DNA of 64,000 nt from Mycolicibacterium pulveris (GTDB taxonomy: Bacteria; Actinomycetota; Actinomycetes; Mycobacteriales; Mycobacteriaceae). Within the stretch, counting starts at the first letter, position 1, and every line of letters starts with the position of its first letter. The notes below the pieces were generated by a model, which did no database searches, was not told the origin of the DNA, and saw only the letters and a list, made by a program, of their open reading frames with translations. This document shows, in pieces, positions 1 through 64,000 of this stretch. Made by a program: the position numbers and the translations under genes. The stretch lies in assembly GCF_010725725.1 (NCBI RefSeq), contig NZ_AP022599.1:2232001-2296000 (forward strand), written 5' to 3'.

Positions 1-55
1 TGGCACGAGAAACCTGGGGTAGCCGCAGGCTTCGGATGTTGAAGATCGTTGACAT
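1..55 (-). CDS. mce1D: Mce1D, N-terminal fragment cut by window edge
   Basis: Only the first 18 codons are inside the window, reading MSTIFNIRSLRLPQVSRA, which resembles the start of mycobacterial Mce1D as I remember it. The ATG lies 11 bases after the mce1C stop, and a G-rich stretch overlapping that stop can serve as the ribosome binding site. Mce proteins are MlaD-like substrate-binding subunits of a lipid ABC importer in the cell envelope. The order yrbE1A-yrbE1B-mce1A-B-C-D supports the call. Confidence 0.75.
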   Translation of the reverse strand, partial: MSTIFNIRSLRLPQVSRA

Positions 56-66
56 CTGTTACCCCC

Positions 67-1644
67 CTATCCCTGCGATCCCGGCGGGAGGAACGGCGGA
101 TTGCCCAATAGCGGCGGCTGCCCGGCCGGCGCCAACTGCTGGCCCGGTCCCGGTACCGGCGGGGCGGGCAGGGCCGGCGGCAGCGGCGCGATGCCGGGGG
201 TGAAGTCCGCGGGGAGCGGTGGCTGCGAAGGATCCTGCCCCACCGGCACGGTGCGCGCCCCCGGCGGCGTGTCGGGCGACAACTGACCGTGCACGCCCGG
301 CATGTTCGGTGGCAGCTGACCGGGGATGGCCGCGGCGGGCACACCCGGTGACGGCTGCGGACCGTGCGCGTTCGGGTCGGAGGTGACCACGTCGATCGGA
401 CCGTAGGCCGGGCCGCCGAACGGTCCGACGGACAGCCCGGCACACGGCAGCGGGTTGTCCGGCCGTGGCAGGCCGCCGGGCCCAGGCGTGTACGAGCACG
501 GATGCCCCTTGAGCACACCGGGTCCCGGATGCTCGGGCGTGCCCTCCAACACTGCGGGTCCCGGCGGCGGGGCGCCGTTGTCGAAGCCCTGCGCGTTCGG
601 GTCCGGGAACCGCCACGCGGGCAGACCCGCGTCGCCCCAGAACTTCTGCGGGTCGATGCCGCGCTTCTTGAACGCGGCGTCGATGAACGGCTGCAGGATC
701 TGGCCCGGCAACAGGTTCACCAACATCACCTTGAAGTACGGACCGGACGCGACGGCCTCACCCAGCGAGGCCACGAAGCTGGCGATCGTGGTCAGCGTGT
801 CCATCAGGTCGTACTGGCGTTCCCGCAGCACATCGCTGACCACGCGCAGCTGCTCCAGCACCCGGTTGAGGTTCGGGTTGTCGTCGATGAGGCCCTTGAC
901 CTGTTCGGAGAAGGACCCGACCCGCTCGAGCAGGGCGCCGACGGCGTAGCTGCGCTCGTTGATCGCGCCCAGCAGCGTCTGGGCGTTGACGAGCAGCTGG
1001 TTGATCTGCTCGCTGCGGCTGCCGAGCACGCCGGCGATCTTGTTGGCGTTGGCCAACAGCTTCTTGACGTCGTCGTCGCGCTTGCCGATCGTCTCGGAGA
1101 AGCGGGCCACCCCGTCGAGCGCGGCGCTCAGATGCGGGTAGGTCTGGTCGATGGTCTCCGACAACACGTTCAGCGAGCGCTTGACGGTTTCGGTGTCCCA
1201 CTCCGAGGCCGCCTTCGTCACGTCGAAGAACGCGTCGTAGATCTGGTAGGGCGTGGTGGTCTGGCCCAGCGGCAGAATCCCGTTGGCGCGCAACGGATCA
1301 GATCCGCGGGGCTCGATCTCGATGTTGCGCCGGCCCAGGATGGTGTCGGTGCGGATGGCCACCCGGCTGTCCTTGCCGATCTGCGTACCGCCCAGCGAGT
1401 AACCGATCTTGACCTTGTCGCCTTCGATCGCCATCGAGCGCACCTGCCCCACGTCGACGCCGGCGATGCGGACCTTGTCGCCCTCGTTGAGTCCGCCGGT
1501 GTCGGAGAAGTAGGCGTAGTACGTCGGCGTCGCGAACAGCATCGGCACGCTGGCGAAACTCTGCCCCACCCCGATCACGAGGACCAGGATGATGATGCCC
1601 ATCACCCCGTTGCGGGCCCGGTTCGATCCCTCCAGAGTTCTCAT
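67..1644 (-). CDS. mce1C: Mce1C, MlaD-family subunit of lipid importer
   Basis: The 525-residue protein has one N-terminal membrane anchor (about residues 12-35), an MlaD/MCE domain (about 40-120, with the core GDKVRIAGVDVGQV), and a helical region to about 330. It ends in a Pro/Gly-rich tail of roughly 180 residues. Mce1A-F subunits are thought to form a hetero-hexameric tube carrying fatty or mycolic acids across the periplasm. I chose the ATG at 1644, not 1656, because it overlaps the mce1B stop as ATGA and its product starts MRTLEG, like M. tuberculosis Mce1C. Translation is probably coupled to mce1B. Confidence 0.92.
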   Translation of the reverse strand: MRTLEGSNRARNGVMGIIILVLVIGVGQSFASVPMLFATPTYYAYFSDTGGLNEGDKVRIAGVDVGQVRSMAIEGDKVKIGYSLGGTQIGKDSRVAIRTDTILGRRNIEIEPRGSDPLRANGILPLGQTTTPYQIYDAFFDVTKAASEWDTETVKRSLNVLSETIDQTYPHLSAALDGVARFSETIGKRDDDVKKLLANANKIAGVLGSRSEQINQLLVNAQTLLGAINERSYAVGALLERVGSFSEQVKGLIDDNPNLNRVLEQLRVVSDVLRERQYDLMDTLTTIASFVASLGEAVASGPYFKVMLVNLLPGQILQPFIDAAFKKRGIDPQKFWGDAGLPAWRFPDPNAQGFDNGAPPPGPAVLEGTPEHPGPGVLKGHPCSYTPGPGGLPRPDNPLPCAGLSVGPFGGPAYGPIDVVTSDPNAHGPQPSPGVPAAAIPGQLPPNMPGVHGQLSPDTPPGARTVPVGQDPSQPPLPADFTPGIAPLPPALPAPPVPGPGQQLAPAGQPPLLGNPPFLPPGSQG

Positions 1645-2672
1645 TGCGGCGTACACCTACCCGACGGCTGGCTGAAGAGTTTGATGGTGCGCACCGGCCC
1701 GCCGGGCTGCAGCCCGTTCATCCGAAGCGAGATGTCGCAGGCGTAGAAGTTGAAGAAGTCGCCGTAGATGCCGCCCGCACGGCCGATGATCTTGAACGCG
1801 GTTGGCAGCCTGACCAGGATGTCGTTCAGTTGGTCGCGCTGGTCGACGAGGGGTTGCTGAACGTTTTCGAGGTGACCGACCGTGCTCTGCAGCAGCGGCC
1901 GGTTGTCGGCGAGCAGGTCGGCGACCGTGCCCGCGGCGTCGCTGATGTCGGCGACCGACGTGGCGATCGGGTCCGCCCGATTCTTCAGGCCCGTGATCAG
2001 CTTCTCGAAGTCCTGCACGGTCTCGTCGAACTGCTGCTGATGTCGCACCGTGGTGTCGAGCACCGTGTTGAGGTTGCGGATCACCTCGCCGATCGCCTGG
2101 TCGCGGTCGGCCAGCGCCGACGTCAGCGACGCGGTCTGGTCGAGGATGTCGTTGATGGTGCCGCCCTGTCCCTGGAAGACCGTGATGATCGACTGGGCGA
2201 TGTTGTTGACCTTGTCGGGGTCCAGGGCCCGGAACACCGGGCGGAAGCCGCCGATCAACGCGTCGAGATCCAGTGCGGGCTCGGTGCGATCGACCGGGAT
2301 GGTGCCGCCCGCGGGCATCCGCTCGTCGCTGTCGCCGCGCGTGAGCTCCATGAACCGGTCACCGATCAGGTTCAGGTAGCGGATCGACGCCGTGGTGCCC
2401 TCGAACAGCGGCAGCGACCGGTCGACGTTGAAGTCGACCTTCACCTGGGTGCCGCCGTTGATCAGCGTGACGCCTTCGACCTTGCCGACCTCGACACCCG
2501 AGGCCCGAACGAACTGGCCGGCGCGCAACCCGCTGGCGTTGGAGAAAATCGCCGAATATCCGGTGGTTCGGTCGAACCGCATCTGACCGAACACCACGAC
2601 GATGATCGCGGTGAACAGCAGCAGCACCAGTGAGAAGGCGCCGAGTTTGATGGCGGTACCGGTGATTTTCAT
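1641..2672 (-). CDS. mce1B: Mce1B, MlaD-family subunit of lipid importer
   Basis: The 343-residue protein has an N-terminal hydrophobic anchor (about residues 9-29) and an MCE domain (about 37-115, containing GQFVRASGVEVGKVEGV). A long helical segment follows, then a short C-terminal part with two cysteines. It should be one of the six Mce subunits of the Mce1 lipid importer. Its ATG overlaps the mce1A stop by four bases (ATGA) and its own stop overlaps the mce1C start, so the three genes form a coupled operon. Length and position match Mce1B of M. tuberculosis. Confidence 0.93.
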   Translation of the reverse strand: MKITGTAIKLGAFSLVLLLFTAIIVVVFGQMRFDRTTGYSAIFSNASGLRAGQFVRASGVEVGKVEGVTLINGGTQVKVDFNVDRSLPLFEGTTASIRYLNLIGDRFMELTRGDSDERMPAGGTIPVDRTEPALDLDALIGGFRPVFRALDPDKVNNIAQSIITVFQGQGGTINDILDQTASLTSALADRDQAIGEVIRNLNTVLDTTVRHQQQFDETVQDFEKLITGLKNRADPIATSVADISDAAGTVADLLADNRPLLQSTVGHLENVQQPLVDQRDQLNDILVRLPTAFKIIGRAGGIYGDFFNFYACDISLRMNGLQPGGPVRTIKLFSQPSGRCTPQ

Positions 2673-3880
2673 GGGTTGATCGTGTTCTCCCCGACTTGGC
2701 GACCCCAGACGTATTCGATCAGGATCGGCTGGCCCAACTCGAAGTGGTTGTACGGCGCGATCGACGCACCGGTGTCCATGACGAGGTACGGCGCCGGCCA
2801 GAGGTCACGGGTGACCGGCTGCCAGCAGCCGGGCCGCCCCTCAGGACCGCCACGCGCGTTCACGCGCGGCAGGTTGTCCGGATACACATACGGGTTGGCG
2901 GCACCCATGAGCTCCGACAGCGTCCGCAGCGAGTACCCGTTACCGCCCAGGGACGCAGCGACTTTCGGTTCCACGTCGTGGTAGTTGCGGATCATGCAGT
3001 ACAGCGCCGGGCTGTACTCGTCGAGGATCTCCGACGGCACGATGAGGTCTTCGGCGCCGCGGACCAGATACGGGCCGCCGCGCTCGAAGATGTCGCCGCC
3101 GATGTTGCCGAAGCCGATGGCGGCCATCAGCGCCTGGTCGATGTTGCCCTGCTGTTCGTTGAGGGTCTGCGCGGTGGTCACCGCGTTCTCCAACCCGGCG
3201 AACAGGTCGGGCGCCGCGTCGGCGTACACCTCGCCGAGGTCGGCGAGCAGCCTGTTGTCCTCGGCGATGCGCGGCATCTTCGGGTTGATGTCGGCCAGGA
3301 TCTCGTTGCCGTGGATGATCGACTGCCCGAACCGGTCACCGAGCCCGTCGAGGGCTTCGGCGGTCGCGGCCAGCGTCTGGTTCAGTTTGATCGGATCCAC
3401 CTGCTGTGAGATCGACACCACGGTCTCGAACAGCGTGTTGAACTCGGTGGTCACCGACGTCACGTCGATCACGTCCGACGAGGTGATCCGCGCCGTGTCG
3501 GGGTCCTCCGGCGAGGTGAAGTTCACGTACTTGTTGCCGAACACGGTGGTGGCGTCGATGCTGGCGTCGACGTTGCGCGGGATCAGGTCGAGGTACTTGG
3601 GGTCGACGTCGACGACGATCTTCGCCTTCGGCTCGTCACCGACGGTGACGCCGTCGACGGCGGCCACCCGGCCGATCTCCACCCCGTTGTAGGTGACCTT
3701 GGCGCCGGGATCCATCGACAGGCCCGCGCGCGTGGAGATCAAGGTGAGCTGCGTGCGCGGCATGAAGTCGCCGCGGAACTGCATGTACACCAGCACCAGC
3801 GCGATGATCGTCAACAGCGTCAACACCAGCCCCGCCAACTTGTAGGGCGGGGTGCGAGGAGCGTTCAACGGTGCCGTCAT
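2669..3880 (-). CDS. mce1A: Mce1A, MlaD-family subunit of lipid importer
   Basis: The 403-residue protein has an N-terminal transmembrane anchor (about residues 13-33), an MCE domain (about 40-120, with GAKVTYNGVEIGRVAAV), and a Mce4_CUP1-type helical region. Its C-terminal part has several cysteines. It is the first Mce subunit of the operon and starts four bases after yrbE1B. The family mediates lipid uptake. In pathogens Mce1A has been linked to cell entry, but nothing in this sequence speaks to virulence. Confidence 0.93.
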   Translation of the reverse strand: MTAPLNAPRTPPYKLAGLVLTLLTIIALVLVYMQFRGDFMPRTQLTLISTRAGLSMDPGAKVTYNGVEIGRVAAVDGVTVGDEPKAKIVVDVDPKYLDLIPRNVDASIDATTVFGNKYVNFTSPEDPDTARITSSDVIDVTSVTTEFNTLFETVVSISQQVDPIKLNQTLAATAEALDGLGDRFGQSIIHGNEILADINPKMPRIAEDNRLLADLGEVYADAAPDLFAGLENAVTTAQTLNEQQGNIDQALMAAIGFGNIGGDIFERGGPYLVRGAEDLIVPSEILDEYSPALYCMIRNYHDVEPKVAASLGGNGYSLRTLSELMGAANPYVYPDNLPRVNARGGPEGRPGCWQPVTRDLWPAPYLVMDTGASIAPYNHFELGQPILIEYVWGRQVGENTINP

Positions 3881-3884
3881 CGCG

Positions 3885-4754
3885 CTACACCGTCAGGTTG
3901 AAGTTCGGGTCGACGCCGTAGAGCGCCAACGAGGCGAACAGGACCACACACACGATCGCGACCAGCGAGGCGCGCATAGACCGGCCGACGGCCTCGCCGA
4001 CCCCGACGGGACCGCCGCTGGCGTAGTAGCCGTAGTAGCAGTGGTTGAGCATCACGATGACCGAGATGATCACCGCCTGGATGAACGACCAGAACACGTC
4101 GTCGGGACGCAGGAACGTGCGGAAGTAGTGCTCGTAGGTGCCGATCGACTGGCCGTAGAAGAATGTCGTGGTCACCTGTGCGGACAGGAAGCTCATGATG
4201 ATCGCCATCGCGTACAGCGGGATGATCACGATGAAGCCGGCCATGATCCGGGTGGACACCAGATACGAGATCGACTTGATGCCCATCACCTCCAGCGCGT
4301 CGATCTCCTCGCTGATGCGCATCGCGCCGAGCTCGGCGGTGGCGCCGGCGCCGACGGTGGCCGCCAGTGCCTGGCCCGCGACCACCGGGGCGGCGATGCG
4401 GACGTTGATCAGCGCGGCGAAGAAGCCGGTGAACGCCTCGACGCCGATGTTGCCGAGGGACGCGAAGCCCTGGATCGCGACCAGCGACGACCCGGACAGC
4501 GTGACGAAGCCGACGATCGCCACGGTGCCGCCGATGACGGCCATCGCACCGGTGCCCATGCCGATCTCGGCGATCAGCCGCAGGGTCTCCCTGCGGTAGT
4601 AGCGCAGCGCGTGGCCGATCGAACCGACCGCCGTGAGGACGAACCAGGCGACGTGCCCGACGCTGTCCAGGAAGCGGGCCGGCGAGCTGACCACATTCTG
4701 GACGCGGGAGTATCCCCGCGGAAAGCGTGAACGCAGGACCGTTGTCGTCGACAC
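3885..4754 (-). CDS. yrbE1B: YrbE1B, MlaE-like permease of Mce1 importer
   Basis: The 289-residue integral membrane protein belongs to the MlaE/YrbE family. The conserved cytoplasmic loop is visible around EISEEIDALEVMGI-type sequence (MRISEEIDALEVMG), which is the site that contacts the ATPase. It forms the inner-membrane channel with YrbE1A. I prefer the GTG at 4754, one base after the yrbE1A stop, because it gives VSTTTVLRSRFPR, which matches the start and 289-residue length I recall for M. tuberculosis YrbE1B. An ATG at 4781 would overlap the upstream gene by 26 bases. Confidence 0.9.
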   Translation of the reverse strand: MSTTTVLRSRFPRGYSRVQNVVSSPARFLDSVGHVAWFVLTAVGSIGHALRYYRRETLRLIAEIGMGTGAMAVIGGTVAIVGFVTLSGSSLVAIQGFASLGNIGVEAFTGFFAALINVRIAAPVVAGQALAATVGAGATAELGAMRISEEIDALEVMGIKSISYLVSTRIMAGFIVIIPLYAMAIIMSFLSAQVTTTFFYGQSIGTYEHYFRTFLRPDDVFWSFIQAVIISVIVMLNHCYYGYYASGGPVGVGEAVGRSMRASLVAIVCVVLFASLALYGVDPNFNLTV

Positions 4755-4755
4755 G

Positions 4756-5553
4756 TCAGCTCCCCGTTCCGAACCGGACACCGATCGTGGTGAGCACCAC
4801 GTTCACCGCGAACAGGGCGATGACGCAGAGCACCAGCGTCTCGTTGACCGCGGTGCCGACACCCTTGGCGCCGCCGGAAACGGTCAGACCGCGGTAGCAC
4901 CCGACCAGGCCGGCGATCAGCCCGAAGGTCGCCGCCTTGACGATCGAGATGACCACCTCGGGCAGGCCGGTGATCAACGTCAGCGTCGAGACGTACGCGC
5001 CCGCCGAGACGTTCTGCAGGTACACCCCGAAGATGAAGCCACCGACCAGGCCGACGGTGATCACCGCGCCGTTGAGCAAGATCGCCACGAACGTCGAGGC
5101 CACCACGCGCGGAACCACGAGCCGGTGGATGGGGTCGATACCGAGCACCTCCAGGGCGTCGATCTCCTCGCGGATGGTGCGGGCACCGAGGTCGGCGCAG
5201 ATGGCCGTCGAACCGGCCCCGGCGACGACGAGCACGGTCACCAGGGGACCCAGCTGGGTGACGGCGCCGATGGCGGCGCCGGCACCGGAGACGTCGGCGG
5301 CGCCGAACTCCGCGAGCAGGATGTTCAGCGTGAAGATCAGCAGCACGGTCAGCGGGATCGACACGGCCAGCGTCGGCAGGAACGCCACCCGCATCAGAAA
5401 CCAGCTCTGCAGGATGAACTCGCGCCACTGGAACGGCGGCTTGAACAGCGCTTTTCCGGTGAGCACGCACATGCGCACGAAGCCGCCGACCGCTTCGAGA
5501 CCCGGTTTGACCTGGTCACGCACGTAGCCGGTCATGCCGGTCGTCGCCGTCAC
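4756..5553 (-). CDS. yrbE1A: YrbE1A, MlaE-like permease of Mce1 importer
   Basis: This 265-residue MlaE-family permease is the partner of YrbE1B. The loop TIREEIDALEVLGIDP is the ATPase-contact signature, and several hydrophobic spans surround it. The GTG at 5553 has a good ribosome binding site (GGGAG, about 10 bases upstream) and gives the same length as M. tuberculosis YrbE1A. An upstream ATG at 5616 would add a basic extension that does not look conserved. The gene is separated from fadD5 by 212 bases, so it may have its own promoter there. Confidence 0.9.
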   Translation of the reverse strand: MTATTGMTGYVRDQVKPGLEAVGGFVRMCVLTGKALFKPPFQWREFILQSWFLMRVAFLPTLAVSIPLTVLLIFTLNILLAEFGAADVSGAGAAIGAVTQLGPLVTVLVVAGAGSTAICADLGARTIREEIDALEVLGIDPIHRLVVPRVVASTFVAILLNGAVITVGLVGGFIFGVYLQNVSAGAYVSTLTLITGLPEVVISIVKAATFGLIAGLVGCYRGLTVSGGAKGVGTAVNETLVLCVIALFAVNVVLTTIGVRFGTGS

Positions 5554-5653
5554 CAGTGCACTCCCACGACGAAATCGCGAGTGTCGTGGCGCAACAGCTG
5601 CGCCTGTCGCACGCACCCTCCTTGCCCGAGCCTGGTGTCTGTGACCAACATCT

Positions 5654-5674
5654 CCTTACTCGCCGGTAGTAAGG
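5654..5674. promoter_or_regulatory. Inverted repeat upstream of yrbE1A, candidate operator
   Basis: The 7-base arms CCTTACT and AGTAAGG are perfect and are separated by CGCCGGT. The site lies in the 212-base gap between fadD5 and yrbE1A, about 100 bases before the yrbE1A start. Size and symmetry suit a TetR- or GntR-type dimer. The bound factor is unknown. The rest of the 5554-5765 gap shows no convincing gene. Confidence 0.4.
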
Positions 5675-5765
5675 CAGACCACCGGACTGTACCCGATCCG
5701 ATCGCCGCTCTGCACCGCATCGGCAGTATTCGCGGCGTAGCCCGCAGCGCTCGCCCGCTCATCTG

Positions 5766-7433
5766 TCAGTCCTCTTGCGCTGCTCCAGAAACTGTTGGCG
5801 GAGTGGCACTTTCGCGGGCGTCAGAAGAAGGTTTGCCCGCGGCAAAGCGCTCCCGCAGTTCGGTCTTGAGGACCTTGCCCGCGGGGTTTCGCGGCAGCGC
5901 GTCGACCACCTCGACGGCCTTCGGATGTTTGTACCTGGCGAGCCGCTCGGACAGGAAGTCCTCGAGATCGCGCAGGTCAGGTTCGGTACCGGCGTCCTGG
6001 CCGAGCGCGACGACCGCGACGGGCACCTCACCCCACTTCTCGTCGTGGCGGCCGATCACCGCCACCTCGGCGATGGCCGGATGGGCTGCCAGGGCGTTCT
6101 CGACCTCGGCGCAGTAGATGTTCTCGCCGCCGGAGATGATCATGTCCTTCTTGCGGTCGACGACCCAGATGTAGCCCTCCTCGTCCTGGCGGACCAGGTC
6201 GCCGGAGTGAAACCAACCGCCTGCGAAGGCCTCAGCGGTGGCCTGCGGGTTGTTCCAGTAGCCGGCCATCAGGGTCGGTGCGCGGTAGACGATCTCGCCC
6301 ACCTCACCGATCGGTACGTCGTTCATGTCGTCGTCGACGATGCGCGCGGCGACCGTCGGGATGACCTTGCCGACCGAGCCCAGCTTGCGAATTGCGTCGT
6401 CGCCCAACAACATGCACGTCACCGGCGACATCTCCGTCTGACCGAACGCAGCCAGGATCTGTGTCCCCGGGAAAGTGTCAGACATGGTGCGCAGCAACGT
6501 ATCTGAGGCGGGTGCCGCGCCCCACGACAGCACCCGCAGGTGCAGCCGGCGCGGGCGCGCGCTCTGCTCGGCGCACACCGCCTGCCACTGCGCGGGCACC
6601 AGGAAGATGCCGGTGACCTTCTCCGCCTCGAGCACGTCGAGCAGCGCACCGGGATCGAACGCGCCCAGCGGATAGAGCACCGTCGGCCGGCCGAGCAGCA
6701 GGCCGGGGATCATGTTGCCGATGCCTGCGATGTGGAACAGCGGGACCCCGATGAAGCCGACGTCGTTGTTGATGTCGGCGCCGTTGGTGAACAGAAAGGT
6801 CAGCGCCTGGCCTGCGAGGTTGGTGTGGGTGAGCACCGCGCCCTTCGGCCTGCCGGTGGTGCCCGAGGTGTACATGATCAGCGCCGGGGAGTCGTTGGGG
6901 ATGTCCACCGTGGGGGCGGGTTCCCCGGCTTCCTCGATCAGGTCGTCGTAACCGATCGTGGTCTGGTCCGTCGCGCCACCGGCGACGATCACGGTAGTCA
7001 GGGTCGAGTCGATGTCACGAACCGCGGCGGCCACGCCCGCCAGCACCGCCTCGGTGATGATCACCTTGGCCTGGCAGTCGCCGACCAGGTATGCGATCTC
7101 CGGCGGGGTCATGCGGAAGTTCACCGGGACCGCGATCGCGCCGAGCTTGTTGACCGCCAGAAACGCCTCGATGAACTCGGTGCGGTTGAGCATCAGGATC
7201 AGCACCCGGTCGCCGAACTCCACCCCGCGCCGGTTCAGCGCGCCCGCCAGGTTGGCGACGCGCTCGTCGAGTTCGCGCCAGGTCGTGGTCTGCCCCAGGA
7301 AGCGCAGCGCCACTCCGTCGGGTTGCATCAGCGCGTGACGGGTCAGCTGGTTGGTCCAGTTCTGCCGACGGGCCAGATAGGGCTGTTCGGTGGGGTCGGT
7401 CAACAGGTGTACTCCCGTTCTTAGGGGTTGCAC
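5766..7433 (-). CDS. fadD5: FadD5, long-chain fatty-acid-CoA/AMP ligase
   Basis: This ANL-superfamily adenylating enzyme (555 residues from the GTG at 7433) should activate fatty acids to acyl-AMP and acyl-CoA. The AMP-binding P-loop MYTSGTTGRPKG, the A5 region AAFGQTEMSP, the A7 motif GWFHSGDLV and the C-terminal lysine motif PRNPAGKVLK are all present. It lies upstream of yrbE1A exactly as fadD5 does in mce1 loci, and probably activates lipids brought in by Mce1. The start is uncertain: the GTG at 7433 has no visible ribosome binding site, while an in-frame TTG at 7403 follows GGGAG at normal spacing. Confidence 0.92.
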   Translation of the reverse strand: MQPLRTGVHLLTDPTEQPYLARRQNWTNQLTRHALMQPDGVALRFLGQTTTWRELDERVANLAGALNRRGVEFGDRVLILMLNRTEFIEAFLAVNKLGAIAVPVNFRMTPPEIAYLVGDCQAKVIITEAVLAGVAAAVRDIDSTLTTVIVAGGATDQTTIGYDDLIEEAGEPAPTVDIPNDSPALIMYTSGTTGRPKGAVLTHTNLAGQALTFLFTNGADINNDVGFIGVPLFHIAGIGNMIPGLLLGRPTVLYPLGAFDPGALLDVLEAEKVTGIFLVPAQWQAVCAEQSARPRRLHLRVLSWGAAPASDTLLRTMSDTFPGTQILAAFGQTEMSPVTCMLLGDDAIRKLGSVGKVIPTVAARIVDDDMNDVPIGEVGEIVYRAPTLMAGYWNNPQATAEAFAGGWFHSGDLVRQDEEGYIWVVDRKKDMIISGGENIYCAEVENALAAHPAIAEVAVIGRHDEKWGEVPVAVVALGQDAGTEPDLRDLEDFLSERLARYKHPKAVEVVDALPRNPAGKVLKTELRERFAAGKPSSDARESATPPTVSGAAQED

Positions 7434-7440
7434 AACGTTG

Positions 7441-7456
7441 ATATTTGATCAAACAT
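7441..7456. promoter_or_regulatory. Palindrome in mce1R-fadD5 divergent promoter
   Basis: The core TTTGATCAAA (7444-7453) is a perfect 10-base palindrome, extended by matching AT/AT two bases further out. It sits 8 bases before the fadD5 GTG and about 70 bases before mce1R, in a locally AT-rich stretch of a GC-rich genome. This is the natural place for a GntR autoregulatory operator, so Mce1R binding is my inference. Confidence 0.45.
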
Positions 7457-7528
7457 TGTTGTCGCCCCGGTCACACTATGGCCTCGGCGGCTCAGGGACA
7501 AGCCCTCGCCAGATGACCGGAGAAGACC

Positions 7529-8221
7529 GTGAACGCACCGGCCAGACCCCTCCCGGGACCACGTCGCGGGATGCGGCGTGAACAGCTCTCCGATGAGGTC
7601 GCCAGCCGGTTGCGCGCCGACATCATGACCGGGATCCTGCGGCCCGGCACCTACATTCGGCTCGACGAGACCGCCGCGGCGCTGGGGGTCAGCATCACCC
7701 CGGTGCGCGAAGCGCTGCGCACGCTGCGCGGCGAGGGCATGGTGCAACTCGAACCGCACCGCGGGCATGTCGTCGTCCCCCTGACCCGCACCGACGTCGA
7801 GGACATCTTCTGGCTGCAGGGCACGATCGCCAGGGAATTGGCGGCCACGGCCACCGAGCGGATCACCGACGCCGAGATCAACGAGCTCGCGGAGCTCAAC
7901 GAGGCGCTGGCCGCGGCGATCGAGCGGGGTGACCCCGAAGCGATCGCGGCCGCCGAGTTCGCGTTTCACCGGGCGTTCAACCTGTCCACCGGCCGCATCA
8001 AGCTGGCCTGGTTCCTGCTGCACGTGGCGCGGTATCTGCCGGGCCGGATCTATGCCGGCGACCCGCACTGGGGGGCGGCGGCGTTGACCCGGCACCGCGA
8101 ACTGATCGCCGCGTTGCGCAGGCGCGACGCGGCCGCGGTCATCGGGCTGACCGGTGCCGAGTTCACCGACGGGGCGCAGCGGCTGATCGCACGCCTCGAC
8201 GAGGCCGGGTTGTGGCGCTGA
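7529..8221 (+). CDS. mce1R: Mce1R, GntR/FadR-family transcriptional regulator
   Basis: The 230-residue regulator has an N-terminal winged helix (about residues 18-85, including LGVSITPVREALRTL) and a C-terminal all-helical FCD effector domain (about 90-220). The FCD domain has His residues (FHRAF; TRHREL) of the kind that bind metal or a fatty ligand. The GTG start follows GGAGAAG at good spacing. It is divergent from fadD5, matching Mce1R, the repressor of the mce1 operon in M. tuberculosis. It likely senses a lipid-derived ligand. Confidence 0.88.
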   Translation: MNAPARPLPGPRRGMRREQLSDEVASRLRADIMTGILRPGTYIRLDETAAALGVSITPVREALRTLRGEGMVQLEPHRGHVVVPLTRTDVEDIFWLQGTIARELAATATERITDAEINELAELNEALAAAIERGDPEAIAAAEFAFHRAFNLSTGRIKLAWFLLHVARYLPGRIYAGDPHWGAAALTRHRELIAALRRRDAAAVIGLTGAEFTDGAQRLIARLDEAGLWR

Positions 8222-8250
8222 TGCCCGCTTGGCGCCCGCCGCTGTGGCAC

Positions 8251-8295
8251 TAACGGGTTGATCGCATGCACCTGATGGCTGCAATCAACCCGTTA
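8251..8295. terminator. Bidirectional terminator between mce1R and SRPBCC gene
   Basis: A perfect 12-base inverted repeat (TAACGGGTTGAT at 8251-8262 and its complement at 8284-8295) lies between two convergent genes. No long T-run is present, which is common for mycobacterial terminators. Confidence 0.65.
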
Positions 8296-8312
8296 AGTCC
8301 GCCGAACGTCGG

Positions 8313-8753
8313 CTACTTGGCGGCCAGCTGCTCGGCGCGGGCTTTGAGGTTGCCGGCCAGGTAGTCGAGGGTGTCGCCGATCGCCTTCTTCACCATCGTG
8401 CCGGGGATCGCCAGCTTGGTCTCGACCTCGAGGTCGACGGTCAACAACGACGTCGCCCCGATCGGCACCACCGAGAACCTCTGCTCCTGCTTGCTGAAGT
8501 GGTCGCCCTGCTGCAGCACCGTGTAGATCTGGTTCTCGCCCGGGTAGTACACCGCGGTGATGAACGTGCCCGACTGGCCCTGCACGACCACGTCGAGCCG
8601 CAGCTGGCTGGGTCGGCCGTCGTTGTATCGCGCCAACACCCAGCAGCCCTTGATCTCGGCGTTCCACTTCGGATAAGACTCGAAGTCGGCGACGATCCCC
8701 ATGATCGCCTCGGCGGGCGCCTCGACCTCAACGGTCTTGCTCACGAGCGGCAT
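8313..8753 (-). CDS. SRPBCC/polyketide-cyclase-like lipid-binding protein (TB18.5-like)
   Basis: This 146-residue protein has the START/SRPBCC pattern: an N-terminal strand (SKTVEVEAPAEAIMGIVADFESYPKW), a seven-strand sheet region, and a long C-terminal helix (about residues 118-144). Such proteins enclose a hydrophobic cavity for lipids or small ligands. Position next to mce1R matches Rv0164 (TB18.5) of M. tuberculosis. No catalytic residue is evident, and the biological ligand is unknown. Confidence 0.8.
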   Translation of the reverse strand: MPLVSKTVEVEAPAEAIMGIVADFESYPKWNAEIKGCWVLARYNDGRPSQLRLDVVVQGQSGTFITAVYYPGENQIYTVLQQGDHFSKQEQRFSVVPIGATSLLTVDLEVETKLAIPGTMVKKAIGDTLDYLAGNLKARAEQLAAK

Positions 8754-8772
8754 TCGTCGAGCATATCGACTA

Positions 8773-10569
8773 CTAGAACCAGCCCTCCCGCATGTCGAGG
8801 GTGGTGCGGTCCAGGCTCTCCAGCAGGTCGAGTTGCGGCCCGGTCTTCGGCAGCTCGTAGCGGAAGAAGTAGCGGCCCGCGGCGCGCTTGCCGTCGTAGA
8901 AGTCGCCGTCGCGGCCGTGCGCGGCGATCAGCTGCTCCAGCCAGATCCACGCCACGACGATGTGACCGAACGCCTCGAGGTAGATCACGCTGTTGGCCAT
9001 CGCCGCTTCGACGTCGCCGGAGCCGAACATCGCGGCGGTGACCGCGGCGAGCCGTTGCCAGGTGGCGTCCAGCGCGGCCGCCTGCTCGGCGAGCTCGCCG
9101 CCGTGCTCGGTTGCGGTGGCCACCGACCGGCCCACAGCCTCGCCCAGCGCCGTCAGCGCGGCGCCGCCGCGGGCAGGGACCTTGCGGCCCAACAGATCCA
9201 GGCTCTGGATGCCATGGGTGCCCTCGTGGATGGGGTTGAGCCGGTTGTCCCGGTAGTGCTGCTCGACGTCGTACTCGCGGGTGTAGCCGTAGCCGCCGTG
9301 CACCTGGATCGCCAGGTTGTTGGCCTCCACGCACCACTGCGAGGGCCAGCTCTTGCCGACCGGGGTCAGCAGGTCGAGCAACATCGCGCTGGTGTCACGC
9401 TCCTCGTCGGACTCGGCGCTGTTCGTCAGGTCGATGAGCCTGGCGCAGTACAGCTGCAGCGCCATCCCGCCTTCCACATAGGCCTTCTGCGCCAACAGCA
9501 TTCGCTTGACGTCGGCATGCTCGACGATGGCGATCTGCGGCGCGGTCGGATCGCCGGCCGTCAGGGGGCGGCCCTGCGGGCGCTCCCGCGCGTACTGCAG
9601 CGACTTGAGATATCCGGTGTAGCCAAGGGCCACGGCGGCCATCCCGACGAGCAGGCGTGCCTCGTTCATCATCGTGAACATGTAGACGATGCCGCGGTGC
9701 GGTTCGCCCACCAGATAGCCCACCGCGCCGGGCTTTCCGCCGGGGGTGAACTTGCCCTCACCGAAGTTGAGCAGCGTGTTGGTGATGCCCCGCTGGCCCA
9801 TCTTGTGGTTGAGCCCGGCCAGCACCACGTCGTTGCGCTCGCCGACGGAGCCGTCGGCGTCGACGAGGAACTTGGGCACGATGAACAGCGAGATCCCTTT
9901 GGTGCCGGGCGGGCCGCCGGGAATCTTGGCCAGCACCAGATGCACGATGTTGTCGGTGAATTCGTGATCGCCGCCGGAGATCCACATCTTGGATCCGAAC
10001 AGCCGGTAGGTGCCGTCGTCCTGCGGTTCCGCCCGGGTGAGAATGTCGGCCAGCGAGGACCCGGCCTGCGGCTCCGAGAGCGCCATCGTGCCCGAGAACC
10101 GGCCTGCCAGCATGGGTTTGAAGAAGTTGTCGAGCTGCTCGGCGGTGCCGAACCGGCTCAGCAGGTTGGCGTTGGCGATGGTGAGCATGAGGTAGCCGGT
10201 GGTGGCGATGTTGGCGGCGGCGAACCACGCGAAGCACGCCTCGGCCACGGTGAAGGGCAGCTGCGCGCCGCCGAGCTCGTTGTCCATCGACATCCCGAGC
10301 AGATCGGCGTCGGCGAACGCGTCCCAGGCCTGCTTGACCTCGTCGATGACGGTGACCTTCTCGCCGTCGAAGCTGGGCTCGTCGGCGTCGCTCTTCTTGT
10401 TGTGGTTCGCGAAGTACCTGGCGGCCAACTGCTCGCACAGCTCCAGCGCGCCCTTCAGCGTCTCGCGGGAGTGCTCGGCGAACCGCGCACGCTCGGTGAG
10501 TTCGTCCACGCGCAGCCATTCGAACAACAGGAAGTCGAGGTCGCGGCGGGACAACAGGTTCGAGTTCAT
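8773..10569 (-). CDS. Acyl-CoA dehydrogenase, long (DmdC/FadE5-like) type
   Basis: The 598-residue flavoprotein is longer than ordinary acyl-CoA dehydrogenases (about 380) because of an extra C-terminal helical domain, as in DmdC and other long FadE proteins. FAD/substrate motifs visible include ALSEPQAGSSLADI and GSKMWISGGDHE. The probable catalytic glutamate is in HEGTHGIQSLD. It should catalyse alpha,beta-dehydrogenation of an acyl-CoA. It begins two bases after the upstream TetR gene's stop, so the pair is an operon and the TetR protein probably controls it. Confidence 0.88.
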   Translation of the reverse strand: MNSNLLSRRDLDFLLFEWLRVDELTERARFAEHSRETLKGALELCEQLAARYFANHNKKSDADEPSFDGEKVTVIDEVKQAWDAFADADLLGMSMDNELGGAQLPFTVAEACFAWFAAANIATTGYLMLTIANANLLSRFGTAEQLDNFFKPMLAGRFSGTMALSEPQAGSSLADILTRAEPQDDGTYRLFGSKMWISGGDHEFTDNIVHLVLAKIPGGPPGTKGISLFIVPKFLVDADGSVGERNDVVLAGLNHKMGQRGITNTLLNFGEGKFTPGGKPGAVGYLVGEPHRGIVYMFTMMNEARLLVGMAAVALGYTGYLKSLQYARERPQGRPLTAGDPTAPQIAIVEHADVKRMLLAQKAYVEGGMALQLYCARLIDLTNSAESDEERDTSAMLLDLLTPVGKSWPSQWCVEANNLAIQVHGGYGYTREYDVEQHYRDNRLNPIHEGTHGIQSLDLLGRKVPARGGAALTALGEAVGRSVATATEHGGELAEQAAALDATWQRLAAVTAAMFGSGDVEAAMANSVIYLEAFGHIVVAWIWLEQLIAAHGRDGDFYDGKRAAGRYFFRYELPKTGPQLDLLESLDRTTLDMREGWF

Positions 10570-10571
10570 GG

Positions 10572-11243
10572 TCAGACCTGCCCGGCGTTCTCGGTGCTCG
10601 GTAACTCGATCCCCAAGGGGGACTCCACGCGCACGGTCTCGTCGCGGATCAGGCCGCGCAGCAGCGCCGTGCTGAATTCGACGGCGATCTCCTGGGCGGT
10701 GCGTCGGCCCTGCGGCCGCAGCCAGCGGTACGCCCCGAGCGTCATCCCGATGTAGCCGAGTGCCAGCACATGCGAGTCGCAGTCGTAGAACTCGCCGCTT
10801 GCGATGCCGCGGTCGATCACGTCGCGGATGTGTTCATACACCTGCGCCTCGGCCTGCCGGATGTAGGCCACCTGGTCCTCGGTGAACCACTCGGTGATGT
10901 AGGGCCCCTCCTGGAAGTACACCGCGGCGCGTTCGATGTTGCCGGCGATGCCGACCAGCAGCCGGTGGGTGAAGTGATAGATCGTCTCGCGCGCCGATGC
11001 CGTCGGGTCGTCGTGCACGGCGTCGACGGTGAAGTCGGCGGCGCCCTTGTAGATGTCGTAGAGGATCAGTGACTTGCTGGCGTAGTAGTGATACACCGTC
11101 GCCTTGTTGAGCCCGACCGCGTCGGCGATGTCGTCCATCCGGGTGCCGTGGTAACCGCGGGCGGCGAACAGCTTGGTGGCGACGGCCAGCAGTTCTTCGC
11201 GGCGGGACTTCCCGTTGCCGCTATCGGCGGACGTAATGGACAT
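10572..11243 (-). CDS. TetR-family transcriptional regulator (Rv0158-like)
   Basis: The 223-residue protein has a typical TetR N-terminal HTH (about residues 14-60, with LFAARGYHGTRMDDIADAVG and KATVYHYYASK) and a helical ligand-binding C-terminal part. It is cotranscribed with the long acyl-CoA dehydrogenase immediately downstream. The position beside the pnt genes matches Rv0158 of M. tuberculosis. A likely ligand is an acyl-CoA, inferred from the neighbour only. Confidence 0.87.
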   Translation of the reverse strand: MSITSADSGNGKSRREELLAVATKLFAARGYHGTRMDDIADAVGLNKATVYHYYASKSLILYDIYKGAADFTVDAVHDDPTASARETIYHFTHRLLVGIAGNIERAAVYFQEGPYITEWFTEDQVAYIRQAEAQVYEHIRDVIDRGIASGEFYDCDSHVLALGYIGMTLGAYRWLRPQGRRTAQEIAVEFSTALLRGLIRDETVRVESPLGIELPSTENAGQV

Positions 11244-11289
11244 GGCGACTCACTATATGCAGGCCCGGAAGGCGTTCGGGGCGTCAATC

Positions 11290-11305
11290 AACTGGTTGGC
11301 TAGTT
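11290..11305. promoter_or_regulatory. Interrupted palindrome upstream of TetR gene
   Basis: The sequence AACTGGTTGGCTAGTT reads AACTnGnnnnCnAGTT on both strands. It lies 46 bases upstream of the TetR start (11243), where an autoregulatory operator is expected. The match is imperfect in the centre. Confidence 0.35.
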
Positions 11306-11384
11306 TATGCGGCCAGGGCTATCGCCGACGCAGATGACGGGTCTAGACTTTGGCCACAGCCGGCCGTACTCGAGAGGTGATGAC

Positions 11385-11495
11385 GTGGATCCGAACCCGG
11401 ACTATGACGCGAGCGACGAGCTGGAGTACGGAATCAACTGGTTCGCCTGGATTCTCCGCGGCGTCTACCCACCCCCGGCCTACCCCCCGGTCTAG
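11385..11495 (+). CDS. Putative 36-residue protein of unknown function
   Basis: A GTG at 11385 preceded by GAGAGGTGATGAC opens a 36-codon frame. The product is acidic at the front (DPNPDYDASDELEYG), then has an aromatic segment (INWFAWILRGVY) and ends in PPPAYPPV. That composition, an acidic head, a short amphipathic segment and a Pro-rich tail, is not what random GC-rich frames give. The frame is also open upstream to 11307. I do not recognise a family. It lies between the TetR gene and pntA. Confidence 0.45.
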   Translation: MDPNPDYDASDELEYGINWFAWILRGVYPPPAYPPV

Positions 11496-11578
11496 TACGC
11501 CGTAAGTACGCCCAAAGGGACAAACGGGCGGGAAAGTGCGACTAGATCGCGCCGAAACGTCGATCTCGGCGCCGGAGT

Positions 11579-11590
11579 GAGTGCGCACTC
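11579..11590. promoter_or_regulatory. 12-base palindrome upstream of pntA
   Basis: GAGTGCGCACTC is a perfect palindrome about 70 bases before the pntA ATG. It could be an operator for the pnt genes. No regulator can be assigned. Confidence 0.3.
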
Positions 11591-11658
11591 GGCTGGGGCG
11601 AACCGGCAGCGCTGGAGGGGTGCGTAGGTCGCCCAGAGATAGATGGCACACTTTCCGG

Positions 11659-13191
11659 ATGATCATCGGGATACCGCGCGAATCGCATGACGGTGAGACG
11701 CGCGTCGCCGCGACGCCGCATACCGTCGGACAGCTCCTCAAGCTGGGCTATTCCGTCGTCGTCGAGTCCGGTGCCGGTGCTGCCTCCAGCTTCGCCGATG
11801 CCGCCTACATCGACGCCGGCGCCGAGATCGGTGACCACGAAGAGGCCCTGCGAGCCGACGTCGTCCTCAAGGTCAACGCACCCACGGACGCCGAAATCGC
11901 GGCCTTGAAGGACGGCGCGACGCTGGTCAGCCTGATCTCTCCGGCACTGCAGCCGGACCTGCTGGAGAAGCTGTCCGCACGCCGCATCACGGTGCTGGCG
12001 ATGGACGCCGTGCCCCGCATTTCGCGGGCGCAGTCGCTGGACGTGTTGTCGTCGATGGCGAACATCGCGGGATACCGCGCGGTCGTCGAGGCGGCGCACA
12101 GCTTCGGACGGTTCTTCACCGGACAGGTGACCGCGGCGGGCAAAGTACCGCCGGCCAAGGTGCTCATCGTCGGCGCGGGCGTGGCCGGGTTGGCCGCCAT
12201 CGGCGCGGCAGGCAGCCTCGGCGCGGTCGTGAAGGCCACCGACCCGCGACCCGAGGTCGCCGACCAGGTCCGCTCGCTGGGCGGGGAGTACGTGTCGATC
12301 GAATCGGCGGAGGCCGAAATCTCGGCGACCGGTTACGCCAAGGAGATGGGCGATGACTACAAGGCCCGCGAGGCCGCGCTCTACGCCGAGTTGGTACCCG
12401 ACATCGACATCCTCATCACCACCGCGCTGATCCCCGGTAAGCCCGCGCCCCGCATCATCACCGCCGACATGGTGGCCGCGATGAAGCCGGGCAGCGTGAT
12501 CGTCGACATGGCCGCGGCCAACGGCGGCAACGTCGAGGGCACGGTCAAGGACCAGGCCGTCGTCACCGACAACAACGTGACGATCATCGGCTACACCGAC
12601 TTGGCCGGCCGGCTGCCCGCCACCGCCTCCCAGCTGTACGGCACCAACCTGGTCAACCTGCTCAAGCTGCTCACGCCGGAGAAGGACGGGCAGGTGGCCC
12701 TGGACTGGGACGACGTCGTCCAACGCTCGATGACCGTGGTGCGCGACGGCGAGGTCACCTGGCCGCCCCCACCGGTGCAGGTGTCGGCGGCGCCTGCGGC
12801 GGCCCCCGCCGCGGCGGTCGAGGCCGCACCGGCCAAGGAGCCGATGTCGAACGCTCGCCGGCTCGGCCTGACGTTCGCGGCGGCCGCGGCGGTCTTCGCG
12901 CTGATCGCCCTGTCCCCGGCGGCGCTGCAGGTGCACCTGACCGTCTTCGCGCTGGCGATCGTGATCGGCTACTACGTGATCGGCAACGTGCACCACGCCC
13001 TGCACACGCCGCTGATGTCGGTGACCAACGCCATCTCCGGCATCATCGTCGTCGGCGCGCTGTTGCAGATCGGCCACGGCGATGTCGTGATCACCACGCT
13101 GGCCTTCGTCGCGATCCTGATCGCCAGCATCAACATCTTCGGCGGTTTCGCGGTGACCCGCCGCATGCTGTCCATGTTCACGAGGAGCTAG
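11659..13191 (+). CDS. pntA: NAD(P) transhydrogenase alpha subunit, fused form
   Basis: The 510-residue protein carries the NAD(H)-binding domain I (about residues 1-370, starting MIIGIPRE, with the fold motif [19 protein letters not shown]). An Ala/Pro linker (about 375-395) and about four membrane helices follow. With PntB it couples proton translocation to hydride transfer between NADH and NADP+. In M. tuberculosis this polypeptide is split into PntAa and PntAb; here it is one chain as in E. coli. The ATG at 11659 aligns with the family start; no clear ribosome binding site is seen. Confidence 0.95.
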
Positions 13192-13194
13192 CCC

Positions 13195-14640
13195 ATGTTC
13201 GATCTCGAGACCACCGCCACCGCGGCCTACGTCGTCGCGGCGCTGCTCTTCGTGCTCTCTTTGGCCGGGCTGTCCAAGCACGAGACGTCCCGCGCCGGAA
13301 TCAGTTTCGGCATCGTCGGCATGGCGATCGCGCTGATCGCGACCATCGCGCTGGCCGTGAACCAGCAGATCGAACCGCTGGGCCTGGGTCTGCTGGTGGT
13401 GGCCATGGCCATCGGCGCGGTGATCGGGTTGTGGCGCGCGCGGGTCGTCGAGATGACCGGCATGCCCGAGTTGATCGCGTTGCTGCACTCGTTCGTCGGT
13501 CTGGCCGCCGTGCTGGTCGGCTGGAACGGCTACCTGCACGTCGAGGGCGACCCTGCCGGGGCCGAAGCCGTCCAGTTGGCTCGGGAGGGAATGCTCGGCA
13601 TCCACTCCGCCGAGGTCGTCATCGGCGTGTTCATCGGCGCCGTCACATTCACCGGTTCGATCGTGGCCAACCTGAAACTGTCGGCCCGGATGAAGTCCGC
13701 CCCACTGATGCTGCCCGGCAAGAACGTCCTCAACGTCGGCGCGCTCGTGGTGTTCGTCGCGCTCACCGTCTGGTTCGTCATCGACCCGCAGCTGTGGGTG
13801 CTCGCGGTGGTCACCGTGCTGGCGCTGCTGCTGGGCTGGCACCTGGTCGCCTCGATCGGCGGCGGCGACATGCCGGTGGTGGTGTCGATGCTCAACAGCT
13901 ATTCGGGATGGGCCGCGGCCGCCGCCGGCTTCCTGCTGGGCAACGACCTGCTCATCGTCACCGGCGCGCTGGTCGGCTCTTCGGGTGCCTACCTGTCCTA
14001 CATCATGTGCAAGGCGATGAACCGGTCGTTCATCTCCGTCATCGCGGGTGGCTTCGGGATCGAGGCCGGACCTGCCGACGACACCGACTACGGCGAGCAC
14101 CGCGAGATCACCGCCGAGGGCGCCGCCGAACTGCTGGCCTCGGCCGACTCGGTGATCATCACGCCCGGCTACGGGATGGCCGTGGCCCAAGCCCAGTACG
14201 GGGTGGCAGACCTGACCCGCCGGCTGCGTGACCGCGGCGTCGACGTCCGCTTCGGCATCCACCCGGTGGCGGGACGCCTGCCCGGGCACATGAACGTGCT
14301 GCTGGCCGAGGCCAAGGTGCCTTACGACATCGTGCTCGAGATGGATGAGATCAACGACGACTTCGACGGCACCTCAGTGGTTTTGGTGATCGGCGCCAAC
14401 GACACCGTCAACCCGGCCGCGTCCGAGGACCCGGGCAGCCCGATCGCGGGCATGCCGGTGCTGAAGGTGTGGCAGGCCGACAACGTCGTCGTTTTCAAGC
14501 GGTCCATGGCGTCGGGCTACGCCGGCGTGCAGAACCCGCTGTTCTTCCGGGAGAACACCCAGATGCTGTTCGGCGACGCCAGGGACCGAGTCGACGCCAT
14601 CAACGCCGCGCTCTCCGAAGCGGTCCACGCCGGTCACTAG
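13195..14640 (+). CDS. pntB: NAD(P) transhydrogenase beta subunit
   Basis: The 481-residue subunit begins with an array of membrane helices (about residues 1-270) and ends in the NADP(H)-binding domain III. The latter has the signature [10 protein letters not shown] and the following [21 protein letters not shown] region. It starts three bases after pntA, so the two are translated together. Length matches the family. Confidence 0.95.
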
Positions 14641-14651
14641 GGTCGGTAGCC

Positions 14652-15791
14652 ATGCCGGTCGACAGACTGTTACCCACCGAAGAAGCGCACGACCTGATCG
14701 CGCTGACCCGCGACATCGCCGACAAGGTGCTCGACCCGATCGTCGACGAGCACGAGAAGGCGGAGACCTACCCCGAAGGGGTGTTCGCCCAACTGGGCGA
14801 GGCCGGGTTGCTGAGCCTGCCGCAGCCCGAGGAGTGGGGCGGCGGCGGCCAGCCCTACGAGGTCTACCTGCAGGTGCTCGAGGAGATCGCGGCGCGGTGG
14901 GCGGCGGTGGCGGTCGCGGTGAGCGTGCACAGCCTCTCGTCGCATCCGTTGTTGGTGTTCGGTACCGAGGAGCAGAAGCAGCGGTGGCTGCCGCAGATGT
15001 TGTCGGGGGAGCAGATCGGCGCCTACAGCCTCTCGGAGCCCCAGGCCGGGTCGGACGCCGCGGCGTTGCGGTGCGCGGCCACCAGGACCGACGGCGGATA
15101 CATCCTCAACGGGGCCAAATCGTGGATCACCCACGGTGGGCGGGCCGACTTCTACACGCTGTTCGCCCGCACCGGCGACGGCTCGCGCGGGATCTCATGT
15201 TTTCTGGTGCCCGGTGACCTGCCGGGGCTGAGCTTCGGCAAGCCCGAGGAGAAGATGGGCCTGCACGCGGTCCCGACGACGTCGGCGTTCTACGACAACG
15301 CCCGCATCGACGACGACCGTCTCATCGGTGACGAAGGCCAGGGCCTGCAGATCGCGTTCTCGGCACTGGATTCCGGGCGGCTGGGCATCGCCGCCGTCGC
15401 GACGGGGTTGGCGCAGGCCGCCCTCGACGAAGCCGTGAAGTACGCGAACGAGCGAACCACGTTCGGCCGCAAGATCATCGACCACCAGGGCCTGGGGTTC
15501 CTGCTTGCCGACATGGCTGCCGCAGTGGCCAGCGCCCGCGCCACCTACCTGGATGCCGCGCGGCGTCGCGATCTCAACCAGCCCTACTCCCAGCAGGCCA
15601 GCGTCGCGAAGCTGGTCGCCACCGACGCCGCGATGAAGGTGACCACCGACGCGGTGCAAGTGTTCGGCGGCGTCGGCTACACGCGCGACTTCCGGGTGGA
15701 GCGCTACATGCGCGAGGCCAAGATCACCCAGATCTTCGAGGGCACCAACCAGATTCAGCGTCTGGTCATCGCGCGCGGGCTCACCTCCTAG
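14652..15791 (+). CDS. Acyl-CoA dehydrogenase (short/medium-chain type)
   Basis: This 379-residue FadE protein has standard length. It shows the signature ACAD1-type segment YSLSEPQAGSDAAALRC, the substrate loop GAKSWITHGG, and the catalytic glutamate region IFEGTNQIQRLV. It should oxidise acyl-CoA to enoyl-CoA, passing electrons to ETF. It starts 11 bases after pntB on the same strand and is probably cotranscribed, possibly linking fatty-acid oxidation with NADPH balance. Confidence 0.9.
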   Translation: MPVDRLLPTEEAHDLIALTRDIADKVLDPIVDEHEKAETYPEGVFAQLGEAGLLSLPQPEEWGGGGQPYEVYLQVLEEIAARWAAVAVAVSVHSLSSHPLLVFGTEEQKQRWLPQMLSGEQIGAYSLSEPQAGSDAAALRCAATRTDGGYILNGAKSWITHGGRADFYTLFARTGDGSRGISCFLVPGDLPGLSFGKPEEKMGLHAVPTTSAFYDNARIDDDRLIGDEGQGLQIAFSALDSGRLGIAAVATGLAQAALDEAVKYANERTTFGRKIIDHQGLGFLLADMAAAVASARATYLDAARRRDLNQPYSQQASVAKLVATDAAMKVTTDAVQVFGGVGYTRDFRVERYMREAKITQIFEGTNQIQRLVIARGLTS

Positions 15792-15799
15792 CGCGCGAA

Positions 15800-15849
15800 C
15801 AGACGCCAATACCCCCAAACCCGGCTCGAAAAGGGGGTGTTCACGTCTG
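15800..15849. terminator. Hairpin between convergent fadE and sensor kinase
   Basis: Outer arms CAGACG/CGTCTG and inner arms ACCCCC/GGGGGT pair around a loop containing AAACCCGGCTCGAAAA. The hairpin lies at the convergence of two genes and overlaps the end of the kinase gene. Confidence 0.55.
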
Positions 15850-17049
15850 CTCGCCGGAAGAGAGGGTCGGCTCCGGCGGCGAGGTGGCCGTCACTCGCGT
15901 TCCGCCACCCGGCGACGAGGTGATCCGCATCGACCCGCCCATCGCGTCGAAGCGGGCCAGCAGCGAGCCGATGCCGATATGCCCGTCGGCCACGTACTTC
16001 TCCACGACGTCGGGATCGAACCCCTTGCCGTCGTCGGCAACGGTCAGCACGATCCGGTCGCCTCGACGCGACAGCCCGACCCGCACCGTCTTCGCGCCGG
16101 CGTGCTTGTGCACGTTGGCCAGCAGTTCGCGGGCGGCCCGGTACAACAGCTGCTCGGACTCCGGCTTGCCGACATCCTCGAGATCGGCCTGCACGGTGTA
16201 AGGGCCGCGAGTCTCGAACTGCCGCACCAGTTCTCGCACCGCCGGCGTCAACCCCAGCTGGGCCAGCACCTGCGGATGCAGCTGGGTCACGGTGAGGCGC
16301 AACTCCGTCGCCGTCTGCTGCAGCGCGGCGTGCACCGAGTCCAGCGCCGCGTCGTCGAGGCGTTCCCTGGCCACGTCGAGATCCAGCCGCGCCGCCAGCA
16401 GCGTCTGCAGCGGCCCGTCGTGCAGATGCTCGGCGACTTCGCGGTTGTGCCGCTCGTCGGCGTGCATCGCTTCCGAGATCAGTTGGCGGCGCGTCTCCTG
16501 CAACTTGTTGACCCGCGCCTGCCTACGCACCAGCACCAGACACAGCCCGGCGGCGGCGACCGCGGACCAGAGCAGGAACCCGACGTGGAGGTAGACGATT
16601 TCGGGCAGGCCGACGGTGTCGTCGCGCTTGGAGTAGACGATCCACGCGGCCAGATATCCCAGCGCCGTGCTGGTCCCCAACACCGCGGTCAGCATCGGGC
16701 GGTCCTGGAACGCCACGACGATCGGCAGCACGAAGAACACCGGCAACAACGCCGCCGTGGCGCCGCCGGACACCAGGCACAACACCACGACCACCAGAAC
16801 GTCCACCGCCGTCGACGACCACCCCGCCCAGCGCGGTACCGGCCCGCTCAGCACCACCCCCAGCCACACCAGCGCGGCGCCTGCGTAGATCCCGAGCACC
16901 ACCAGGTAGACACCGGGCAGCCAGTGGTCGACTTCCCAGAGCCACACCAGCAGTGCGATCAGCCCGATCAGCGGCAGGCGCAGCACGGCGGTGACACGGA
17001 CCGGCTCCGCCGTGAAGAAGTCCGCGCCGCGGTCCAGCAGCCGTCGCAC
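15841..17049 (-). CDS. NarL-type membrane sensor histidine kinase
   Basis: The 402-residue protein has an N-terminal block of about five or six membrane helices (residues about 20-180), then a HisKA_3 dimerisation domain with phospho-acceptor His in EVAEHLHDGPLQTLL. The ATPase domain follows, with N box ELLANVHKHA and G box VADDGKGFDP. It has no extracellular sensor domain, so the signal is likely in the membrane. It starts one base after the response regulator stop, forming a two-gene unit. Confidence 0.9.
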   Translation of the reverse strand: MRRLLDRGADFFTAEPVRVTAVLRLPLIGLIALLVWLWEVDHWLPGVYLVVLGIYAGAALVWLGVVLSGPVPRWAGWSSTAVDVLVVVVLCLVSGGATAALLPVFFVLPIVVAFQDRPMLTAVLGTSTALGYLAAWIVYSKRDDTVGLPEIVYLHVGFLLWSAVAAAGLCLVLVRRQARVNKLQETRRQLISEAMHADERHNREVAEHLHDGPLQTLLAARLDLDVARERLDDAALDSVHAALQQTATELRLTVTQLHPQVLAQLGLTPAVRELVRQFETRGPYTVQADLEDVGKPESEQLLYRAARELLANVHKHAGAKTVRVGLSRRGDRIVLTVADDGKGFDPDVVEKYVADGHIGIGSLLARFDAMGGSMRITSSPGGGTRVTATSPPEPTLSSGEQT

Positions 17050-17050
17050 G

Positions 17051-17692
17051 TCAGTCCAACAACTTGCGTCGCATCGCCTCCGCCACAGCGGCGGCCCGGT
17101 CGTTCACGCCGAGCTTGTCGTAGAGCCGCTGCACGTGGGTCTTCACCGTCGACGGCGCCAAGAACAGCTCCTTGGCCATGGCGGGAATGCTGCTGCCGGC
17201 GGCGATGAGCCTGAGCACATCGCGTTCGCGGGGGCTCAGCACCGGGCCGTCGTTGTCGGCGCGCCTGCGGATCTCGCCTGCCAGCCCGGCGGCCAGGCTG
17301 GGCGCCACCACGTCGCGCCCGTTGGCGCAGTCGAGGACGGCCTGCACCAGCTCCGACCGCGTGGACTCCTTGGGCAAGAAGCCGGCCGCCCCGTTCTGCA
17401 GCGCCTGGTAGACGATCGCCGACTCGTCGTGTGCCGACACCAGCAGCACCCGGGTGGGCAGCTGGTCGCGTAGCACCGCGGCGGCGACCTCGGCGCCGTC
17501 CATATTCGGCATCCGGTAGTCCAACAGGGCGACTTGCGGCTGGTGCGCGCGGATGGCCGCGAGTGCCATCGCGCCGTCGTCGGCTTCGGCCACGACTTCG
17601 ATCGAGCCACTTGATACGAGCGCGCGGACGACGCCGTCGCGAAACATCGGGTGGTCATCGCCCACCACCACGCGCACCTTCTCGCTCGTCAT
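17051..17692 (-). CDS. NarL/LuxR-family response regulator
   Basis: The 213-residue protein has a receiver domain (about residues 5-120, phospho-acceptor Asp in VALLDYRMPNMDG) and a C-terminal LuxR HTH (about 148-210, with LSPRERDVLRLIAAG and STVKTHVQRLYDKLG). I chose the ATG at 17692 because it gives MTSEKVRVVVGDDHPM, the usual start of the receiver fold. The gene begins 44 bases after the aminotransferase stop on the same strand. It may have its own promoter or be a distal part of the sugar operon. Confidence 0.9.
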   Translation of the reverse strand: MTSEKVRVVVGDDHPMFRDGVVRALVSSGSIEVVAEADDGAMALAAIRAHQPQVALLDYRMPNMDGAEVAAAVLRDQLPTRVLLVSAHDESAIVYQALQNGAAGFLPKESTRSELVQAVLDCANGRDVVAPSLAAGLAGEIRRRADNDGPVLSPRERDVLRLIAAGSSIPAMAKELFLAPSTVKTHVQRLYDKLGVNDRAAAVAEAMRRKLLD

Positions 17693-17736
17693 GACGCAAA
17701 GAATTCGCACGCCGAGGCACGTTTGCTCGGCAAATC

Positions 17737-19056
17737 TCACAACAGTTCTCGCGCCACTTTCCGGAACGCCGCGACAATGTCGTCGATGTCGGCTTCGGCG
17801 TAGGTCGAACCGATCGAGAGCAGCGCACCGCGCGACCGCAGGTCGTCGCAGCCCGGCAGCGCGCCGGCGGCGTACTCGTAGTCAGCGGCAAAAGCGTTGG
17901 CCGGATGAGTCCACGGTGCGCCGTCGCGGCTGTTGGACCGCTTGTGAACCAGGCTGGGGATGTTGCAATACCAGTGCAGGCCCCACTCCTGCATCGTCAC
18001 GACGGCAAGGCTTCCTGACGGCCCTGAGATCCCCTCGGCCCGAAGGGCATCGATGAAGCGCCGACACGTCGGCTCGTCGGGAAGAGTGAAGATCAGGACG
18101 AGCCCAGAGTCACCCGACGGGTCGATGATGTCGCGGAACTCAAGGCCGTCGGTCCCTTCCAAGGCGCGGCGGATACGCCATTTCGCGTCCCGCATCGACG
18201 ACACGATGTCGGGGATCTTGCGCAGCTGCGCCAACCCCAGCGCACCCGCCAGCTCCGACATCCGCGCTCCGATGCCCCACAGTTGACAGCTCTCATCGGA
18301 CGTGTCGATTCGGCCGTCGTCGTCTCGGGCGTAGCCGAGATCGTGCATGGCGACCGCACGCCGGAACAGATCGTCACGCTGTGTGACGACGACACCCCCC
18401 TCCCCCGACGTGATGGTCTTGTTGAGTTGCATGCTGAAAATGCCGATGTCGCCGAACGTTCCAACGGCTCGGCCATATTGGCTGGCTCCGGCGGCCTGAG
18501 CGCAATCCTCGATCAACGCCACACCGCGGGACCGACAAATCCCGGAGATCCTGGTCAGATCGCCTGGTGCGCCGCTGATGTGCACGCACAGCACCGCTCG
18601 GGTCCGCGGGCCGATCTTGCGTTCCAGATCGTCCGGGTTTATGCAGAAGGTTTCGTCTATGTCGACAAGACGCGGAATCGCCCCGGCGCGGACCACCGCC
18701 GAAATGCAGCTGACCCACAACAGCCCCGGCACCAAGACTTCATCGCCGGGGCCGACACCGAGCGCGCCCATCACGATGGACAACGCGGCGGTGCCCGAAG
18801 AGACGCCGAGTGCATGTCGGTGACCGAACTTCTCGCACCATTCCCGTTCGAAGGTGTCGACCATGTGCTGCAGGTCTGGACCGTAGAAGCGAAACGGGCT
18901 CTGTGCCTTGACTACTCGATTGATCAGCTCAAGCTCTTCGGTACCGATGCGGTTTCCGCCGGGAAACTCCCACGGCAGCGGCCGCGACCGTACTGGTGGG
19001 CCGCCGTCGATCGCGAGGGCGCTCGCCTCGTCATGGGCGGTGGTGGTCGATGTCAT
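17737..19056 (-). CDS. DegT/DnrJ/EryC1/StrS-family sugar aminotransferase
   Basis: The 439-residue protein is a PLP-dependent fold-type I enzyme that normally aminates keto-sugars or keto-cyclitols. The start region ALAIDGGPPVR resembles the AHBA-synthase/StsC subgroup. GVSSGTAAL binds the PLP phosphate, EDCAQAAGA holds the ring-contacting Asp, and the Schiff-base lysine is in SMQLNKTITSGEGG. The ATG at 19056 has GGAGAG upstream. It is the last gene of the four-gene sugar operon, 34 bases after the GMC gene. I infer that it aminates the ketone made by the GMC enzyme. Confidence 0.88.
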   Translation of the reverse strand: MTSTTTAHDEASALAIDGGPPVRSRPLPWEFPGGNRIGTEELELINRVVKAQSPFRFYGPDLQHMVDTFEREWCEKFGHRHALGVSSGTAALSIVMGALGVGPGDEVLVPGLLWVSCISAVVRAGAIPRLVDIDETFCINPDDLERKIGPRTRAVLCVHISGAPGDLTRISGICRSRGVALIEDCAQAAGASQYGRAVGTFGDIGIFSMQLNKTITSGEGGVVVTQRDDLFRRAVAMHDLGYARDDDGRIDTSDESCQLWGIGARMSELAGALGLAQLRKIPDIVSSMRDAKWRIRRALEGTDGLEFRDIIDPSGDSGLVLIFTLPDEPTCRRFIDALRAEGISGPSGSLAVVTMQEWGLHWYCNIPSLVHKRSNSRDGAPWTHPANAFAADYEYAAGALPGCDDLRSRGALLSIGSTYAEADIDDIVAAFRKVARELL

Positions 19057-19090
19057 GTGCTCTCCGTTGTGCGCATACCGCTGTCTGGGT

Positions 19091-20563
19091 TCAGCATTGG
19101 TGCCCGAGTGACTCGGCCACCCCGTCCGCATGACGCAAAGACCATGCGGTGATCGTCAAGTAGGGGTTCGCCGAGCCCTGCGAGGGAAACGGGCTTGCGT
19201 CGGCCGCGGAGAGGTTTTCGACGCGCCAGAACCGGCCGCGGCAATCCGTGACACCGGATTCGGCATCCTCACCCATCCGGAGACCGCCGATTTCGTGCAG
19301 GGCACCGCCGGGCGGATTGACCTGGGTCCTGCCCGGTGTCGCCCCGAGCGCGATCGCGGCCTGCCCCAAGGCGTGTTCCATGGCGGCCAACCGCTTTTCG
19401 TCCTGTTCGCTGCGCGTGTACAGGACCCGGCAGTTCAGGATGCCGCCGTACCGGGAGTCGCCGCGGTCGGTGAGTACCACGCGGTTGTCTTTCTCGACAG
19501 TCCCGACACCGAAAGCCGCCAGCATCATGTGGGTACCTGCGGGGCTGCAGTTCACCCACATCGTCGAATTGCTCTGGTGATACCAGGTGCCCTCGAAGGG
19601 GCCCTGGATCTGTAGGTGAAACGCCCGCTCACGGGTGGCGTCGACCATCACGTTCATGTTGGCGTCCGTGCGGGCCGCGGGTAACTCCGCGGTGCTCTGC
19701 ACGAACAGGTGGTCGTTGAGATACCGGCCGACCAGTGGGCTCACCGCGTCAAGGCCGGAGGTCAGCGCAAGCCGTGCCGATTGCACCGCCCCACCTGCGA
19801 GGACCACGTGGCGTGGCCGCAGCGTCAGGTGCTCGCCGCTGCGTCGATCGAGCACCTCGACCCCGTCGATGCGCTCGCCATCGAACGACATCCGCACCGC
19901 AATTGTCTGAGCGGCCAGCGAAACCGGTGCGCCGGAGGCGAAGTCGCCCAGATGCGGGCTGGTCAACAGGCGCGCCGCGGCGCTGTCGAACCCGGCACCC
20001 GGGCGACGGTCCGAACCGGTGTCGATCCCCACGGGTGTCGGACGTGCGGGCAATCCGGCCGCGGTCAGCTGCTCGATCGCGGTGCGCTGCCCGGCGGATT
20101 GATAAAACGGCGGTCGACGCTCATTGCCGCTCACCTTCATCAGCGATTCGGCCCGGTCGTAATAGTGCGACATGTCCGCGGCGTCGATCGGCCAGTCGTC
20201 GAAGTCCCACGGCTTGTAGCGCGGCGCCGTACCGGTCCAGAACAGGGTGCGCCCACCGACCACAAGCCAGGCAGGGATCGGCTCCGCGTGCCCCCCGGCG
20301 CTGACCCAGGTCGTCGGGACGGTCGTCGAGTCGCTGAGCTTGGTCGCCAGGCCGGTGCTGTCGGCCAGCGACGCGTTGCCGATGTGCGAGATCAGCTTCA
20401 GGGGGCCGGCCTCCAGAATCACCACCCGTAATCCACGCTCTGCCAAGCCAAGAGCCGTCGTCACGCCGGAGGTTCCGCTGCCGATGACCAGACAGTCGAT
20501 CGCGTCGGAGTCACGCGCGATATCCGCGATGCGACTTTCGAACACCGTGTCGAGGCCGTTCAC
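19091..20563 (-). CDS. GMC-family FAD oxidoreductase, putative sugar dehydrogenase
   Basis: The 490-residue flavoprotein has an ADP-binding Rossmann motif (GSGTSG, residues 28-33, then VVILEAG). Its C-terminal GMC domain has the catalytic His in ALHEIGGLRMG and the conserved Asn in SANPYLTITAW. No signal peptide is visible, so it is likely cytoplasmic. The family includes glucose/glucoside-3-dehydrogenase and pyranose 2-oxidase, which turn a sugar hydroxyl into a ketone; that role fits between a disaccharide synthase and a keto-sugar aminotransferase. The GTG start overlaps the MFS stop (GTGA), so translation is coupled. An alternative is an alcohol or choline-type substrate. Confidence 0.85.
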   Translation of the reverse strand: MNGLDTVFESRIADIARDSDAIDCLVIGSGTSGVTTALGLAERGLRVVILEAGPLKLISHIGNASLADSTGLATKLSDSTTVPTTWVSAGGHAEPIPAWLVVGGRTLFWTGTAPRYKPWDFDDWPIDAADMSHYYDRAESLMKVSGNERRPPFYQSAGQRTAIEQLTAAGLPARPTPVGIDTGSDRRPGAGFDSAAARLLTSPHLGDFASGAPVSLAAQTIAVRMSFDGERIDGVEVLDRRSGEHLTLRPRHVVLAGGAVQSARLALTSGLDAVSPLVGRYLNDHLFVQSTAELPAARTDANMNVMVDATRERAFHLQIQGPFEGTWYHQSNSTMWVNCSPAGTHMMLAAFGVGTVEKDNRVVLTDRGDSRYGGILNCRVLYTRSEQDEKRLAAMEHALGQAAIALGATPGRTQVNPPGGALHEIGGLRMGEDAESGVTDCRGRFWRVENLSAADASPFPSQGSANPYLTITAWSLRHADGVAESLGHQC

Positions 20564-23280
20564 GACATCGGCACCTCGACGGGTGTGACCGCGCTGCGCC
20601 GGCTCTCCCAATACGCGCCGATCTCTTCCAAGCTGCGGCCCTTGGTTTCGGGAAGCGCACGCATGAGATACAGCGCACCGACGATGCTGATCGCCGCATA
20701 CGCGACCAGTGTCACGGTGAGACCTGGGAAGTCAAGCAGCAGCGGGAACGTCAGCGTGAAGACGATCGCGAAAACGCTTCGCATGCCGTGCGACAGGCTG
20801 GCCGCCGGCCCGCGGATCGCCTGCGGGTAGAGCTCGGAGATCACGATTTCACCCACCACACCGAGCGTCAGCGCGAAAGCACCCACGAACACCGCCAGGC
20901 TCGCGACCTGGCCCCACTGCGCAACGCCGGACGTGAACGTGGTCAGCCCCGCCATGACAAGCAGGCATGCGGCCATCACGAACAAGCCGACGACGACCAT
21001 CGGTTTACGCCCGACCCGGTCGATGATGGTGAGGGAGATGACGGTCATGACGAGGAACACGACACCCAGGCCGAGTGTCGCCGCGAAAGACACCGTGGTG
21101 TCGTTGAGCCCGATCTCCTTGAGAATCGTCGGCGCATAGAACAGCACCATGTCCCAACCGGAGAACACGATCAGGAACATCACGGCCAGCCCCACCAGGA
21201 TGGCCGGCCGATAGGTCGGCTGCCACAGGCGCACACGACCGCCGGGCGCGGATTTGCTTTCCGCGTCCCGGACGCGTTTCAGATCGGTGATGGCCGCCAA
21301 CTCGGCATCGGCGGCCGGACCATACAGCCGCACAAGCGAGCGTCGCGCGGCGCTGAGTTGCCCGGCGGCCGCCAGCCAGCGCGGCGACTCGGGCAACGTC
21401 AGCAGCGCCACCCCATAGATGGCGCTGGGCACCGCAAGAAATCCGAACATGGTGCGCCACCCCGCGGGCTGATCCTCCAGCCCCAAGCCGACGCAGTAGG
21501 CCAGGATGGCGCCGAGCCCGTAGGCCACGGCTTCGAAAGACAGCAACCGGCCGCGGATCGCCGCCGGCGCCACTTCGGCCACGTAGAGTCCGGCGGTCGG
21601 CGAGGTGATGCCGATCGCGATACCCGCGGCGGTCCGGGCGATCACCAACCACCCGAACGACGGGGCGAGCGCCGCGCCGAACGCGCTGGTGACAAACAGT
21701 GCCGCCATGGACATCAGCACGTAACGGCGACCGAACCGGTCTGACAGCGGCCCAGCCAGAAACGAGCCCGCCGCCAGGCCGGCCACCAACACACTGGCCA
21801 AGATTCCCTGCTGAAGAGGCCCGAGGCGCCAATCCTCTTCGATGAGCACCAGCGTGACGGCGGTGATCGCGAAGCTGTAGCCGGTGAGCAGTCCACCCAT
21901 GGTGGCCACCCCGGTCGCCATGTAGTGGACGAGGCGGCTGTCGGTGATCCGTGCGGCCCGCTCGGTGAAGTGGCGGTCGATCGCCACAAGTGAGAGTCCG
22001 TTGGTCTCCGGCATGGCCCGGCGGAAGACCAGCCAGCCCAGCAGCGCCACGCCGGAGAAGAGCACCAGCAGCAGCGGCCCACCGAACTCCCTGCGCAACA
22101 GCAGGCCGGCGGGCGAGGCCAGGCTGTCGAACAGCCAATGTGAGCCGACGACGATGCTCATCGCCAGGCCCCGCACCCGCAGGGGCACCATCTCGGCCGC
22201 CGCGACCCAGGGAATCGGGCCAAGCCCGACGCCGAAGGAGGCCACGAACAGGTACAGGCCCGCGGCAGAGACGACGTAGGCGTGGGTGAAGCTCGCGTTG
22301 AGGCCCGCTCCGACCGCCATCGTGGCCAGCCCTACCGCCACTCCGGTGAGGCTGAGGAGCAGCAGGGGGCGGCGGCCGACGCGATCGATCAGCGCGACGG
22401 CGACGAGCGCCGCGAGCACTCCGAGCGCCGCCAGCGACAGGCCCGCCCAGTCCTGCCCGCCGAAGTGCAGCGATTCGTACAGCACGGCCAGACTCGACGT
22501 CGAGTAGTAGATCATCGCGTTGATGCCGACGAACTGCTGAACGAAGAACAGCCCGATCGCGAGGAGCACAGCACCGCGACCCGCGAGCGAGAACACCTCG
22601 GCCAGGTCGTCGCCGCGATCTTCGCGCGGCGTGCGGGCGATCGCTTCGACCTCCTCGGTGGAACTGTCCGCATCTATCCGCTTGAGCACCGCTACGGCCG
22701 ACTGCCGATCTTCCTTCAGCGCCAACCACACTGGCGATTCGACCAGGACCAACGCCAGCCCGCTCAGCAGCAGCGCCGGAATCACACCGCCGGCCAGAAG
22801 GTATCGCCAGCCATCGGGCCGGTCGGCGAACACCTCGTTGCCGACGTAGGCCGCGAGGATGCCGATCGTGATCATCAGCTGAAACACGCACAGCAGGGAA
22901 CCTCGGCGGCGTGCCGGTGCGATCTCGGCGATATACAGGGGTGCCGCAACGGAAATCGCTCCCACCCCGAGGCCGACGACCAGCCGGCCGGCCAGCAGAA
23001 CCAGGCTGGACGGCGCGATCGCGCTGACGAAAGCACCCAGCGTGAACAAGGCCGTCGTCGCCATGATCACGTCGCGCCGTCCGACCACGTCGGCGATCCG
23101 GCCGCCGGCCAGCGCACCCACCAACGCGCCGAGGAGCGTCGCGGTGCTCAGCAGCAGCTGGCCGTCGGACGTCCCCGTCCACGAGAACTCGGCATTCTGC
23201 AACGCGCCGGCCGCCACCCCGGTTTCATAGCCGAACAGCAGACCGCCGAGTGAGGCGATGCCGACCAGGACGTTGCGCAC
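20560..23280 (-). CDS. Tandem (double-length) MFS sugar porter
   Basis: This 906-residue protein contains two complete sugar-porter MFS units in one chain. Unit 1 spans about residues 1-430 and unit 2 about 453-885. Each has the loop 2-3 motif (GRIADVVGRRD; GPLSDRFGRRY), PESP-type motif (VESPVWLALK; PESPRWLAAAG), DRVGRRP/DRVGRKP and PETxG (PETNGLSL; PETKGRSLEEI). Unit 1 keeps the sugar-binding QQFVGINAMIYY around residue 247, but the matching place in unit 2 reads IVFSGWDMVLFY. The GTG at 23280 is two bases after the synthase gene's stop. It should move a sugar or the operon's product across the membrane; direction is unknown. Confidence 0.88.
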   Translation of the reverse strand: MRNVLVGIASLGGLLFGYETGVAAGALQNAEFSWTGTSDGQLLLSTATLLGALVGALAGGRIADVVGRRDVIMATTALFTLGAFVSAIAPSSLVLLAGRLVVGLGVGAISVAAPLYIAEIAPARRRGSLLCVFQLMITIGILAAYVGNEVFADRPDGWRYLLAGGVIPALLLSGLALVLVESPVWLALKEDRQSAVAVLKRIDADSSTEEVEAIARTPREDRGDDLAEVFSLAGRGAVLLAIGLFFVQQFVGINAMIYYSTSSLAVLYESLHFGGQDWAGLSLAALGVLAALVAVALIDRVGRRPLLLLSLTGVAVGLATMAVGAGLNASFTHAYVVSAAGLYLFVASFGVGLGPIPWVAAAEMVPLRVRGLAMSIVVGSHWLFDSLASPAGLLLRREFGGPLLLVLFSGVALLGWLVFRRAMPETNGLSLVAIDRHFTERAARITDSRLVHYMATGVATMGGLLTGYSFAITAVTLVLIEEDWRLGPLQQGILASVLVAGLAAGSFLAGPLSDRFGRRYVLMSMAALFVTSAFGAALAPSFGWLVIARTAAGIAIGITSPTAGLYVAEVAPAAIRGRLLSFEAVAYGLGAILAYCVGLGLEDQPAGWRTMFGFLAVPSAIYGVALLTLPESPRWLAAAGQLSAARRSLVRLYGPAADAELAAITDLKRVRDAESKSAPGGRVRLWQPTYRPAILVGLAVMFLIVFSGWDMVLFYAPTILKEIGLNDTTVSFAATLGLGVVFLVMTVISLTIIDRVGRKPMVVVGLFVMAACLLVMAGLTTFTSGVAQWGQVASLAVFVGAFALTLGVVGEIVISELYPQAIRGPAASLSHGMRSVFAIVFTLTFPLLLDFPGLTVTLVAYAAISIVGALYLMRALPETKGRSLEEIGAYWESRRSAVTPVEVPMS

Positions 23281-23282
23281 CC

Positions 23283-25463
23283 CTACACCGCCGGCGTAAC
23301 GGCACGGTTCTTGAAATGCTCGACGCCCTCGATGATTCCGGCCGCATACCCGGTGGAGGCGAAGTAGGCGTGCGCCAACTCGGGCAAGTTCGCCATGTCG
23401 TCGGTGAAGTTCTGCACGACGATGGCTTGCGGCAATGTGCGCAGCATCTCCGTGTCGTTGGCCGAGTCGCCCGAGACGAACACCTGGTCCTCGCTCAAGC
23501 CGTACCGGCGGCGTACGTGGATCACCGCCGCACCTTTGGAGGCGCGGACGGGCAGGATGTCCAGATAGCGGCCGTGGCTGTGGGTGACTGTGCACTGCAG
23601 CCCTTCGGCTGCGAACTTCTCTTGCAGCCGCCGACGGAGGCCCTTGTCGCCGTCGGTCAGGTAGCTGACCTTGAACCTACGTTGCTCGAGCTCCGCCTGA
23701 GGGTGAACCCCCGGCTCGGTGCCCAGGATTTCGTTCACGGCATCGGGATCCCAGTTGACGTCGATGATCTTCGCCCACTCGTCGTCACCGACGTAGGTGG
23801 TGGAATCGCCTGTCAAGTAGTAGATTTCGGCGCCGACCGATGTGATCATCACCTCGGGGCGCGGCGAGCCTTCTTGCTCGAGCACCATCATCGCGCTGTG
23901 GAAACTCCGGCCGGAGGCTATACCGAAACCGACGCCGTTCTGACGCGCCAGCCAGCGGCAGAACTGAGCGTGCGCGGCCTCGTCGCCGACCAGGGTGTTG
24001 TCGATATCGGTGATGAGCAGTTGCGCCGGTCTCGCCGGCTCCGTGCTCGGTGTCGAGAGAATGGACCGCATGAGGCCGTGGTAGCGCTTGGCGTGGGCCT
24101 TCCAGTCGTAGGCTTTCACCGCAGCCGCCCCGGAGGCGGCGTACTTGTGCCACAGCGCAGGGCTTCTCAGGATGTCCAATGCGGCGTCGGCGATCGACCG
24201 GGGCACCGTGGCATCGACCAGCACGCCGTTACCGCAGACTTCGACGATGTCGTTCGGGCCGCCCGAGTCGGTCGCGATGACGGGTATGCCGACCGCGGCC
24301 GCCTCCAACAGCGTCAGTCCGAACGGTTCGTTGAACGCCGGGTTGACGAAGATGCCGCGACGTTCCCGGGCATAGGCGTAGAGTCCCGGAAGGTCTTCGG
24401 GCCGGTGGCCCTTGGGGTAGGCCACCTTGCCGTACAGGTCGTAGCGGTCGATCGTCTTGAGAATCCTGGTCAGGTTGTCGGCAAGCTCGGGCTCGAGATC
24501 GTCGATGTCCGTGCGGCTGCCCGCGATGAGTACCAGGTTCGCCCGGTTCTGCAGTTCGGGGCTTTCGCCGAATGCCTCGACCATCGCGATCAGATTCTTC
24601 TTCGTCACCGGGCGCGCGATCGCAAGGATCGGCGGCTTGTCGGGATCGTCGAGAAAGCGGTTGATCATGCGGTCCACCGCTATCGATGACCGAGCGCTGG
24701 TGAACATGGTCAGATCGCTGCCGGGCGGGACCACACGGATCTTGCCCGGCGCGTAGCTGTCATAGCCCGCGTATTGAATTTCGGCTTCGTCGCGAGAGCT
24801 CGCGATCACCAAGGCCGCATCGGCCAGTGCGCGTTCCTCAGCCGCCAAGCGGTGCTCGAGGCTTTCGGCGGCATCGGTCATCGCTTCACCGCTGCTTCGT
24901 GTGAACGCGTCGAGTTTCACCCGGCCGAGGGAGTGTGAGGTGAAGACGAACGGAATGCCAAGGCGCTCACGCACAATGGCGGCCACCACGCCGGCATCCG
25001 CATAGTGTGCGTGCAGGATGTCCGGACGTTTTGGCTGGTTCTCGATCCATTCGATCACCGCGTCGGCGAACGACGGAACCTCGCGCCAGAGTTCCTCTTT
25101 GGGAAGATAGCCGGGCTGCGCGGTGGGGAACCGAACGATTTCGATCTTGGGGGTGACGGTCTCGCGGGTCTGCCAGTATTCGTCGCCGAGGAATCCGCGA
25201 AATGCGCGGGTGGCGATGGTGATTCGCTCGACCGTCGGGTCCTGTTCTGACGCCCCGACCAGTCCCATGAGGTATCGGATGTGGCCACCGGTGTCGGCGG
25301 TCACGCCGTACTCGACGTTGCGGCCGCGCAACGCCCCTTGTAACGCCAGGTGGAGAACGAACGACGGACGGGCGGACTCAGCTGAGGCCGCTACCCGCCC
25401 GACAGACCGCCGGGACCGCGAGGCGCTGACGCGATATGGGTGAGGTTGCCCGAACAAGATCAA
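23283..25463 (-). CDS. Bidomain sucrose-phosphate synthase / phosphatase
   Basis: The 726-residue protein joins a GT-B glycosyltransferase family 4 domain (about residues 35-470) to a HAD-type sucrose-phosphatase domain (about 482-715). Synthase motifs: DTGG at 57-60, HAHYADAG at 151-158, TSHSLGR at 175-181, PPGSD at 246-250, RPVTKKN at 284-290, and the E-x7-E segment NEPFGLTLLE. Phosphatase motifs: DIDNT (486-490) with both aspartates, SGRS, RASKG and GDSAND. It should make sucrose-6-phosphate from a nucleotide-glucose and fructose-6-phosphate and then remove the phosphate. Mannosylfructose or another disaccharide remains possible. It is the first gene of the operon; the N-terminal 30 residues may be over-called. 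Confidence 0.88.
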   Translation of the reverse strand: MILFGQPHPYRVSASRSRRSVGRVAASAESARPSFVLHLALQGALRGRNVEYGVTADTGGHIRYLMGLVGASEQDPTVERITIATRAFRGFLGDEYWQTRETVTPKIEIVRFPTAQPGYLPKEELWREVPSFADAVIEWIENQPKRPDILHAHYADAGVVAAIVRERLGIPFVFTSHSLGRVKLDAFTRSSGEAMTDAAESLEHRLAAEERALADAALVIASSRDEAEIQYAGYDSYAPGKIRVVPPGSDLTMFTSARSSIAVDRMINRFLDDPDKPPILAIARPVTKKNLIAMVEAFGESPELQNRANLVLIAGSRTDIDDLEPELADNLTRILKTIDRYDLYGKVAYPKGHRPEDLPGLYAYARERRGIFVNPAFNEPFGLTLLEAAAVGIPVIATDSGGPNDIVEVCGNGVLVDATVPRSIADAALDILRSPALWHKYAASGAAAVKAYDWKAHAKRYHGLMRSILSTPSTEPARPAQLLITDIDNTLVGDEAAHAQFCRWLARQNGVGFGIASGRSFHSAMMVLEQEGSPRPEVMITSVGAEIYYLTGDSTTYVGDDEWAKIIDVNWDPDAVNEILGTEPGVHPQAELEQRRFKVSYLTDGDKGLRRRLQEKFAAEGLQCTVTHSHGRYLDILPVRASKGAAVIHVRRRYGLSEDQVFVSGDSANDTEMLRTLPQAIVVQNFTDDMANLPELAHAYFASTGYAAGIIEGVEHFKNRAVTPAV

Positions 25464-25777
25464 TCCCCCTGGACGGGAATGTACCCCAGCCGTTCGGCGC
25501 GCGAGATGATTCCCACGGAATATTTACTTTTACGTCAATACAGCCCCTGACCACCGCCTAGGGGATTGTCCTCGGCCCGGATGACCAGTCCGATCCGCCG
25601 TCTCGATTCGCTCCGGGCTTGGCCGCCGGTTCCACCGATTGGGGGACAACCGGTTCATCCGATGTATCCCCCGGCCGCCCGACATACAACGCGTTCGCCG
25701 TGCAGCACTCTTGAGTCATCGCCGGGAACGACCGGCGGACAGACCGAAAAGCAACACGAACACAGGAGATTTCGAAA
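25464..25777. promoter_or_regulatory. Divergent intergenic region upstream of sugar operon
   Basis: This 314-base gap separates the sugar operon from the secreted-peptide gene. On the minus strand TTGACG (25538-25533) precedes an A/T-rich run (TAAAAGTAAATATTCC), an unusual composition here and a candidate promoter for the operon. AACCGGTT at 25648-25655 is a perfect 8-base palindrome flanked by GGGGGA/TCCCCC arms. No gene is supported within the gap. Confidence 0.4.
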
Positions 25778-26029
25778 ATGAACACCAACACCACTCGCCG
25801 CTTCGCCCGCTACTTCGCGCTGCCGGTCATCTCGGCGGGGATCATCGCCGGGGCGCTCGGCTTCGCCGGTGCCGCCAGCGCGGGGACCTACTCCCAGGAT
25901 CACACCCCGCGGCCGGGCATCGTCGCCACGCCGACGCACACCGCGCATCCGGCCCCGGAGGCCCTCCCGGGCTCGCATCACCACCGCACCGAGCACATCA
26001 TGAACCTGCAGCCCGGCTACCACCCCTGA
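25778..26029 (+). CDS. Small His-rich secreted peptide
   Basis: The 83-residue product has a clear Sec signal peptide: basic start (RRFARYF), hydrophobic core and a cleavage site after GAASA near residue 35. The mature 48 residues hold eight histidines, including a SHHHRTEH cluster, and several prolines, with no cysteines. The ATG follows AGGAGA at good spacing. A metal-binding role is possible but not shown. It is divergent from the sugar operon and ends at a strong hairpin. I do not recognise a named family. Confidence 0.75.
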   Translation: MNTNTTRRFARYFALPVISAGIIAGALGFAGAASAGTYSQDHTPRPGIVATPTHTAHPAPEALPGSHHHRTEHIMNLQPGYHP

Positions 26030-26040
26030 GCCGAACGACA

Positions 26041-26071
26041 AAAGCGGGGCACCACTGAGGTGCCCCGCTTT
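26041..26071. terminator. Bidirectional intrinsic terminator
   Basis: Perfect 13-base arms (AAAGCGGGGCACC and complement) enclose the loop ACTGA, with A/T bases at both ends. It lies between the convergent secreted-peptide gene and ahpD. Confidence 0.9.
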
Positions 26072-26099
26072 CGTCGTCTTGTGCGGTGTCCTGTGCGAT

Positions 26100-26633
26100 C
26101 TAGACGGCGGTCAGCACGTCGGCCGTCTGCAGCGCCTGTGCGACGCCGGAGACGATCGACGCCAGCCGGATCGCCTCGAAGATCACGCTGCGCGAGACGT
26201 CCGCGTCGCGCAGCGTCTTCTCGTGCGCGGCCACGCAGTGCCCGCAGCCGTTGATCGCCGAGACCGCCAGCGACCACAGCTCGAAGTCCTCCTTGGCGAC
26301 CCCGGGGTTGCCGATGATGTTCATCCGCAGACCCGCGCGCAGGTCGTCGTAGGCGCCGTCGAGCTGCCCCTTGGTGCGGTAGAACACGTTGTTCATCCCC
26401 ATGATGGCCGCGGCGCCGAGTGCCGCGTTGTAGGCCTCTTCGCTGAGGATGTCCAGCGCGTCCTCGGCGACCTCACGAATCAGCCGCTCGGACTTGGTCG
26501 CCGCGGCCGTCGCCACCAGCGCACCCCACAGCTGTTGTTCGGACAGCTCGGTGGTCCGCACGATGCTGCCGAGGTTGAGCTTGAGGTCCTTGGCGTACTC
26601 GGGAAGCGCTTCCCGGATGTTCTCGATGCTCAC
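26100..26633 (-). CDS. ahpD: Alkyl hydroperoxidase AhpD
   Basis: The 177-residue protein carries the redox motif CGHC at residues 130-133 followed by His137 (AAHE), as in M. tuberculosis AhpD. It is a small helical thiol protein that reduces AhpC, taking electrons from the Lpd/dihydrolipoamide system. It starts three bases after the ahpC stop, so the two are one operon. Confidence 0.95.
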
Positions 26634-26636
26634 GAA

Positions 26637-27224
26637 TCACACCGCCTCGGCCAGCAGCTCGGCCGGCTTGATGGTCGGGTCGCCCTTCTTCCAGTTGCAG
26701 GCGCACAGCTCGTCGGACTGCAGCGCGTCGAGCACGCGCAGCACCTCGTCGACGTTGCGGCCCACCGAGCCAGCGGTCACCGACACGAACTGGATCTCGT
26801 TGTTGGGGTCGACGATGAACGTGGCCCGGTCAGCGACGCCGTCCGCGTTGAGCACACCGGTGGCCAGGCTCAGCTCGCGGTTGAGGTCCGATGCCATCGG
26901 GAACGGCAGCTTCTTGAGGTCCTCGTGCTGGGCACGCCACTGGAAGTGCACGAACTCGTTGTCCACCGACACGCCGATCACCTTGGCGTCGCGGTCCTCG
27001 AACTCGTCGTTGAGCTTGCCGAACGCCGCGATCTCCGTCGGGCACACGAAGGTGAAGTCCTTCGGCCAGAAGAAGATGATCCGCCACTTGCCTTCGTGAT
27101 CGTCGCTGGTCACGCGGGTGAAGTAGTCGTCGGGCTGCTTGGCATCTACCTGGGAGAGATCACCACCGATAACCGCCGCCATGTCGTAACGGGGGAACTG
27201 GTCACCGATCGTCAGCAATGCCAT
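26637..27224 (-). CDS. ahpC: Alkyl hydroperoxide reductase AhpC (peroxiredoxin)
   Basis: The 195-residue peroxiredoxin has the peroxidatic cysteine C61 in FTFVCPTEI and the C-terminal resolving cysteines in ELCACNWKKGD. It reduces peroxides and peroxynitrite. I chose the ATG at 27224 (MALLTIGDQFP), which gives the length of M. tuberculosis AhpC, over the frame's extension to 27239. No oxyR gene is divergent to it, unlike in M. tuberculosis complex and M. leprae. Confidence 0.95.
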   Translation of the reverse strand: MALLTIGDQFPRYDMAAVIGGDLSQVDAKQPDDYFTRVTSDDHEGKWRIIFFWPKDFTFVCPTEIAAFGKLNDEFEDRDAKVIGVSVDNEFVHFQWRAQHEDLKKLPFPMASDLNRELSLATGVLNADGVADRATFIVDPNNEIQFVSVTAGSVGRNVDEVLRVLDALQSDELCACNWKKGDPTIKPAELLAEAV

Positions 27225-27422
27225 GGGTTTACACACCATCCTTGGTCTAGTTTGGAGTCAGTCCAGATTACCTATTCGATTCTGTTGGCTTCTCCGACCA
27301 AAGACAAGGGCTACGAACGTGATTGTGGCCACACTCACACCTGAAATAGGTTCGGTTTCAGCCGATTTCGGTGTGATTGCCGACGACGGCGGCTTCGCCC
27401 GGCTGTTGCTACCGTCGAAAGG

Positions 27423-27683
27423 GTGGCCAACATCTCCGAAAACGACCCCATCGACGACGTCGCACCCGGCGACATCGTGCTCGTTGCCCGCACCGATGCC
27501 GAGCCCGCCCCGTACCAGGTGGTCCACAAGGACGCCACCACCGACGGCGCCGTCGTCGTCACCTATCAGGCCGGCGACGGCACGACGTTCCAGGTGGAAT
27601 ATGCCGCCGGTGCCCGGGTCACCCGTTCGCTGGAGGCGAAATGGGAATCCGAACAGAGCCCGACGGCGCACAAGCCTGATTAG
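27423..27683 (+). CDS. Small hypothetical protein, beta-rich
   Basis: A GTG at 27423 opens an 86-residue frame with alternating hydrophobic residues (GDIVLVARTDAEP, GAVVVTYQAGDG, TTFQVEYAAGARVT) that predict a small beta barrel, ending in a charged tail. It is acidic and lacks signal or membrane segments. It ends 22 bases before fadE2 on the same strand. I do not recognise a family; a competing antisense frame exists (27258-27671) but looks like a shadow. Confidence 0.6.
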   Translation: MANISENDPIDDVAPGDIVLVARTDAEPAPYQVVHKDATTDGAVVVTYQAGDGTTFQVEYAAGARVTRSLEAKWESEQSPTAHKPD

Positions 27684-27705
27684 CGGGTGTCATATCGTGG
27701 CGGGC

Positions 27706-28941
27706 ATGGACTTCGCGATGTCGGCCAAGGCGCAGGACTACCACAACCGCCTGACCGCTTTCATGATCGAGCATGTCTTTCCCGCCGAGGCGGAATACCA
27801 CCGCTATCGCGAAGAAGCCGGCCCCAACGACCACACCGTTCCGCCCGTGGTCGAGGAACTCAAGGCGCTGGCCAAAGAGCAGGGGTTGTGGAACCTGTTC
27901 TTGCCGCCGGTCTCGGGGCTGACCAACCTCGAGTACGCGCCGCTGGCCGAGCTGACGGGGTGGAGCATGGAGATCGCCCCGGAGGTGACCAACTGCGCCG
28001 CGCCCGACACCGGCAACATGGAGACCCTGCATCTGTTCGCCAACGAACAGCAGCGCACGCAGTGGCTCGAGCCCCTGCTCGCCGGTGAGATCCGCAGCGC
28101 CTTCGCGATGACCGAACCCGCCGTGGCGTCCTCGGACGCCCGCAACATCGAGACCACCATGCTGCCCGACGGGGACGACTACGTCATCAACGGCCGCAAG
28201 TGGTGGATCACCGGCGCCGCCGACCCGCGCTGCAAGATCATGATCGTGATGGGCCGCACCAACCCCGACGCGGCCAGCCATCAACAGCAGTCGATGATCC
28301 TGGTGCCCACCGACACCCCTGGCGTCGACATCCGCCGCTCGCTGCCGGTGTTCGGTTGGCAGGACCAGCACGGGCACTGCGAGATCGTCTTCGACAACGT
28401 GCGGGTGCCCGCGGCGAACCTGCTGCACGAAGAGGGCAGCGGGTTCGCGATCGCGCAAGCCCGCCTCGGCCCCGGCCGCATCCACCACTGCATGCGCGCC
28501 CTCGGCGCCGCCGAGCGGGCGTTGGCACTGATGGTCGACCGGGCCAAGAAGCGGGTGGCCTTCGGTAAACCGCTCGCCGAACAGGGAGTGGTGCGCGAGT
28601 CGATCGCCAAGTCGCGCAACGAGATCGATCAGGCCCGGCTGCTGTGCCACAAGGCCGCGTGGACCATCGACCAGCACGGCAACAAGAGCAAGGACGCCCA
28701 GGTGCAGGTGGCCCAGATCAAGGCGGTCGCTCCTCAGGTGGCGTGCGACGTGATCGACCGCGCCATCCAGGTGCACGGCGGCGCCGGGGTCAGCGACGAC
28801 GTGCCGCTCGCCAGGATGTACGGCTGGCATCGGGCGATGCGGCTGTTCGACGGCCCCGACGAGGTGCACATGCGCACCATCGCCCGCGCCGAAATCGGCA
28901 GGGAGCAGAGCGCGTTCGCATCGGCGGCGGTGACGTCGTAG
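27706..28941 (+). CDS. fadE2: Acyl-CoA dehydrogenase FadE2-like (ACAD10/11 type)
   Basis: The 411-residue protein has acyl-CoA dehydrogenase motifs (FAMTEPAVASSDARNI; GRKWWITGAADPRC). Near the end it has FDGPDEVHMRTIAR, where classical members have YEGT; this DGPDEVH form marks the ACAD10/11 subgroup. It likely oxidises a substituted or hydroxy acyl-CoA. The ATG at 27706 follows an in-frame GTG at 27697; either may be used. Position beside the phosphatase gene matches fadE2 (Rv0154c). Its stop overlaps the next gene's GTG by one base (TAGTG). Confidence 0.85.
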   Translation: MDFAMSAKAQDYHNRLTAFMIEHVFPAEAEYHRYREEAGPNDHTVPPVVEELKALAKEQGLWNLFLPPVSGLTNLEYAPLAELTGWSMEIAPEVTNCAAPDTGNMETLHLFANEQQRTQWLEPLLAGEIRSAFAMTEPAVASSDARNIETTMLPDGDDYVINGRKWWITGAADPRCKIMIVMGRTNPDAASHQQQSMILVPTDTPGVDIRRSLPVFGWQDQHGHCEIVFDNVRVPAANLLHEEGSGFAIAQARLGPGRIHHCMRALGAAERALALMVDRAKKRVAFGKPLAEQGVVRESIAKSRNEIDQARLLCHKAAWTIDQHGNKSKDAQVQVAQIKAVAPQVACDVIDRAIQVHGGAGVSDDVPLARMYGWHRAMRLFDGPDEVHMRTIARAEIGREQSAFASAAVTS

Positions 28942-29738
28942 TGGCCGTCGAGATCGGGGAACTGTCCGGGGCGTGGAACTTTCGTGACGTCGCGACGACG
29001 GCCGGTGTGCGTCCCGGCCGCCTGTTCCGGTCCAGTGAGCTGAGCAGGCTCTCCGAGGAGGGCCGACGCCGGCTGGTCGAGCTCGGCATCTCCGATGTGG
29101 CGGATCTGCGTTCCCCTCGGGAGGTCGAGCGTCGGGGGCCCGGCGCGGTGCCGCCGGGGATCGCGGTGCATCTGCTGCCGTTTCCCGATGTCTCGGCGGT
29201 CGACGGAGAGGCACCACACGAGGCCACCTTCCAGAAGATGATGAGCGAGAAGCCCGACGACGAAGACGTCGCGGTGGCCGCCCGGCGGTTCATGACCGAG
29301 GAGTACCGTCGGTTCCCGACGCTTGGTGGGGCGCGACGCGCTGTGCGACAGGTGATTACGTTGCTCACCGACGGCCGTCCGGTGATCACGCACTGTTTCG
29401 CGGGTAAGGACCGCACGGGGTTCACCGTCGCCACCGTGTTGGAAGCGGTCGGCGTCGAGCGTGACGCGGTGCTCACCGACTTTCTGCGCAGCAACGAAGC
29501 GGTGCCGCTGCTGCGGGAGCGCATCCTGGAGTCGGTGCGCGAGCGTTCGGAGACGCCCGAAGTCGTCACCTTCGCCGAGGCCCGGCTGACCGACGAAGTG
29601 CTCGGGGTACGCGAGGACTACCTGGGTTCCGCCTGGCAGACGATCGAGCGGGAGTTCGGCACGCTGCGCGCCTATCTCGAGGCCGCGGGCGTCACCGACG
29701 AGGACCTCACCAAGGTGCGCGCCACCCTGCTGGACTAG
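28941..29738 (+). CDS. ptpB: PtpB-like protein tyrosine / phosphoinositide phosphatase
   Basis: The 265-residue protein has the P-loop HCFAGKDRTGF (Cys152, Arg158), with the AGKDR form typical of PtpB-type enzymes that also act on phosphoinositides. The N-terminal NFRDVATTAGVRPGRLFRSSEL segment is characteristic. M. tuberculosis PtpB is secreted into host cells without a Sec signal; here, in a probable saprophyte, the substrate is unknown. It is translationally coupled to fadE2 and convergent with the luciferase-like gene, with only three bases between the stops. Confidence 0.88.
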   Translation: MAVEIGELSGAWNFRDVATTAGVRPGRLFRSSELSRLSEEGRRRLVELGISDVADLRSPREVERRGPGAVPPGIAVHLLPFPDVSAVDGEAPHEATFQKMMSEKPDDEDVAVAARRFMTEEYRRFPTLGGARRAVRQVITLLTDGRPVITHCFAGKDRTGFTVATVLEAVGVERDAVLTDFLRSNEAVPLLRERILESVRERSETPEVVTFAEARLTDEVLGVREDYLGSAWQTIEREFGTLRAYLEAAGVTDEDLTKVRATLLD

Positions 29739-29741
29739 CGG

Positions 29742-30902
29742 CTAGCCGCCCTTTTCCGCCTCGTACTTCTTGGTCATGTGCTCGATCGCGCTCATCTGCG
29801 TGGCCGCCAGGTTCTCCCGCACGTCGCTGGCGCGGGCGGCGGCCTCCAGCGTCGGCTGAGCCTGACCCTGGAAGTGCGGAATCACCTCGGCGGCAAAGAG
29901 TTCGGCAGAGCGTCGGGTGGCGGCGGGGTTGGCCCACTCGTGGCCCATCTGCAGCAGGCAGCCGAACCCGCCGGACTGGTCCCACAGCCGCTGCACCTGC
30001 GCGCGCGCCCGCTCGGGAGTGCCGATGACGCCTGCGCCTGCTTCGTTGATGATGTCGATCATCTCGTCGATGTGATCGCCCGGCATGGTCATCTGCGGGA
30101 ACGCCGCGACCTTCTGGAAGTAGTGGAACCACGGCTCGATCCCGAACCGGACGTCGGCGCGGGCCTGCTCGTCCGTCTCGGCGATGTGGAACGGGCCCAC
30201 CAGCGACCAGTTCCTGCGGTCCACCGTCGTGCCGAAGGTCGCCGCACGCTCCTCGGCGATGCCCCAGTGGTAGGCCAGCGCGTCGAAGCCCTCCACGACC
30301 AGGGTGGCGCCGATCGACAGCAGGCCGATGCCGTGCTTGCCGGCCAACCGGGCGCCCGTCGGTGACGCCACGGCGGCGACCGCCAACGGGATGCCGTCCT
30401 CGGCGTAGGGCGCCAGCTGCAGCCGCGCGTCGTGCAGTTCGTGGGTGGCGGTCTTGGTGGTGACGGTCTCGCCCTTTAGCAACCGCACGACGATGTCGAG
30501 GTTGGTCTCCAGCAGCTCGCGGGTATCGGTGGGCGTCAGCCCGATCATCGCGGCGTCGGTGGGCAGCGAGCCCGGTCCCATGCCGCCGATGATGCGGCCG
30601 TGGGTGAGGTGATCCAGCAGCATCAGCCGGTCCGCCACCCACAGCGGGTTGTGGTAGGCCAGCGAGATGACGCCGGTGCCGAACCGGATCCGCTTGGCCC
30701 GCTGGGCGGCCGCCGCGATGAACACCTCCGGCGAGCTGATGATCTCGCTTCCCGCCGAGTGGTGTTCACCGATCGACGCCTCGTCGTAGCCGAGCGCGTC
30801 GAGGTGCTCGACGAACTCGAGGTCGCGCTGCAACGCCAGGGTGGGGTTGGTGCCGGGGCGGTGAAACGGTGCGATGAAGTATCCGAAACGGAGCTTGGCC
30901 AT
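29742..30902 (-). CDS. Luciferase-like FMN monooxygenase (LimB-like)
   Basis: The 386-residue protein is a TIM-barrel bacterial-luciferase-family monooxygenase, using FMNH2 and O2. The N-terminus MAKLRFGYFIAPFHRPGTNP and the GEHHSAGSEIISSP segment resemble limonene 1,2-monooxygenase-like enzymes of Rhodococcus as I recall. The actual substrate cannot be read from the sequence. It is the last gene of a six-gene operon and starts nine bases after the DUF456 stop. Confidence 0.82.
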   Translation of the reverse strand: MAKLRFGYFIAPFHRPGTNPTLALQRDLEFVEHLDALGYDEASIGEHHSAGSEIISSPEVFIAAAAQRAKRIRFGTGVISLAYHNPLWVADRLMLLDHLTHGRIIGGMGPGSLPTDAAMIGLTPTDTRELLETNLDIVVRLLKGETVTTKTATHELHDARLQLAPYAEDGIPLAVAAVASPTGARLAGKHGIGLLSIGATLVVEGFDALAYHWGIAEERAATFGTTVDRRNWSLVGPFHIAETDEQARADVRFGIEPWFHYFQKVAAFPQMTMPGDHIDEMIDIINEAGAGVIGTPERARAQVQRLWDQSGGFGCLLQMGHEWANPAATRRSAELFAAEVIPHFQGQAQPTLEAAARASDVRENLAATQMSAIEHMTKKYEAEKGG

Positions 30903-30911
30903 TCCTGCAAG

Positions 30912-31406
30912 CTAATGCGTCACATATACCCCGATGACCCAAACGGCGGTCGCCAGCACCGCGCCGGCCAGCTCCACCCCGACCGAAAGCGCGACGCCTT
31001 TGACCGCCTCCTTGGTCGACGTCCACGCCAGCCGTTGATCGCGGCGGTCGGCGAGCTCGGCCAGGTACACGCCGAGCACGAAACCGAGCACCAGACCCAG
31101 CACCGGGATGACGAAGAACCCGATGATGCCGAACACCGCGCCGACGACCAGGATCCGGGTCCGCACCTCGGCGGCCCGCATCCGTTTGACGGGCCACAGG
31201 TACTTGACCGCCATGGCGGCCGCCAACAGCGCGCTGGCCGCGGCGAACGTCACCCACGCGGTGACGGGGTATTCGCGGCCCTCGATGACGGCCCATACCA
31301 GGATCGCGCCGAACACCAGCAGCGTTCCGGGCAGCACCGGCACCACGATGCCGACCAGCCCCACCGCGATCACCAGTGCGACCAAGATGATCCCGCCGGC
31401 GCTCAC
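30912..31406 (-). CDS. DUF456-family membrane protein
   Basis: The 164-residue protein has about four hydrophobic spans and glycine-rich helices. The segments GLVGIVVPVLPGTLLVFGA and FGIIGFFVIPVLGLVLGF are the duplicated hallmark of DUF456. The family function is unknown. I use the GTG at 31406, which overlaps the methyltransferase stop as GTGA, instead of the frame opening at 31427. Confidence 0.85.
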   Translation of the reverse strand: MSAGGIILVALVIAVGLVGIVVPVLPGTLLVFGAILVWAVIEGREYPVTAWVTFAAASALLAAAMAVKYLWPVKRMRAAEVRTRILVVGAVFGIIGFFVIPVLGLVLGFVLGVYLAELADRRDQRLAWTSTKEAVKGVALSVGVELAGAVLATAVWVIGVYVTH

Positions 31407-32134
31407 GGTCGTCGCCCGCGCACCCACTGGATGTTGCCGAAGGTCTTGGTTCGAACTCGCTCGAACCCGACCTGTTCGAACAGGTCGCCGAGCTCATCCT
31501 CGCCGAAGAAGTGCGCGCCGCTGCTCGGCAGCAGCCGCAGTGGCGGCGGCATCGTGCCGACGGTCGGCACCATCACCGCGATACGGCGGCCGGCCCGCAA
31601 CACCCGGAGCATCTCGGCGACCGCGGCCGCAGGCTCGGGTACCAGCTGCAGCACGGCCAGTGACGTCACCGCGTCGACGGTCTCGTCGCGAAACGGCAGC
31701 CGTTGGGCGTCGCCGCGCAAGAAGGCCACGTTGGGACCGGCGTGGGCGCGGACCGCTCGGGCCAGCATGGGTTCGGAGATGTCGACGCCGATCGCCAGCC
31801 CGTCCGGTCCGGCCGCGCTGCCGAGCGCCGCTGTCACATTGCCGGGGCCGCTTCCGATGTCGAGCGCGACACCGCCCTGCGGGATGGCGAGCCAGTCGAT
31901 CGGCGTTCGCCAGGCACCGAGAAACCGGCGGGCGAAGGCCTGCGCGTTGTCGTATAGCAGCGACCCGATGCCCGACGCCCACACGGCCTGGATGAACCCG
32001 GTGTTCCGCGGCGGTGCCGCGCTCGACTGGCCGCTGAGCAGGTCGAGGTAGCCCCTGCTGACGTCGGGATCCGACGGCGGTTCGATGAACAGGTCGATCG
32101 CCCGGCTCAGGGCGGGCGGCAGCGTGGTGGTCAC
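31403..32134 (-). CDS. SAM-dependent methyltransferase, class I
   Basis: The 243-residue protein has the Rossmann-fold SAM motif VALDIGSGPGNVT (around residue 90), post-I acidic strand AIGVDISEPML and motif AQRLPFRDETVDAV. It resembles UbiE/Methyltransf_11 proteins. The substrate is unknown. Its ATG overlaps the HAD gene stop (ATGA) and its stop overlaps the DUF456 start, so it is in the middle of a coupled operon. Confidence 0.85.
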   Translation of the reverse strand: MTTTLPPALSRAIDLFIEPPSDPDVSRGYLDLLSGQSSAAPPRNTGFIQAVWASGIGSLLYDNAQAFARRFLGAWRTPIDWLAIPQGGVALDIGSGPGNVTAALGSAAGPDGLAIGVDISEPMLARAVRAHAGPNVAFLRGDAQRLPFRDETVDAVTSLAVLQLVPEPAAAVAEMLRVLRAGRRIAVMVPTVGTMPPPLRLLPSSGAHFFGEDELGDLFEQVGFERVRTKTFGNIQWVRGRRP

Positions 32135-32850
32135 GAACCCACGCTACGCCCGCCCAGCTTGTCGGCGAGGTCCAGGAAATCGGTTGCGGTGAGGTCGAAC
32201 TCGTCGCCGTCGACCCGATGCGGTAAGCGGCGCGGACCACGCTCAAGCGGACGCGGCACGTACGCGGTCAACAGGCCCGCGCTGCGTGCCGCCCGCAGGT
32301 CGGCCGGATGGGCGGCCACCAGCATCAGCTCCGCCGGCGCCACGTCGAGCAGCTCGGCGCAGCCGAGATAGGCCTCGGGGTCGGGCTTGTAATGCCGGAA
32401 CAGCTCCGCGGAGATGACGCAGTCCCACGGCAGCCCGGCACGCTTGGCCATGTTGGTCAGCAGCGAGACGTTGCCGTTGGACAACGTGGTGATCAGGTAC
32501 TGCTGCTTGAGCCGTTCCAGCCCGGCGATGGAGTCGGGCCACGGGTCGAGGCGATGCCATGCGCGGTTGAGGTGGTCGACCTCGTCATCACCGACCGAAT
32601 CCAGGCCGACCGCCTCGAGCAGTTCGACGAGGATCATCCGGTGCAGGTCGTCGATCGTCATCCACGGCAGCTCGCCGCGACGCACCTGGTCCATCGCCGG
32701 GACATAGCCGGCTCGCCAGCTGTCGGCGACGGCCGCCCAGTCGCGGTGCGCGTCGTGACGGCGGCCGAACGCCTTGAGTTCGGCGATGACTGACGACCGC
32801 CAGTCGACGACCGTGCCGAAGACGTCGAAGGCAAGTGCCCGCGGACGCAT
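32131..32850 (-). CDS. HAD-superfamily haloacid-dehalogenase type II-like hydrolase
   Basis: The 239-residue protein has all HAD motifs: nucleophile Asp in AFDVFGTVVDW (residue 9), LSNGN, Lys in HYKPDPEAY and AAHPADLRAARSAG. The FGTVVDW and AHPADL pattern is that of L-2-haloacid dehalogenase-like proteins. Whether it dehalogenates or removes phosphate is unknown. I take the ATG at 32850; an adjacent GTG at 32853 is equally possible, and the longer frame to 33006 would run into the upstream gene. Confidence 0.83.
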   Translation of the reverse strand: MRPRALAFDVFGTVVDWRSSVIAELKAFGRRHDAHRDWAAVADSWRAGYVPAMDQVRRGELPWMTIDDLHRMILVELLEAVGLDSVGDDEVDHLNRAWHRLDPWPDSIAGLERLKQQYLITTLSNGNVSLLTNMAKRAGLPWDCVISAELFRHYKPDPEAYLGCAELLDVAPAELMLVAAHPADLRAARSAGLLTAYVPRPLERGPRRLPHRVDGDEFDLTATDFLDLADKLGGRSVGS

Positions 32851-32869
32851 CACCCGATGCTCTTCGGGC

Positions 32870-33844
32870 TCACCGAGAGGGCTCCAGCACGACCTTGCCC
32901 AGCACCCCGCCGTCGGCGAGGGCCTGCAGCGCGGCGGCACCCTCGGAAAGGCCGTAGCGCACCGGCGGCGGCGGACGCAGCCCCGCCTTGACCAGCTCGC
33001 CGACACCGAACGCGAAGACCGACTGCGACCCCGGTTTGCGGTTGACGTATTCGCCGTAGCCGACGCCGATCACCGCGACATTGCGCAGCAGCAGCCGGTT
33101 CACCTTGACGGTGGGAATGCCGCCGCCGGAGGCGAAGCCGATCACCAGCAGCCTGCCCTCGATGGCCAGCGCCCGCACCGCGTCGTCGAACGCCTCCCCG
33201 CCGATCGGGTCGACCACCAGATCGACACCCTCGCCGCCTGTCGCGTCCTTGACCGCCTGCAGCCACCCGTCGGCCAGCGGCAGAACCACGTCGGCGCCAA
33301 GCGATTTCACGAACTCCATGGCGTGCGGACGGTGCACCAGCGCGATCACCTTGGCGCCCAGCGCCTTTGCGATCTGGATGGCGGCGACGCCGATGCCGCC
33401 CGCCGAGCCCAGCACCAGCACCGTCTCGCCCGGGCGCAGCGCCCCGCGCTTGGCCAGCGCGAAGTACATCGTCTGGTAATTGCCCATCAGCGCGACGGAT
33501 TCGGCGTCGTCGAGGTCGTCGTGTGTGGGCGTGACGTGGGCGATCGGCACGGCCACCTGCTCGGCCCACCCGCCGAGCATCGCCATCGCCGTGACCCGTT
33601 GGCCCGGCGTGAACTCGGACTCGTACGGCGCCGACCGCACCACCCCGGCGACCTCCATGCCGGGAACGAACGGCGGCTCCAGCCTCAGCTGGTATTCACC
33701 GCGCAGCAACAGCAGGTCGGGAAAGCTGACCCCGGCGGCCCGGACATCGATGATCACCGTGTCGTCGCCCGCAACGGGGTCGTCGACATCGGCGAAGTCC
33801 AGACCCGCCGGACCGGAAAGCTCCCGCGCGACAAGCGCTTTCAT
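32870..33844 (-). CDS. NAD(P)H:quinone oxidoreductase, zinc-free MDR type
   Basis: The 324-residue medium-chain dehydrogenase/reductase lacks the zinc-binding cysteine/histidine set and has the nucleotide-binding motif GSAGGIGVAAIQIAKALGA. This fits quinone or enoyl reductases. Position and order (ALDH, SDR, this gene) match Rv0147-Rv0149 of M. tuberculosis. It begins 10 bases after the SDR stop. Confidence 0.88.
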   Translation of the reverse strand: MKALVARELSGPAGLDFADVDDPVAGDDTVIIDVRAAGVSFPDLLLLRGEYQLRLEPPFVPGMEVAGVVRSAPYESEFTPGQRVTAMAMLGGWAEQVAVPIAHVTPTHDDLDDAESVALMGNYQTMYFALAKRGALRPGETVLVLGSAGGIGVAAIQIAKALGAKVIALVHRPHAMEFVKSLGADVVLPLADGWLQAVKDATGGEGVDLVVDPIGGEAFDDAVRALAIEGRLLVIGFASGGGIPTVKVNRLLLRNVAVIGVGYGEYVNRKPGSQSVFAFGVGELVKAGLRPPPPVRYGLSEGAAALQALADGGVLGKVVLEPSR

Positions 33845-33854
33845 GCGGTGACGC

Positions 33855-34718
33855 TCAGCCGAGGCTGAACGTCGCGCGTTGCGCGGCCGACAGGTCGGTG
33901 ATCTCGCCCCACTTGGCGGCGATGTCGTCGACCGACGGCACCTCGGTGAACGTCACGCCCTCGTTCTGGAACAGCGCGGCGCGCTGCACCTTGCCACCGC
34001 CGACGATGAACACCGAAGCGGTGTCGGGGACTTCCTCCGTCATCAGGTAGGACACCACCGGCGCCACGTACTCCGGCGTCAGCTTCTCGAAGACCTCCGG
34101 CGGAAGGATGTCCTGCGTCATCCGGGTGGCCGCGATGGGCGCGACGGCGTTGGTCTTGATGTTGTACTTCGCACCTTCCTGCGCCAGCGTGTTGATCAGC
34201 CCGACCAGACCCAGCTTCGCGGCGCCGTAGTTGGCCTGCCCGAAGTTGCCGAACAGCCCGCTGGTCGAGGTGGCGACCACGACGCGGCCGAAGCTGTTCT
34301 CCCGGAAGTGCGGCCACGCCGCACGGATCACGTTGTACCCGCCGTACAGGTGCACCTTGAGCACCGCGTCCCAGTTCTCGAAGGACATCTTGTGGAAGGT
34401 GCCGTCGCGCAGGATGCCCGCGTTGGAGACGACGCCGTCGATCTTGCCGAACTCGTCGAGCGCGGTCTTGATGATGTTCTCGGCGCCCTCGGACTCGGCC
34501 ACTGAATCGTAGTTGGCCACCGCGCGGCCGCCGGCTTCCTTGATCTCGGCGACCACCTGGTCGGCCATCGCCGACCCGGCGCCGGTGCCGTCGCGGGCGC
34601 CGCCGAGGTCGTTGACGACGACGCTGGCGCCCTCCTTGGCGAGCGTCAAGGCGTATTCGCGGCCGAGACCGCCCCCGGCCCCGGTGACGACGATGACGCG
34701 GTCCTGCACTCCTGGCAT
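33855..34718 (-). CDS. Short-chain dehydrogenase, 3-hydroxyacyl-CoA type (Rv0148-like)
   Basis: The 287-residue SDR has the cofactor motif TGAGGGLGREYA, the NAG motif (VVSNAGI) and the catalytic triad Ser (STSGLFGNFGQ), Tyr and Lys (NYGAAK). The long form with GGARDGTGAG after the second strand resembles the (3R)-hydroxyacyl-CoA dehydrogenase unit of peroxisomal multifunctional enzyme 2. It probably oxidises a 3-hydroxyacyl-CoA. It is first in the operon running to the luciferase-like gene. Confidence 0.88.
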   Translation of the reverse strand: MPGVQDRVIVVTGAGGGLGREYALTLAKEGASVVVNDLGGARDGTGAGSAMADQVVAEIKEAGGRAVANYDSVAESEGAENIIKTALDEFGKIDGVVSNAGILRDGTFHKMSFENWDAVLKVHLYGGYNVIRAAWPHFRENSFGRVVVATSTSGLFGNFGQANYGAAKLGLVGLINTLAQEGAKYNIKTNAVAPIAATRMTQDILPPEVFEKLTPEYVAPVVSYLMTEEVPDTASVFIVGGGKVQRAALFQNEGVTFTEVPSVDDIAAKWGEITDLSAAQRATFSLG

Positions 34719-34739
34719 GTGTTTCCCTTCTCAGATTCA

Positions 34740-34788
34740 GATTTCGGCGTAGTTGGTCAACCTGAGCGTGACCAACTACGCCGAAATC
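34740..34788. terminator. Perfect 20-base inverted repeat between ALDH and SDR genes
   Basis: Arms at 34740-34759 and 34769-34788 are perfectly complementary over 20 bases (starting GATTTCGGCGTAG) with a 9-base loop. The ALDH stop is next to it and the SDR gene starts 22 bases further on. It could end ALDH transcription or act as an attenuator between genes on the same strand. Confidence 0.7.
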
Positions 34789-34789
34789 G

Positions 34790-36190
34790 CTAGAACAGAC
34801 GTTTGGCGAGCTTAAGCGCCTTCTCTGTATACGGGGGATAGATGAAGGCTCCGACATCGGGTCGGGTCGGCTTGGTCATCACGGTCTTCTTGTGGCTGAA
34901 CTGCTCGAAACCGTACTTGCCGTGATAAGCGCCCATGCCCGACGGTCCGACCCCGCCGAACGGCAGTTTGTTGGTGGCGAAGTGGAACAGCAGGTGGTTG
35001 ATCACCATGCCGCCCGCCGACACCTCCTTGATGACCCGCTCGCGGATGCTCTTGGTCTTGGTGAACAGGTAGGCCGCCAGTGGCTTCGGCCGGGAGTTGA
35101 CGAAACCGATTGCGTCGTCGAGGGATTCGACGGTGACGATCGGCAGGATCGGTCCGAAGATCTCGTCGGTCATCAGCGGTTCGGCCGGGTCGGGGTCGAC
35201 GACGACGGTGGGCTGGATGCTGACCTTCGCCGGGTCTGATCCGCCGCCGACGACGACGTCGCCCTTGGTCGCGGCCAGCGCGGAGGTGAGCCTGTTGAAG
35301 TGGCGCTCGTTGACGATGCGCTTGCCGTCGGGATTGTCGGACTCGAACTTCGTCACCGCGTCCTTGATCTTGTCGACGAGCTGGTCCCGGATCCTCGCGT
35401 CGGCCAGCACGTAGTCGGGCGCGATGCAGATCTGTCCGGAGTTGATCAGCTTGGTCCACGCGATCCGCTTGGCCGCCACGTCGATGTCGGCGTCGGCGGA
35501 CACGATCACCGGGCTCTTGCCGCCCAGCTCCAGCGTGACGGGCGTCAGGTGCGGTGCGGCACCTTCGTAGACCTTGCGGCCGATCTCGGTGCCGCCGGTG
35601 AAGCAGATGTGGTCGAAGCCCTGCGCGATGAGCTCCTGGCTGACCGCGCCGTCGCCCTCGACCACCACGATCGCGTCGTTGTCGAGGTACTTGGGCACCA
35701 ACTCGGCCATCAGCGCCGACGACGCCGGGCACACCTCGGACGGTTTGAGCACGACGGTGTTGCCCGCCGCGATCGCCCCGATGGCCGGCCCGAGCGTCAA
35801 CACGAACGGGAAGTTCCAGGCGCCGATGATCAGCACCGTGCCGTAGGGCTCGTATTCGACCCAGCCGCGTCCGGGCAGCTGCGAGAGCTCCAGCAGCCGG
35901 TAGCGGCGGCGGGCCCACTTACGGACGTTCTTGGCGGCGTCCTTGGCCTCCCCCGCGGTGCTGGCGATGTCGGCCAGCCATGCCTCGAATCGGTTGCGGC
36001 CGAGGTCTTGGTGCAGCGCCTCGGCGATGGCGTCCTCGTTCTCGGTGACCAGCCGCTCCATGGCTTGGAGCTGCTGCTTGCGCCAGTCCAGGTCCTTGGT
36101 GCGGCCGGTGTTGAACGTCTCGCGGAGCCGACGGACGACGGCCGGGATGTCGGTGGTGGATTGCGCGGGCGCGGCGAATTCAGTGGTCAT
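34790..36190 (-). CDS. Aldehyde dehydrogenase, class 3 fatty-aldehyde type (Rv0147-like)
   Basis: The 466-residue enzyme has the general-base Glu in TLELGGKSP, the catalytic Cys in NSGQICIAPDY, and the NAD-site segment GAWNFPFVLTLGP. The short length and the C-terminal PPYTEKALKLAKRLF tail fit the class 3/fatty-aldehyde group, oxidising aldehydes to acids. I chose the ATG at 36190, with AAGGA upstream; the frame extends to 36235 without support. Confidence 0.92.
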   Translation of the reverse strand: MTTEFAAPAQSTTDIPAVVRRLRETFNTGRTKDLDWRKQQLQAMERLVTENEDAIAEALHQDLGRNRFEAWLADIASTAGEAKDAAKNVRKWARRRYRLLELSQLPGRGWVEYEPYGTVLIIGAWNFPFVLTLGPAIGAIAAGNTVVLKPSEVCPASSALMAELVPKYLDNDAIVVVEGDGAVSQELIAQGFDHICFTGGTEIGRKVYEGAAPHLTPVTLELGGKSPVIVSADADIDVAAKRIAWTKLINSGQICIAPDYVLADARIRDQLVDKIKDAVTKFESDNPDGKRIVNERHFNRLTSALAATKGDVVVGGGSDPAKVSIQPTVVVDPDPAEPLMTDEIFGPILPIVTVESLDDAIGFVNSRPKPLAAYLFTKTKSIRERVIKEVSAGGMVINHLLFHFATNKLPFGGVGPSGMGAYHGKYGFEQFSHKKTVMTKPTRPDVGAFIYPPYTEKALKLAKRLF

Positions 36191-36231
36191 GGTGGGTGTC
36201 CTTCCTGACCTTAGGAATAACCCGATCCTAA

Positions 36232-36243
36232 CCAACCGGTTGG
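36232..36243. promoter_or_regulatory. Palindrome CCAACCGGTTGG upstream of ALDH gene
   Basis: This perfect 12-base palindrome lies 42 bases upstream of the ALDH ATG. AACCGGTT-centred palindromes are common TetR operators, and a TetR gene lies about 1 kb away on the same strand. Binding is inferred. Confidence 0.45.
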
Positions 36244-36253
36244 GGCCCCCGTC

Positions 36254-36273
36254 AGGGGCAAGTTCGTGCCCCT
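36254..36273 (-). terminator. Hairpin after methyltransferase gene
   Basis: Arms AGGGGCA and TGCCCCT with loop AGTTCG lie 21 bases past the stop of the minus-strand methyltransferase gene. It likely ends that transcript before the ALDH promoter. Confidence 0.5.
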
Positions 36274-36293
36274 CATGTCGCCCGTTCGGGCGG

Positions 36294-37256
<963 letters not shown>

Positions 37257-37286
37257 TTAGTCAGGCTATGCGAGCTGTGCGCGACG

Positions 37287-37922
37287 TCACTGGTTCAGCT
37301 GCCACAGCTTGTTGGCCATCAGCAGCTCGAACTTGTGCATCACCGCGGTCAGCTCCTCGTGCGTGCCGACGAACCCGGCGTAGAAACCCATGCCCCACAT
37401 CACCGCGACCAGCATCTCGACCAGGTGCTTGACGTCGGTGTCGGTGCTGAGCTCACCGCGCTTGATCGCGTCGTTGATGGCCCACGAGATGAACTCGCGT
37501 GAGTTCTTCAGCGCGTCGTGCTCGTCGCCGCCCAGCTCGGGGTGCCGCTGGGACTCCAGCACCGACGTGACCAGGAAGGCCGCCGCGGAGCGGTCCTCGG
37601 AGTCGGCCTGCATCGCCGCGGTGAAATAGGCGCTGAGCCGGTTGAGCAGGTTCGTCTCGTTCTCGGCCTTGGCCCTGCCCTCGCGGGCGATCATCGCGTT
37701 GGTCTGCTCGACGACTTCCCGCCACAGCACCTGCTTGCTGGCGAAATAGTGGTTGATGGCCGGCCGGGTGAGGTCGGCGCGAATCGCGATCGCCTGAAAA
37801 GTCGCGGCGTCGTACCCGAGTTCGCTGAAGACCTCGCGAGCCGCCTTTATGATGCGTTCCCGCGTCTCGGCGGCCTTCGCTGCGGGGGGACGGCCTGGGC
37901 CTCTACTCGCGGTATGCGGCAC
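37287..37922 (-). CDS. TetR-family transcriptional regulator (Rv0144-like)
   Basis: The 211-residue protein has an N-terminal basic arm (RGPGRPPAAKAAETRERI), a TetR HTH (FSELGYDAATFQAIAIRADL, RPAINHYFASK) and a helical effector domain. I chose the GTG at 37922 because the longer frame (to 38069) adds non-conserved sequence that would overlap the divergent gene. The position next to the methyltransferase and ALDH genes matches Rv0144. It may control them through the palindrome at 36232. Confidence 0.83.
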   Translation of the reverse strand: MPHTASRGPGRPPAAKAAETRERIIKAAREVFSELGYDAATFQAIAIRADLTRPAINHYFASKQVLWREVVEQTNAMIAREGRAKAENETNLLNRLSAYFTAAMQADSEDRSAAAFLVTSVLESQRHPELGGDEHDALKNSREFISWAINDAIKRGELSTDTDVKHLVEMLVAVMWGMGFYAGFVGTHEELTAVMHKFELLMANKLWQLNQ

Positions 37923-38067
37923 GGTCAAATTGTGCCACACCTCACGTGCGATAACCGCAACAGCCTGGTTGGGGCCGGCCTGACGGGCACGACCAGCAAA
38001 TACTCCATCCCGACGCGGACGAATTCGCATAGAGAGAATCGGGGTGGACGAACTAGTGTCGCCTCCC

Positions 38068-38634
38068 ATGGCGAGTGTCGTATCGCGCGCGGCCTACTTC
38101 GACACCGGCCTCGACGTCCTGTCCGACCTCGGTTACGGCGGGTTGAAGCTGGCCGAAGTGTGCAACCGTCTCGGCGTCACCACCGGATCCTTCTACCACT
38201 ACTTTCCGAACTGGGCCGAATACACCAAGGAGCTCGTCGCGCACTGGATGCAGGACCGCACTGTGCTCCTCATCGACGCCGTGCGCGCCGAGCCCGATCC
38301 GCGTCGCCGCATCGACATGCTGGTGCAGATCGGCTTGGGCCTGCCCCACGGTGCGGAGGCGGCGATCCGGGTGTGGAGCGCGGTCGATCCCGATGTGCAC
38401 GCGGTTCAGCGCACGGTGGACCAGCAACGCTACGAGATCATGTACGAGTCGGCGTTGCAGATCGTGCAAGACGAGCGCCAGGCGCACGTGTTCGCGGCGT
38501 GGGCGGTCTATTTGCTGGTCGGCTACGAACAGGCCACCTTGCCGCGCGATGCCGCCACGCTGGAGTGGATCGCGGCGCAGATGATCGCCTTCCTCGATTC
38601 CGGGCGCTTCGCGTCGGTTTCCGACGGTGAATAG
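38068..38634 (+). CDS. TetR-family transcriptional regulator
   Basis: The 188-residue protein has the TetR HTH (SDLGYGGLKLAEVCNRLGVTTGSFYHYFPNWAEY) and a helical C-terminal domain. It is divergent from the Rv0144-like TetR gene with about 145 bases between them, which hold no clear operator. The ATG at 38068 fits the fold; an in-frame GTG at 38044 is possible. It lies 39 bases before the FUSC gene and probably regulates it. Confidence 0.83.
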   Translation: MASVVSRAAYFDTGLDVLSDLGYGGLKLAEVCNRLGVTTGSFYHYFPNWAEYTKELVAHWMQDRTVLLIDAVRAEPDPRRRIDMLVQIGLGLPHGAEAAIRVWSAVDPDVHAVQRTVDQQRYEIMYESALQIVQDERQAHVFAAWAVYLLVGYEQATLPRDAATLEWIAAQMIAFLDSGRFASVSDGE

Positions 38635-38673
38635 CGCACGCGGCACCAGGACGCACCCGGCTGACCGCCTGTC

Positions 38674-40833
38674 ATGAGGCGGTTGCGGCGTCGCGTGTTC
38701 GACCGGAGCCGGCAGCGCGACCCCGAGCACGACGCGCTGCGCCGTGCGACGCGGGCGGCGGTGGTGCTGCCGATTGCCGCGGCCATCAGCTTTCTGGTGG
38801 CCAGCGACTCGCAGACGCCGTTGTTCACCATCTTCGGTTCGGTGGCGCTGCTGATCGTGTTGGACTTCCCCGGCAACCGGCCGGCCCGCGCGCTGGCGTA
38901 CGGCGGGCTCGGCGTCAACGGCGTCGTGCTCATCACGCTCGGCACGCTGGTCGCGCCGCATCCGTGGCTGGCGGTCGCGGTGATGTTCGTGCTCGGCGTG
39001 GTGGTGACGTTCTCCGGGGTGCTCAGCGAGATCATCGCGGCGGGCCAGCGCGCGACGCTGCTGACTTTCGTGCTGCCGGTGTGCACCCCGGTGGGACCCA
39101 TCCCCGAACGGCTGCTCGGCTGGCTCATCGCGCTGGCGGTGTGCGTGCCCGCGGCGCTGTTCCTGCTTCCCCCGCGCCATCACGACGAGCTGCGCGCCGA
39201 CGCGGCGGCGGTGTGCACCAAGCTCGCCGACGCGCTGGAGGGCGCCGCGACGGTCAAAGAGGTGACGCGGGCGATGAACGCGTTGTGGGAGACGTTCCTG
39301 TACGCCGACTTCCGGCCCGTCGCGCTGAGCGCGGGTAGCCGCGCGCTGGTGCGCGTCGTCGACGACCTCGGCTACCTGTCGGACCGCCTCACTGAGGACA
39401 CCGGTCGCCAGCTCGGCGAGATGAGGCAGCCGTTGGTGCGGGTCCTGCGCAACTGCGCCGACGTGCTGCAGATTTCCGATCCCGCGGCCCGAGGCGTCCG
39501 CGGCGCCGACCTGAACCTCGCGCTGAGCGAGTTGCGCGCCGTCGCGCAGGGCAACTACCGCGAGGACATCGTCGCGATTCTCGAGTCGCCGGACGACGAG
39601 ACGGCGACGAAGGTCGGCCGGAACCTGTTGGGGCGACGCACTTTTTCGGCGACGGTCGGGGTGACCGGCCGTGTCATCCGCAACGCGGCCGCCGCCGACG
39701 GCCGCCCGGTCTGGGACCGGGTGCTGGGCCGCGGCCTGCCGCCGACCGGCACGGCCGACTGGGTGATGCCCGAGACCACCGCCGTCGCACAGATCACCCG
39801 GGGGTTTCTGGCCACCAGGGCCGTGGCGTTCCGCAACGCCGTGCGCACCGGCCTCGGCCTCGCGCTTGCGGTCGCCGTCACGCACCTGCTGCCGCTCGAA
39901 CACGGCTTCTGGGTGGTGCTCGGCGCGATGTCGGTGCTGCGCAGCAGCGCGCTGACCACCGGGACGCGCGTCGTGCGCGCGGTCCTCGGCACCGGAATCG
40001 GTTTCGTGTTGGGTGTGATCGTCATCGAACTCGTCGGCGTCGATCCGGTCGTGATGTGGACGCTGCTGCCGATCGTGGCGTTCGGGTCGGCGTTCGTGCC
40101 CGAGGTCGCGTCGTTCATCGCCGGGCAGGCGGCGTTCACCATGATGGTGCTGATCACGTTCAACCTGATCGCGCCGACCGGCTGGAGTGTCGGGCTGGCG
40201 CGCGTCGAGGACGTGGCGGTCGGCGCGCTGGTGGGCGTCATGGTGTCGGTGCTGCTGTGGCCGCGCGGCGCCGCGGCGCGGGTGAACACCGCGATCGACC
40301 AGGCGTTCGCCGTCAGCGCGAAGTTCCTCAAGGCGGCGGTGCAGCGCGTCACCCGCGGTGCCTCCGAAGAAGCCAGCAACCGTGTGCACACGCTGAGCCA
40401 CGAGGCGCTGGTCGCGACGCGCACCGCCGACGACGCTGTGCGCCAGTTCCTTTCGGAGAACGGCGGCGTCACCGACATCCGCGCACCCACGGTGCGCGCG
40501 GCCAACCGGGCAGTCCGGCTGCGGGCCGCCGCGGAGCTGATCGCCGACGTCGTCCCACCGCCGCTGGGCGTCTACGACCAGACCAAGGCGGTGCTGGAAA
40601 CCCATGCGAAGGTGGTCACTGAACGGATCACCGGCAGCAGCCAAGAGTCGCTGCCGCCGATCAGCGACGACTTCGTGATGACGCTGCGCGCCGAGGCGGC
40701 GCAGGTCGAGACGTTGCAGTTCAAGGCCGACCGCCCCGGCAACGGTGACCTGGCGGTCGCGGCGGCGCTGCCGTTGGTGACCGTCGCCGCGCATCTGGGC
40801 GGGCTGGAGTTGTTCTACCCCAGGCGTTCCTGA
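38674..40833 (+). CDS. FUSC/aromatic-acid-exporter-like inner membrane protein
   Basis: The 719-residue protein has two membrane blocks (about residues 28-170 and 385-535), each followed by a cytoplasmic helical domain. This is the duplicated layout of FUSC proteins such as YccS and AaeB. The segment HGFWVVLGAMSVLRSSALTTGTRVVRAVLGT is the typical FUSC core. Members export aromatic acids or other organic compounds. The upstream TetR gene suggests induction by a small molecule. Confidence 0.85.
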   Translation: MRRLRRRVFDRSRQRDPEHDALRRATRAAVVLPIAAAISFLVASDSQTPLFTIFGSVALLIVLDFPGNRPARALAYGGLGVNGVVLITLGTLVAPHPWLAVAVMFVLGVVVTFSGVLSEIIAAGQRATLLTFVLPVCTPVGPIPERLLGWLIALAVCVPAALFLLPPRHHDELRADAAAVCTKLADALEGAATVKEVTRAMNALWETFLYADFRPVALSAGSRALVRVVDDLGYLSDRLTEDTGRQLGEMRQPLVRVLRNCADVLQISDPAARGVRGADLNLALSELRAVAQGNYREDIVAILESPDDETATKVGRNLLGRRTFSATVGVTGRVIRNAAAADGRPVWDRVLGRGLPPTGTADWVMPETTAVAQITRGFLATRAVAFRNAVRTGLGLALAVAVTHLLPLEHGFWVVLGAMSVLRSSALTTGTRVVRAVLGTGIGFVLGVIVIELVGVDPVVMWTLLPIVAFGSAFVPEVASFIAGQAAFTMMVLITFNLIAPTGWSVGLARVEDVAVGALVGVMVSVLLWPRGAAARVNTAIDQAFAVSAKFLKAAVQRVTRGASEEASNRVHTLSHEALVATRTADDAVRQFLSENGGVTDIRAPTVRAANRAVRLRAAAELIADVVPPPLGVYDQTKAVLETHAKVVTERITGSSQESLPPISDDFVMTLRAEAAQVETLQFKADRPGNGDLAVAAALPLVTVAAHLGGLELFYPRRS

Positions 40834-40844
40834 TACGACGGCCG

Positions 40845-41813
40845 TCAGATCCGGTGCGGCATCAACGCATTGGGCGGGATGGTGCCGAACCTGCCGGCCT
40901 GGTAGTCCTCGAGCGCCTGGATCAGCTCCTCTTTGGTGTTCATCACGAACGGGCCGTACTGGACCACCGGTTCGCGGATCGGCTTGCCGCCGAGCAGAAG
41001 TACCTCGAGTGCGGGGCGGTGTGAGTCTTGCGTGGTGTCGGCGGCCACGCTGATGCGGTCACCGGCTCCGAGCACGGCGAGTTGGCCCTGCCGGATCGGA
41101 TGCCGCGCCGGGCCGACAGTACCGCGGCCGGAGAGCACATAGGCCAACGCGTTGAACTGGCGGTGCCACGGGATGTCGAGGCGAGCACCGGGTTGGATCG
41201 TGGTGTGCGCCAACGTGATCGGTGTGTGGGTGATGCCGGGGCCCTGCTGCCCGTCGATCTCACCCGCGATGACGCGCACCAGCGCGCCGCCGTCGGCCGA
41301 TGCCAGCAGCTTGACCTCGTTGCCCTCGATGGCCTGGTAGCGCGGCGGCGCGAACTTGTCACGGCGCGGCAGGTTGACCCACAGTTGGACGCCGTGGAAC
41401 AGGCCACCGCTCTCGACGAGTTCGGCGGGCGGGGTCTCGATGTGCAGGATCCCGGATCCGGCCGTCATCCACTGGGTGGCGCCGTCGGTGATCAATCCGC
41501 CGCCGCCGTGTGAATCCTGGTGGGCGAATCGGCCGTCGATCATGTACGTGACGGTCTCGAACCCGCGGTGCGGATGCCAGTCGGTGCCCCTGGGCTCACC
41601 GGGCTCGTACTCGACCTCGCCCATCTGGTCCATGTGCACGAACGGGTCGAGGTCTGCGGCGCTGACGCCGGCGAACGCCCGAACGACCGGAAAGCCCTCA
41701 CCCTCGTAGCCGCGTGGGCCGGTGGTGATGGAGCGGACTGGCCGTTCGGTGTCCGACGGCGACGGCGGCGTGATCCTGGGAAGGGTCAGGGTGTCAGCGG
41801 TGATGGCAGGCAT
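40845..41813 (-). CDS. Pirin-family cupin protein
   Basis: The 322-residue double cupin has metal ligands in WHPHRGFETVTYMI, HQDSHG and SGILHIETP. The C-terminal Pirin_C cupin follows. Bacterial pirins can act as quercetinase-like dioxygenases or redox-sensitive modulators. It is convergent with the FUSC gene, with 11 bases between. The ATG at 41813 is only eight bases from a palindrome (41822-41843), implying a very short leader. Confidence 0.87.
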   Translation of the reverse strand: MPAITADTLTLPRITPPSPSDTERPVRSITTGPRGYEGEGFPVVRAFAGVSAADLDPFVHMDQMGEVEYEPGEPRGTDWHPHRGFETVTYMIDGRFAHQDSHGGGGLITDGATQWMTAGSGILHIETPPAELVESGGLFHGVQLWVNLPRRDKFAPPRYQAIEGNEVKLLASADGGALVRVIAGEIDGQQGPGITHTPITLAHTTIQPGARLDIPWHRQFNALAYVLSGRGTVGPARHPIRQGQLAVLGAGDRISVAADTTQDSHRPALEVLLLGGKPIREPVVQYGPFVMNTKEELIQALEDYQAGRFGTIPPNALMPHRI

Positions 41814-41821
41814 ACTCTGGT

Positions 41822-41843
41822 TAACCGGACTACGGTCCAATTA
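41822..41843. promoter_or_regulatory. 22-base interrupted palindrome upstream of pirin gene
   Basis: The sequence follows TAAnnGGACnnnnGTCCnnTTA with all paired positions matching. It lies immediately upstream of the pirin ATG and in front of the DUF222 fragment. A MarR/HxlR- or Rrf2-type dimer could bind and repress the pirin gene. The regulator is not identified in this window. Confidence 0.4.
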
Positions 41844-41901
41844 TTCCGTGCCTGTGGATAACTTCGGATGCTTGTCGGCGGGCGGCGGTAGGCTTTCGCA
41901 C

Positions 41902-42204
41902 ATGCGTTCGAATACGGTGTCCGCGGTCGACGTGCTCACGTCGATCGAAAGCGCCTACAAGGAGCTGGCGGCGCTGCCTCTGGACCGGCTCTCGCGTACC
42001 GATCTCTATGCCTTGGTGGCCGGGCTGGACAGGCTGGAGCAGCAGCGCGTCACGCTGAACCGCAAGCTCATCGGCCGGCTGGTCGCCGAAGGCGGCGCCG
42101 CCCGACCCGCCGCAGCGTGCTCTGCGAAGGACTTGGCCAGGCGGCTGCGCATCTCCCCTGGAGAAGCGCAACGGCGCATCCGCGAGGCGGTCGGCCAGCC
42201 ATGA
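41902..42204 (+). pseudogene. N-terminal fragment of a DUF222 (REP13E12-like) protein
   Basis: The 100-residue frame aligns by eye with the N-terminal half of the DUF222 domain of the next gene (YKELAALPLDRLSRTDLYALVAGLDRLEQQR against the downstream copy's LLRLSLETLTGRELVAVQNRLERVRR). It then stops after RIREAVGQP, at the place where the downstream copy has RIKSAEALGPR and continues. Its TGA overlaps the next ATG (ATGA). I read it as a truncated relic, although a short functional protein cannot be excluded. Confidence 0.7.
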
Positions 42205-43589
42205 CGATGGGCGGCGTCATCTCCTCTGAGGCGGTCTTCGCCGCCGTCGAGGAGGTGGAGGCCGCCCACCAGAAACTGCTTCGTCTGTCGCTGGAGACCT
42301 TGACGGGTCGCGAGTTGGTGGCCGTGCAGAACCGGCTGGAACGGGTGCGCCGCTGCGACGCGGTCATCGACCACGCGCTGATCTCACGGCTGGCGCTCGA
42401 GGATCCGAAGACGCTGGGGGCGTCGTCGTTGGCCGAGGTGATGTGTACGGCGTTGCTGATCTCCAACGAGGAGGCCAGACGCCGGATCAAGTCCGCGGAG
42501 GCGCTCGGTCCGCGCACGGCGATGACCGGCGAACGGTTGGCGCCGCTGCTGCCCACCACCGCGGCCGCCCAGGCCGAAGGCGCGGTGGGCATCGAGCAGG
42601 TGGGCATCATCGAGAAGTTCTTCAAGAAGCTGCCCGTGTACGTGGACTATCAGTCCCGCGAGGAGGCCGAGGTCACCCTGGCACACATCGCGACCGGGCT
42701 GCGGCCGGAGGAACTGCGTAAAGCCGCCGAGCGGCTGGCGGTGCTGCTGGATCAGGACGGGCCGGAACCCGACGACAGGGAACGCGCCCGCAAACGCTCG
42801 GTGCACATCGGCAAGCAGTGCCGTGACGGGATGAGCAGGATCAGCGGCTGGCTGGACCCGGAGACCCGCGCGACGCTGGACGCGGTGTGGGCCAAGATGG
42901 CGGCGCCGGGCATGTGCAACCCGAACGACGAAAGCCCTTGTGTCGACGGCGAACCCACGTTCGACCAGCGGTACAGCGATCTGCGCAGCACCGGTCAGCG
43001 CAACCACGACGCCCTCAAGGCGATGGGCCGCGCGGTGCTGGCGTCCGGACAGTTGGGGCAGCACAAGGGGTTGCCGGCCTCGATCATCGTGTCGACCACG
43101 CTGAAGGAGTTGGAGTCGGCGACGGGCATGGCGGTCACCGGCGGCGGCAGCCTGCTGCCGATGAGCGACGTCATCCGGATGGCCTCACAAGCCCACCACT
43201 ATCTGGTCGTCTATGAGGGCCACACCGAGCTGCCGCTGTATGTCGGGCGGGCCAAGCGCTTCGCCACCCCGGGACAGCGGATCGTGCTGCACTCGCGCGA
43301 TCGTGGCTGCACCAAGCCGGGGTGCACCGCCCCCGGCTACCGGTGCGAGGTACACCACGCCGTGGCCGACTGGGTCGCCGGCGGACTGACCAATGTCGAC
43401 GACCTCACCCTCGCCTGCCCGCCGCACAACCGGCTGATCGACAGACGGGACGGCTGGACCACCCGCCGGCGCGCCGACGGGCGCATCGAGTGGCTGCCGC
43501 CGCCCGACCTCGATACGGGCCAGTCGCGCGTCAACAACTACCACCACCCGGAGAAGTACCTGCTGCCCGAGGACGACGAAGGACCGTAG
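42201..43589 (+). CDS. DUF222 / HNH endonuclease protein (REP13E12 family)
   Basis: The 462-residue protein has a DUF222 domain (about residues 20-330) and a C-terminal HNH nuclease domain with intact ligands (CTKPGCTAPGYRCEVHHAV, then N and H in CPPHNRL). Such genes are repeated in mycobacterial genomes and may be mobile or recombination-prone. The natural substrate is not known. It starts at the ATG overlapping the upstream fragment's stop. Confidence 0.88.
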   Translation: MTMGGVISSEAVFAAVEEVEAAHQKLLRLSLETLTGRELVAVQNRLERVRRCDAVIDHALISRLALEDPKTLGASSLAEVMCTALLISNEEARRRIKSAEALGPRTAMTGERLAPLLPTTAAAQAEGAVGIEQVGIIEKFFKKLPVYVDYQSREEAEVTLAHIATGLRPEELRKAAERLAVLLDQDGPEPDDRERARKRSVHIGKQCRDGMSRISGWLDPETRATLDAVWAKMAAPGMCNPNDESPCVDGEPTFDQRYSDLRSTGQRNHDALKAMGRAVLASGQLGQHKGLPASIIVSTTLKELESATGMAVTGGGSLLPMSDVIRMASQAHHYLVVYEGHTELPLYVGRAKRFATPGQRIVLHSRDRGCTKPGCTAPGYRCEVHHAVADWVAGGLTNVDDLTLACPPHNRLIDRRDGWTTRRRADGRIEWLPPPDLDTGQSRVNNYHHPEKYLLPEDDEGP

Positions 43590-43609
43590 CCAGCGCGGGG
43601 GCCAAGGCC

Positions 43610-43918
43610 CTAGTCGGCCTTGCGTTTCAACGTCCACGCGGGAATCCAGTGTGTGACGGCTTTACGGCGTGCGCCGTAGGCAATCTCGTAGGTGACCAGG
43701 CCCCACCAGTAGCCCTGCTCGCACATGCCCCAGCAGGTCAGCCGGCCCTCGACGATCGAGTGCATCTGCAGTCCGGCCGGGTTGTAGCCGCCGGCGCGGT
43801 GGGGCTCGCGCGGAAAGACAACGGCCAGGTCGACGAGGACTGTGACGGGCGGGTCGACCCGACGGAAAGCCTGTTGCACCGGCTGCCCGTTGTAGCCGAT
43901 CGACTGCAACTCGCCCAC
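43610..43918 (-). CDS. Conserved-looking hypothetical protein, 102 residues
   Basis: The product is basic and Trp-rich near the end (CWGMCEQGYWWGLVTYEIAYG, HWIPAWTLKRKAD) with two cysteines separated by four residues. It has no signal peptide or membrane helix. It starts seven bases after the stop of the C39-like gene on the same strand, so they are probably an operon. I do not recognise its function. Confidence 0.65.
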   Translation of the reverse strand: MGELQSIGYNGQPVQQAFRRVDPPVTVLVDLAVVFPREPHRAGGYNPAGLQMHSIVEGRLTCWGMCEQGYWWGLVTYEIAYGARRKAVTHWIPAWTLKRKAD

Positions 43919-43925
43919 TGCTCGA

Positions 43926-44495
43926 TCATACGTTCGAATACGGGAGGGCGAACGCGAACGGTCGCGGGTAGCCGAGCCCGGTGAGACGGCCGCGACGTAC
44001 GTCGGTGACGGGGACCGTGCGCACCTGCCCCGACGACGGCTCGTAGCACTGCAGCCGCGACCCGTCCGCCTCGACGATCAGCACCCAGTGGCGCGGGATG
44101 AACCGTCCGATGAGCATCGCGACCGGCCACCCGTCGGCCACCGCCCGCAGCACATCGGTCAGCGGGTCACAGCGTCCGCGCAAGATCCGCCAGCGGTACC
44201 GGGCTCTGGGTGTGGTGAGCGCGCGGGCCATGCCCGACGGGGTGGTGCCCAGCCGGCGCGGCCAGATCCGGTTGATCTCGGCGTGCACCCGAGCCTGCTC
44301 GGCCGAGAACCACTCGGCGCCCGAGAGCGGCCGGGTCATCGCCGCGCGGCGCTCGGGGTCGATCAGCGCGCCCGCCACCACCGCGACGGTCGGGCCGCAT
44401 GTCACCCCGTCGCGCTGGCGCAGCCGCATGCCGGCGAGCTTCATCGGCTCCAGTCTGCCGAGTTGGTCCAATCCGGCGGTCGAAACATGGGCCAT
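43926..44495 (-). CDS. Papain-fold (C39-like) cysteine-peptidase-like protein
   Basis: The 189-residue protein shows a Cys in RDGVTCGPTVAVVAG (Cys33 from the ATG at 44495) and a His in IPRHWVLIVEADG (His136), followed by CYEPSSGQVRTV. That order is typical of C39/BtrH-type papain folds, where the last acidic or amide residue completes the triad. No signal peptide or transporter domain is attached, so it is probably cytoplasmic. The true start is unsure (44531, 44495 and 44444 are possible). Confidence 0.6.
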   Translation of the reverse strand: MAHVSTAGLDQLGRLEPMKLAGMRLRQRDGVTCGPTVAVVAGALIDPERRAAMTRPLSGAEWFSAEQARVHAEINRIWPRRLGTTPSGMARALTTPRARYRWRILRGRCDPLTDVLRAVADGWPVAMLIGRFIPRHWVLIVEADGSRLQCYEPSSGQVRTVPVTDVRRGRLTGLGYPRPFAFALPYSNV

Positions 44496-44653
44496 CGCCT
44501 GTCCCGCAGCACAATTGCTGCCAACTAGCAATCAATTTCTGCCATCGGGATTAAACCCTTGCTCTTGAGGTTGAACAGTGCAGCTGCAACTCGAACCGCG
44601 ACATCCGCCACGGCTCGGAAACGAAGGGTGAGAAGAAAAGAAGGCTGGAAATC

Positions 44654-44965
44654 ATGAAGAAGTTCGGCACTGTCACCACCGCCGCCACCGTCGCCGCCAG
44701 CGCATTGACGGCCGCACTTATCGGATTGTCCGCCCCGGCTCAGGCCGCGCCGTCGGGTACCGGAAACGCCCAGGAGACGATCAGCCAGCTCGAGTCGGAG
44801 GGCTACAACGTGATCGTCAACCGGATCGGCAACGCCCCGCTCGAAGAGGCCAACGTGCTCGCGGTGCGGACCGGTCAGACCTACACCCAGACCAACAGCC
44901 AGGGCGTGGGCCATGACCTCAACACCCGGGTGCTCAACAAGACGGTGTACGTCGACGTGAAGTGA
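44654..44965 (+). CDS. Small secreted protein of a mycobacterial family
   Basis: The 103-residue protein has a Sec signal peptide (KK start, hydrophobic core, cleavage after AQA near residue 31). The mature domain is about 70 residues, with ETISQLESEGYNVIVNRIG and CC-free beta strands ending NKTVYVDVK. Many small exported mycobacterial proteins share the pattern of a helix followed by EGYxVxxNRxG. Function is unknown. It ends just before a strong terminator. Confidence 0.8.
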   Translation: MKKFGTVTTAATVAASALTAALIGLSAPAQAAPSGTGNAQETISQLESEGYNVIVNRIGNAPLEEANVLAVRTGQTYTQTNSQGVGHDLNTRVLNKTVYVDVK

Positions 44966-44979
44966 CCATCCCCCACGAC

Positions 44980-45016
44980 AAGCCCCCGGATGCGTCCCCC
45001 TGGCATCCGGGGGCTT
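44980..45016 (+). terminator. Intrinsic terminator after secreted-protein gene
   Basis: Perfect 14-base arms (AAGCCCCCGGATGC and its complement) with a 9-base loop are followed by a short T run. The stem begins 15 bases after the stop codon of the secreted-protein gene and precedes the fadE start at 45080. Confidence 0.9.
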
Positions 45017-45079
45017 TGTCATCGCGGTCATTGCGCCGACGGGTTTCGCCACGGCGCCGGGCGGCTAATCCAGCCGTCG

Positions 45080-46462
45080 ATGGGCTTCGACATCGCCCCG
45101 ACCGAGGCGCAGCACGACCTGGCGCGACGAACGCACGAGTTCGCCGCCGAGGTGGTGCGCCCGGTGGCCGCCGACTACGACGCGCGCCAGGAGTTCCCCT
45201 GGCCGGTCCTGGAGGAGGCGGCGACCCGCGGCTTCTACAGCCCGCTGTTCTACCGCGACCTGATCGGCGATCCGACCGGGCTCTCGCTGCCGATGTTCAT
45301 GGAGGAGTTGTTCTGGGGCTGCGCCGGCATCGGGCTGGCGGTGGTGATGCCTGCGTTGGCGCTGTCGGCCATCGGTCAGGCCGCATCCCCCGAGCAGATG
45401 CTGCAGTGGGCGCCCGAATGTTTCGGCACCCCTGGCGATCTCAAGCTGGCCGCACTGGCGATCTCGGAGCCCGAGGGCGGCAGCGACGTGCGCAACCTGC
45501 GCACCCGCGCCCACCGCGACGGCGACGACTGGATCATCGACGGGCACAAGATGTGGATCGGCAACGGCGGCATCGCCAACGTGCATGTGGTCAACGCCGT
45601 CGTCGACGAGGAACTCGGCCACAAGGGCCAGGCGCTGTTCATCGTCCCCGGCGGCACCCCGGGCCTGCAGATGGTGCGCAAGCTCGACAAGCTCGGCTGC
45701 CGCGCGTCGCACACAGCCGAGTTGAGGTTCGACGGCGTGCGTGTCCCCGCCGAGAACCTGCTCGGCGGGCAGGAGAAGCTCGACTACAAGCTGGCCAAGG
45801 CCCGCGAAGCCGTCGAGGGTGCCAAGCACTCCGGCTCGGCGACGTTGGGCACCTTCGAGCAGACCCGCCCGATGGTCGCCGCGCAGGCGCTCGGGATCGC
45901 CAGGGCCGCTTTAGAATACGCCACCGAGTACGCCAACCGGCGCGAGGCGTTCGGCGCGCCGATCATCGACAACCAGGGCATCGCGTTTCCGCTGGCGGAG
46001 CTGGCCACCGCGATCGACGGGGCCCGACTGCTCACCTGGCGCGCCTCCTGGATGGCGGCCAGCGGGGTGGCGTTCGAGCGCGGTGAGGGGTCGATGTGCA
46101 AGATGGCCGCCAGCGAGGTCGCCGTCCGCGCCACCGAACGCGCGATCCAGACGATGGGCGGCTGGGGCTACATCAAAGACCACCCGGTCGAGAAGTGGTA
46201 CCGGGATGCCAAGCTGTACACCATCTTCGAGGGCACCAGCGAGATTCAGCGGATCGTCATCTCCAACGCGCTCGGCGCTGCCGACGGCAAGCCGCCGCTG
46301 CACTTCGACCTCGAACCCACCGGCGGACGGATCAACAAGATGTTCGGCCGCGGCACACCGCTGCGCGGCCGGGCAGCCGATGCCGCGTTGGCCGCCAAGG
46401 ACCGGGTGCCCGCGCCGGTCATGCGCCTGGCGATGAAGGTGCTGCGCCCGCCGCGCAAGTGA
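45080..46462 (+). CDS. Acyl-CoA dehydrogenase with C-terminal extension
   Basis: The 460-residue FadE protein has LAISEPEGGSDVRNL, GHKMWIGNGGIAN and the catalytic-glutamate motif IFEGTSEIQRIVIS. About 60 extra residues follow the usual C-terminus (DGKPPLHFDLEP to VLRPPRK), rich in basic residues. I chose the ATG at 45080 (MGFDIAPTEAQ) because the frame upstream overlaps the terminator. The substrate is unknown. Confidence 0.88.
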   Translation: MGFDIAPTEAQHDLARRTHEFAAEVVRPVAADYDARQEFPWPVLEEAATRGFYSPLFYRDLIGDPTGLSLPMFMEELFWGCAGIGLAVVMPALALSAIGQAASPEQMLQWAPECFGTPGDLKLAALAISEPEGGSDVRNLRTRAHRDGDDWIIDGHKMWIGNGGIANVHVVNAVVDEELGHKGQALFIVPGGTPGLQMVRKLDKLGCRASHTAELRFDGVRVPAENLLGGQEKLDYKLAKAREAVEGAKHSGSATLGTFEQTRPMVAAQALGIARAALEYATEYANRREAFGAPIIDNQGIAFPLAELATAIDGARLLTWRASWMAASGVAFERGEGSMCKMAASEVAVRATERAIQTMGGWGYIKDHPVEKWYRDAKLYTIFEGTSEIQRIVISNALGAADGKPPLHFDLEPTGGRINKMFGRGTPLRGRAADAALAAKDRVPAPVMRLAMKVLRPPRK

Positions 46463-46498
46463 CCGGCGATGTGTCATCGGCTTCGTCGTCTCGCCGAC

Positions 46499-46548
46499 TT
46501 CTGCAGCAGGGTTGTGAATCCGCCGTGAGTAACGACCCTCCTGCAGAA
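46499..46548. terminator. Hairpin between convergent fadE and eccD1
   Basis: Arms of about 16 bases (TTCTGCAG...AGGGT and complement) pair with one mismatch and one G-T pair. The hairpin closes the 105-base gap between the convergent genes and marks the end of the ESX-1 locus. Confidence 0.6.
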
Positions 46549-46567
46549 ATCGTTGTGGCGCGCGGAG

Positions 46568-48097
46568 CTAGAACCGCAGGTTGCGCAGCACGTCGTACAC
46601 GCTGGCGATCCACAACAGCAGCGGTATCACCGCCGCGATCGCTGCCCCGTCCACCAGCTCGAGGATCCGCTTGGTCACCGGAGAGATCCGCCGCACCCCC
46701 GCTGTCGCGCCGATCGCGATCAGCGCGACGATCCCCGCCGCGGTGTAAAGGCCCAGCACCAGCCACGCCTTGTCGGGGTGCCAGAGAACCAGCCTGACCA
46801 TCACCCCGGTCGGAATGAGCACCGCCGCGGCCAGCAACGCCCATGCGCACCAGCGCTCGGCGTACAGTCGCGACCGGAACGCGCAGATCGTGGTGACCAA
46901 CCCGGCGACGATCATGCTGTGCACGAAAAAGTGTCCTTGCACCACAACGCCGATCGCGCCGGCCGACAGCACCAAAGCGCCCGCTGTCACGAACCCGATC
47001 AGCAGGCGCTTCGCCAGCTCGCTCCGTTCGTGCAGGCGCGCAGCGGAGTCTGGAACCGAGGCGATGATGGCCTGCCACGTCGGTGACTCCTCATCGGTCA
47101 GGTCGAAGGTCGCCACCGGGTCGAGCAACTCGTCGTTGGTCACCGTCTCCCCGGGCGCAGGGATCGGCGGCAGCGCGATCCGCGCCACCGCCACCGTCAG
47201 CTTCGCCGCGTTCGTCACGATGATCAACCCGAACGCGACGGCGCCGGACGCCACCCAGTACTGCCATCCGTACCCGAATGCGATCGCCGCCGCGACCGCT
47301 GCCAGTGACGTGACCGCCAGAAACGCCGCCAGTTCGGCTCTTCGGCGCGGCCCACCGCGTGACACCAACGTCACCAACAGCACGACGGCCGCAGCACCCG
47401 CCGCTTGCGGCGCACCCCACGAATCGAAGCCGCGGGGCAACGGAACCGCCAACATCGCCGCACCAGCCAACGCGGGCAACGCGGCGACCAACAAGCTCTC
47501 GGCCGCGTCCAGATTCCCGTACCGGTTGGTCGCGATCACGTTGCCCCCCAACAGCCCCAGGCCCAGCATGGTCAGCGCCGCCGCCCACCCCCAGCCGTGC
47601 CCCGTCTGGCGCCAAGTCACCAGCGCCATCACGGCCACCGCCAGCGTCACCAATGGAATCGTCAAGCCGACGAAGCGATTCAACGCGGCGCGGTCGAACT
47701 CCGGCGACTCGTCCAGCACCGCGATCGCATCGATGACATCCTCGACCAGTGGCCGGTAGCGCTCCGTGCGACTGACCGAGACCAGCGTCAGAAGTGACCC
47801 GTCGACCACTCCCGCGTCATCGAGCGATTCGTTGAACTTCAGTGGCGGAGCGCCCGGCCGGGCGAATGCCCACACGCCCTGGGCCGTGAAGTCGAACCCG
47901 GCCAGCACGTCCTTGGGAGTGTCCTCGAGAAGCTCTGCCAAGACTGCCACCGTCTCGTCGATGTACGTCTCGATCGGTGCCGTCGCGGGTAGAACGAGGT
48001 CGGTCATCCGACGGCCGGTCAGAATCGTCACACGCGTGGTCGCCGGCCGCCCCGGTGTGACGCCCGAGGTCGATGCTGCGGTGCCGGTGGCGGTCAA
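46568..48097 (-). CDS. eccD1: ESX-1 membrane channel protein EccD1
   Basis: The 509-residue protein has a cytoplasmic ubiquitin-like (YukD) domain (about residues 20-110) and about eleven transmembrane helices. EccD dimers line the type VII secretion channel. Its ATG overlaps the espI stop (ATGA). It is the last gene of the locus here: eccE1 and mycP1, which follow further downstream in M. tuberculosis, are missing. Confidence 0.92.
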   Translation of the reverse strand: MTATGTAASTSGVTPGRPATTRVTILTGRRMTDLVLPATAPIETYIDETVAVLAELLEDTPKDVLAGFDFTAQGVWAFARPGAPPLKFNESLDDAGVVDGSLLTLVSVSRTERYRPLVEDVIDAIAVLDESPEFDRAALNRFVGLTIPLVTLAVAVMALVTWRQTGHGWGWAAALTMLGLGLLGGNVIATNRYGNLDAAESLLVAALPALAGAAMLAVPLPRGFDSWGAPQAAGAAAVVLLVTLVSRGGPRRRAELAAFLAVTSLAAVAAAIAFGYGWQYWVASGAVAFGLIIVTNAAKLTVAVARIALPPIPAPGETVTNDELLDPVATFDLTDEESPTWQAIIASVPDSAARLHERSELAKRLLIGFVTAGALVLSAGAIGVVVQGHFFVHSMIVAGLVTTICAFRSRLYAERWCAWALLAAAVLIPTGVMVRLVLWHPDKAWLVLGLYTAAGIVALIAIGATAGVRRISPVTKRILELVDGAAIAAVIPLLLWIASVYDVLRNLRF

Positions 48098-49470
48098 CGC
48101 CGTTCGAGCCTGTCGAAGTCGTCCGACAACGCCGCCGCCAACTCGACGATGCGCCGCTGGAACGTCTTGCCCAGCAGTTCCAGTTGGATCTCGGTGCCCG
48201 CGGCGATGTGCCTGTCCCAGGGCAGCACCATGACGCGACCCGGTGGAACATGCCGCTCGAACTGTGCCACCAGATCGTCCACGTCGATGTTGGGCCTACC
48301 GGGGACCACATGGTTGATCACAACGCAGGACCGGCCCAGCAGATCCTGATATCCGTTCTGCCGCAACCAATCCATCGTCACCGCGGCCTGCCGGGCACCG
48401 TCGATCGATGCGCTCGCGATGATGATCAGGCCCGACACCGTCGACAACACACCACGAGCCGCGGGCTGGAAGAGCCCGGCCCCGCAGTCAGCCAGTACGA
48501 GGTTGTAGTAGCGCGACACAATGTTGGTCACGCCTTTCCAGTCCTCGTCGTTGAACTCACGGCGCGCACCGCTGTAGTCCTCCGACGACAGCACCTCCAG
48601 GTTCGCCGCGTTCATGCTCGTGTACGCGCGAATGTCGTTGTAGCGCGCCAACTCCTTGTCCGCAAGCAGGTCTGCGATGGTCGCTGCCGATTGCCGGCCG
48701 GCCCGGTCAGCCAGGTTCCCGGCGTCCGGATCCGCGTCGATCGCCAGAATCCGGTCCCCACGCACCCTGCTCAGCGCCGAACCGAGCGCCACGGTGACGG
48801 CGGTCTTGCCGACGCCGCCCTTGAGACCGAAGATGCCGATCTGGTAGGAGTCCCTGGCATTTCGGCGGATTCGGTGGTGTAGCTCCATCTCATAGAGCTC
48901 GTCGGGGGAAAGACCCAGATTGATACGGGTCAACACGTACAGCAGATGTCGCCAGCCCCGTTGCGGCGGCATCTTGACCGCCGACTTCACCCCGACGTGC
49001 GACAGCGCGTCGATGGCCCGATGGTTGCCGATGCTCGCCGCGGAAGTCGGCGTCGGCTGGCCTAACCGGCCTGCGCCGACGGGATCCGAATGCGGTTCGG
49101 CGAAATGCTGTGTCGGGGCGGGCGCCTGCGCGGGACGCGGTGGTGGCGCCGGGGCGGTCCTGGGCTGTTCGTGGCGAGCACCGGCATTGGCCTCGGCGTT
49201 CGGTGTCCGCATCATCCCGTTGGCCTGGCCCTGCGGGGCCGCCGACCGCGTGGGTGGCATCTGGGTGGTGATCTCGGTGTCGCGCACGGGCGGGCTGGGC
49301 GCGGCGTGCGTCAGGGTCGAGATGGGTAACGCGGGCGGTGTCACTTCACTGCGGCCAGGACCGCTGTTGAACGTCGCATCCGCGGAAGTTGCGTCGCGCT
49401 CGGCTGCTTGGTCAACTGTCTGCACAGCGTCGTTCTGAGCGCGGAAAAGCCGGTCATAGTCGGCCGACAT
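48094..49470 (-). CDS. espI: ESX-1 associated protein EspI, Pro-rich MinD-like ATPase
   Basis: The 458-residue protein has a Pro/Ala-rich N-terminal half (about residues 30-150) and a ParA/MinD-type ATPase domain with deviant Walker A GLKGGVGKT (about 214-222) and the Asp-rich strand ILAIDADPDAGNL. It is clearly shorter than M. tuberculosis EspI (about 666 residues), mainly in the Pro-rich part. EspI regulates ESX-1 activity under low ATP in that species. It is coupled to eccD1 and begins about 90 bases after esxA. Confidence 0.88.
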   Translation of the reverse strand: MSADYDRLFRAQNDAVQTVDQAAERDATSADATFNSGPGRSEVTPPALPISTLTHAAPSPPVRDTEITTQMPPTRSAAPQGQANGMMRTPNAEANAGARHEQPRTAPAPPPRPAQAPAPTQHFAEPHSDPVGAGRLGQPTPTSAASIGNHRAIDALSHVGVKSAVKMPPQRGWRHLLYVLTRINLGLSPDELYEMELHHRIRRNARDSYQIGIFGLKGGVGKTAVTVALGSALSRVRGDRILAIDADPDAGNLADRAGRQSAATIADLLADKELARYNDIRAYTSMNAANLEVLSSEDYSGARREFNDEDWKGVTNIVSRYYNLVLADCGAGLFQPAARGVLSTVSGLIIIASASIDGARQAAVTMDWLRQNGYQDLLGRSCVVINHVVPGRPNIDVDDLVAQFERHVPPGRVMVLPWDRHIAAGTEIQLELLGKTFQRRIVELAAALSDDFDRLERR

Positions 49471-49560
49471 GGGTACCTCTTATCGTTTCAGAACGACGGA
49501 ACGCGCGTGGCGGGCGGACCTCCCCCGGGGATGAGCCTGCCCACCCCGCGCACCGTCGTG

Positions 49561-49848
49561 TTAGGCGAACATCCCGGTAACGCCGGCTTCGGTCTGGGCC
49601 ATGGTCGCGCCGGCCTCGCTGATCGTCTGCGCCAGGTTCTGCAGCGCCGCGTTGAGCTCGGCAGATGTGCTGTCCCAACGCATCTGCACGGCCTGATAGG
49701 CCTCCGAACCCGAGCCACCCCACACCGCAGCCAGCGCGGCGAGCGAGCCCTTGCCTTCGTCAAGCAGGCCCGCGGTCTGGCCGACGGCGCCCTGGATCTC
49801 GCTTGCTCCGCCTTCGATACCGGCGAAGTTCCATACCTGTTCTGTCAT
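49561..49848 (-). CDS. esxA: ESAT-6 (EsxA), WXG100 secreted substrate
   Basis: The 95-residue helix-turn-helix protein has the WxG turn at residues 43-45 ([10 protein letters not shown]). It forms a 1:1 heterodimer with EsxB and is secreted by ESX-1. The ending [14 protein letters not shown] matches ESAT-6. The gene follows esxB after 42 bases, the order seen in M. tuberculosis. Confidence 0.95.
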
Positions 49849-49890
49849 GTCGTGCTCCGTTTTCTCGTGAGTGGAAGGTCAGATACCCGG

Positions 49891-50193
49891 TCAGATGCCC
49901 ATTGCGCCCGCGACGATGCCGGCCTGGTCTTCGTCGGTGGCCGTGTACTGCATGCCGGATGTGTGGATGTTGGCCGAAATGTCGTTCAGCTCTTGGATTT
50001 GACGCGCGGCAGCCTCGTTGTAGCGCGCCAGGGCGGCTTGTGCGGCGGTGCCTGCCTGGCCCACCATCTGCGCGGCCAACGCACCTGCGGTGGATTCGAC
50101 ATGCGAGATAACCGCTTTCAGCTCACCGGAAATCCGCTCGAAGTTGGCTGCCTCCTTGGCGAGGACAGCGGCATCGGTATTCATCTGTGCCAT
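49891..50193 (-). CDS. esxB: CFP-10 (EsxB), WXG100 partner with altered WxG turn
   Basis: The 100-residue protein matches CFP-10 (MAQMNTDAAVLAKEAANFER start). It carries the C-terminal secretion signal YxxxD (Y83-D87). The residue equivalent to the WxG tryptophan (W43 in M. tuberculosis) is methionine: MVG at 43-45. It should still pair with EsxA and be recognised by EccCb1 at the C-terminus. It begins 87 bases after the PPE68 stop, which may hold an extra promoter. Confidence 0.95.
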   Translation of the reverse strand: MAQMNTDAAVLAKEAANFERISGELKAVISHVESTAGALAAQMVGQAGTAAQAALARYNEAAARQIQELNDISANIHTSGMQYTATDEDQAGIVAGAMGI

Positions 50194-50280
50194 GCTGGAT
50201 ACTCTTTCTGTTTTCTGCGTGTCCTCACCAACAGATGGCGAGTCTTTCCGACCGGACGGCCGGGAAGTACATGTGGACGA

Positions 50281-51570
50281 CTACCAGTCGTCGTCTTCTT
50301 CTTCACCGAGGTCTTGGGGCAGCACCGACGGTGCTTTCAAACCCTGCTTGGAGCCGCCGCTGGTGCCGCGTTGGCCCATGGCGCCGATCGGCCCCATGCC
50401 ACCCCCTGCGCCGACTGGTGCCACCCCAGCGACGCCCGCTCCGGCCGCTGCGCCAGGTGACACCGCAACCGGTTTGGTCTCCCCGATCAGGTTGGCCAGC
50501 AACGGGGTTCGCGCCGAGGTGCCGCCGGTCCCCGGTAGCGATGCGGCGCGAACCAAGCCCGCACCTGCGCTCGCGCCGGACCCACCCGCCAACGGATGGT
50601 TGGACAGCGGACCCGCGCCGATCAGCCCCATCTGGGCCTTGTCGCTGCTACCCGCGCTGCCGAACTGGCTGAACATCGACGTCACCTGCTGCAGCGGCTG
50701 GGTGAGCTGCTGCATGGGCTGCATGACCATCTGGCCGGCCTGCTGCGGCACCTGGGCCAGCGTCGAACCCAGTTGAGCTCCCATCTGCATGCCCGTCTGC
50801 ATGCCCTGCTGCATCGCATCCCGCGGCCCGAGCTGATGGGCGTTCTGCGTCCGCTGCGCTTGACCTTCGGCGTGTACCGCAGCCTGATTGACCTGCGCCA
50901 CAGCGCGACCGGTCTGCAGGCCCGCGGACTCAACCGTGGCCTGGGCACCGACGTGCGCAATCGCTGCATTGCGGACGGCGGCCGCAGGAGCCATGGCGGA
51001 GGCCTGCCCGAGCGCTGCGGAGGCCGCGCCCTCACCGACCCCGGGGATGACGATCGGCTTCATCGGCAGGATCGGCTCGAACAAGATGTTCAGCGCCGTC
51101 TCGGCCTGGTACATGTCCATGGCACCGGCCGCCTGGTTCCACATCCGGACGAAGTAGTCGAACTCGTTCACCGCGATCGGAACCGTGTTGACGCCGAAGA
51201 AGTTGGTTGCCTCCAGCACTGCGTGGGTGATGTGGTTCTGTTCGATCTCCACGAGCGGCGGCGTGGTCGCCATCGCGAGGCTGTACGAGTTGGCCTGTGC
51301 CGTCGCCTGTAACGCACGCTTTTGCGCCTGCGCCGAAACCGTTCTTAGCCAGGTGACCATCGGCATGGTTGCGGCAACGGCACGGTCGCACGCCGAACCG
51401 CTCCACACGGACGCCAACGCGGCCAGGCTCGCTGCCAATTCGTCGGCCTGGGTTTCCAGGAACACCGCCAGCGCTTCCCAGCCCGCGGCGGCCTGCAGCA
51501 TCGGCGCCGGACCGGCGCCGGCCATCAGCCGCGCAGTGTTCAGCTCTGGCGGCATTCCATGCCAGAACAT
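50281..51570 (-). CDS. PPE68: PPE68-like ESX-1 substrate
   Basis: The 429-residue protein begins with the PPE domain ([20 protein letters not shown], about 170 residues, with WSG turn [10 protein letters not shown]). A Gln/Met/Gly-rich region with repeated QxMQxx runs (about 270-320) follows, and it ends in a strongly acidic tail [10 protein letters not shown]. In M. tuberculosis PPE68 pairs with PE35 and interacts with EspG1 through the PPE domain. It follows PE35 after 34 bases. Confidence 0.93.
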
Positions 51571-51604
51571 CGTCTAGTGCGTCCTCACCAAGTGGGGTCA
51601 GCCG

Positions 51605-51898
51605 TCAGAAATTCGCGGCGTTGGTGCCGTCGACCGCGGTGTAGATGCCGGCGATCTCCATGTAGGCCGCGCCGGCACGAGCCATCTCTTCCTGCGCAAA
51701 TGTATTCATCGCGAGCGTCTCGACGCCCTCGGCGGCGAACGCCAGCGCCGCCTGCGCGGACACCTCGTCGGCTCCCGCCGGCACCAGCGCCGTGACCTCG
51801 GCCGAGGCCGTCGTACCGGCGGCAAGGCCGCGCGCTCCGTTGGCAACGACCTGCGCGCCGATTCCCACGGCCCCGGGATTATGCGTCATTGGTTGCAT
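51605..51898 (-). CDS. PE35: PE35-like PE-family protein
   Basis: The 97-residue protein starts MQPMTHNPGAVGIGAQVVANG and is almost entirely PE domain: two helices with Ala-rich faces, ending GIYTAVDGTNAANF. It should dimerise with PPE68. I chose the ATG at 51898 because GGAGAC lies at correct spacing; the in-frame ATG at 51889 is less well placed. The frame open to 52096 is not coding upstream. Confidence 0.9.
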   Translation of the reverse strand: MQPMTHNPGAVGIGAQVVANGARGLAAGTTASAEVTALVPAGADEVSAQAALAFAAEGVETLAMNTFAQEEMARAGAAYMEIAGIYTAVDGTNAANF

Positions 51899-52064
51899 TT
51901 GCGATGTCTCCTCACCTGGATGAAATACGCAGAATATTGATTTGAGTGACCGCGATCGATGGTGGCCACAGCACCAGGGAACCCATCCCCGACCCCTTTG
52001 CCAGCACCAAGAATGAAGTTTGCTGGAACCGTATGGGAACATACTAACCGCGCCCGCGGGGTGC

Positions 52065-53825
52065 TCATGACACCTCTTCTTCCGGGGGATCCACATAGGC
52101 TGCCTGGATCACCTCTTTGCCGTCCGGGCTGACGAGAAACGCCTGCCCAGGAGGCCGCTTCTTGAGCCTGATCTCACTCGACGGGAACTCCTGCTTCTCA
52201 CCGGAGAGAAAAATCGTGGGGGTACCGGCGCCGTAGGCGGCCCCGACGAACTTGTCCATGGTGGCGCGGTGCGCCTGGCTCATCTGACAGGTCACGATGA
52301 GGTGCAGGCCGATATCGGCGGCCGCCGGCAGCAACGGAAACAACGGCGCCATCGGCGGCACCACACCGCTGGCGGCCACGATCATGTGCCAGTCGTCGAC
52401 CAGCAGCACCACGTCGGGACCGCTCCACCACGACCTTGCCCGCAGTTGGGACGTGGTCAAGTCCGGCGGAGGCAACCTCTTCTTGAGGTTGATGGCCAGC
52501 GCCTTGATCGCCTCGTCCAGCGTCGCGTTGTTGCGGTTGACCGCACCGGCGTCGAGTAGATGGCTGTCGGGCACCGCGTCGAGTAGTCCTGACCGATAGT
52601 CAGCGAGCATGAACCGCACCTGCTGTGGGCTGTTGCGCGCGCAGATCGCCTGCGCGACGGCATGCGCGATGCGCGTCTTTCCCGACTTCGGCGCCCCGAA
52701 GATCAGCAGGTGCGGCGTCATGTTCATGTTGTTGTATGCCACCGACAGATCCGCTTCCCGAATGCCCAGCGGCACCGTCCACCGGGTGCGGTAGTCGGCG
52801 TCGGGCCCTGGCGGATTCGGGTCGAGCTCATGGAGGTAGATCCGTTCCGGCAGCACCCGCACCCGCGGAGCCTGCTCGGTTGTCCGCGCCTTGATGTGCT
52901 GTACCGCGTCCGACATGGCGGCCACCAGGTTGTCGGCGCTGTGCACCCCGTCGAGACGGGGCACGCCCATCATCAGGTGGTGCTTTTCCATCGACACCGC
53001 CCGGCCGGGGCGGTCGGTCGGGATCTCACGGGTGATCCGGTCGATTTGGGTTTCGTTGACGTCGCCGAGCCGAAACTCCACCTTGGTCCCGAGGTAGTCA
53101 CGGACACGGGCCTTCAGCTCGGTCCAGCGCGGGGTGGAGATCACCGTGTGCACCCCGTACGCCAGGCCCTGCCCGGCGATGTCCTGGACGATGGGCTCGA
53201 GGTCACCGAACTCCGCGACGAACGCGGGCCAGCCGTCGATGACCAGAAACACGTCACCGAACGGGTCGGCGGCGGCGGGATGGCCGGGATCGTCACGCAT
53301 CTCCCGGTAGGCCGCCATGGAGCCGACACGGTATTGCTTGAACATCTTCTCCCGTTGCCGCAGTACGGCTTTCATCTCTGCGACCACCCGGTTGACCCGG
53401 TCCGGTTCTGACCGGGTGGCGACGCCGCCGACGTGCGGCAGGTCTTCCAGATACATCAGGCCGCCACCGCCGAGGTCCACGCAGTAGAACTGCACCTGCC
53501 TCGCGGTGTGAGACGCGGCCGCAGACAGGACCAGCGTCTGCAGAAAGGTCGACTTGCCGGTCTGCGGGGCACCGCCGACGGCGATGTTGCCACCCGCGGC
53601 TGACACGTCGATGCCCCAGACTTCCTGGCGGTGGCGCCGGGGCTCGTCCATGATCCCGAGGCCGAAGCGCAGCGGCCGGCGCTCGCGGTCGCGTTCGAGG
53701 AGTTCGTTCACCGGTGTCGGATGGGCCAACGGCGGCAACCACATTCGGTATGCGCGAGTCTCGCCGGTGGCCAACTGGTCGAGTACCACCTCACGCAGCA
53801 CCCGCTGGTCGGGTTGGATGGTCAT
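52065..53825 (-). CDS. eccCb1: ESX-1 FtsK/SpoIIIE ATPase EccCb1
   Basis: The 586-residue protein has two FtsK/SpoIIIE-type nucleotide-binding domains, with P-loops [13 protein letters not shown] and [13 protein letters not shown]. It binds the C-terminal tail of EsxB and with EccCa1 forms the motor of the type VII secretion system. Its ATG overlaps the eccCa1 stop by one base (TGATG). The 166 bases between it and PE35 contain no gene. Confidence 0.95.
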
Positions 53826-56053
53826 CAGGTGCCTGCCGAGTCGAAGATCGGCGCAGTGGAGAACCGGTGGATTCGGGGCCGGCTCGAGGTGTGAACGCGC
53901 GGCGTGGCCGGTGCGTCGTCCTGTTCCGGTGACGACGGCACATACGGCACGCCCGTGTAGACGCTGTGGAACTTCACCGGATCCTCCATGCCGACGCGCA
54001 GGAACCCGACACCGCTTTCCTTGTTCGTGATGTATTGCGCCTCCGGCGTTCCGATCACCGCCTTGGATTCGGCCGAGCTGGTGGTGCGCAGCGCGATCCG
54101 GTAGGTGAGGTTGGGCTCGAGTTTGTCGATGCGGACACCGCCGGTGTTCAGCGACTGGGTCGCCAGCAGCAGGTGCACCCGCAGTGACCGACCCACCCGG
54201 CAGATCCGATCGAAAAGGCCGATGAAGTCGGGGTGATTCTGCAACAGCTCGGCGAACTCATCGACCACGACGAAAAGTGTCGGCAGCGGGGGTAGTTCGG
54301 CACCCCGCTCACGGTGCTTTTCGTATTCGGCGACCCCGGACAGCGCGCCGGCGGCGCCTACCTGCATGCCTGCCTGACGCAGGATCGACTGGCGCCGGTC
54401 GAGTTCGCCGGTGAGTACCTCCCCCATGCGGCTGACCAGCTCGGCTTCCTCCTCCATGTTGGTCACCACCGCGGCCGTGTGGGGCAGCTTCTCCATACCG
54501 AGGAACGTCGAGCCGCCCTTGAAGTCGGTCAGCAGCAAGTTCACCTGGTCCGGATGGTGGGTGGCCGCCAACGACAGGATGAGTGTGCGCAGAAACTCCG
54601 ACTTTCCTGAACCTGTTGTGCCGATGAGCATCCCGTGTGGCCCGGCACCGAACTCGGCACCCTCCTTGATGTCGAGGTGCATGATGTCGCCGGTCTTGAG
54701 CTCGTGACCGAACGGAATACGCAGCCGGTCGCGATCTGTATCGCTGTACATCCTCCACCGTCTGGGCGTCACTTCCTCCACCGTCTGCGCACCGACGATT
54801 TGATGCCACTCGGTGGCCACCTTCTTCTGCACACGCACGCTCTTGTCGATGATCGTGCCGGTGATCGACCAGCCCGCCAGCTTGCGTGCCACGCGGGTGG
54901 CCTGTTCTGGACTCAGCCTGTCGGCCGCCGAGGTCACCAACCGAAACGTCTGGTTCGGCAGCCGATCGTCGGCGCTGCCGTCCTCGGCCACTCGGATGCG
55001 ATAACCCGAGCCGCGGTGGTTGCCGAGCGTGATGACTGTGACGCCGGCACGCCCGTCGACGGGGAAGCCAGCCTTACCGCCCGTGAGGTCGACGACGACG
55101 ACGTAGGGGCCGCTCGGCATTGCGTCGGCGGTATGCGGCCCGCGTGCGGTCAGGTCACTGAGCCCGTCCGGGCGGGTGAACACCATTCGGGTCGGCCCCG
55201 CCGCATCGGTGTCGCTGTGATGCTGGACATGCGGTAACCACTTGAGCCACGCCCAGTTCGGGTCTTCGGGGTTGTCGATGAGCACCCGGATCTGCAGCAG
55301 GTCCGGCGGATGGAACACAGTGAGATGGCAGATCATCGCGGTCAGCAGCCGGGCAGCGCCTTCTGGGTCGCCACCGATGGCGATCGTCGGGAAGGTCCGC
55401 AGCTGCAACAGCTTTGGGCAGTCATGGATCAGCCCGTGGGTGCGCAAGAACTTGGTCACCCACATGTGGCTGACAGGTTCGAGGTGCGGCTGCGGGGCGC
55501 CCTGCGGTCCGGCGAGCTCACCGCCGACCGCGGGCTTGAGCAACCGGTCGACAGCGGGCTCGGCGCCGACACCGATCCGGGTCGCGGCGTAGAAATCCGC
55601 GTTGACGGTGCGCGACCACTGCCGGTGGGTGCCGACGATCGACAGCAGATCCTCGGGATGCGGCGCGTGGTAGTTGAAGAACGTGACCTGTGCGGCCGCC
55701 GACGAGGTCACCCTGGTGCGCAGGCCCGCCAGATAGCGCAGGTACTCCTTGCGGTCGGCGTTGATCTCGGGCACCCGCTTGCCGCCGGGTCCACCGCCGG
55801 CCATGAAGCCGACCGTGGCCATCACCATCATCAGCGGCATCATCAGCATGTACGGCGACAGCTGGCGGATGCCGGTGAAGATCATGATGGCGATCATCCC
55901 GAGCATCCCGCCGCCCATCACCCAGGGCAGCGCCTTCTGGATGCCCGACGGCGGGATGTCGACGCCGAGGTCATCCGGTGCGGTGACGCTGATTTCGCCC
56001 GGCGTCAACCGCGGGCCACGCTTGATGGTGGGGGTGAATTTCTTGGTTGTCAT
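53825..56053 (-). CDS. eccCa1: ESX-1 FtsK/SpoIIIE ATPase EccCa1
   Basis: The 742-residue protein has two transmembrane helices near the N-terminus (about residues 40-90) and a FtsK-type ATPase domain with P-loop [13 protein letters not shown]. The split EccCa/EccCb arrangement is the hallmark of ESX-1. I chose the ATG at 56053, which overlaps the eccB1 stop as ATGA; the frame open to 56491 overlaps eccB1 coding sequence and is a shadow. Confidence 0.95.
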
Positions 56054-57528
56054 CCACCGCCTCCGGTGTTCGACGCCGGTTGCGCACCGCCCGGGTTGCC
56101 GCCATCGACCCGGCGTGGGTTGGGATCCGGCGGCAGCGTGTCGTGCTCGAGCAGAGCAGCCTGTTTGGTCAGCACGGGGCCGTCGACCAGCATGCTCACC
56201 ACCTGCCAGGGGGCGGTGGTCGGCCCCGACAGCCCCAGCGCGTTGCCGACCTCCTCGTCGGGCAGCCCGTAACGCACGCCCTGAGGATCGATGTAGTACA
56301 GGCTTTCGCCATACCGTGGATCCGGTGACTGCAGCCGGATGTACTTGCCGCCGTCGAGATAAACGGTTGCGTCCCCGCCGATCTGGTCGATGCCACTGTT
56401 CATCGCCGACGACGGGATCGGCAGATGGCGTCCGGCGATCACCGTCGTCTTCGGGGCTTGGTCGCCGGGCTCGCGCCGCCACGCCCAGCACAGTGTCGGA
56501 GAATCCTCGCGCGACAGAATATCCAGTGGCTTGTCCGCCAGTGGTGAGGCGAAGACGTGTTCGGGAATCTTAGCGACAGCGCTGGCCTCCACCGACGGCG
56601 GTGCCACCAACCCGTAGGAGTTGGTGGCCCGCAACGCCGCCGCCGTCGTGTCGTTCACCCTCGCCACGCCGTCGGGAAGCACCACGAAGTACTGCTCACC
56701 GTCTTCGGTCAACGCCATGAAGACAGCGCCGATCACCAGATTCGGGGGCAGCCCAACGGTGTTGGGTTCACCGGCGCGCGGTATCTGGGGCAGTCGCCAC
56801 GGTCCCGCGTTCGGCAGCGCGTTGAACAGACCCTCCGAGATCGGTGTCGCCCTGGCGGTCACAGGTAGGCCCACGGCCGATGTGACGGCGCGATCAGCGA
56901 GGTCGATGTCGTGGCGGCCGTCCTCGGTGACCAGCCAGTTGTCGTTCTCATAGGACACCAGCACACCCTGATCGGCGCGTATCGGCCCGACCGAGGAATC
57001 GGTGAGCAGCGGCCGGATGATCACCGAGGTCGCCACATTCGGGGTCACGCTCTCCGGCTTGATGACGGTGTCGCATAACGTCCATGTGGAATCGACGCCA
57101 CCGATCGGGGTGGCATACGGCGCGCCCGGGATTCCGATCGGCTGGCCCTTGGCAATCCGGTTCAACTCGTCGGATTTCACCGCGACGGGCGATCCCGCGT
57201 TGCCCAGCACCAGGCGTGCCGACGTCAGGTTGTAGACCGGCCGAAGCTGCCCGGTTCCCGGGATCACCACATACAGCTGGTTGGTGGTGCGATCGACGAG
57301 AAGCGTGTCGCTGCCGCGCTTTCCGAGGGGCTTGAAGTAGGCCAGCAAGCCGGCACCGAGACAGACCAGTACCGCGATGATGACGCCGGTGGAAACCGCG
57401 CGGCTGTAAAACTGCAGCGGATCGTCGAACATGCGGGTGTCGCGACGCACGATCGCATGCTCGACACGGCGCAGCAGAAACCGCCATCCGCTGACCTGAA
57501 CCTTGGTGGTGAGCCGGAAACCCGCCAT
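56050..57528 (-). CDS. eccB1: ESX-1 membrane protein EccB1
   Basis: The 492-residue protein has a cytoplasmic N-terminus, one transmembrane helix (about residues 45-66), and a large periplasmic domain with a conserved cysteine pair (TLCDTV and TLCWAW). EccB proteins form a periplasmic dimer above the channel. It follows eccA1 after only three bases, forming a single operon. Confidence 0.95.
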
Positions 57529-57531
57529 GGC

Positions 57532-59253
57532 TTACTCGTTCACGTTCAATCGGGCATGCACGGCGGCGATGGCGGCAGCCATGTCGTCGCCGTTGATCTC
57601 ACTGAGTTGTTCAACGCCGAGGCTGTCGAGGTCCAGGGAGCGAGCCAACCTCATGTCCCGGTTCTGTTCACCTGCCTCCACCAGTTGCCGCGCATAGCGT
57701 CCGTTGCCCGCGATGTCCAGCGCCGGTTTGCCGTTCAGTCGGCGCTCGCTCAACAGGGTGGCGGCTTCGAGAACCCGTTTGGCGGCATCTTCGTCGAGGA
57801 TTGAATCCGTAGATGTGGCAATGACTTTCGCGATCTCCGCGATCTCATCGGCCGAATAGGAGTCGAATTCGATGCGGGTGGCGAAGCGTGAACGCAGACC
57901 GTCGTTGGACTCGAGCAGGCGGTCGATGTCCGCACTGTATCCGGCGATGATGACCACCAGCCGGTCCCGATCGTTCTCCATCCGGGCGAGCAAGGTATCC
58001 AGCGCCTCGGTGCCGAAGGGATCCGCACGCCCGTCGCGTTCCTGCACCAACGTGTAGGCCTCGTCGATGAACAACACCCCGCCGATCGCACGGTCGATGG
58101 TGCGGCTGGTCTTCACCGCGGACTGCCCTTCGTACTCGGCGACGAAGTCCCTTCGGGACGTTTCAACGAGTTTGGGCTCGCTGATCACGCCGAGGCCGGT
58201 CAGGATGTTTGCCACCACGCGGGCGATCGTCGTCTTACCGGTGCCCGGCGGCCCGGCGAAGATCATGTGCTTGGAGGCCTGGGTGACCTTCATGCCCTTG
58301 GCCGCGCGGATCTTGGCCATCTGCGTCGCCGCCCGGTAGGCCTCCACCTGCTCCTTGACCCGGGTCAGCCCGATCTGGCGGTCCAGTTCGGCCTGCGCCT
58401 CGGCCAGCAGCATGTCGCGTCGCGAGGTGTCCGCCTCGACGCTGGCCGGATCCCACGGGTCCTTGCGGGACGCGATTTGCTCGGCGGTGGTGGTGGTCAG
58501 CCGATAGGTCGGATCATTCAGCGCTGCGGTCACTTTGGGCGCGGGATGGGTGGCCTGCAGCCATTCCAGCAGCGCCACCGCGGCATCCTCATTGCCTTGG
58601 CCCCGTCGCGTCATCGCCAGGAACCACGCGATGGCCGGTGCGCATGCCTCCCCCGCCGGCGACGAATTCGATTCCGTCAGCCGTCGTTCCGCCTCGGTGA
58701 ACAGGCCCAGGTTTGCCGCCGCGACGCCGTGCGCTACGCCGGCCGCCGCAGCCAGGAACTTGTCTGGCCATCCCCCGGCGCCGCGGACTTGGTCGATGAC
58801 GTCGGTCCAGCGTTCCGCCGCGCCGTAGATGACGGCCCTGGCCCAGGAGATCAAATGCTCAGCGCCCGAGACCGGTAACTCCTCGAGGGCGTCCATCGCA
58901 TCGGCGAAATTGCCGAAGGAGGCTTCGTGCACGGCGAAGCCCAGGGTGATGGCCAACGGCGAGTTGACCGGGTAGGTGATGTCCCCGAACTGGCCACCGA
59001 TCGGCACCCGGGCACCGAGGCTGTTCATGGAGATTTCGGCTGCGCCCGCAAGCTGTCCGAAGTTCGCTCGCGAGTACCACGCCCGAAACAGCGTGACTCG
59101 GTCGGTGTCGCCGCAGCGGATACGCCCCACCCAGGCATCGCAGGCGGCGTCGTCCATCGTAGTGATCTCGGTGAAGGTCTCGAAGGAGCGCGCCGGAGCA
59201 CTCGGCAGCATGCCCACCGCACTTCCGAACAAGCCGGCCAGGTGCTCAGCCAT
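57532..59253 (-). CDS. eccA1: ESX-1 AAA ATPase EccA1
   Basis: The 573-residue cytosolic protein has a TPR-like N-terminal domain (about residues 1-270) and a CbxX/CfqX-type AAA domain with Walker A GPPGTGKT (about 333-340) and Walker B LFIDEAY. It helps release substrates from EspG. I chose the ATG at 59253, which gives exactly the length of M. tuberculosis EccA1; it overlaps the espH stop by eight bases. Confidence 0.95.
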   Translation of the reverse strand: MAEHLAGLFGSAVGMLPSAPARSFETFTEITTMDDAACDAWVGRIRCGDTDRVTLFRAWYSRANFGQLAGAAEISMNSLGARVPIGGQFGDITYPVNSPLAITLGFAVHEASFGNFADAMDALEELPVSGAEHLISWARAVIYGAAERWTDVIDQVRGAGGWPDKFLAAAAGVAHGVAAANLGLFTEAERRLTESNSSPAGEACAPAIAWFLAMTRRGQGNEDAAVALLEWLQATHPAPKVTAALNDPTYRLTTTTAEQIASRKDPWDPASVEADTSRRDMLLAEAQAELDRQIGLTRVKEQVEAYRAATQMAKIRAAKGMKVTQASKHMIFAGPPGTGKTTIARVVANILTGLGVISEPKLVETSRRDFVAEYEGQSAVKTSRTIDRAIGGVLFIDEAYTLVQERDGRADPFGTEALDTLLARMENDRDRLVVIIAGYSADIDRLLESNDGLRSRFATRIEFDSYSADEIAEIAKVIATSTDSILDEDAAKRVLEAATLLSERRLNGKPALDIAGNGRYARQLVEAGEQNRDMRLARSLDLDSLGVEQLSEINGDDMAAAIAAVHARLNVNE

Positions 59254-59680
59254 GGCCACCCGCGTATCTGGTCGCGAAGATGCGCTCCCGTTCCGCCCGA
59301 ACTTGCTGCGGTGTCGGCAATTCGAGATCGCGGGTGAGGAAGTCTCGCGTGGCCGCGTCATCATGGCCACGCGTGCGCATTTCTTCGAGGATGTAGACGT
59401 ACTGTGCGGCCTTGGCCTCCTGGGCGGCCAGGCCGGCGACGACGACGATCTCCTCGGCGAGAACCGCTTCGGTCATGGCGGCCACCTTCGGCGACAACTC
59501 GATGTGCTTCACACGGCTGTCCGAAAGCGCCGTCACGGTGACGGAACGGTCGGGGTTGGCGGCGGTGAACACCTGCTCGTCTCGAGCATCGCGATCCGAC
59601 CCTGTCGAGGCTTCGTCGGGGACGGAGAAGTCCAGCGCGGCCGCCAGGTCGTCGGCGCCGTGCGGGTGATTGTCTGTCAC
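59246..59680 (-). CDS. espH: EspH-like YbaB-fold protein
   Basis: The 144-residue protein has an acidic N-terminus and a YbaB/EspH-like core (SVTVTALSDSRVKHIELSPKVAAMTEAVLAEEIVVVAGLA is the beta-hairpin then long helix). A C-terminal segment LPTPQQVRAERERIFATRY resembles the end of M. tuberculosis EspH, which is longer (about 183 residues). It starts just after espG1 and ends inside eccA1. EspH is needed for stability or secretion of some ESX-1 substrates. Confidence 0.82.
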   Translation of the reverse strand: MTDNHPHGADDLAAALDFSVPDEASTGSDRDARDEQVFTAANPDRSVTVTALSDSRVKHIELSPKVAAMTEAVLAEEIVVVAGLAAQEAKAAQYVYILEEMRTRGHDDAATRDFLTRDLELPTPQQVRAERERIFATRYAGGHG

Positions 59681-59686
59681 TGGCGC

Positions 59687-60541
59687 TCAGTCCCCTTCCG
59701 CGTCAACCGTGTTGGCGGCGGCGTGGTCGAACCACGTTCTCGAGGGTAGGAACTCGATCAACCCGTCGAGTGCCCGCTGTAGGTTTTCGGGGCTGCCCGG
59801 CAGGAAGCTGCCGTAGAGATCACCGCTCACCCGCCGAGGGATCGACACGATCCGGCCCTGCGCCGAATCCAAAACTCCTGCGGCGACGCTGGTTTGGGTG
59901 AAGGTGCCGCCGGGATGGCGCTCTATGGCAGTGAGCTCCACCCAGCCGGCGGGGTCGGCGACGATGTCGGCATATGCACGCGCCGACGCGGGAGCGACTC
60001 CGTAACCGGCGATCTGGTTCGCGCTTGTGCACTCGGCCAGCTGAGCGGCCGGCCCGGTCAGCGGTTCCACGTCGGCGGGCGTCGCAGCGCCCAGCACCGT
60101 CGTCACCATGCCCGCGAGGCCGACCTGCGGTGCCACCCGTTGCAACGCCAGCATGTCGCCGTCGCGCGCGGCGATGACGTGTCGATCCCCTTTCCGGCTG
60201 ACTACGAAACGGATCATCTTGCCGCCGACGTCACGTCGCCACCAGCGGGCCTCCAGGGTCCGATCGGACCGGCTGAGCGTGTCGACCATCGCGGCCACCT
60301 CGGGGTGGGGTTCGCCGAAAACATCCAGCACGCCTTGGGCCGTCAGATCCCGCCTGACCTGATCCCACACGATGTCGCGCAATTCCGGCTGCGGGATGTT
60401 GAGGCGGATGCCGAGCCCCGTCGGAAACTCCATCAACCCCAACCGGTCAGCGATGACCAGCATGCCGTCGATGGTGACCTCGACGCCGACAACATCGTCG
60501 ATGTGCGCGGCGTCGCGGTGCGCGGACTGCGAAACGCTCAT
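59687..60541 (-). CDS. espG1: ESX-1 secretion chaperone EspG1
   Basis: The 284-residue protein has the EspG fold. It begins with a two-stranded sheet (VGVEVTIDGMLVIADRLGL) and ends with LDGLIEFLPSRTW. EspG1 binds PE-PPE pairs in the cytosol and keeps them soluble. Length equals M. tuberculosis EspG1. It is the first gene of the minus-strand ESX-1 operon; EspE and EspF are not upstream. Confidence 0.87.
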   Translation of the reverse strand: MSVSQSAHRDAAHIDDVVGVEVTIDGMLVIADRLGLMEFPTGLGIRLNIPQPELRDIVWDQVRRDLTAQGVLDVFGEPHPEVAAMVDTLSRSDRTLEARWWRRDVGGKMIRFVVSRKGDRHVIAARDGDMLALQRVAPQVGLAGMVTTVLGAATPADVEPLTGPAAQLAECTSANQIAGYGVAPASARAYADIVADPAGWVELTAIERHPGGTFTQTSVAAGVLDSAQGRIVSIPRRVSGDLYGSFLPGSPENLQRALDGLIEFLPSRTWFDHAAANTVDAEGD

Positions 60542-61089
60542 CGCTGAGGTGTCCGCGTTTCGCGCAGATCGCGGCCGGCCATGAGGTCCTCGTCTTCCTG
60601 TTAGTCGTCCCGCGGTATCAACCCCGGTGATATGTAATTCCGGTCAGACCGCGATCCAGATCGCCGACGACGCTTTGCCGGTCCGCGCAGGCACACCCCG
60701 TCACCGGGTCTGCGAACGCCTCGACGAACGACAGGGTACCAGCGCCCCGGACCTGCGCAGCCCGCCAATTTTTCGAGACGGCGGCAAGGGTCCTCCGCCG
60801 AGGACATTTAACTGATAGCAACCACTATTTTCGATGATCAGCAATGCTGTCCTGCGGCAATCAGACCACCAGCTACCTTGCGGTATGTGGGTGACCTATC
60901 TTTTTCGCTGAAATCGGCGACCCGGTGCAGCCCCGTCCCGAGCAGTCACGAGATCCCCACCGCATGCCGGGTCGGTGCCGAACGGTTCAGCCTGTGTCCG
61001 GATGCACAAACGTTTGCTGAATCGCTGTAGTCGATACTTGGGACGGGCCGACACCTGTATCGCACCCGAGTTCGGTGAGGAGACGTGTA
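60542..61089. promoter_or_regulatory. ESX-1 operon promoter region, gene-free
   Basis: This 548-base gap between espG1 (minus) and the MinD-like gene (plus) holds no supported gene. The 60770-60900 part is relatively AT-rich (ACATTTAACTGATAG, CACTATTTTCGATGATC), a likely place for divergent promoters. On the plus strand GAGGAG just before 61090 is the ribosome binding site of the ATPase gene. No known regulator box was recognised by eye. Confidence 0.5.
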
Positions 61090-62340
61090 GTGACCGACCG
61101 CGATGACGCATTGCGGAGAGAATCCGGCTGGACGGGCGCCGAGGGGGCCGACGTCGAGCCATCCGCTGCCGAACCCCAGCCGACACCGCCGGCGCCGCCG
61201 CGGCCGCCAGTCGACTTCCCACCGCCACGCTACGGTCCGCCGCCCGCCGGCCCTCGCCCGGACGCCGGACCGTGGCCCGGCCCGCCCACCAGAGGCCCGC
61301 GCCCGCCGCGGCCGTCGGCGCCGCCTCCCCCCGCCGGACCGCAATGGCCTGGCTATCCCGGCGATGCACCGGCCGTGCAGGGGCCACCGAGCGGGTCCTA
61401 TGCCGAACGCATCCGCGCCGACGAGCTGGTGCCGGCGCGCAGGGTGCCACCGACCCGCGGCTGGCGGGCGGCCCTGTACAAGGCCACCTTCGGGCTGATC
61501 AATCTCGGTCCCGGACCCGACGAGGTGCGGCAGGCCCAGCTCGAGGCCAAGGTCAAGGCGCCACTACGGGGCCACTTCAAGATCGGTGTGATGGGCAAGG
61601 GCGGCGTCGGGAAGACGACGGTCTCGGCCAGCATCGGTTCGGTGCTGGCCGAGCTGCGCCAGGACGACCGCGTGGTCGCGATCGACGCGGACACCGCGTT
61701 CGGCAAGTTGGGCAGCCGCATCGACCCTCGCGCACAGGGTTCGTACTGGGAGCTGGCGTCCGACCAGCACCTGGAAACGTTCGCCGACGTGCGCAGCCGG
61801 GTGGGCAGCAACGCCGCGGGGTTGTTCGTGCTGGCCGGCGAGGCGACCCCGGCCCGCCGTCGGGTGCTCGATCCCGCGATCTATCGCGAGGCCACGTCAC
61901 GGCTGGACCGGCACTTCACGATCTCGATCATCGATTGCAGCTCCACCATGGACTCCCCGGTCACCCAGGAGGTGCTGCGGGATCTGGACGCATTGATCGT
62001 GGTGTCCTCGCCGTGGGTCGACGGCGCCGCCGCCGCGGGCCAGACGCTGGACTGGTTGGCCGCCCGCGGGCTGGCTTCGCTGTTGCAGCGCACGGTCATC
62101 GTGCTCAACGATTCCGACGGGCACGCCGACAAACGGACGCGTTCGATTCTGCGACAACAGTTTTCAGGTCAGGGGCAGGTGGTCGTCGAGGTGCCGTTCG
62201 ACGGACATCTACGGCCCGGCGGTGTGATCGATCGCACCGAGGAGATGTCGGCGGCGACCCGACGGCGGTTCTTGGAGATCGCCGCCGCGCTCGCCGAGCA
62301 TTTTCCGAGCCACGACGACCGCGCTCGGGAGCGGTACTGA
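61090..62340 (+). CDS. Pro-rich MinD/ParA-like ATPase (Rv3860/EspI-like)
   Basis: The 416-residue protein has a long Pro-rich N-terminal region (about residues 20-100), then a deviant-Walker ATPase domain with GKGGVGKTT at 169-177 and VVAIDADTAFG. It resembles EspI and the Rv3860-type proteins found beside ESX-1. The GTG at 61090 follows GAGGAG at good spacing; an upstream GTG at 61075 overlaps that site. It may regulate the ESX-1 machine or act on the membrane complex. Confidence 0.85.
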   Translation: MTDRDDALRRESGWTGAEGADVEPSAAEPQPTPPAPPRPPVDFPPPRYGPPPAGPRPDAGPWPGPPTRGPRPPRPSAPPPPAGPQWPGYPGDAPAVQGPPSGSYAERIRADELVPARRVPPTRGWRAALYKATFGLINLGPGPDEVRQAQLEAKVKAPLRGHFKIGVMGKGGVGKTTVSASIGSVLAELRQDDRVVAIDADTAFGKLGSRIDPRAQGSYWELASDQHLETFADVRSRVGSNAAGLFVLAGEATPARRRVLDPAIYREATSRLDRHFTISIIDCSSTMDSPVTQEVLRDLDALIVVSSPWVDGAAAAGQTLDWLAARGLASLLQRTVIVLNDSDGHADKRTRSILRQQFSGQGQVVVEVPFDGHLRPGGVIDRTEEMSAATRRRFLEIAAALAEHFPSHDDRARERY

Positions 62341-62348
62341 GCGCTTGA

Positions 62349-63086
62349 TCAGCGCCAGTCGAGTTGTGCCACCAACTCCTCGATCGCACGGACGGCTGCG
62401 GAGGACACCGGTTCTTCGGCTTCGGCGTGAACGATGTCGTCTTCGGAAACCCCTGCGGCTTGGGCGGTTTCGGCGATGGTGAGGTTGGCGCCGCGGCGCG
62501 CGGCGTACAGCCGCTGTCCGAGTGTGGCGTGCGGGGACCGCGCGGCGCGCTGCATGAGCTCGTCGTAGCGGCCTCGCACCGCGCTCAACGCTTTGATCAG
62601 CGCCGGGGTGACGCGGCTGATCTGGGCCGCGCGCGCCGCGACGGATTCAAGCTGGCGAAGGTCGGCGAGGATCTTGGTCACCCGGGGTGTGAATTCGGGA
62701 GCCTCCGGGGACGGCAAGGCCTCGATCGCCGAGCGAAACGTACCCACTGCGGTGACGACCGCCTGAGCGATCAGCGGGATCTCGTCGCCGCCGGTCGCCG
62801 CGGCCGGCTCGGCACGCATCGGCGCACTCTCGCCGTAACGGAGCCGAGCGATCGTTCCCGGCGGCCACCGCAGGACCTCCTCGAGCTTTGCTCGAGTACG
62901 TGCACGAGGCCAGCTGCGGCCCTTTTCGAACGCGATCAGCGCCCCGGCGTTGATGATGCCGTCGGCGGCCAGCCGACGCTGAGAGATGTTCAGCTCGCGT
63001 CGCCGTGCGGCTGCGGCCGCCCCCGCACGCACCATGCCCGCATCCGGCGTCTCGGCCGACTCATCGGTCGAATCGGGCTGTGTCAT
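62349..63086 (-). CDS. Regulator-like protein with two helix-turn-helix domains
   Basis: The 245-residue protein appears to carry two XRE/Cro-type HTH units. The first is at about residues 24-80 (ARRRELNISQRRLAADG and ALIAFEKGRSWPRART). The second is at about 190-235 (LGQRLYAARRGANLTIAETAQAAGVSEDDI). A helical linker joins them. I recognise no named family. It is convergent with the MinD-like gene and divergent from whiB6, so it could control ESX-1 or whiB6. The ATG at 63086 was preferred to the frame opening at 63152. Confidence 0.75.
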   Translation of the reverse strand: MTQPDSTDESAETPDAGMVRAGAAAAARRRELNISQRRLAADGIINAGALIAFEKGRSWPRARTRAKLEEVLRWPPGTIARLRYGESAPMRAEPAAATGGDEIPLIAQAVVTAVGTFRSAIEALPSPEAPEFTPRVTKILADLRQLESVAARAAQISRVTPALIKALSAVRGRYDELMQRAARSPHATLGQRLYAARRGANLTIAETAQAAGVSEDDIVHAEAEEPVSSAAVRAIEELVAQLDWR

Positions 63087-63437
63087 GGGGCGGCAATTCC
63101 TCGAATCACGCAGGACGAACGGCCCCGTAATCCTATCCGTGCTGCGGTCCACCGCTACGTCTTGGGCCCGTGTCGACGGTATGTTTCTGTGGCGAAGCTA
63201 CGGCTGCCGCTTCCGATCGAACTGAAGCACCGCATCAACTTCTACAGGCGTAGCCAACGGCAAGGTCGCCGCAGTTCATCGGCTAGTTTTTGGTTACCGC
63301 TTGCGTCCTTATCCAGTTACTCGGATGATCCGGCGGGCAAATTTCGCCGCTGTAACTGTTGCATCGCTACGGTTTGGTTCGCTACGTTGTCGGTTATTGC
63401 GGCGCACCTGCCGCAGACCGGCAGAGGAGCGACAGCA
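63087..63437. promoter_or_regulatory. Divergent whiB6 promoter region with direct repeats
   Basis: This 351-base gap has no gene. TCGCTACG occurs twice (63364-63371 and 63379-63386) as direct repeats on a 15-base period, about 50 bases before the whiB6 ATG. Direct repeats at such spacing suit tandem response-regulator binding, and PhoP controls whiB6 in M. tuberculosis; the link here is inference. Confidence 0.4.
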
Positions 63438-63728
63438 ATGAACGCAACGGACTGGGACGAGATGCCCGTCGGTGCCTGTACCCACGATCCCGAACGGTGG
63501 ACGACGTCGGCCGACGCGGCGGCCAAGGCGATCTGTCGGGCATGTCCCCGTCGGTGGTTGTGCGCCCGGGAAGCATGCGAACTGCCCCGCGCGGAAGGCT
63601 TGTGGGCCGGCATCGTCGTGCCCGAGGGCGGTCGTGGTCGCACGTTTGCTCTAAGGCAGCTGCGGTCGCTGGCGGAACGCAACGGGTTTCCGGTTCGCAA
63701 CCGCCGTCTGTACGCCGAACCCGCTTGA
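63438..63728 (+). CDS. whiB6: WhiB6, iron-sulfur transcriptional regulator
   Basis: The 96-residue protein has four cluster-binding cysteines (C14, C33, C36, C42), the turn GLWAGIVVPEGGR, and a basic C-terminal DNA-binding tail. The CRACPRRWLCARE and LRSLAERNG segments match WhiB6. In M. tuberculosis WhiB6 responds to redox or nitric oxide and activates ESX-1 genes. GAGGAG lies at good spacing before the ATG. Confidence 0.93.
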   Translation: MNATDWDEMPVGACTHDPERWTTSADAAAKAICRACPRRWLCAREACELPRAEGLWAGIVVPEGGRGRTFALRQLRSLAERNGFPVRNRRLYAEPA

Positions 63729-63797
63729 TTGAACGTCCGCCGCCGGTTTTCGGGGGGTCGGCGGCGGGCGGCGGGGCTGGCTGCTCAGATCCGCCGC

Positions 63798-63854
63798 CGA
63801 ACGTTCCTTACCGCTCGACATTTCGACAATTTTTCGAGTGGTAAGGAACGTTCG
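63798..63854. terminator. Long hairpin between convergent whiB6 and carboxylase gene
   Basis: Arms 63798-63818 and 63834-63854 pair over 21 positions (one G-T pair), including CGAACGTTCCTTACC and its complement, with a loop of about 15 bases. It sits between two convergent genes and should stop transcription both ways. Confidence 0.85.
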
Positions 63855-63857
63855 CGG

Positions 63858-64000
63858 TCACCAGGTGTCGACGAAGCGGCGGGCGGCGCGCCGCGGCGCG
63901 TGCGCCGTGGCCGCGGTCAGGGTGTCGATGATGAGCTTGCGGGTTTCCGCGGGGTCAACGACATCGTCGATCTCGAAAAGCGCAGCGGCGTTGAGCGCCT
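63858..64000 (-). CDS. Acyl-CoA carboxylase carboxyltransferase (beta) subunit, C-terminal end
   Basis: Only the last 46 complete codons are inside the window. They read as an alpha-helical tail with EIDDVVDPAETRKLI and end RRFVDTW, a typical C-terminus of biotin-dependent carboxyltransferase subunits such as AccD/PccB. The remainder lies beyond position 64000, so the substrate (acetyl-, propionyl- or methylcrotonyl-CoA) cannot be told. Confidence 0.6.
   Translation of the reverse strand, partial: ALNAAALFEIDDVVDPAETRKLIIDTLTAATAHAPRRAARRFVDTW

Follow-up and report, generated by a model that had tools for sequence, protein, structure and literature searches.

Four closely spaced genes on the minus strand of a Mycolicibacterium pulveris contig (NZ_AP022599.1, of which the 64,000 nucleotides from 2,232,001 to 2,296,000, here called the window, were analyzed) raise the question of whether they form a single pathway and what that pathway makes. 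A preliminary description of the sequence had read them as a four-gene operon with intact catalytic motifs that might make and export an amino-disaccharide. The operon was borne out by our analysis: four minus-strand ORFs between 17737 and 25463 carry the Pfam domains of a sucrose-phosphate synthase/phosphatase (SPS), an MFS sugar porter, a GMC flavoprotein, and a DegT-type aminotransferase (table 1), and their sequence-derived junctions are a 2-base gap from the SPS stop to the GTG start of the MFS gene, a 4-base overlap (GTGA) between the MFS and GMC genes, and a 34-base gap from GMC to DegT. The motifs were likewise intact, with key residues found in the GMC, DegT, GT4, and HAD parts; the roles of the DegT, GT, and HAD motifs are general knowledge of these families. 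We used 23280, 20563, and 19056 as the working starts of the MFS, GMC, and DegT genes; the start of the SPS gene is uncertain and probably lies near 25370. A scan for a sigma-70 promoter above the SPS gene found none, and two overlapping terminator-like sites were detected on the minus strand at 25463-25480, with shuffled sequences averaging 0.6.

Table 1. Coordinates in the window of the inserted block, its four genes, and two flanking genes
Feature	Coordinates	Strand	Basis
NarL-like response regulator; ancestral flank, outside the cassette	17051..17692	-	Pfam and genus genomes
Inserted block	17686..25622	.	Flank alignment stops at 17685 and restarts at 25623
DegT/DnrJ/EryC1/StrS aminotransferase, 439 aa, KdnA-like	17737..19056	-	DegT_DnrJ_EryC1 (Pfam)
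GMC flavoprotein, 490 aa, candidate sugar 3-oxidase	19091..20563	-	GMC_oxred_N/C (Pfam)
Tandem (fused) MFS sugar porter, 906 aa	20560..23280	-	Two Sugar_tr stretches (Pfam)
Bifunctional sucrose-phosphate synthase/sucrose-phosphatase (GT4 + HAD-IIB)	23283..25463	-	Maximal ORF
Small 83-aa ORF beside AhpD/AhpC; ancestral flank	25778..26029	+	No Pfam match

The origin of the genes was addressed by comparing the flanks with those of related genomes. In the nearest relative (L074), the stretches aligning to 15551-17685 and 25623-27096 are 44 bp apart, which leaves a block of approximately 7.9 kb in the window, and the same break, representing an empty site, was observed in seven of the eight relatives compared (six loci and L078); among the eight, L077 aligned uncleanly on the small-ORF side. 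The order AhpC-AhpD-small ORF-regulator-kinase was seen to continue without the block in 6 of the 29 relatives' fetched loci, which are approximately 3.6 kb long and mostly do not span both flanks, and of 118 genomes of the genus, the window's own included, 83 carry the downstream response regulator. No direct or inverted repeat of at least 9 bp was found between 17641-17760 and 25481-25680. The AhpC and AhpD genes (26100-27239) were considered as peroxide-removing partners of an H2O2-making oxidase and rejected, because they are ancestral flank genes that predate the insertion. Among 297 sampled genomes of the genus, an SPS orthologue (E <= 1e-40) and a DegT orthologue (E <= 1e-60) were each found in one, and GMC matches in 32, all but the window's own being just 31-35% identical; of 345 genomes sampled from the class, one contained DegT. 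Further mycobacterial relatives in protein and contig collections came from XJ662, M. pulveris, and NPDC051804, together with BK086 in the sister GMC clade, and plasmid searches found no match to the DegT or GMC proteins. Horizontal gain of the block is a simpler explanation than many losses.

A GMC-family profile search of species genomes yielded 39 loci. At 38 of them a DegT gene is no more than 600 bp away from the GMC gene, with both on the same strand at 34, and the remaining locus (L059) begins at a contig end, so its missing DegT is uninformative; two sugar porters were counted near the GMC gene at 27 loci. This proximity, together with the presence of the four window genes in one insertion, argues against chance, and we concluded that the gene set is real, transferred, and conserved. 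Additional evidence came from the order of Stappia taiwanensis, where DegT was found in 8 of 249 genomes, three already known from GMC loci. Two of the five remaining neighborhoods hold the same GMC type, and three (L111:4250-6191, L112:10069-12013, and L113:4316-6257) hold a different GMC with DegT and two sugar porters; here one porter gene separates the alternative GMC from DegT, and an ORF of approximately 105 aa, without a Pfam match in L111 and L113, stands just before the GMC gene. The alternative GMCs are 70-80% identical among themselves and 22-24% identical to the window GMC, and the closest PDB entry of each is an FAD-glucose dehydrogenase. The retention of a sugar-type oxidoreductase beside DegT, even though the protein itself has been swapped, is the best support for an oxidize-then-aminate scheme. 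The core is DegT, a sugar-type GMC, and porters, and the earlier suggestion that the GMC enzyme would oxidize a sugar for DegT to aminate is supported by the adjacency, by the swap, and by the fold of the GMC protein.

On the basis of its AF2 model (pLDDT 90), whose best fits are glycoside 3-oxidases and pyranose oxidases, the GMC protein is a candidate sugar 3-oxidase, with C2 or C6 also possible as the oxidized position. In overall fold and catalytic His-Asn pair it belongs with the POx/CGOx group and resembles the pyranose oxidases and the glycoside 3- and C-glycoside oxidases (PsG3Ox, 7qf8/7qva; 7dve; DaCGO1, 8qve), although it is only 22-25% identical to the glycoside oxidases. Its His423 and Asn466 align to His440 and Asn484 of PsG3Ox, which are given as the catalytic residues in PMC10646112; PsG3Ox is described there as catabolic, whereas the window GMC is partnered with an aminotransferase. 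Entry 7dve has the molecule name '6'''-hydroxyparomomycin C oxidase' and a title that refers to a C-glycoside oxidase, and the name could mislead annotation.

The DegT protein scored 242.1 bits against a family cut-off of 19.8 and contains the PLP lysine (K213) and D184; its AF2 model has a pLDDT of 80.5 and is weak near 212-218 and 258-268. The best PDB match was KdnA (5k8b), an 8-amino-Kdo transaminase, by sequence, and Fic25 (8gyh) and KdnA by fold; these top matches are approximately 30% identical, however, and none of the other three window genes belongs to the Kdo pathway of KdnA. A second comparison is offered by the kanosamine genes ntdABC of Bacillus subtilis, in which NtdC is the dehydrogenase and NtdB the HAD-IIB phosphatase; the NAD enzyme acts on glucose-6-phosphate, whereas the window has an FAD GMC and SPS. 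NtdB (3gyg) is a weak match to the phosphatase half of SPS. NtdA is described as the DegT transaminase of that pathway (PMC6522883). The pathway resembles the window genes in that a glucose hydroxyl is oxidized, a DegT enzyme aminates, and a HAD-IIB phosphatase is involved. An NtdA-type assignment of the window DegT was rejected, since it is far closer to KdnA (267 bits) than to NtdA (114 bits).

The SPS protein comprises S6PP and GT4 domains by Pfam, with the active-site motifs present (GT E-x7-E; HAD DxDxT, K, and GDSxND). The nearest solved structures are 2r60, which we take to be H. orenii SPS, for the GT half, and the sucrose-phosphatase 1s2o for the HAD half, and both domains and the key motifs are common to bacterial SPS-SPP fusions of this kind; many proteobacterial SPS-HAD fusions, approximately 56-61% identical, were among the best 120 matches. 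The window protein falls under the NCBIfam equivalog cut-offs of TIGR02472 (459.6 vs. 576 bits) and TIGR02471 (197.9 vs. 209.75 bits), and each of the five homologues scanned likewise scores too low for all the sucrose-phosphate models listed for it. Because the curated cut-offs were missed by the protein and by these five homologues too, we named it SPS-like. The two halves of the MFS porter are 30% identical to each other, and the separate porters of L060 and L065 (two each) align to the fused protein in one collinear stretch; no clean mapping of the halves onto two separate porters of other loci was found.

We proposed, with a confidence that falls a little short of an even chance, that the acquired operon makes sucrose, oxidizes a ring hydroxyl, aminates the resulting keto-sugar, and exports an amino-disaccharide. 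By homology, SPS/SPP would convert UDP-glucose and fructose-6-phosphate to sucrose-6-phosphate and then to free sucrose. The FAD-dependent GMC would act on the glucosyl unit and oxidize one of its ring hydroxyls, most likely that at C3 to judge from the fold neighbors of the enzyme; DegT, as a member of its family, would transaminate the keto-sugar, probably from glutamate; and the double MFS porter may then export the amino-disaccharide, export being the predicted direction. For the SPS-linked clade, amino-sucrose is a plausible product and our best guess, both the product and the aminated position being predictions. Searches of open-licence papers found none on this pathway, judged by title and start of abstract, and those with 'deoxysucrose' or 'sucrosamine' included none on such a pathway; for the comparison with trehalosamine-type antibiotics drawn in the preliminary description, the search found no paper.

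The preliminary description had placed SPS at the head of the pathway, and as a defining step it did not survive the genome counts, which gave the very outcome that the description had named as refuting its pathway idea, GMC and DegT homologues without SPS in most genomes. Only one of the 39 loci (L031) contains SPS, in a gene order identical to that of the window, and a whole-genome search at E <= 1e-40 found SPS in 1 of 35 core-bearing genomes and none in the other 34, many of the genomes being draft MAGs; loci L045, L059, L062, and L066 were left out of this search, the L062 assembly (JAIUOX) being that of L040. None was seen in the five genomes with the Stappia-order kind of DegT, in a search run without a positive control. 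The L031 contig, whose MAG bears the name 'Alphaproteobacteria', which may be wrong, has all four genes at 68-73% identity and reflects either cross-phylum transfer or a misbinned contig. The scarcity of SPS favors an alternative in which the substrate of the core is a free monosaccharide, with glucose, for example, being converted to kanosamine or 6-amino-glucose, and SPS in this clade only supplies or traps the sugar or joins glucose to it. The similarity of the alternative GMCs to glucose dehydrogenase points the same way, as do glucose-handling genes in some fetched loci (glucokinase in 8, an OprB porin in 7, and aldose epimerase in 3 of the 39), but these neighbors are confined to a few lineages. 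The objection to SPS is also softened by the GMC tree of 154 rows, because the SPS-linked and SPS-lacking rows fall on opposite sides of it: a clade of 40 rows contains all 6 SPS-linked rows, and the 34 SPS-lacking rows are among the other 114 (SH-aLRT 100). The tree has no row for L053, which yielded no ORF that could be used, or for L059 and L066, which were set aside beforehand, and 2 of 120 listed proteins (<430 residues) were dropped. Most rows are unlabelled; the SPS-linked labels came from DNA for L031 and the window, from the species name for P0003 (M. pulveris has both genes), and from pairing equal-sized contigs for P0007, P0026, and P0038, and the SPS-lacking label of L062 was taken via the assembly in common with L040. 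SPS is an add-on that, to judge from the GMC sequences, joined one GMC clade.

The SPS-linked GMCs also differ from their sister clade in the residues that align with the substrate loop of PsG3Ox, a stretch that reads WY[HR][QP]S[NH]ST[ML]W in the six SPS-linked rows and many unlabelled neighbors and WY[ST]PYHATVW in 12 of the 14 sister-clade rows of alignment A1; in a 13-row subclade on the SPS-linked side (P0021-P0025, P0027-P0032, P0034, and P0035) the stretch is eroded. This difference, though confounded with ancestry, would fit different substrates, and together with the one-sided position of the SPS-linked rows it speaks against amination of a monosaccharide, an alternative that we regard as unlikely but deserving of serious consideration.

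The disaccharide pathway also has to be weighed against catabolism, in which the porter would import a sugar or amino sugar for GMC and DegT to degrade. Sugar_tr porters, and OprB porins in Gram-negatives, are typically uptake proteins, and the window has the former and some loci the latter. We consider this improbable, since the block has a sugar-making SPS/SPP and is without a glycosidase, lyase, or isomerase, and an A-T-C NRPS at some loci points to biosynthesis. This NRPS was found at 5 of the 39 loci, four of Reyranella type and that of Mycobacterium BK086, at 45% identity (L034:4792-7899 and L068:15634-18834 being examples); matches of 25% at L058 and L065 were excluded from the count, and L037 has a C-A fragment where its contig ends. 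The NRPS suggests that the amine may sometimes be acylated with an amino acid. That SPS makes sucrose as an osmolyte, with GMC and DegT sharing the operon by chance as a separate pathway, is the least probable reading, for although sucrose is plausible as a solute in Alphaproteobacteria, in many of which close SPS relatives occur (among the best 120 matches), L031 has the same gene order and SPS is probably linked in divergent GMC lineages.

Taken together, we tentatively propose, as a reading that is rather more likely to fail than to hold, that Alphaproteobacteria, Melainabacteria-type bacteria, and mycobacteria have a widespread, undescribed route in which GMC and DegT would aminate free sugars without nucleotide or phosphate activation, the SPS of one clade leading to exported amino-sucrose and the A-T-C NRPS elsewhere adding an amino acid to the amine. 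If so, the genes would provide a simple signature for a class of amino-sugar products in bacteria that are not recognized as their producers, and the direct oxidase-transaminase chemistry, which needs no activated sugar, could be applied to the synthesis of aminated disaccharides.
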